Origin: Treponema sp.
Lineage (GTDB): Bacteria; Spirochaetota; Spirochaetia; Treponematales; Breznakiellaceae
Direction: 5' to 3'
Length of the DNA stretch: 21,274 nucleotides
NCBI GenBank assembly: GCA_031288005.1
Contig: JAITSE010000058.1
Coordinates: 1-21,274, forward strand
The translations under genes were made by a program, and so were the position numbers. Below are positions 1 through 21,274 of this stretch, piece after piece. Each line of letters begins with the position of its first letter. The stretch's first letter is position 1. Under the pieces are notes generated by a model. The model had not been told where the DNA came from, made no database searches, and saw only the letters and a program-made list of their open reading frames with translations.

Positions 1-2
1 TG

Positions 3-530
3 CTCCTCCATCAGCCCATGGAGGCCCTGGGGGGACAGGATCCGGGGCCCGGGGCGGTCTACACGGGGATGAGCGCCGGGGATATCCGCGCTATTGTGGA
101 GCGTAATTTAGCGGAAATAGGCCCGGTGGCGGGGATAAACAACCACCAGGGTTCAAAAGTAACCATGGATCCGGAAATCATGGGGATCATACTTGCCTTA
201 TGCCGGGAATATAGGATATATTTTTTGGACTCACGAACTACCGCCGATACGGCGGCGCCCGCGGCTGCGAAGCGTATGGGAATAACGATTGGGGAGCGCG
301 ACGTGTTTTTAGACAATATACAGGAAAAGGCCGCCATGATCCGCTATGTCCGGGACGGGCTCAGGCAGGCGGATCAGAAGGGATCGGCGGTGATGATTGG
401 GCATACCTGGTCTTCGGAACTCGCCGAAACCCTGGAGGAGCTTTATCCCGAGCTGGTGGAGGAGGGGTATTCCCTGTCAACCATATCCCGGTTTATGATG
501 GGTAAAGCGGATATAGAAGAATTTTGGTAA
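3..530 (+). CDS. Divergent polysaccharide deacetylase family protein (YibQ type), 5' end outside window
   Basis: The reading frame is open from the first bases of the window. The residues before the first internal Met (LLHQPMEALGG) look like the conserved LHxPMEPxG stretch of the divergent polysaccharide deacetylase family (Pfam PF04748, YibQ), so the gene is cut by the window edge and the ATG at 18 is probably not the start. Other family-like blocks are the INNHQGSK segment, which resembles the NxxGS motif with a metal-ligand-type His, the YFLDSRT segment, and GHTW near the C-terminus. Family members are usually exported or periplasmic and are thought to act on cell-envelope glycans; the substrate is not established. 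The stop lies 10 bp before tsaD, with no room for a promoter, so the two are probably co-transcribed. Family call fairly sure, activity unproven. Confidence 0.82.
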   Translation, partial: LLHQPMEALGGQDPGPGAVYTGMSAGDIRAIVERNLAEIGPVAGINNHQGSKVTMDPEIMGIILALCREYRIYFLDSRTTADTAAPAAAKRMGITIGERDVFLDNIQEKAAMIRYVRDGLRQADQKGSAVMIGHTWSSELAETLEELYPELVEEGYSLSTISRFMMGKADIEEFW

Positions 531-540
531 AATACTCAAA

Positions 541-1563
541 ATGAATATCCTGGGCATTGAATCCTCCTGTGACGAATGTGCCGCCGCGGTCGTGGAGGAC
601 GGGAAAACCCTGCTGTCCAACGTGGTGGCCACCCAGATACCCTTTCACGCCGTCTATGACGGGGTGGTTCCGGAAATAGCAAGCCGCAAGCACACCGAGT
701 GGATCTATGCCGTGGTCAAGGAAGCCCTGGATACGGCGGGCCTGGGTCCCGGCGGCATAGACGGGGTGGCCGCTACCGCCCATCCGGGGCTCCTTGGCTC
801 CCTCCTCGTGGGCTTGACTTTTGCCAAGGCCTTTGCCTGGGCCCGGGATTTGCCCTTCATCGCGGTGGACCATATGCTGGCCCACCTCTACGCCTGCCAA
901 TTAACCGGAGATACCGCCGCGGTATACCCCTTTTTGGGGCTCCTCGTCTCGGGGGGGCATAGCATCATCTGCCGGGTGGATGATTTTGACGACATCACCG
1001 TCCTGGGAACCACCATCGACGATGCCGTGGGGGAGGCCTTTGACAAGGTTTCAAAGTACTACGGATTCGGCTATCCCGGCGGGGCCGCCATCGATAAACT
1101 GGCGCGGGGGGGCGATCCCGGCGCGTTCCGTTTTCCCATGCCCAACCTGTACAAGGGGGATCATCCCTACGACATGTCCTATTCGGGGCTCAAAACCGCG
1201 GTGATAAACCAATTGGAACAGTTCCGGGTGAAAAAAGACGCCGGGACCGCCCCTGAGGATATTGCCGCTTCCTTCCAGAAAACCGCGGTGGATATCCTCC
1301 TGCGAAGCCTCTTCCGGGCCGCTGAGGACACGAAACTCTCCACCATCGTAGCCGGCGGGGGGGTGGCGGCCAATTCGTACCTCCGCTCCCGGCTGGCGGA
1401 ACGGCGGGACCTCCGGTGCGCCTTCCCCCCCCCGGAACTCTGCGGGGATAACGGCGCCATGATCGCCGGCCTGGGCTACCGGTACCTTATCCGGGGGGAT
1501 CGCTCCCCCTTAAAAGCAACCGCTTCCGCCCGGGTTAAGGGCTTCAAACGATCCTACCCATAA
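541..1563 (+). CDS. tsaD: tRNA N6-threonylcarbamoyladenosine (t6A37) synthesis protein TsaD
   Basis: This cytoplasmic ATPase/transferase transfers the threonylcarbamoyl group to A37 of ANN-decoding tRNAs, working with TsaB, TsaC and TsaE. The 340-residue length is normal for the family. The N-terminus MNILGIESSCDE is diagnostic. The metal-binding HMLAH motif is at residues 111-115 (His111 and His115), VSGGH follows at 136-140, and a GGGVAANSYLR segment and a C-terminal CGDNGAMIAGLGY motif are present. The start at 541 matches the universal family N-terminus. There is no strong Shine-Dalgarno sequence, which fits translational coupling to the deacetylase gene ending 10 bp upstream. The partner genes tsaB, tsaC and tsaE are not in this window. 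Confidence 0.97.
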   Translation: MNILGIESSCDECAAAVVEDGKTLLSNVVATQIPFHAVYDGVVPEIASRKHTEWIYAVVKEALDTAGLGPGGIDGVAATAHPGLLGSLLVGLTFAKAFAWARDLPFIAVDHMLAHLYACQLTGDTAAVYPFLGLLVSGGHSIICRVDDFDDITVLGTTIDDAVGEAFDKVSKYYGFGYPGGAAIDKLARGGDPGAFRFPMPNLYKGDHPYDMSYSGLKTAVINQLEQFRVKKDAGTAPEDIAASFQKTAVDILLRSLFRAAEDTKLSTIVAGGGVAANSYLRSRLAERRDLRCAFPPPELCGDNGAMIAGLGYRYLIRGDRSPLKATASARVKGFKRSYP

Positions 1564-2026
1564 CATGCGTTCGACGGAGGAACGAAGTGGTAAAGCCCGC
1601 GTCTGCCCTTTACCCGATTAAGAACGGTTTGTATACCCACAGCGTATGTATGTGCGATATACCCTTCGGATAATAATGTTTTCCTGAGCCGTATTTTGTT
1701 CTCGGTGGCTGCTGCTTGGATCTTTCGTCCTATGTCTCAATTCCAAAAAAGGTGACTGACACCGGCACAAAGGGAGGAGCTAGAAGCGAGAAGTGATTCA
1801 AAATGAGCAATCGCAATTCCCGTTCACTCCTCTTTTTTAATCTCGGAGGGTTTAATTCCCCGCCCCTCTGGGGCGAAAACCTGGGGGTGGGGGGGATTTG
1901 TTCCCCCGTATACTCGAATATTCCAAGGTGAAATCTTCAATACCCCGCGGCTCTGCCGCGGGGATTTTTTATTTTTGTCAATATTGGATAAAGTAGTGTG
2001 GTAATGTTGATACGCGGAAAAGTCCT
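1564..2026. other. Intergenic region between convergent tsaD and thiI with REP-like palindromes
   Basis: No credible gene was found here. Around 1751-1763 lies an imperfect palindrome, GGTGACTGACACC, with the same layout as the GGGGTCAGACCCC palindromes at 8078 and 9566. From about 1850 to 1970 two GC-rich palindromes occur in similar contexts: one starts ATTCCCCGCCCC near 1856, the other is the perfect hairpin at 1943-1963. Such paired GC-rich palindromes resemble REP sequences. The short minus-strand frame over this stretch reads straight through these palindromes and has no protein-like composition. Confidence 0.5.
1943..1970 (+). terminator. GC-rich hairpin followed by T-run (terminator or REP hairpin)
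   Basis: The arms CCCCGCGGC and GCCGCGGGG form a perfect 9-bp stem with a TCT loop, followed on the + strand by ATTTTTTATTTTT. This is the form of a rho-independent terminator for + strand transcription from tsaD, although it lies about 380 bp after that stop. On the minus strand there is no T-run after the stem, so it is unlikely to terminate thiI. Its likeness to the neighbouring palindrome near 1856 means it may instead be a REP-type repeat. Confidence 0.55.
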
Positions 2027-3223
2027 TCAGTCTGGGGGAGCCGGATACGCGCATTTCTCTGCGGTACAGGCATTAAGGGCCTTGCTGATAAGAGGTGCAA
2101 GGTCCAGGCTTTCGTAGAGAGCCGCCGCTTCTCCGGAATCTCCCCGCAGAACCGGGTGGGGCGGGCTGAATATAACGCAGCAATCTTCATAAGGCAGGAT
2201 GGACACGGCGTAGGCGCCTATGGCCTCGGATTTCCTGATGATGTCCTCCTTGTCCATGCCTATAAGCGGGCGCAGGACCGGAAGGCGTATACGACTTTGG
2301 GTGCAGGTCAAGTTTTCTATGGTTTGGCTTGCCACTTGCGAGAGGCTTTCCCCGGTAATAATGCATTTATGCCTCGCCCTTTGGGCCAGGTTTTCCGCGC
2401 ACTCCATCATTGCCATTCTTAGAAGCACCGTTGACCAGGCTTCGGGCGCTTTTTCCTTGATGCGGAGTTGAACCTCCGTAAAGCCTACGGTGTAGAGCTT
2501 TATGCCCAGGGCATAGCGGCCCAGGATTTTCGCCAGTCGCACTACTTTTTGGCGGGCTTCTTCGGAGGTGTAGGGGTAGGCGTGGAAATACACGGCGTCC
2601 ACCTTCATGCCCCGGGACAGCATCATAAAGCCCGCTACCGGGGAATCAATGCCTCCGGAAAGGAGCAGAAGTCCCCGCCCGGCGGTTCCTACAGGCAGCC
2701 CTCTGAGACCCCGGCGTTCCATTCCGTAGATATATGCCCGGTCCCTGATTTCAACCTGGATGACCGCCTGGGGCTTGTGGACATCCACAGCAAGGCCCGG
2801 CCAGGCTTCCAGAATCGCGCTTCCTCCACGGTTTCGCATTTCGTAGGAATCCAGGGGGAAGCTCTTGTCGGTCCTCCGGGCTTCGACCTTGAAGGTTCTC
2901 ACTCCCGCGTTGTAACATTCCCCGGCGCTTTCCGCGCAGGCACGGAAGACTTCTTCGGGCGTTTTGCCGCACACCCTGGTTTTTGCCCACCCGGAGATAC
3001 CAAAGAGGCGGGACAGGGCTTCTTCCACTTTGCCGGCGGCATCCTCCGGGCAGCGGACGAAATAACGTCCACGTGCGGGGATCACCTGCGCCCCGGTATG
3101 CCGCAGCAGGGCTTCCAAATTGTGTTTGAGGGCCCGCTCGAATTCCGGCTTGTTTCCGCCCTTGAGGGTGAGTTCTCCCGGTTTTAGCAGGTAAGTGAGG
3201 ACTAAGCTGTTCCTGTCTTCCAT
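2027..3223 (-). CDS. thiI: tRNA sulfurtransferase ThiI (4-thiouridine synthesis; possible thiamine role)
   Basis: ThiI activates U8 of tRNA by adenylation and accepts persulfide sulfur from a cysteine desulfurase to give 4-thiouridine; in many bacteria it also serves thiamine thiazole synthesis. Order of parts: an N-terminal ferredoxin-like region (about 1-60), a THUMP domain (about 60-165), then the PP-loop ATP-pyrophosphatase with SGGIDSP at 189-195 and GESLSQVASQT at 291-301. The DCC segment holds Cys348/Cys349 at the usual catalytic-cysteine place. The protein has 398 residues and no C-terminal rhodanese domain, so it belongs to the short class found in Bacillus and others, which relies directly on its partner desulfurase. 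That partner is encoded 100 bp upstream on the same strand. Confidence 0.96.
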   Translation of the reverse strand: MEDRNSLVLTYLLKPGELTLKGGNKPEFERALKHNLEALLRHTGAQVIPARGRYFVRCPEDAAGKVEEALSRLFGISGWAKTRVCGKTPEEVFRACAESAGECYNAGVRTFKVEARRTDKSFPLDSYEMRNRGGSAILEAWPGLAVDVHKPQAVIQVEIRDRAYIYGMERRGLRGLPVGTAGRGLLLLSGGIDSPVAGFMMLSRGMKVDAVYFHAYPYTSEEARQKVVRLAKILGRYALGIKLYTVGFTEVQLRIKEKAPEAWSTVLLRMAMMECAENLAQRARHKCIITGESLSQVASQTIENLTCTQSRIRLPVLRPLIGMDKEDIIRKSEAIGAYAVSILPYEDCCVIFSPPHPVLRGDSGEAAALYESLDLAPLISKALNACTAEKCAYPAPPD

Positions 3224-3323
3224 AACTTGTTTTCCGTCTGAAAATGTCTATTCAGGAGCGGGAGAGACCAAGTTTCTCTATGTCCCATGTCCCCGCCTCC
3301 CCAAACTTTCAGTAAACGCTAAC

Positions 3324-4475
3324 TCAGAGCGCCCGCAGTATTCGCTTGATTCCTTCGATGAGGGCTTCAATATCTTCCCCGCTGGTATGCCAGCCTTGGG
3401 AAATCCGTATTCCCTCGAAAGCCGTGGTTTTATCCACCCCCATTGCGGCCAATACAGGACGTTCCCGGCTGCCTGAGGAACAGGCCGACCCAGTGGACAC
3501 AGCGAAACCCTCATCGTCCAGGGCCCGGGCCATCACCTCTCCTGGAATACCCCGGAAAGCCGCCTGGAGTATGTACGGGGAAAAACGCCCGTCCTCCTCC
3601 ATCCGGTCCCCGGGGATCAAGACGCAGCGTGGCAGGTCCTTGAGCGCCGCGATAAGAGTCTTCCACCTGGCGGCGGCCTCCTCGTACCCGACGCCCGCGG
3701 TTTCCGGGCGGGCCCGGCGCTCCAGACATTCCGCCAGGGCCAGAGCGCCCGCGGTGTTTTCCGTTCCGGGCCGTATGCGCCCTTCCTGGCCGCCTCCGGT
3801 GCAAAGGACTTCCAGGGGCTTCCGTAAATAAAGGACGCCTATGCCTCGGGGGCCTCCCAGCTTATGGGCGCTCAACGAAGCGGAATCCACATCCCAAGCG
3901 CGGAGGTCCACGGGCATCTTTCCTACAGCCTGAACTATATCGCAATGGAAGTGTATGGGCGCGCCCGCCTGCTCCCGCAGCAGCTTCGCAATGGTAGGAA
4001 TATCCGTTACCGCTCCGCTTTCATTGTTTACCGCCATGACAGCCGCCATGCGGGGGTCTCTGGCTTTTTTTAGCGCCCCTTCCAGGGTTTCCTCTGAGAC
4101 CCGTCCGTCCTTCTCCACGCCGATAAGGGTAAGCGATTTGCCTAGGCGTTCCAGAACGGCGGCGGTTTCCTTGACCGACGGATGCTCCGCCGCAGACACA
4201 AGCAGGCCCCCGCAGCCAGGACGGTTCTGCCTGAGAAGCAGGGAGTTAAGGACTATTGCGTTGGATTCGGTTCCCCCGGAACTGAAGAAGATTTCTTCCG
4301 GGGCGGCCCCCAGGACGGCGGCGCAGCGGCGGCGGGCGTCTTCCAGAGCGGCCCTGGCTTCCCGCCCCTCGGCGTGCTTTGAAGACGGGTTCCCAAAAGG
4401 GTTTGCGGCGGCATTGAGCGGGGCGGCATCAGGGAGAGCGGCAGCGGCCCAGTCAAAATAATACCGGCGTTTCAT
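3324..4475 (-). CDS. Cysteine desulfurase, NifS/IscS-type class V aminotransferase
   Basis: This PLP enzyme takes sulfur from L-cysteine as a protein-bound persulfide. Visible features are GGTESNA at 67-73, the cofactor-stacking His98 in AEHPS, HCD with Asp179 and then Gln182, the PLP lysine Lys205 in SAHKLGGPRG, GTEN at 237-240, and the active-site loop with Cys332 in STGSACSSGSR. The length of 383 is typical. All key residues are present, so it should be active. It lies 29 bp after the upstream transferase gene and 100 bp before thiI, both on the same strand. The pairing with a rhodanese-less ThiI resembles the Bacillus NifZ-ThiI pair and suggests that its main client is ThiI; no iscU-like scaffold gene is adjacent. 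No clear ribosome binding site precedes the ATG, so translation may be coupled. Confidence 0.94.
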   Translation of the reverse strand: MKRRYYFDWAAAALPDAAPLNAAANPFGNPSSKHAEGREARAALEDARRRCAAVLGAAPEEIFFSSGGTESNAIVLNSLLLRQNRPGCGGLLVSAAEHPSVKETAAVLERLGKSLTLIGVEKDGRVSEETLEGALKKARDPRMAAVMAVNNESGAVTDIPTIAKLLREQAGAPIHFHCDIVQAVGKMPVDLRAWDVDSASLSAHKLGGPRGIGVLYLRKPLEVLCTGGGQEGRIRPGTENTAGALALAECLERRARPETAGVGYEEAAARWKTLIAALKDLPRCVLIPGDRMEEDGRFSPYILQAAFRGIPGEVMARALDDEGFAVSTGSACSSGSRERPVLAAMGVDKTTAFEGIRISQGWHTSGEDIEALIEGIKRILRAL

Positions 4476-4504
4476 GGCGGAAAATATTCAGAGCGAAGAA
4501 GAAT

Positions 4505-5557
4505 TCACGGAGTGCTTCCATTCTGGGGCTTTGCCGTTTTCGCTTTGTTTGAATAGTGGATGGCCGTAAAGAAGACCGCGGCTGCAAGATAAGCGGATAC
4601 CAATAAAACCAGAAAGACAACAGGCCGCGATATGAAGCGGAGCGTAAAAAAAACAAAAATCAGTAAAACTATCTGCAGCGCCCACAGAGCGCAGTTAAGG
4701 CTCCAGGGATTAAGCCCCAGGTTTATCAATTTATGATGAATATGCATTTTGTCGGGGCTGTCTATGCGCCGCCCATCCCGCAGACGCCGCCAGACCGCGG
4801 CTAGCATATCCAGAATCGGGATAAGAAACAGCGCCGCGGCGCAGAAAACAGGAAGCCCCGAAAGCGAACTCTTTCCGTCAAGCAGGGGCAGCGCCGCCAG
4901 AGTAAAACCCAGAAACTGGCTTCCCCCGTCGCCCATAAATATTTTTGCCTTGGGAATTGGCAGGTTGAAAACCAGAAAGCCGCCGATGCACGCGGCAAGG
5001 CATACGCTTAAATCCGCGGCCGCGGCGGAAGAAAAAAACACGGCGTAACTTAGGGCAATAAGTGCGGAAAGCCCCCCGGCAAGACCATCCACGCCGTCAA
5101 TGAAATTCATCGCGTTGGCAAGGCCCACTATCCACAAAACCGAAAGAGGCGCTTTAAGCCAGCCGAAAGTATAAAAGCCGTCCCCAAAAAAAAGCAAATC
5201 CTGAAAAGTATAGCCTGGAATAACAACAAGAAGGGCCGCTATGATTTGGCTAAGCAGTTTGCTCCTGGGAGCCAGGGGGCGAAAATCGTCAATAACTCCG
5301 AAAACAAGGGTTATAAACATCCCGAAAAACGCCGGAATAAGCCGGGCGTCAAAATGAAGCTCCGCTCTGATGCGGAAAACGGCCAGGGCAGCAAGAATGA
5401 AAGCCATGGCGAAGCCCGGCCCGCCAAGGCGAGGCACATCGCCGGTATGTATTTTCCGATCATCGACTTTGTCATACCATGCTTTTCTGTGCGACAAGCG
5501 GCATATCAGATATACGGTTATGAATGAAAGCGCAAACGCGGCAGCTACAATAATCAT
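4505..5557 (-). CDS. wecA: Polyprenyl-phosphate sugar-1-phosphate transferase, WecA/TagO/MraY family
   Basis: This integral membrane enzyme would move a HexNAc-1-phosphate (usually GlcNAc-1-P) from a UDP-sugar to undecaprenyl phosphate, the first lipid-linked step of a surface glycan. The 350-residue protein is hydrophobic throughout with about ten membrane segments. Family motifs are VDDRKIHTGDVPRLGG (31-46), the Asp-Asp pair at 90-91 (metal binding), NAMNFIDGVDGLAGG (148-162), MGDGGS with Asp210, and the HIHH sugar-recognition loop at 272-275. That HxHH form fits WecA/TagO rather than MraY, which is normally encoded in the mur/fts cluster. A Shine-Dalgarno AGGGG lies just before the ATG. 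The natural acceptor pathway is not shown by the neighbours. It is the first gene of the three-gene minus-strand set. Confidence 0.88.
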   Translation of the reverse strand: MIIVAAAFALSFITVYLICRLSHRKAWYDKVDDRKIHTGDVPRLGGPGFAMAFILAALAVFRIRAELHFDARLIPAFFGMFITLVFGVIDDFRPLAPRSKLLSQIIAALLVVIPGYTFQDLLFFGDGFYTFGWLKAPLSVLWIVGLANAMNFIDGVDGLAGGLSALIALSYAVFFSSAAAADLSVCLAACIGGFLVFNLPIPKAKIFMGDGGSQFLGFTLAALPLLDGKSSLSGLPVFCAAALFLIPILDMLAAVWRRLRDGRRIDSPDKMHIHHKLINLGLNPWSLNCALWALQIVLLIFVFFTLRFISRPVVFLVLLVSAYLAAAVFFTAIHYSNKAKTAKPQNGSTP

Positions 5558-5818
5558 AATCCCCTTTATATCATCTGCATCCTGTAAAGCGGGACGCTTG
5601 GAATCAGCGCGCCCCGCCAGGGCCGCTCAGAGCAGTTTTGAAGGAATCGGAATTCAGCAAAACCGCCAAACAAATGGACTGCAAGAAACCCATAGGACCA
5701 AACATATCTTGTAACAATTTACGGAAAAGAGCGGAAAAAGGCAAGACACCGGCGGCCTGTGGGCGCCGTGCGGTGGATGCCGGGCAAAAGCCCGGTCTTG
5801 CCCGTTTGAAGAAGTCTT

Positions 5819-5841
5819 GCAATCCGGCTTCGCCGGATTGC
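5819..5841. repeat. Triloop hairpin, copy 1
   Basis: The left arm GCAATCCGGC, loop TTC and right arm GCCGGATTGC make a perfect 10-bp stem with a 3-nt loop. It is followed at once by TTAGGAGTTTTGCGG, the arm of the next element. Other copies lie at 5923, 8210, 8347, 8698, 9800, 10037 and (degenerate) 20892. Confidence 0.85.
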
Positions 5842-5844
5842 TTA

Positions 5845-5898
5845 GGAGTTTTGCGGATTGTTTTTGGGTGAAGGATTTTTCTAATTCCGCAAAACTCC
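5845..5898. repeat. GGAGTTTTGCGG inverted element (about 54 nt), copy A
   Basis: The arms GGAGTTTTGCGG (5845-5856) and CCGCAAAACTCC (5887-5898) form a perfect 12-bp inverted repeat around a 30-nt A/T-rich loop. The loop is almost identical to the reverse complement of the loop of the copy at 8155-8207, so the whole element, not just its arms, has been copied. Confidence 0.85.
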
Positions 5899-5922
5899 CC
5901 GGATTTATCCCGTAGGACCAGT

Positions 5923-5945
5923 GCAATCAGGCTCTGCCTGATTGC
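5923..5945. repeat. Triloop hairpin, copy 2
   Basis: The left arm GCAATCAGGC, loop TCT and right arm GCCTGATTGC give a perfect stem. It begins 5 bp past the stop codon of the minus-strand glycoside hydrolase gene. No T-run follows on that strand, so it is not a standard intrinsic terminator, but it could protect the mRNA 3' end. Confidence 0.8.
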
Positions 5946-5950
5946 AGGCC

Positions 5951-7375
5951 TTATAATTTATCGATAAGCATGGAGCACTTTCCCGAAGGTATCGGGAGGG
6001 TTTTTTTCTTTTTCCCCAGGATGTTTATTGTAAAATAATAGAGCTTCTCGCTTTCCATGTGGATTTCCCAGCCCCGGCCGCTCTTGTTGGACAGAATCGT
6101 AATCAGATTCTTCTTTAGAGCGAGGTTCTCCACTCCCATGATCTCCAGGTTGGGGATGATCCAGTCCACGGTCTTCCTGGGCAGGGAGATTAAGAGGCCC
6201 ACAACGTTCTCTATGGTCAGGCAGATTGTGGAGAGGGCATCGTAGGTGAGGTATTGAGGCCGGGGGAAACCGGGCTGCCCGGGCCACTGGGCGGGGCCTT
6301 CCCTAAGAGGAAGGTAGGCTTCCCAAAGATTTCCCTTGTGGTGGTTCCCGTCAGGGCTCATGGAATCCAGGATAAAATAGAGATGCCGGGTGGCGCATTC
6401 CCGGGCCATTTCCCAGCGCTGGTAGTGCTCAAGGCCCTTAATCACCATGAAAGTGAGGTGAGGGTACACGGAGCCGTGAAAGCCGCAGCCGTTCTCGTCA
6501 AAACCCGCTTCGCTTACAGCAATGGATGGGAAAGGATGGGGGGAGCCGAAAAGCCTGGGGTCCGAGAGTTTTTCAATGATCCGCTCCGCTTTGTCATCGT
6601 TGGGAATTTCCGCAAGAAGCGGCCAGTAGCCCGCCAGGGTTTTTACTTTGATCCGCCGCTCATTTCTATCCACATCATAGTAAAACCCGTCCTCGTTGTC
6701 CCACATCAGTGCGTTAATCCGGCTTTTCAGAGAAAAATACTGCTTTTTATACTGGAAGCCGGCCTCTTTGTCGTTCAAAATGTCCGTCAGGGCTGACATA
6801 TACAGCATATTCATGGCCATAACCGCGTTAAAGTCTATGGGGTAAGCCGCCGCCTCCCGGCATGAATTCGCCATTCCGGTGGCCGCAAGAGGCGCTTCGT
6901 ATAGGCCGTTGGGCCGCTTGGATACCGCGTCTACCCATTCCATATATCTGTGGAGGATGGGGATCACATCTTTGACCCGTTTTTTGTTCGCCGTTTTGTG
7001 ATACAAGTTGTATTCGGCCCAGGCAAAAAGGGGCAGACTCAATCCTTCCGGGTTGTCAGACTCCGCTTCGGCAAGGCCGGTGGCTATATTATAGGCGGAG
7101 CGCAGCGCGCCGTTCGGCTCCTGGCGCTCATAGAAAACATCCAGGGTCGGATGGGCCTGGTATATGCGGTTAGAATAAACCAGAAAAAACGAGGAAAATA
7201 TCGCGTCGTATTGGCGCAGGACCGGGCTGCCTGGATAGGAAAAGAATTTCCCCTCAATGCCGCCGTTTTCGCTGCCGCTGTTCCAGCAGTCCTGAATCCA
7301 AGCCCAGGTTTTGTCATAAATATCCACAAAATCCTGATCGTAAAAATGAATCTTGGGGAAATCACGCCGTATCAC
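5951..7375 (-). CDS. MGH1-like / GH63-trehalase-clan glycoside hydrolase-like protein
   Basis: This 474-residue protein has the helix-rich make-up of an (alpha/alpha)6 toroid and stretches typical of MGH1-like/GH63-type glucosidases: QYDAIFSSFF (55-64), RPNGLYEAPLAATGMANS (154-171), YPIDFNAVMAMNM (178-190), MWDNEDGFYYDVD (224-236) and GNLWEAYLP (348-356). No signal peptide is visible, so it is probably cytoplasmic. The start is GTG at 7375, chosen because AAGGAG lies 5 nt upstream. At 167-171 the protein has GMANS where related enzymes often have GMDN/GLDD with a proposed catalytic Asp; the replacement by Ala may mean altered or lost hydrolysis. The C-terminal 70 residues look like a small beta-rich add-on. 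A TATAAT-like box lies near 7455-7460 on the same strand. Exact family and substrate cannot be fixed by reading. Confidence 0.7.
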   Translation of the reverse strand: MIRRDFPKIHFYDQDFVDIYDKTWAWIQDCWNSGSENGGIEGKFFSYPGSPVLRQYDAIFSSFFLVYSNRIYQAHPTLDVFYERQEPNGALRSAYNIATGLAEAESDNPEGLSLPLFAWAEYNLYHKTANKKRVKDVIPILHRYMEWVDAVSKRPNGLYEAPLAATGMANSCREAAAYPIDFNAVMAMNMLYMSALTDILNDKEAGFQYKKQYFSLKSRINALMWDNEDGFYYDVDRNERRIKVKTLAGYWPLLAEIPNDDKAERIIEKLSDPRLFGSPHPFPSIAVSEAGFDENGCGFHGSVYPHLTFMVIKGLEHYQRWEMARECATRHLYFILDSMSPDGNHHKGNLWEAYLPLREGPAQWPGQPGFPRPQYLTYDALSTICLTIENVVGLLISLPRKTVDWIIPNLEIMGVENLALKKNLITILSNKSGRGWEIHMESEKLYYFTINILGKKKKTLPIPSGKCSMLIDKL

Positions 7376-7547
7376 GCCCGCTCCTTTATAATCTTGCTTG
7401 AATTACAGTATGCCATGGGAATCAATCCATGATCATTGCTACAAGATTTTTTTTATTATACAATGACAATCAGAATTTTTCCATTCTTTTTTTTATTTTT
7501 TTGCCGCGCTTGACAAGAGTTCCGGCGGCCCGTCCAAATACGGCGGC

Positions 7548-8056
7548 ATGATGAGACAGTCCGTGTATAAGTCCTATATTTCCATGGAAGCGCCGGTATT
7601 CACTGGAGCGTCCCTTTTGACCGGTCCCATGGAAGCGGATCAGTACATTCTGTCTCAGCTTCTGGAAGACGCGGTGAATTCAATGTGCGTCATCAGGCTT
7701 TATCCCGGCCTGCGCTCCGCCTATCTTATCGTCCTCATGGACATGGGGGTGAAAAACTTTTTTTTGGAACTTTACGACACGGGAACCGCGGGCTTCCGGG
7801 AAGGTCCCTATTCCCTCAAGCGGGTTTTTTCCCTGGGAAAACGCCGGGGAATCAGGTTTTACCGCACATCCCAGCAGGAGGGATTGTGGATTTTTCCGGC
7901 TATGATGCAACATCACGGGAATTGTGGCGGGAAGGAGCGGTTCCAATGGGCGCCTGTACCACGGAGACCGCTGTGGCCCGTTATCTTGCGGCGAGCGTCA
8001 TTGCCGACAGCCCGGAAGAGCTGGCCGCCCTCATGGAAAGCCCGGCCTTGAAATGA
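7548..8056 (+). pseudogene. Remnant of L-asparaginase C-terminal domain, frameshifted
   Basis: From 7548 one frame encodes residues matching the asparaginase C-terminal domain (IRLYPGLRSAYLIVLMDMGVKNFFLELYDTGT, then a TSQQEG segment). After about 7880 the family-like sequence continues in another frame: GGIVDFSGYD, then GAVPMGACTTETAVARYL and ADSPEELAALMES, ending at 8056. A single missing G in the G-run at 7880-7882 would restore one frame. The N-terminal half, with the nucleophile Thr and most catalytic residues, is absent, and no ribosome binding site precedes the first ATG. It is therefore a truncated, frameshifted pseudogene. The palindrome cluster begins directly after it. A sequencing slip could explain the frameshift but not the lost N-terminus. 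Confidence 0.75.
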
Positions 8057-8105
8057 TTCTCCCCTGGGCTGGTTCCAGGGGTCAGACCCCGGGAAGAAAT
8101 GCAAG

Positions 8106-8156
8106 CCTAAGCAAGCCGCTAAGCAAGCCGTAGGCTTGCTTAGCGGCTTGCTTAGG
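8106..8156. repeat. 51-nt perfect palindrome, 24-bp arms with 3-nt loop
   Basis: Positions 8106-8129 and 8133-8156 are exact reverse complements, with GTA between. Each arm itself repeats the word TAAGCAAGCC. The right arm runs directly into GGAGTTTTGCGG of the next element, sharing two bases with it. Confidence 0.92.
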
Positions 8157-8207
8157 AGTTTTGCGGGATAGAAAAATTTTTCACCCAAAAACAATCCGCA
8201 AAACTCC
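8155..8207. repeat. GGAGTTTTGCGG inverted element, copy B (opposite orientation to copy A)
   Basis: The arms at 8155-8166 and 8196-8207 are identical to those of the copy at 5845-5898. The 29-nt loop here is nearly the reverse complement of the loop there (shared core ACCCAAAAACAAT next to the right arm). It lies between the 51-nt palindrome and the hairpin at 8210-8232. Confidence 0.85.
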
Positions 8208-8209
8208 AA

Positions 8210-8232
8210 GCAAAGCGGCTCCGCCGGTTTGC
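8210..8232. repeat. Triloop hairpin, copy 3 (one arm mismatch)
   Basis: The left arm GCAAAGCGGC, loop TCC and right arm GCCGGTTTGC differ from perfect pairing at one position. It is identical to the copy at 8347-8369, and both are followed by ACGGCTCAGGT. Confidence 0.8.
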
Positions 8233-8346
8233 ACGGCTCAGGTATTTATCAGAACCGCTCTGAGACCCGTGAAACCAGCCCGAAGAACCATTGCGGGGAG
8301 TTTTGCGGCCCCAAGGGCCGCTCCGGTCCAACCCGCAAAACTTCAA

Positions 8347-8369
8347 GCAAAGCGGCTCCGCCGGTTTGC
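8347..8369. repeat. Triloop hairpin, copy 4 (one arm mismatch)
   Basis: Same 23 bases as 8210-8232, again preceded by a CCGCAAAACTTCAA box and followed by ACGGCTCAGGT. The shared flanks show that a unit larger than the hairpin was duplicated. Confidence 0.8.
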
Positions 8370-8371
8370 AC

Positions 8372-8460
8372 GGCTCAGGTTTAAGTGAGAGAGACTCTCA
8401 CTCGAGTGGGAGCGGCTCAGGTTTAAGTGAGAGTCTCTCCCACTCGAGTGGGAGCGGCTC
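8372..8460. repeat. Two tandem copies of a unit of about 42-45 bp with internal palindromes
   Basis: The stretch CGGCTCAGGTTTAAGTGAGAG occurs twice (from about 8372 and 8414), and each copy ends in CACTCGAGTGGGAG. Copy 1 contains GTGAGAG/CTCTCAC with loop AGA, and both contain the self-complementary CACTCGAGTG (extended to CCCACTCGAGTGGG in copy 2). Confidence 0.75.
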
Positions 8461-8683
8461 AGGAATACACGGGAATTAGTGGAACCCTACGGGTTCCTTG
8501 GGAGTTTTGCGGCCCCTGCAATCAGGCAAAGCTGAGACCGGAGGTCTCAAGATTGCTTAGGGGTTTTCAAGCGGTCCCCAAGGGCCGCTCTGGTCCAACC
8601 CGCAAAACTCCAAGCATTTTTCCCCGGGGAACAAATCCGGGGAGTTTTTTGACCTACTAAAAAAGCTAACATTCACAAAAGGC

Positions 8684-9786
8684 TCAAAAAACTCCAAGCA
8701 AACCGGCCCCGCCGGTTTGCACGGCCGCGCCGGTCCCGTCCTGGACGCTGCCTGAGACGGTGTACACGGCCTTTACCCCTCCGGCGGCTTTAATGGCTTC
8801 CTCAGTAAGTGAACTGGTTACCGTGTACGCGCCGGATGCATGGGCTGCGCCCGCGGCGTTGCCGATTGAAAAGAGGACGTCGTTATACTGGGGCGCCAGG
8901 GCCGCGGCGCCGGGGCCTTCTATCGCCACTCGCTGGCTCGCAAACTTGAGTACATAGCTGCCGCTCTCTTTTTTTGAGGCAAGAATCAGGGGCGAGAGTC
9001 TCGACAGGTTGAAGGTAACGGTGAAGGAGCTGTCTGAAATGATGCGGGGCAGGCCCTGCTTTGCGCCCGTCGTCGGGCTGATGCTAATGCTCCGGCTCAC
9101 GGGGTTCACGGTAAGTTCCGTTTCTTTGCCCGGCACGCCGCCGTTGGCGGAACCTGTATCAGCGTCAAGGCCGGCGGCGGTGAAGGTGAAGTCGTTTTTA
9201 TCGCCGATTGCGTTGTTCCCGCCGCTTGGGATGTCCCACTGGGGGGTGATGGACTTCATGGTTATGACAATCGTGTTCTTCACGCCTTTCTCAATGGTGT
9301 TGTTCAGGGCGTATCCCGCGGCCAGAAGAACGTCGCCGTATCCCGCAAGGAGCAGCACGTCATAGGTGACGCCGGGCATGACGCTGACGCTTATGAAGCT
9401 GTCGCCGGCTTTGGCTTCGGCTTTGTAGGATGGCTGGGTGTTTACGGGGTTTGTGTCTGGCGAGGGAGTTTGAGTCCGGAATAGGACTTCGTAGTTGTCA
9501 ACGTCGTTTTTTGTAAAGGAGGGGTTAAGCGATCGTGATACGGAAGAGCGTGAAATAGAGGTTACAGGGTCTGACCCCCCCCCCCCCCGGCGGGGAGCGG
9601 CACGGTTACGGCCACGAGGCCGTCCGCGTCCTGGAACAGAGCCGCGGGGTCTGCGCCTTGCGCCGCGCCGGGAGCGGAGGGGTAGGAGCAGCCTGTCAGG
9701 ATCATCGCAAGGGACCCGCCGAAGAGGATGCCGAAGGCCGCCAGTCCGGCGTAGAGAAGGTTTTTTTCATTTCTAGGAACATACAT
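8684..9786 (-). CDS. Predicted surface lipoprotein, reading frame broken at a 14-G tract (phase-variation candidate) and truncated 3'
   Basis: Translation from ATG 9786 (AGAGGAGAG a few nt upstream) gives a lipoprotein signal: basic N-terminus, hydrophobic core and lipobox ILTGC with Cys33. After residues VPLPAGGGGG the frame ends 3 codons later at 9562. If one G is added to the G tract (9575-9588 on the + strand), the frame instead continues through SDPVTSISRSS and a Ser/Thr/Ala-rich, beta-type ectodomain down to the stop at 8684, about 367 residues in all. Near the end, KAVYTVSGSVQDGTGAAV resembles the start of a carboxypeptidase-regulatory-like beta domain, but it stops after 12 more residues encoded by the palindrome at 8698-8720, so the original 3' end is probably lost. 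Function unknown; surface display is inferred from the signal. Confidence 0.7.
8698..8720. repeat. Triloop hairpin, copy 5, inside the lipoprotein 3' end
   Basis: The left arm GCAAACCGGC, loop CCC and right arm GCCGGTTTGC give a perfect 10-bp stem. It overlaps the last codons of the minus-strand lipoprotein gene and therefore encodes its final residues. Confidence 0.85.
9575..9588. repeat. Homopolymer tract C14 (+) / G14 (-)
   Basis: Fourteen consecutive C on the + strand lie within the lipoprotein reading frame (G14 in sense). The G count decides the frame: 12 or 15 G gives the full-length protein, while 13 or 14 gives early stops. The tract is the extended arm of a GGGTCTGACCC palindrome at about 9566-9578. 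Confidence 0.9.
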
Positions 9787-9799
9787 AGAACTCTCCTCT

Positions 9800-9822
9800 G
9801 CAATCAGGCGATGCCTGATTGC
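9800..9822. repeat. Triloop hairpin, copy 6, in the lipoprotein 5' leader
   Basis: The left arm GCAATCAGGC, loop GAT and right arm GCCTGATTGC form a perfect stem. In the minus-strand transcript it would end immediately before the AGAGGAGAG ribosome binding site of the lipoprotein, so it could affect translation. Confidence 0.85.
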
Positions 9823-9857
9823 GTTTGAATTCCCTCTCAAAAGCGGGGTTTATCTTA

Positions 9858-9886
9858 ACTCTAAATGATATTTCAGAATATTGCAA
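9858..9886 (-). promoter_or_regulatory. Possible promoter for the lipoprotein gene
   Basis: TTGCAA (9881-9886, read on the minus strand) and TAGAGT (9858-9863) are 17 bp apart. The -35 box is good and the -10 box is weak. The AT-rich 16-bp tandem array starts just upstream of the -35 box, where an UP element would lie. Confidence 0.3.
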
Positions 9887-9898
9887 ATTTTTTTTAAA

Positions 9899-9984
9899 GA
9901 AAAACTTGTTTTTCAAAAAACTTGTTTTTCAAAAAACTTGTTTTTCAAAAAACTTGTTTTTCAAAAAACTTGTTTTTCAAAAAT
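9899..9984. repeat. Tandem array of a 16-bp A/T-rich unit, five copies
   Basis: The word CTTGTTTTTC recurs at 9905, 9921, 9937, 9953 and 9969, exactly 16 bp apart; the unit is AAAAAACTTGTTTTTC. Each unit is nearly self-complementary (AAAAAC/GTTTTT). The period is not a multiple of three, and the frames it opens are not protein-like. Confidence 0.93.
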
Positions 9985-10036
9985 GTAAATATTTCCGGTT
10001 TTAGACCTGCATACTGAGAGATTAAATGAGAGCCGT

Positions 10037-10059
10037 GCAAACCGGCGGAGCCGGTTTGC
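10037..10059. repeat. Triloop hairpin, copy 7
   Basis: The left arm GCAAACCGGC, loop GGA and right arm GCCGGTTTGC are perfectly paired. It is identical in the arms to the copy at 8698-8720, with a different loop. Confidence 0.85.
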
Positions 10060-10102
10060 AAGGAACCATCGGTTCTACGAACCGCGCAGCGGTTCCAAGA
10101 GC

Positions 10103-10162
10103 CTGTCTCAAAACCATCAGAAACTTTGTTTCCGAGCGCTTTAGCGCTCGGTTTTGGGACAG
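10103..10162. repeat. Long stem CTGTCTCAAAACC / GGTTTTGGGACAG with an inner hairpin
   Basis: The outer 13-nt arms pair with a single T-G wobble, and the inner CGAGCGCT/AGCGCTCG makes a second perfect stem. A related structure with the same wobble position lies at 17649-17690. No T-run follows, so it is not a clear terminator. Confidence 0.7.
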
Positions 10163-10203
10163 TCTCAATTTAGTAGAATAAGTTCGTAAAATAAGCGTAT
10201 AGT

Positions 10204-10218
10204 GGACTTGTTCGCCGG
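10204..10218 (+). repeat. TTGTTC dispersed element, copy a
   Basis: GGACTTGTTCGCCGG followed by GGAAACAGCGGAAACATCG lies directly upstream of the aminotransferase gene. Related ends occur at 15044, 17248, 17363, 19491, 19581, 19623 and 21208. The frame through it could extend the aminotransferase N-terminus, but this is repeat sequence and not conserved protein. Confidence 0.6.
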
Positions 10219-10255
10219 AAACAGCGGAAACATCGATAAATCATGGAGAAATAAC

Positions 10256-11338
10256 ATGGCGTTTTCATTAAATTCTTATCCCATAATGTACCGGGCCCGG
10301 TATTCCCCCCAGGGCTGGACGGAAGAGTACCTCGAAAAACCGCATAAAACCCAGGAGGAAGAAGCCCGGCTTGATGAAAAAGAAGCCGCGGCCCTGGCGG
10401 AGTCCCGCAATTTCTTTGACGATATGCCTCTGATATCCTACACATCTCAATATGGCTTAGGCTGCTTTGAGGGTCTGAAGGCCCTGCCCCAAAAGAGTGG
10501 CGGCCTGGCGGTTTTCAGGCCGGAGCAGAATGCGGCCCGCTTTCACCGCTCCATGAAAGGGCTCTATATGCCGCCCTTCCCGGAGGAGCTTTTTATAAAA
10601 GCCGTGAAGGAAACGGTAAGGCGGAACGCGGCGCTGGGCTTCTCGATTCCCTATAACGCCGAATGGGAAAAAGACTCGTTTATAAACGCCTCTTCGATCT
10701 ATATCCGGCCCTTCTCCTACTCCGAAGGCGGCATCGGGGTGAATATTTCTAAAAACCCCTGGGTGATCATCGCCCTCTCCCCGGTGAGCGCCTATTTTTC
10801 CCAGGCTAGTTCCGGCGCGCTTGTTACAGGACGGATTCGAGCGGCGCCAAACGGCACGGGCTGGATCAAGGCCGCATCCAACTACGTAATCTCCGCCCTG
10901 GCCAAGCACGAGGCCGCGGAGGCGGGCTTCATGGAGTGCATCTTTCTTGACGCGGTGGAGCGGAAATACATCGAAGAAGGTTCGTCCTGCAATATTTTCT
11001 TTTATCTTAACTCAGGCGAGCTTGTTACCCCCGCTCTGGGGGACACGGTACTTCCAGGGATCACCCGCTCCAGCATCATAGAGCTGGCCCGGGACCGGGG
11101 CGTCCGGGTTTCGGAGAGAAAAATCGCCATAGACGAGGCCCTCACTGAGGCCCGGGAGTGTTTTGTCAGCGGCACCGCTGCCGGGGCCACGCCCATCGAT
11201 TCCCTCACATATCAGGGAAAAACGACGGTCTTCAACAAGGGCGAAGTTGGGGAACTCACCGCGGAGATCCGGGATGTCCTCAAGGGCATACAGTATGGAA
11301 TCCTTCCGGACACAAAAAACTGGCTTTCAGTCTGCTAA
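10256..11338 (+). CDS. ilvE: Branched-chain amino acid aminotransferase (class IV PLP fold)
   Basis: This enzyme interconverts Leu, Ile and Val with their 2-oxo acids using glutamate/2-oxoglutarate, in the cytoplasm. From ATG 10256 (GGAGA 7 nt upstream) the protein has 360 residues, typical of the longer, eukaryote-like BCAT group. Features are YTSQYGLGCFEGLKA (62-76), an SIYIRPFSY stretch (147-155), the PLP lysine Lys205 in GWIKAASNY, IEEGSSCNIFF (239-249) with the cofactor-binding Glu, GITRSSI (268-274) and SGTAAGATPI (305-314). An upstream in-frame ATG at 10202 would add 18 residues encoded by a dispersed repeat, so it was not chosen. purM begins 68 bp downstream. No other ilv or leu gene is present. 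Confidence 0.93.
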   Translation: MAFSLNSYPIMYRARYSPQGWTEEYLEKPHKTQEEEARLDEKEAAALAESRNFFDDMPLISYTSQYGLGCFEGLKALPQKSGGLAVFRPEQNAARFHRSMKGLYMPPFPEELFIKAVKETVRRNAALGFSIPYNAEWEKDSFINASSIYIRPFSYSEGGIGVNISKNPWVIIALSPVSAYFSQASSGALVTGRIRAAPNGTGWIKAASNYVISALAKHEAAEAGFMECIFLDAVERKYIEEGSSCNIFFYLNSGELVTPALGDTVLPGITRSSIIELARDRGVRVSERKIAIDEALTEARECFVSGTAAGATPIDSLTYQGKTTVFNKGEVGELTAEIRDVLKGIQYGILPDTKNWLSVC

Positions 11339-11406
11339 GCGATTTGGGTCCAGCAGCTTGCGGCGGTTTTATAGCCAAAAAGTCAGAATTTTCTTAGGAT
11401 GTAATC

Positions 11407-12507
11407 ATGGATTATAAAAAAGCCGGAGTGAATATCGAGGAAGGATACCGGGCGGTGGAGAAGTACCGGGAGCTGGCCGCGGAAACCGCGAATGCCGCGG
11501 CTCTTGGGGGCATTGGCGCTTTTGCGGGAATGTTCTCTTTGAAGGACTTTATCAGCGCCGCCGGCGGTATGGAGGAGCCGGTTCTGGTTTCCGGGACCGA
11601 CGGCGTGGGAACAAAACTTGCCGTGGCCTTAGCCATGAAAAAATACGGCGCCGTGGGCATTGACTGCGTGGCAATGTGCGTAAACGACATCCTCTGTCAT
11701 GGGGCGCGGCCCCTTTTCTTTTTGGATTACCTGGCCTGCGGCAGGCTGGATGCGGACACGGCCGCGGAGCTTGTGGGGGGCGCGGCGCGGGCCTGCAAGG
11801 AGACGGGCTGCGTACTCCTTGGCGGAGAGACCGCGGAGATGCCGGGTTTCTATGATGAAGGTAAGTACGACATCGCCGGTTTCGCCGTGGGCATTGTGGA
11901 CAGAAAGCGCATCGTGGACGGCGGAAATATCCGGGAAGGGGACGCCCTTGTCGGGCTGGCTTCGTCGGGGCCCCATTCTAACGGCTTCAGTCTCATACGA
12001 AAAGTCCTGCCTGATCTGAACGAGGATTTCGGCGGCGCGCCCCTGGGCCTGGCTCTGCTGGAGCCGACCCGGCTTTACGTTAAGCCCGTGCTGGGCCTTA
12101 TGGAAAGAGTGGAAATCCGGGGCATGGCCCACATCACCGGGGGCGGCTTCTACGAAAATATCCCCCGGATGTTTCACTCCGCCTGCGGCAGGGTCCTGGA
12201 CGCGGTGATTCGCGTAGGCTCCTGGACAATTCCGCCCATCTTTGCCCGCATAGCCTGGGGCATAAAGAGCGGCGGGCTTTCAGGCGATGCGGCCTGTAAA
12301 GCGGGAGCGGAACTGCTGGAAAAGGACGAGGGCCTGCGGCGGTTGATGTTTAACACTTTTAACATGGGAATAGGATTCGTAATTGCCCTGGACAGGGCGG
12401 AGCTCCCCAAAGCCCTGGAATATTTAAACGGCTCAGGTTTCCCCGCCTGGGAAATAGGCCGGGTGGAAGCGGGGAAAGGGGCCGCGGGGAAAACGCGCTT
12501 TGAGTGA
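11407..12507 (+). CDS. purM: Phosphoribosylformylglycinamidine cyclo-ligase (AIR synthetase)
   Basis: PurM closes FGAM to AIR with ATP, step 5 of purine synthesis. The 366-residue protein starts MDYKKAGVNIEEG, the standard family start. It carries SGTDGVGTK (62-70), DCVAMCVNDILCHGA (86-100), LGGETAEMPG (138-147), an SSGPHSNGFSLIRK segment and HITGGGFYENIPR, and ends with MFNTFNMGIG typical of the C-terminal domain. An AGGA-type ribosome binding site lies a few nt before the ATG. It is the first of three consecutive purine genes, with 28 bp to purN. Confidence 0.97.
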   Translation: MDYKKAGVNIEEGYRAVEKYRELAAETANAAALGGIGAFAGMFSLKDFISAAGGMEEPVLVSGTDGVGTKLAVALAMKKYGAVGIDCVAMCVNDILCHGARPLFFLDYLACGRLDADTAAELVGGAARACKETGCVLLGGETAEMPGFYDEGKYDIAGFAVGIVDRKRIVDGGNIREGDALVGLASSGPHSNGFSLIRKVLPDLNEDFGGAPLGLALLEPTRLYVKPVLGLMERVEIRGMAHITGGGFYENIPRMFHSACGRVLDAVIRVGSWTIPPIFARIAWGIKSGGLSGDAACKAGAELLEKDEGLRRLMFNTFNMGIGFVIALDRAELPKALEYLNGSGFPAWEIGRVEAGKGAAGKTRFE

Positions 12508-12535
12508 AAGCCTGCCTTAAAAAACCTGGAGTTTT

Positions 12536-13138
12536 ATGAATATTCTTATTTTGGTTTCAGGGAACGGGAGCAATCTTCAGGCCCTGATAGACGCGGAAAG
12601 ATCAGCCGGCCTGGGCCGAGGAAAGATAGCGGGAGTTATCGCGGATCGCGGGGAGGCTTTCGCCTTGAAACGGGCTCAGGCCGCGGGGATACCTTGCTTT
12701 ACCGAAGCGCCGCGGCCGGACCTTCCCAAAGAGGAGAGGCGGCGGGATCTCTCGAATCGTATTCTCAGGCGGGCCCTTGAGATGGACGCGGAGCTGATCA
12801 TTCTGGCGGGATTTCTTTCGATCCTTGAAGGGGATATTATCGAAACCTTCCGGGGCCGGATCATCAATCTGCACCCGAGCCTGCTTCCCAAATTTGGGGG
12901 ACCGGGAATGTACGGCGAAAAGGTACACCGGGCGGTACTGGATGCGGGGGAAAAGGAATCGGGCTGCACGGTGCATTTTGTAGACGCGGGCACAGACACG
13001 GGACCTGTCATCCTCAAGCGGAAGGTTCCGGTTATGCCGGGGGACAGTCCCTCTTCCCTTGCGGAGCGGATACATAAAGAAGAGCATACCGCCATTGTGG
13101 AAGCGGCGGTCTTGCTCATAAAAAAACTTTCAACTTAG
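12536..13138 (+). CDS. purN: Phosphoribosylglycinamide formyltransferase
   Basis: PurN formylates GAR with 10-formyl-tetrahydrofolate (step 3). At 200 residues it has normal length. The phosphate-binding loop SGNGSNLQAL is at 8-17, and the catalytic triad fits Asn111 and His113 in INLHPSLLPKF and Asp154 in VDAGTDTGPVI. It starts 28 bp after purM and stops 12 bp before purH, so the three are very probably one operon. PurN uses the folate route, in contrast to formate-dependent PurT. Confidence 0.96.
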   Translation: MNILILVSGNGSNLQALIDAERSAGLGRGKIAGVIADRGEAFALKRAQAAGIPCFTEAPRPDLPKEERRRDLSNRILRRALEMDAELIILAGFLSILEGDIIETFRGRIINLHPSLLPKFGGPGMYGEKVHRAVLDAGEKESGCTVHFVDAGTDTGPVILKRKVPVMPGDSPSSLAERIHKEEHTAIVEAAVLLIKKLST

Positions 13139-13150
13139 GATGAGGAAATT

Positions 13151-14824
13151 ATGAAACCCAGGGCTTTGATCAGCGTATTTAACAAGGAAGGCGTTGCCGC
13201 TCTCGCTTCTTTTCTGCACGGCGCAGGATGGGAAATTTTGTCTACCGGAGGGACTTCAAAATATTTGCAGGCAGAAGGCGTCCCTGTTACCGATGTGTCC
13301 GCTGTTACAGGATTCCCGGAATGTCTTGACGGCAGGGTCAAGACCCTGCACCCCGCGATCCATGCGGGCCTCCTTGCCCGGCGGGATATGCCGGGCCACA
13401 TGGAAACCCTGGAGGAACTGGGTCTCAAACCGGTAGATTTGGTGTGCGTAAACCTCTATCCCTTTTTTGAGAAGGTCCGGGCGGGGCTTCCCCTGGAAGA
13501 AACCGTGGAGTTCATAGATATAGGCGGGCCGGCCATGCTGCGTTCCGCGGCAAAGAACTACAAGGATGTGATAGTTCTCACGGACCCGGCGGATTATGGT
13601 GAAGCTATGAAATGTCTCAGCGAGGGCGGGGCTGGCGGGGAATTCAGAAAGCGGCTGGCGGGAAAAGTCTTTGTTTTAACCTCTGCCTATGACGCCGCAA
13701 TTGCCCGCTATCTCCTGGATATTGACGAGGCCGGGGCTGACTATCCCGCTTACTGGCCCGTGTCGGCAAAGAAGGCCCAGTCCCTGCGGTACGGCGAAAA
13801 CGGCCACCAGACCGCAGCCCTGTATTTCAACACCGGCAGTCCCGGCGCTCTGCCCTCAATGGAGCAGCTTCACGGCAAAGAACTGAGCTACAACAACATC
13901 CGGGACCTGGACCTGGCCTGGAAAGCCGCCTGCGCCTTTGGTCTCCCCTCTGCCGGAACGCCGCCCCAAGGCGAGGAAGATCTACTGGAACTGGGCCTTT
14001 CCCGCTACCAGGCAGGCTCAGGGGAAGCGCGGGCCGCCTGCGCTGCGGTAAAACACAACACTCCCTGCGGCATCGCTCTGGGAGATTCCCTCTCCGAAGC
14101 CTATGCCAAGACTTTCGCCTGCGATCCTGTTTCTATCTTTGGGGGCATCCTGGCCTGCAATGTCCGTGTTGACGCGGCGACAGCGGAAAGACTTTCGGAA
14201 CTTTTTCTGGAAATAGTTGTTGCCCCGGCCTTTGAAGAAGACGCTCTGGCGATACTCAAAAAAAAGAAGAACCTCCGAATCCTGCGGGCCGCCAAAGCCC
14301 CCAGAGAGAATCGGGAATATATTTCCGTTGACGGCGGCCTTTTAGCGCAGGACGCGGACCGCAGACTGCTTGAGAAATGGGAAGTCGTCACTAAAGCCGC
14401 GCCTCTGCCGGAAGACATTGCGGATCTCATCTTCGGTATGAGGGCCGTGTCATACGTCAAATCCAATGGTATCCTGGTGGTAAAAGACAAGGCCGCCGCG
14501 GGCATAGGGGGCGGCGAAGTGAACCGCATCTGGCCGGCGCGGCAGGCCATTACCAGGAGCGCCGGCGCGGTTGCCGCAGCAGCTAAAGCCGCCGGCGAAA
14601 ATCCCGGAGCGTTTCCGTCAGCCTTTGCCGACGGAAAACCGCCCCGCGTTTTGGCCTCAGACGCATTCTTTCCCTTTCCCGATGTAATAGAAGCCGCCGC
14701 CTCTGCGGGGATCAAAGCCGTAATACAGCCCGGCGGTTCCGTCAACGACAAACTCTCCATTGAAGCCTGCGATAAATATGGAATCGCTATGGTGTTCACC
14801 GGGACAAGGCATTTTAAGCATTAA
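13151..14824 (+). CDS. purH: Bifunctional AICAR transformylase / IMP cyclohydrolase
   Basis: PurH carries out the last two steps to IMP. The N-terminal IMP cyclohydrolase domain (about 1-200) shows STGGTSKYL (31-39), DGRVKTLHP (60-68), VNLYPF (100-105) and IDIGGPAMLRSAAKN (122-136). The transformylase domain holds RYGENGHQ (213-220), KHNTPCG (301-307, with the catalytic Lys-His pair) and the C-terminal FPFPD, IQPGGSVND and GTRHFKH. The length of 557 exceeds the usual 510-530, partly because of an extra segment of about 25-30 residues (roughly 267-295) just before KHNTPCG. GIGGGEVNRIWPARQAI is a divergent form of the usual GIGxGQxxRxxS motif. A weak GTGGCG/CGCCAC stem follows the stop at 14836-14860. 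Confidence 0.95.
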   Translation: MKPRALISVFNKEGVAALASFLHGAGWEILSTGGTSKYLQAEGVPVTDVSAVTGFPECLDGRVKTLHPAIHAGLLARRDMPGHMETLEELGLKPVDLVCVNLYPFFEKVRAGLPLEETVEFIDIGGPAMLRSAAKNYKDVIVLTDPADYGEAMKCLSEGGAGGEFRKRLAGKVFVLTSAYDAAIARYLLDIDEAGADYPAYWPVSAKKAQSLRYGENGHQTAALYFNTGSPGALPSMEQLHGKELSYNNIRDLDLAWKAACAFGLPSAGTPPQGEEDLLELGLSRYQAGSGEARAACAAVKHNTPCGIALGDSLSEAYAKTFACDPVSIFGGILACNVRVDAATAERLSELFLEIVVAPAFEEDALAILKKKKNLRILRAAKAPRENREYISVDGGLLAQDADRRLLEKWEVVTKAAPLPEDIADLIFGMRAVSYVKSNGILVVKDKAAAGIGGGEVNRIWPARQAITRSAGAVAAAAKAAGENPGAFPSAFADGKPPRVLASDAFFPFPDVIEAAASAGIKAVIQPGGSVNDKLSIEACDKYGIAMVFTGTRHFKH

Positions 14825-15043
14825 GGAAAAGGCCGGTGGCGCATATAAAAAACCCGCCACAAATTTCTAAATTAACGGCAGGATGAGTTTGTCATAATAT
14901 TTCCGCCGGATTATTGAATTTCAGGGAAAAGTACATTACCATTTTAAATAGGCAGCGGCTCCGGCCCTGATATTGGACTTGGCGAACAGCGGTTCGTAGA
15001 ACAGCGGTTCGTAGAACCGATGGTTCGACGATAACTTCAGTTA

Positions 15044-15061
15044 CCGGCGAACAACTCTATT
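15044..15061 (-). repeat. TTGTTC dispersed element, copy b
   Basis: On the minus strand this reads AATAGAGTTGTTCGCCGG, followed by a stretch that continues into the CGGTTC hairpins down to about 14976, where TTGGACTTGGCGAAC resembles a second end. Confidence 0.65.
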
Positions 15062-15245
15062 AAAAAATATATTGCAAGGCTATTTGTTTTCAGCTTTTCA
15101 AAGAGGAATAAGAAACAGCGCTTTATAAAATTTTTTTATCCCAAAGAGTCGTATCTGAGAAGGCCGGCCGGCGCGTTCAGATATGCCCAAAACTATCTGG
15201 AACAGACGGAACGGGCGGGATCCGGTCCTGTCCCTGCATACTATA

Positions 15246-15294
15246 GTTGTTGCGGACTTTTAGTCCGGTGAAACTTCAACTTCAGAACAACAAC
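15246..15294 (+). other. Stem-loop in the purine permease leader
   Basis: The outer arms GTTGTTG (15246-15252) and CAACAAC (15288-15294) enclose a CGGACT/AGTCCG hairpin with loop TTT (15253-15267) that stacks directly on the 5' outer arm. It lies about 130 nt upstream of the permease start and may be a leader structure or another repeat. Confidence 0.35.
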
Positions 15295-15425
15295 CGCTTA
15301 AAACCGGCAAAGTGCGGAGCATTTTGCAAGACTTGCAACCAACCGGGTTGCTGAATGAGTCGTTCAAATAATAGGAGCCTGAAGTTTGGAAGGCCCCTGA
15401 ATTTAAAACTGTAAGGAGAATAAAT

Positions 15426-16784
15426 ATGCTGATTGAAAAATTTTTTCACTTAAAAGAAAACGGAACTACCCCTGGGCGGGAATTTGCGGCGGGGCTTAGC
15501 ACCTTTTTGACTATGTCTTATATGCTGGCTGTTGTTCCAGGACTGCTGGCGGGAATCCCCGGCGGCCCTTCCCCTGAACCGGTCTATACCGCCACCATAC
15601 TGGCTGCGGCTGCCGGAACCCTGATAATGGCGTTCAGCTCAAACCTGCCGGTAGCGCTGGGACCCAATCTAGGTTTAAGCGCCCTCTTTGCGGACGTACT
15701 CCTCGGCGTCATAGGATTCAAACTGTCTTGGGCGGAAATGATGGGGGCCATGCTCATACAGGGCCTGCTCTTCGCTCTTATATCTATTCCGGCTATACGG
15801 AAAACCCTTGTGGACGCCATTCCCTTGAACCTGAAAAAAGCGGTAACCGTAGGCATAGGGCTGCAAATAGCTATGAAAGGTCTCGTCAGCTCAGGGGTAA
15901 TCATGTGGGATGATTCATTCAGCCAGATGGGAACAATTACCTCCCCCGACGCTCTGGTTACCATAGTCGGCCTCTTCATTACCATCGCCCTCTACTCCAA
16001 GCATATCCCCGGGGCCATTATCCTGGGCATCCTGGCAACCGCTGTTATCCGCATACCCTTTGGGGGATTCGATCTGACGCGAAACGCCTCGCCCCTAAGC
16101 ATCCCCGCGGCGCCCATGTTCACCGCGCCGGTCTTTTCATTCACCTGGGAATTCTTTATCGTGGCTTTTACTTTCCTGTTTGTCGATGTTTTTGAAACTC
16201 TTGGATCCTTCCTGGGGATAACGGCCCAGGCGGGGGCAATCAAAGATAAATCGGTGAAAGTCAACGAAGGAAGGGAAGAAATAGGAGATGTCCCCAAAAC
16301 CATGCCCGCCTTTTTGGCCGCGGCGGCAGGTACCATCGCGGCGGCTTTGCTGGGAACCGTCCCTGTATCCGTGCGGGTGGAAAGCGTCGCGGGATCAGGA
16401 ACAGGACGCGCCGCAGTCAGGGCAAAAGACGCGGGAGGACGGACCGGCTTGGCCGGACTCATCACAGGACTCCTCCTGCTTGCGGCCCTGTTCCTAAGAC
16501 CTTTGTTTACTATGTTCCCTAGTTCCGCGTTTGCGCCTGCCCTCGTTCTCGTGGGTTTCCTCCTGATGTGGAAAGTAACGGAAATTGAGTTCACCTATCC
16601 CACAGAAGCAATCCCGGCCTTCCTTACGATTATCATCATGCCCTTCACAAGCATAGCGGAAGGCATAATATACGGGGTCCTTTCGTTTGCGCTGATCAAA
16701 ATTATGACAGGCAAGGCCAAATATATCCCCCCCGCGACATGGATATTGTCGGCATTGTTCGTCCTGCGCTTCTTTATCCACTAG
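15426..16784 (+). CDS. Purine permease, NCS2 family, AzgA/PbuG-like (divergent)
   Basis: This 452-residue membrane protein with about 12-14 hydrophobic segments resembles adenine/guanine/hypoxanthine proton symporters of the AzgA branch. Signs are the N-terminal FFHLKENGTTPGREFAAGLSTFLTMSYM (AzgA proteins start similarly with F-L-x-E-x-x-T-x-x-x-E-x-x-A-G-x-x-T-F), LPVALGPNLGLSALFA (74-89; usual form PxALAPGMGLNAxFA), FLFVDVFETLGSFLGI (250-265), and GGRTGLAGL (337-345) before a late helix. The normally conserved TSTVTTYxES block reads TVPVSVRVES, and about a dozen residues are inserted before GGRTGL, so substrate range may differ. AAGGAG lies 8 nt before the ATG. Position after purMNH fits a purine salvage role; the rlpA-like gene follows after 16 bp. 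Confidence 0.85.
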   Translation: MLIEKFFHLKENGTTPGREFAAGLSTFLTMSYMLAVVPGLLAGIPGGPSPEPVYTATILAAAAGTLIMAFSSNLPVALGPNLGLSALFADVLLGVIGFKLSWAEMMGAMLIQGLLFALISIPAIRKTLVDAIPLNLKKAVTVGIGLQIAMKGLVSSGVIMWDDSFSQMGTITSPDALVTIVGLFITIALYSKHIPGAIILGILATAVIRIPFGGFDLTRNASPLSIPAAPMFTAPVFSFTWEFFIVAFTFLFVDVFETLGSFLGITAQAGAIKDKSVKVNEGREEIGDVPKTMPAFLAAAAGTIAAALLGTVPVSVRVESVAGSGTGRAAVRAKDAGGRTGLAGLITGLLLLAALFLRPLFTMFPSSAFAPALVLVGFLLMWKVTEIEFTYPTEAIPAFLTIIIMPFTSIAEGIIYGVLSFALIKIMTGKAKYIPPATWILSALFVLRFFIH

Positions 16785-16800
16785 GAAAGCGGGGCGCCTT

Positions 16801-17202
16801 ATGAATCGCGGATACGGATGTCGGGCTGCCGGCCTGCTTCTTCTTGTTCTGCCACTTTGGGGGCTTTATTCTCAGACCGACGATCAGAATTACACACGGA
16901 CTTTCAGGCAGCGAGGGACGGCTACCCGCACTATGGGGGCTAATGAACTGATGGGCGCTCATGCGGCTCTTCCTCTTGGGACTAGGGTACAGGTTACAAA
17001 TCTGCAAAATGACAGGCGCGTAACCGTTACTATCACGGGCCGGATAGCCGCCGCGGGGAACAGGATCATAGACCTTACCCAGGTGGCGGCAATTGCGCTT
17101 AGAATGGAGGATGCCGATTCTGTTCCCGTGTCCATCGAACTGGCCAGAGAGAAAGAAACGCGGGAGGCCGGGGCGGAACGGAAGCCGCGGATTCCCCGGT
17201 GA
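16801..17202 (+). CDS. Small exported RlpA-like double-psi beta-barrel protein
   Basis: The 133-residue product has a signal peptide (basic start, hydrophobic core at about 9-22). It then has one DPBB domain recognisable by RGTATRTMGANELMGAHAALPLGTRVQVTNLQNDRRVTVTITGR and NRIIDLTQVAAIALRM (written in part), which line up with RlpA motifs TAAHxTLPxGTxVxVTNL and GRxIDLSxAAAxxLGM. In lytic RlpA proteins the NDRGP motif carries a catalytic Asp; here that site reads TGRIA (79-83) and the upstream catalytic Glu region is missing, so this is likely a non-enzymatic, glycan-binding or structural version. No SPOR domain is present. The tail (114-133) is charged. The gene follows the permease by 16 bp and may be co-transcribed, with no obvious functional link. 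Confidence 0.78.
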   Translation: MNRGYGCRAAGLLLLVLPLWGLYSQTDDQNYTRTFRQRGTATRTMGANELMGAHAALPLGTRVQVTNLQNDRRVTVTITGRIAAAGNRIIDLTQVAAIALRMEDADSVPVSIELAREKETREAGAERKPRIPR

Positions 17203-17247
17203 AACCGGTTGCGATTCGGATATCATGGCAGCATATCTGAAAAAACA

Positions 17248-17380
17248 ATAGACTTGTTCAGTAATCTGTTGATGCGAACCTTGGGTTCTGTAAACCCTAA
17301 ATTCAACAAGAACTGGAATTGCGGAAACGTTGGAAACGTAGTTTTCGATGTTTCCAACGTTTCCGATGAACAACTCTACT
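17248..17380. repeat. MITE-like inverted pair of TTGTTC elements
   Basis: The left end ATAGACTTGTTCAGTAA (17248-17264) and the right end, which on the minus strand reads AGTAGAGTTGTTCATCGG (17363-17380), face each other. Inside the right end GGAAACGTTGGAAAC (17323-17337) and GTTTCCAACGTTTCC (17350-17364) are exact reverse complements around a 12-nt loop. There is no transposase gene between them. Confidence 0.7.
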
Positions 17381-17648
17381 GTTCTAAAATTTTATGGCTG
17401 CATAAACTTGAGATATGCTCCCGGAATAACACGGCATGGTGGCAAGTGCAGCCGCTATATCCGGGGGAGGATGATGGATGCCCGGAATATACCTAAGCGG
17501 CCTAATGCCGTTACGCATTACAAATTAGATTACCTAAGGCCGTAAAAAAAGCGGGTTAGGAACTGTAGATATAATTGCTTGTGCAATACAGTTCCATATC
17601 TATCCCGATCGTCTACACAATCCTAGTAATCCACTTCCTCATGGGATT

Positions 17649-17690
17649 ATCCCAAAACATACGTCCGTTTGTCCGGCGTTGTTTTGAGAT
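17649..17690. repeat. CTCAAAAC-type stem, second copy
   Basis: The arms ATCCCAAAACA (17649-17659) and TGTTTTGAGAT (17680-17690) pair with one wobble at the same position as in the stem at 10103-10162 (opposite orientation). It lies 34 bp downstream of the stop of the minus-strand regulator and could act as a 3'-end structure for it. Confidence 0.6.
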
Positions 17691-17724
17691 AATTTTACCT
17701 GGATTCCAGTGGTTTTATCAGAAA

Positions 17725-18441
17725 CTATTCTGAATCTTTACCGGATTTAGGCGTTTCCGGGAATGAAAATCCGGAAAAATCCTCAGACGTGTTCTTTGCC
17801 GGATGTTTCTCACGAAAAAAAGAACCGTGATCCCGCCCCGGCGTAAATCCACCAGCGTCTACGGACGCTGTAGTGTCAGGTTTAAACGCTGAAACCGCAG
17901 ATGCTGCCTTGGGCTTCCTTGTTCGCCTAGCGCCCGCGGACTTTGCTCCCGCTGCTTTTTTATTTATAACCGGCTTCTTTAGTGCAGACTTTTTGGCAGC
18001 CGGAGTTTTAATTTTATCTCCAGCGGCTTTGGACGTTTTTCTGGCTCCTGCCGCAGACTTTCCAGCCTTTTTATCTCCAGCAGCATCCTTTTTCGCTGCG
18101 GATTTTTTCTTTTGAGCCGCATTTTTTGCGTCTTTTTTTGCCAAAACGGCTTTCTCCGCCTTTTTTATGCTTTTGAGAACAGCGGTTAATTCTTTATCTT
18201 TGGCCGATTCAGAAATATCGTATTGGTTTTGCAGGTTCAGCCAATACTCAGGGGTCTTGCCAAAAAATTTGGCAAACCTAAGAGCAACAGGACATGAAAT
18301 TTTACCTTTTCCCGACAGAATCAGCCGGAAAGTCGTCTGGTTAAGTTTGACAGCTTCAGCCACTCTTGAGGGATTAAGTCCGTAATTTTCCATTAAATTT
18401 TTCAAAACTACAGACGGATCAGAGAGAGATTGTTTCGCCAT
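17725..18441 (-). CDS. HigA-type HTH regulator with long Lys/Ala-rich, histone H1-like C-terminal tail
   Basis: Residues 1-80 match the HigA/VapI antidote family: DPSVVLKNLMENYGLNPSRVAEAVKLN, then SGKGKISCPVALRFAKFFGKTPEYWLNLQNQYD, with the helix-turn-helix at about 25-45. After residue 85 the protein changes to a low-complexity tail of KKAEKA, AAKKD, KKSA and ARKT words (about 90-182), strongly basic and like the tails of histone H1 or bacterial H1-like proteins. It ends in a Phe/Ser/Pro-containing acidic-basic stretch (about 186-238). HigA antitoxins usually have about 100 residues, so over half of this 238-residue protein is extra. No HigB toxin gene is found on either side. It has its own promoter, a perfect flanking inverted repeat and AAGGAG 6 nt before the ATG. 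The role is probably DNA binding and autoregulation; a chromatin-like role for the tail is inference. Confidence 0.8.
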   Translation of the reverse strand: MAKQSLSDPSVVLKNLMENYGLNPSRVAEAVKLNQTTFRLILSGKGKISCPVALRFAKFFGKTPEYWLNLQNQYDISESAKDKELTAVLKSIKKAEKAVLAKKDAKNAAQKKKSAAKKDAAGDKKAGKSAAGARKTSKAAGDKIKTPAAKKSALKKPVINKKAAGAKSAGARRTRKPKAASAVSAFKPDTTASVDAGGFTPGRDHGSFFREKHPAKNTSEDFSGFSFPETPKSGKDSE

Positions 18442-18454
18442 TAAGAACTCCTTA

Positions 18455-18522
18455 AAATATTTATTTTTTTATTATATCAATTTAATAATGTTATTGCAAG
18501 GGGTTTTAAAAAATAAATATTT
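18455..18522. promoter_or_regulatory. Perfect 15-bp inverted repeat flanking the HigA-like promoter (possible operator)
   Basis: AAATATTTATTTTTT (18455-18469) and AAAAAATAAATATTT (18508-18522) are exact reverse complements. One arm lies between the -10 box and the ribosome binding site, the other just upstream of the -35 box. Centre-to-centre distance is 53 bp, about five helical turns, so two bound dimers would lie on the same DNA face. Confidence 0.5.
18471..18499 (-). promoter_or_regulatory. Sigma-70-type promoter of the HigA-like gene
   Basis: On the minus strand TTGCAA (18494-18499) and a consensus TATAAT (18471-18476) are separated by 17 bp. The ribosome binding site AAGGAG and the ATG at 18441 follow about 25 bp later. 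Confidence 0.75.
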
Positions 18523-18769
18523 GACTTGTTTAACAGTCCAAATTTGAAAACCGGCATATTACTGGAATCTGAGACTGAATATCTCAGGCAGCCAAAGGCT
18601 GCAAGTTCCCAGGTTCAATAAAAAGCAGGTATCTGAACAAATCCAATATTAAACTGGTTGCGGATCAAAACCCACAACCAGTTTATTCATTCTGTTCGTT
18701 ATGGCGTGGCAGTCGTGATTTCAAAACAGTTGCGCAGTACTTCTTGGTTCGTTATCCTTTCGTGCATTG

Positions 18770-18790
18770 AAAAACGGTCATAGCCGTTTT
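18770..18790 (-). terminator. Probable terminator of the EIIA gene
   Basis: On the minus strand AAAACGG, loop CTATGA and CCGTTTT form a 7-bp stem running into a run of five T. It begins 14 bp after the EIIA stop codon. Confidence 0.45.
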
Positions 18791-18804
18791 GGTTGCAGTC
18801 GCCC

Positions 18805-19245
18805 CTAAAAATGCTCCAGAATGCCATATATTTCCCGGCGGCTTCCAGAAGTCCAAAATATTGTAAATGATTCAGAGTTAAGCATTTCAAGGAGCCGGCT
18901 CAAAACCCGTAGATGATCTTCTCGGGATAATTTGTCCATCAGAAGCATAAATACCGCATGAATAGGTTCTTTCATGCCATATTCGATCCCTCCCCGGGAA
19001 AAACCAATAGCGCCGATTATCCCGCCTGTCATATTGCAATACCCATGAGGCACCGCGATGCCTGGCAGAACTGCGGTGTTCATCTGCTTTTCTCTGGCAG
19101 TTACCGCATTGAGCATTTCCGCATAGATGTATTTTGGGTACAGCCCGGCGATATTTCCAATAAGTTCATCGAAAACTTCATTTTTTGTTTTGCCGTCTAG
19201 TTCCAGCTTAACAAGTTCGCTTCGGAATATGTTACTCAAAGACAT
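18805..19245 (-). CDS. PTS EIIA domain protein (fructose/mannitol/PtsN type)
   Basis: This single-domain protein of 146 residues belongs to the EIIA type-2 family. It has the phosphorylation-site motif AVLPGIAVPHG with His67, an N-terminal VKLELDGKTKNEVFDELIGNI stretch and a late EDHLRVLSRLLEML helix, as in PtsN and fructose EIIA. It would accept phosphate from HPr-His or NPr. There is no EIIB or EIIC gene beside it. This fits either a regulatory PtsN-like role or a stray sugar-transport EIIA. It overlaps the end of the upstream small membrane protein gene by 10 bp, indicating translational coupling. A terminator-like hairpin follows the stop. Confidence 0.88.
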   Translation of the reverse strand: MSLSNIFRSELVKLELDGKTKNEVFDELIGNIAGLYPKYIYAEMLNAVTAREKQMNTAVLPGIAVPHGYCNMTGGIIGAIGFSRGGIEYGMKEPIHAVFMLLMDKLSREDHLRVLSRLLEMLNSESFTIFWTSGSRREIYGILEHF

Positions 19246-19469
19246 TCTCTACCCCCGTTTTTTGTCCAATTTTCAAAAAATAATTCCACGGGAACTACCG
19301 CAAGCCCGATTGCGCCGCATAATCCCGATCCGGCAGCGAAAGTTCCCTGCAATACAGCGTAAACTATTCCGGCGGAATGTGAAACGAAGCCTATGATTAT
19401 CCCGGCAATAACCGCCGAGACCAGTGAAATACCAAAAATTTTCCAAAAAATACTCCAAAATTTTCTCAT
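19236..19469 (-). CDS. Small membrane protein, function unknown, coupled to EIIA
   Basis: The 77-residue product starts at an ATG with GGAGGG 7-8 nt upstream. It has two likely membrane segments, about 10-30 (FGISLVSAVIAGIIIGFVS) and 34-62, Gly/Ala rich, and a short charged C-terminus. I do not recognise the family. Its 10-bp overlap with the EIIA gene argues for a shared function, for example anchoring EIIA or acting as its regulatory target at the membrane, but nothing in the sequence proves this. Confidence 0.65.
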   Translation of the reverse strand: MRKFWSIFWKIFGISLVSAVIAGIIIGFVSHSAGIVYAVLQGTFAAGSGLCGAIGLAVVPVELFFENWTKNGGRECL

Positions 19470-19490
19470 ATAAATACCCTCCAGATGATA

Positions 19491-19508
19491 ATAGACTTGC
19501 TCAGCAAC
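19491..19508 (+). repeat. TTGTTC dispersed element, copy e (CTTGCTC variant)
   Basis: ATAGACTTGCTCAGCAAC lies about 22 bp upstream of the ATG of the small membrane protein gene, on the opposite strand, and is continued by AACCAGGTTGACGG. Confidence 0.55.
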
Positions 19509-19582
19509 CAGGTTGACGGAACTTAAAGTTTAATGAACAAATCTTACAGTTTCTCGCCCTGCGGGCTGCGAAACATACATTA

Positions 19583-19634
19583 GAGTTGTTCAATAACTGA
19601 AATTACAAAAACTTCATTTCCGATTGAACAACTC
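19583..19634. repeat. Inverted TTGTTC pair (12-bp perfect arms)
   Basis: GAGTTGTTCAAT (19583-19594) and ATTGAACAACTC (19623-19634) are exact reverse complements separated by 28 bp. With the copy at 19491 this makes three element ends within 150 bp. Confidence 0.75.
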
Positions 19635-19894
19635 GAATATTAAAATTTCAGAAGGTTCTGTCAAAACGAGAACCCCCACAGCCGCTTTCCCAAAATTAAA
19701 ATTGGGAAAAGCACCTGATAGCATAATAAAGTCACAATGGGAACAGGTTTATTTCAACAACCTATCTAATTTTTGTGGCCTCCCCATGTTTAAGCGCCTA
19801 CAGCAAAACAGGAAAAATTTTATGAGAGTACAATGATTTTGCCGCTGTATGTATGAATGAATAGTTGTGATAAAAATTCTTAGGGAATTGAAAA
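19635..19894. other. AT-rich stretch without a convincing gene
   Basis: A plus-strand frame of about 70 codons beginning at 19624 starts at a TTG inside the repeat arm, has no ribosome binding site and is of random-looking composition; I do not call it. Nothing else was seen here. Confidence 0.4.
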
Positions 19895-20263
19895 TCAGAT
19901 TCTGAGTTTAATAGAGATAGTGCCCTTTACATTTATGATATAATCGAAAACTAGGCTCGCCTCAGAAAGCGACTGACAGGAAGTTGGGACCGCGCTACGG
20001 CTCCCTCCATGTCTACAGGGGTTAAAAACGCGTTGGAATCCGTTTCGCAAAGGCGTTTTTTGAACGTCATCAGCCCTGGTAAGCAGCGTCGGTTCCCTCG
20101 CTGGAAAAGAAATAACGCTATCGATCCTTTCTTCAGCGATACCGGCCCTTTCCACGGCAAATACGGCTGTCCGCAAAGGTTCCACTGCGGCAAGACAAAA
20201 ACTTGCCGTAATGATGATAGATATGAAAACCATTATCAGTATGCCGGATGGCCGATTCCACAT
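19895..20263 (-). CDS. Hypothetical small exported or membrane-anchored protein, weak support
   Basis: A promoter-like pair and GGAG 6 nt before the ATG at 20263 support expression. From there the product has 122 residues, MWNRPS followed by a hydrophobic segment (GILIMVFISIIITASFCLAA) that could be a signal peptide or anchor, then VEPLRTAVFAVERAGIAEERIDSV. The second half is Ser/Arg-rich and its DNA contains an AAAAACGC/GCGTTTTT stem (20024-20060), which makes coding there doubtful; an alternative frame is also open in that part, so a frameshift or decay is possible. A longer frame from 20368 lacks a ribosome binding site. Family not recognised. Confidence 0.35.
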   Translation of the reverse strand: MWNRPSGILIMVFISIIITASFCLAAVEPLRTAVFAVERAGIAEERIDSVISFPAREPTLLTRADDVQKTPLRNGFQRVFNPCRHGGSRSAVPTSCQSLSEASLVFDYIINVKGTISIKLRI

Positions 20264-20281
20264 TAGCCGCTCCATAATTCC

Positions 20282-20310
20282 ACTATACCACAGTTCTAAA
20301 AAACCAGCAA
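20282..20310 (-). promoter_or_regulatory. Promoter-like pair upstream of the hypothetical exported ORF
   Basis: TTGCTG (20305-20310) and TATAGT (20282-20287) read on the minus strand with exactly 17 bp between them. The start of transcription would fall about at 20275, leaving a leader of some 12 nt with GGAG before the ATG at 20263. Confidence 0.45.
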
Positions 20311-20891
20311 GGAGGATTATTTTAAAAATTCGTATCAATATTTTGACATAAACTATATAAAATTTCATAAATATTTATATTATAACGAGTTATAAGCATA
20401 TTTATTTTCTGCCTAAAATATGCCTATAATCCGGGGCTTCAAATAACGGACTGCCGATTTAGCCCCTATATCCCGCTTCTAGCAATGCCCGGTCAATATC
20501 TAACCATGACACGACGCCACAATCGTCAGCCGGCCCGGGATTCTTATTTTACACATAAAATCCCGTTGTTCATTCAACAACCGTCCGTACCGCGCTTTTA
20601 GTTTATGCGGCTAGTAATTTGCCGTCAGGCAAAAAAGCCGATAATGCCGGGGCTGTACCGCTTTTTGCAATATCGCATATTGCCGTATAAGCTGGTTCCT
20701 GCGGTTTCAAATTATTTTTTTCTAGAAGTCCGTTTTAGCGCCTAATACAGAGGCCCGGATAAAAGGGATGGGTATGATTTAGGAAAGTTTCTTCGAACAG
20801 GTGAATACGGCATCAACCTATATTGCCATAATTGAATTCGCAACTGGACACCGGCTTCAAGATTCCACGCATTAAATCTGGAATGTCTCCT

Positions 20892-21020
20892 GCGATCAGG
20901 TAAAGCCTGATCGTATGGTTTTTTGGAACTTTGCTCCAAAACTGCTGGCTGCGGTCAAAGACCGCTCTTATTCTTAGATTATAGCCTGAAACCATCAGAC
21001 TGCAATCTGGAAGTCTCAGG
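20892..21020. repeat. Hairpin cluster including triloop hairpin copy 8
   Basis: It begins with the degenerate copy GCGATCAGGT / GCCTGATCGT around AAA (two G-T wobbles). Next come TTTTGGA/TCCAAAA, GCGGTC/GACCGC with loop AAA, and a CCTGA/TCAGG stem with AGACT/AGTCT inside. A protein-like minus-strand frame here is a by-product of these palindromes. Confidence 0.65.
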
Positions 21021-21207
21021 TTTATATTCTGAATTCCTCAAAGAATTAGAGCAGACGAGAAGATACTAACACTGGCTTTAAACCACCCGGCAGTGTTGAA
21101 AACAGGCATAATTATTTTCTGTTTTCTGGTAAGCGCCCTGGTAAAGCGGTAAGGTCCCGCTGGACGAAAGAATGGTTATGTTTGACAAACGGCTTAGAAT
21201 TTTTTCA

Positions 21208-21229
21208 ATAGAGTTGTTCATCGGAAACG
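21208..21229 (+). repeat. TTGTTC dispersed element, copy h
   Basis: ATAGAGTTGTTC followed by ATCGGAAACG is identical over GAGTTGTTCATCGGAAACG to the right end of the inverted pair at 17363-17380 (other strand). GGAAAC/GTTTCC with loop GCA forms a small hairpin within it. Confidence 0.7.
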
Positions 21230-21274
21230 CAGTTTCCGCAACCCGAACCAGATCTGGTTCATTGGAACAAGGTT

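Follow-up and report, generated by a model that had tools for sequence, protein, structure and literature searches.

Triloop hairpins with paired arms as probable mobile modules in genomes of a Treponema-like family

The short hairpins found in a 21,274-nt stretch of Treponema sp. DNA (contig JAITSE010000058.1; the whole stretch is referred to below as the window) are probably copies of palindromic DNA modules, short, non-coding and non-autonomous, that spread within the genomes of one Treponema-like family. The modules are concentrated in this family, where they are dispersed, usually have a 3-nt loop (triloop) between paired arms, form arrays and are present in frame inside two protein genes. 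They would spread singly, in pairs, in mixed arrays and inside larger inverted-repeat elements. A trans-acting enzyme may recognise the folded single strand; if it reads this form, pairing would matter and the loop would be free to drift, and no host function of the modules would be required. We count as evidence the copies beyond the window, the rarity of the modules outside the family, the predominance of exact 3-nt loops, the arrays, the in-frame pairs and the nested hairpin at 8518-8556. No transposition event was seen and no transposase was found, both of which count against the mobile-module reading.

A first-pass annotation had described 23-nt hairpins with a 10-bp stem and a 3-nt loop at eight positions, and all eight copies (HP1) are present as it reported (Table 1). 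The stem is perfect in five of them (5819, 5923, 8698, 9800 and 10037) and near-perfect in the rest: the copies at 8210 and 8347 have 9 of 10 pairs, the G.G mismatch being at pair 6, and the copy at 20892 has 8 Watson-Crick and 2 G-T pairs. The loop varies as claimed (TTC, TCT, TCC twice, CCC, GAT, GGA and AAA, of which TCC and AAA were missing from the original list). A ninth, broken copy (8518-8556) is split at 8533-8549 by TGAGACC-GGA-GGTCTCA, and is thus a palindrome nested in a palindrome. The copies at 8210 and 8347 are not independent, since both lie in a duplicated 52-nt segment (96% identical), and the one at 10037 is an inverted copy of the same subtype, as its minus-strand loop (TCC) and outer flank (TTGCACGGCTC) are the same. 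The inner stretch of the arm pair at 5845-5898 resembles, in reverse complement, its counterpart at 8155-8207.

Table 1. Hairpins and HP3-like arm pairs in the window, by position from its first letter.
Position	Feature	Arms and loop	Remarks
5819-5841	HP1 copy	GCAATCCGGC-TTC-GCCGGATTGC	perfect; next come TTA and an HP3-like arm pair
5845-5898	HP3-like arms	GGAGTTTTGCGG ... CCGCAAAACTCC	arms 30 nt apart
5923-5945	HP1 copy	GCAATCAGGC-TCT-GCCTGATTGC	perfect
8106-8156	24-bp stem	triloop GTA	perfect; contains CTAAGCAAGCC twice; overlaps start of HP3-like arm
8155-8207	HP3-like arms	GGAGTTTTGCGG ... CCGCAAAACTCC	followed by AA, then HP1 at 8210
8210-8232	HP1 copy	GCAAAGCGGC-TCC-GCCGGTTTGC	single G.G mismatch
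8297-8344	HP3-like arms	GGAGTTTTGCGG ... CCGCAAAACTTC	followed by AA, then HP1 at 8347
8347-8369	HP1 copy		same sequence as 8210 (duplicated segment)
8481-8497	extra triloop hairpin	GGAACCC-TAC-GGGTTCC	
8501-8611	HP3-like arms		enclose broken HP1 copy and other hairpins
8518-8556	broken HP1 copy	5' arm GCAATCAGGC	3' remnant GATTGC
8698-8720	HP1 copy	GCAAACCGGC-CCC-GCCGGTTTGC	perfect
9800-9822	HP1 copy	GCAATCAGGC-GAT-GCCTGATTGC	perfect
10037-10059	HP1 copy	GCAAACCGGC-GGA-GCCGGTTTGC	perfect
20892-20914	HP1 copy	GCGATCAGGT-AAA-GCCTGATCGT	two G-T pairs; one A-T to G-C double change

The copies occupy various positions relative to genes. The one at 8698 contributes codons close to the C-terminal end of an open frame (8684-9379, minus strand), for which homologues were sought to see whether HP1 interrupts the frame; none was found except the frame itself. 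On the minus strand, the copy at 9800 closely precedes AGAGGAGAG and the ATG with which a lipoprotein-like open frame begins. The copy at 10037 lies upstream of an aminotransferase gene (start near 10202-10256). Empty orthologous sites for the window's own copies were not found in the relatives' loci compared, because region 5558-5950 is a synteny break with respect to two of these loci (L001 and L002), and regions 8057-8700 and 9823-10200 have no match in them at an E-value of 1e-3.

Perfect stems of at least 10 bp are far more numerous in the window than expected: six have a 3-nt loop (five HP1 copies and the 24-bp stem at 8106-8156) and one has a 12-nt loop, while in 200 dinucleotide-matched random sequences such stems, counted over all loops of 3-12 nt, averaged 0.245 per sequence and never exceeded 2. 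It is extremely improbable that the hairpins are chance palindromes or assembly artefacts. Most of the genomes considered here are draft or binned assemblies, which would suit an artefact, but the six observed triloop stems stand against this expectation of 0.245, many copies are located on the single contig of a 4.6-Mb genome (G028), and reversed-pattern controls are near zero. Chance palindromes were rejected on the basis of the random sequences and these controls.

Relatives were scanned using sequence patterns, reversed-pattern controls and pair counts, both for HP1 and for a sister module, HP3 (pattern GGAGTTTTGC-NNN-GCAAAACTCC). The HP1 pattern was detected in 11 of 195 genomes of the family, compared with one for the reversed control, and one genome (G126) has 26 copies, so that further copies do exist among the relatives scanned, in excess of the control, as the first-pass annotation had anticipated. 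The HP3 pattern was found in 83 of the 195 genomes (3 for the control), with up to 73 copies in one genome. In a sample of 392 genomes of the phylum, only 8 carry HP3, of which 5 are family members and 3 are not among the family set. The absence of any HP3 match in 112 and of any HP1 match in 184 of the 195 family genomes counts against the mobile-module reading. The HP1 pattern is also present in one stretch of a viral collection.

The first account of the 23-mer was incomplete in that several triloop modules, this one among them, occur in arrays and in larger repeats. Arrays were identified in G012, G126, G013, G016 and G116, and larger repeats with inverted ends that contain modules in G012 (about 230 nt or more) and G028 (core of about 214 nt). 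The unit is mostly 23-27 nt long and pairs span about 50 nt. Among the unique HP3 copies in the loci examined, 70 of 81 have an exact 3-nt loop, a count with little search bias, since the pattern left 5-11 central bases free; the inner closing bases are complementary (C/G, CC/GG, GGGC/GCCC and others).

Modules were found in frame within two protein genes. In G016, a hairpin pair is located in leuS (TIGR00396 above cut-off), in a linker of 27 aa containing two perfect hairpins, whereas 8 of the 21 sequences analyzed have one of 12 aa. The leuS gene of G116 has the same insert in a decayed form, its orthologous HP1 carrying three arm changes, none of them compensated. The insert is thus old, being common to both genomes and decayed in the latter. 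Both G016 hairpins are perfect although the two genes are only 75% identical. This would not be expected of neutral selfish DNA and counts against the mobile-module reading. In G124, the leuS linker has 36 aa with a 5-bp stem only, and since the linker also varies without long hairpins, this site tolerates many inserts, a further point against that reading. The second gene is aminotransferase-like and provides an occupied/unoccupied pair of orthologues: the interval in G013 is 57 nt longer than that in G016, and the extra DNA carries an in-frame hairpin pair. We infer a gain, although a loss would give the same gene pair. No target-site duplication is evident at this site in the G013-G016 comparison. 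A module in G028 sits between imperfect 10-bp direct repeats, which a deletion would explain equally well.

Independent paired changes within the window are few, namely at pair 5 (T-A/A-T) and pair 7 (C-G/A-T), with a third, at pair 3, limited to the copy at 20892. Twenty HP1 sequences (18 distinct; the 8 window copies and 12 from other records) were compared, those 12 having been retrieved with patterns in which most arm positions were fixed, pair 5 was free and pair 7 free or half free. In this set 98.3% of cells pair, compared with 90.2% in shuffles, and there are 12 double-change cells as against 2.8 in the shuffles, which ignore relatedness. The arms thus co-vary, as had been proposed.

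If the hairpins were transcribed, with a role in RNA stability, processing or termination, pairing would be kept by selection on the RNA, an explanation that we regard as quite unlikely. Many copies are intergenic, with 17 of 36 HP1 and 39 of 74 HP3 copies outside naive open frames of at least 100 aa, which leave 23% of the DNA outside; the remaining 54 of 110 unique copies lie inside such frames, many of which are probably spurious, so that this map was not taken as proof of location. Only 5 nt separate the copy at 5923 from the stop codon of a glycoside hydrolase gene (5951-7375, minus strand), on whose 3' side it lies, and HP1 copies lie 1-2 nt 3' of a tRNA-Arg gene (G105) and of a tRNA-Glu gene (G115). 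Selection on RNA would also suit the excess of G-U over mismatched cells in G028 (68 and 38, respectively) and the resemblance of a G126 array to the sRNA family BjrC68, which is sub-threshold (28.6 bits, cut-off 39). Against it stand the in-frame copies in leuS and the aminotransferase-like gene, the unconserved loop and the Rfam results, in which no match reaches a family's cut-off: there were none in the window and three, all sub-threshold, in 15 sources. A known Rfam RNA family was rejected on these results. In the scanned stretch 5550-10260, which excludes the copy at 20892, a terminator-like flag falls on only 1 of 7 copies, and an intrinsic terminator (stem and T run) was rejected as a general feature. 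Two further weak terminator hits involve the 3' arm of the 5923 copy with a different partner, and the total in this region is 11, compared with 7.6 (sd 2.4) in shuffles.

Matched arms could also be produced during replication, with template switching between the arms of quasi-palindromes making and re-making perfect palindromes whose loops change freely, with no need for a transposase. We consider this origin unlikely. It is consistent with changes in the G028 core, where pairwise counts, which are not independent events, over 20 of the 30 copies (the ends of the other 10 were missed by the end motifs) gave 503 transitions and 511 transversions among double changes (50% transitions), close to the 2103 and 2673 at unpaired sites (44%). 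Because these shares are similar, the pairs seem to change without needing a G-U step. Transversions also account for 9 of 11 double-change cells at HP1 pairs 5 and 7, and the two perfect leuS hairpins of G016 fit the same process. However, arm copying does not account for the uncompensated changes in G116 leuS, the mismatched copies (8210, 8347 and those in G095 and G105) or the one-sided differences that are common in the G028 core (596 to mismatch, 534 to G-U), nor does it predict the excess of G-U cells there, a comparison in which the fold program is biased towards G-U columns. It also does not explain how the same modules came to be dispersed. An earlier count of this core, with 25 of the 30 copies, gave 1158 Watson-Crick, 77 G-U and 41 mismatched cells. 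As a test of RNA selection against arm copying, the transition/transversion comparison gave a mixed result. It is somewhat unlikely that a DNA-level process both inserts short palindromes and, by folded-strand copying, maintains the match between their arms, without RAYT or RNA function. Under such a process, perfect hairpins with drifting loops would persist even in an essential gene, as would the longer stems of G028 and G012, which differ from copy to copy.

The mobile modules may be compared with several known repeats. Like MITE-like repeats (NEMIS/Correia, ERIC, RUP), some of them are contained in larger repeats with inverted ends (G012, G028), but in a single hairpin the arms themselves are the only terminal repeats, and a clear duplication of the target was not found. 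Integron attC sites carry conserved core boxes and stand in cassette arrays that come with an integrase. The mitochondria of sponges, Volvox and fungi have hairpin elements reported to be short and invasive; these belong to organelle genomes. According to PMC2229807, Rickettsia palindromic elements are both intergenic and fused in frame into conserved genes whose proteins tolerate them, as found here for G016 leuS and the G013 aminotransferase-like gene; those elements, however, are 105-146 bp long with 12-bp terminal inverted repeats, whereas the modules are mostly 23-27 nt, occur in pairs and arrays, and belong to another phylum.

REP, BIME and REPIN elements are described in PMC3733652 and PMC3116915 as short palindromes of 20-40 bp that are dispersed, form dimers and clusters, and have sub-families differing in which paired bases the stem carries. 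The modules agree in size and in being multi-copy, although most genomes have few or none. They differ in having mostly 3-nt loops and stems of 10-12 bp, in the juxtaposition of several distinct modules, and in lacking both a GTAG tag and an association with RAYT. The definition in PMC3733652 requires one end to carry the tetranucleotide GTAG or CGTC in unpaired form; the CGTC-tagged repeats, said there to occur in five phyla including Spirochaetes and to have no dedicated transposase, differ from the modules in their CGTC tag, 8-9-bp stems and 4-5-nt loops.

The first-pass annotation had likened the hairpins to REP elements mobilised by RAYT transposases. That they are REP elements moved by such an enzyme, or by another Y1 HUH transposase, is very unlikely. 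Short dispersed palindromes with sub-families of alternative paired bases are indeed REP-like (PMC3733652), a Y1 match (PF01797) is present in 119 of the 195 family genomes, a looser GGAGTTT...AAACTCC hairpin was found in two of 39 Y1 loci (G013, G116), and short-loop hairpins of other sequence stand on both sides of some of the family's Y1 genes (G017, G004). Nevertheless, Y1 and HP3 are not associated across the 195 genomes (53 with both, 30 with the hairpin only, 66 with Y1 only, 46 with neither; Fisher p 0.55; Spearman -0.03, the highest Y1 counts being at least 21). Of the 15 genomes in which HP3 occurs five times or more, six lack a Y1 match, though a draft genome may be missing genes; neither the HP1 nor the HP3 pattern occurs in any of the 39 Y1 loci, and GTAG, CTAC, CGTC or GACG was found in 0 of 68 HP1 flanks and 1 of 162 HP3 flanks of 6 nt. 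A Y1/RAYT transposase is thus not supported as the mobiliser, and what stands of the earlier interpretation is a dispersed palindromic family with co-varying arms, a free loop and REP-like behaviour. Our best reading is that the modules work like REPs or Rickettsia palindromic elements and, by the features tested, are members of neither.

Searches of the open-access literature gave no paper describing repeats of this kind in Treponema from termite guts or in related Treponema, and PMC2267715 mentions neither Treponema nor spirochaetes. If the mobile-module reading is true, this would be a bacterial family with REP-like palindromes that lack the REP tag and the RAYT link, and with interchangeable triloop modules, some of which are tolerated in frame in an essential gene. 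It would offer a natural system for asking by which non-RAYT enzyme such palindromes can be spread, and whether the match between arms arises from selection or from folded-strand copying; both questions can be tested at the leuS and aminotransferase-like sites and on the many copies that the single-contig genome G028 contains.

All eight HP1 hairpins (23 nt, with a 10-bp stem and a 3-nt loop) listed in the first-pass annotation were confirmed, and its description of the stems as perfect or near-perfect holds, five of the eight being perfect. The window contains six perfect triloop stems of at least 10 bp; in 200 random sequences with matched dinucleotides, where all loops of 3 to 12 were counted, the average was 0.245 and no sequence had more than 2. 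The proposed co-variation of the arms was also borne out: in 20 aligned HP1 copies (8 from the window and 12 from elsewhere, 18 of them distinct), 98.3% of cells were paired, compared with 90.2% after shuffling, and 12 double-change cells were found versus 2.8 in the shuffles, although these are confined to pairs 3, 5 and 7 and the window alone thus supplies few independent events.

Coordinates of features in the window and, in the last line, in a locus of a related genome
Position	Feature	Observation
5819, 5923, 8698, 9800, 10037	HP1	perfect stems
8210, 8347	HP1	G.G mismatch; two copies of a single duplicated 52-nt segment
20892	HP1	two G-T pairs
5845-5898, 8155-8207	HP3-like arms	inner stretch of the first inverted relative to the second
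5951-7375	glycoside hydrolase	
10256-11338	aminotransferase	
5558-5950	synteny break	in related loci L001/L002, relatives of window 15367-17168 come after the hydrolase gene
7503-7583	gap	~2 kb found here in L001 and L002 absent from window
8684-9840	lipoprotein-like gene	apparently broken into two frames near 14-C run (9575-9588)
9899-9983	16-bp tandem repeat AAAACTTGTTTTTCAA	~five copies, upstream of lipoprotein-like open frame
15042-15060, 17249-17378, 19498-19640, 21209-21274	second inverted-repeat family	ends like TAGASTTGTTC ... GAACAACTCTA
1857-1972	Rfam match, anti-hemB	sub-threshold, 26.7 bits vs cut-off 49.5
L148:1686-1761	G126 array; Rfam match, BjrC68	sub-threshold, 28.6 bits vs cut-off 39

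Judged by the glycoside hydrolase, the closest relatives of the window are Treponema and Spirochaetaceae draft genomes (at most 88% identity), and the aminotransferase gave a similar set, with Treponema primitia ZAS-2 at 75%. The window thus probably comes from a Treponema of the termite gut, with Breznakiellaceae as its likely family. The HP1 pattern was matched in 3 of the 21 relatives searched and in 11 of the 195 genomes of one family (that of genome G012), compared with 1/195 for the reversed pattern used as a control, so the expected excess of copies beyond the window is present. The sister triloop hairpin HP3 (GGAGTTTTGCC-NNN-GGCAAAACTCC) was matched in 83/195 family genomes (control 3/195) and in 8/392 genomes of a phylum sample (control 1/392); G012, G037, G043, G115 and G144 among the latter are in the set of family genomes, and G283, G428 and G456 are not. 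Exactly three loop bases, closed by matching inner bases that differ in sequence among copies, were present in 70 of 81 unique HP3 copies in the loci examined, which is a fair test of structure because the pattern left the centre free. In the viral collection, the HP1 pattern occurred on one stretch.

HP1 is accompanied by other hairpin modules. In G012 it lies within a dispersed repeat, alongside GGAGTTTCCGC-NNN-GCGGAAACTCC, HP3 and GCAATGTGCT-NNN-AGCACATTGC; the six copies of the repeat mostly preserve the stems, and the loops vary. By-eye comparison of three loci (L083, L086 and L088) showed a differing outer stem sequence and more conserved inverted ends around it. In genome G126, HP1 adjoins GGTTCCGC-..., GGAGTTTTGGGC-... 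and HP3 hairpins, and in the window TTA or AA links it to HP3-like arms (GGAGTTTTGCGG ... CCGCAAAACTCC), which have ~24-87 nt between them and so do not match the pattern used to search for HP3.

HP3 also forms part of a dispersed repeat in genome G028, whose 4,646,109 bases lie on one contig, with at least 66 matches from 40 scored among 220 candidate places (loci L200-L216 and L220-L249). This repeat has a ~214-nt core, and its inverted ends are GGGGGAGCA/TGCTCCCCC; its long stems vary in sequence from copy to copy, with pairing mostly retained. Some copies are missing the HP3 module, and full copies carry imperfect direct repeats (GMCTTGCCGC) on both sides of it. In the core fold, for 20 of 30 copies, there were 1070 Watson-Crick, 68 G-U and 38 mismatched cells, with 503 transitions and 511 transversions among pairwise double changes and 2103 and 2673, respectively, among unpaired changes. 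The double-change counts would argue against a pathway obliged to pass through G-U, and the excess of G-U over mismatches against blind arm copying, both arguments being indecisive because fold programs favour such columns.

The hairpins also occur within and next to genes. In leuS of genome G016 (TIGR00396, 788 bits vs a cut-off of 548), the pair HP1-TTA-GCAGTTCCGC-NNN-GCGGAACTGC (gene orientation) sits in frame, in a linker of 27 residues that has 12 residues in 8 of the 21 sequences compared (two of 23 did not match the motif used). This linker comprises 34 residues in G022, where the triloop hairpins are shorter (5-6 bp), and 36 in G124, with a 5-bp stem only; leuS of G116 (75% DNA identity to that of G016) bears at the same site a decayed HP1 with three arm and two loop changes. 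An aminotransferase-like gene of G013 (PseC being the best NCBIfam match, below cut-off) contains GGAGTTTCGGC-TAC-GTCGAAACTCC-AA-GCAACCCGGC-AGA-GCCGGGTTGC at the place of a short C-rich stretch in G016; compared with G016, this interval is longer by 57 nt, in frame. HP1 further lies 1-2 nt 3' of tRNA-Arg in G105 and tRNA-Glu in G115 (L137, L138).

The first-pass annotation likened the hairpins to REP elements mobilised by RAYT (Y1) transposases; these data do not support the RAYT part of that analogy. The Y1 profile PF01797 is present in 119 of the 195 family genomes, with no association with HP3 (both in 53, HP3 only in 30, Y1 only in 66, neither in 46; p 0.55). PF01797 matches are lacking in 6 of 15 genomes with at least five HP3 copies; absence from any single genome is weak evidence because drafts can miss genes, and the weight against Y1 rests on the missing association. 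Neither HP1 nor HP3 was found in 39 Y1 loci, each reaching at most ~1.5 kb either side (a looser GGAGTTT...AAACTCC hairpin was found in two, from G013 and G116), and REP tags are nearly missing from HP1/HP3 flanks. Y1 genes of G017 (L090) and G004 (L093) are flanked on both sides by short-loop hairpins whose sequence is unlike HP1 and HP3, e.g. ACCACCGCC-TAT-GGCGGTGGT, and the family therefore has enzymes potentially able to use such folds. The 2.1-Mb draft genome G009 has 35 PF01797 matches and zero HP1 or HP3 matches.

Elsewhere in the window, the ~2-kb gap suggests a putative deletion within a palindrome-rich region. The downstream frame of the split lipoprotein-like gene had no relative among 5.8 billion proteins, and the TAGASTTGTTC motif also occurs in 7 of 80 other loci scanned.

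Searches of one open-access library turned up no published account of these hairpin modules. Spirochaetes are reported to carry CGTC-tagged repeats (PMC3733652), and short palindromes per se are thus not new to the phylum. The modules resemble REPs and Rickettsia palindromic elements in their working, yet by the features tested they are members of neither, and they are best read as short palindromic modules behaving like non-autonomous mobile DNA.
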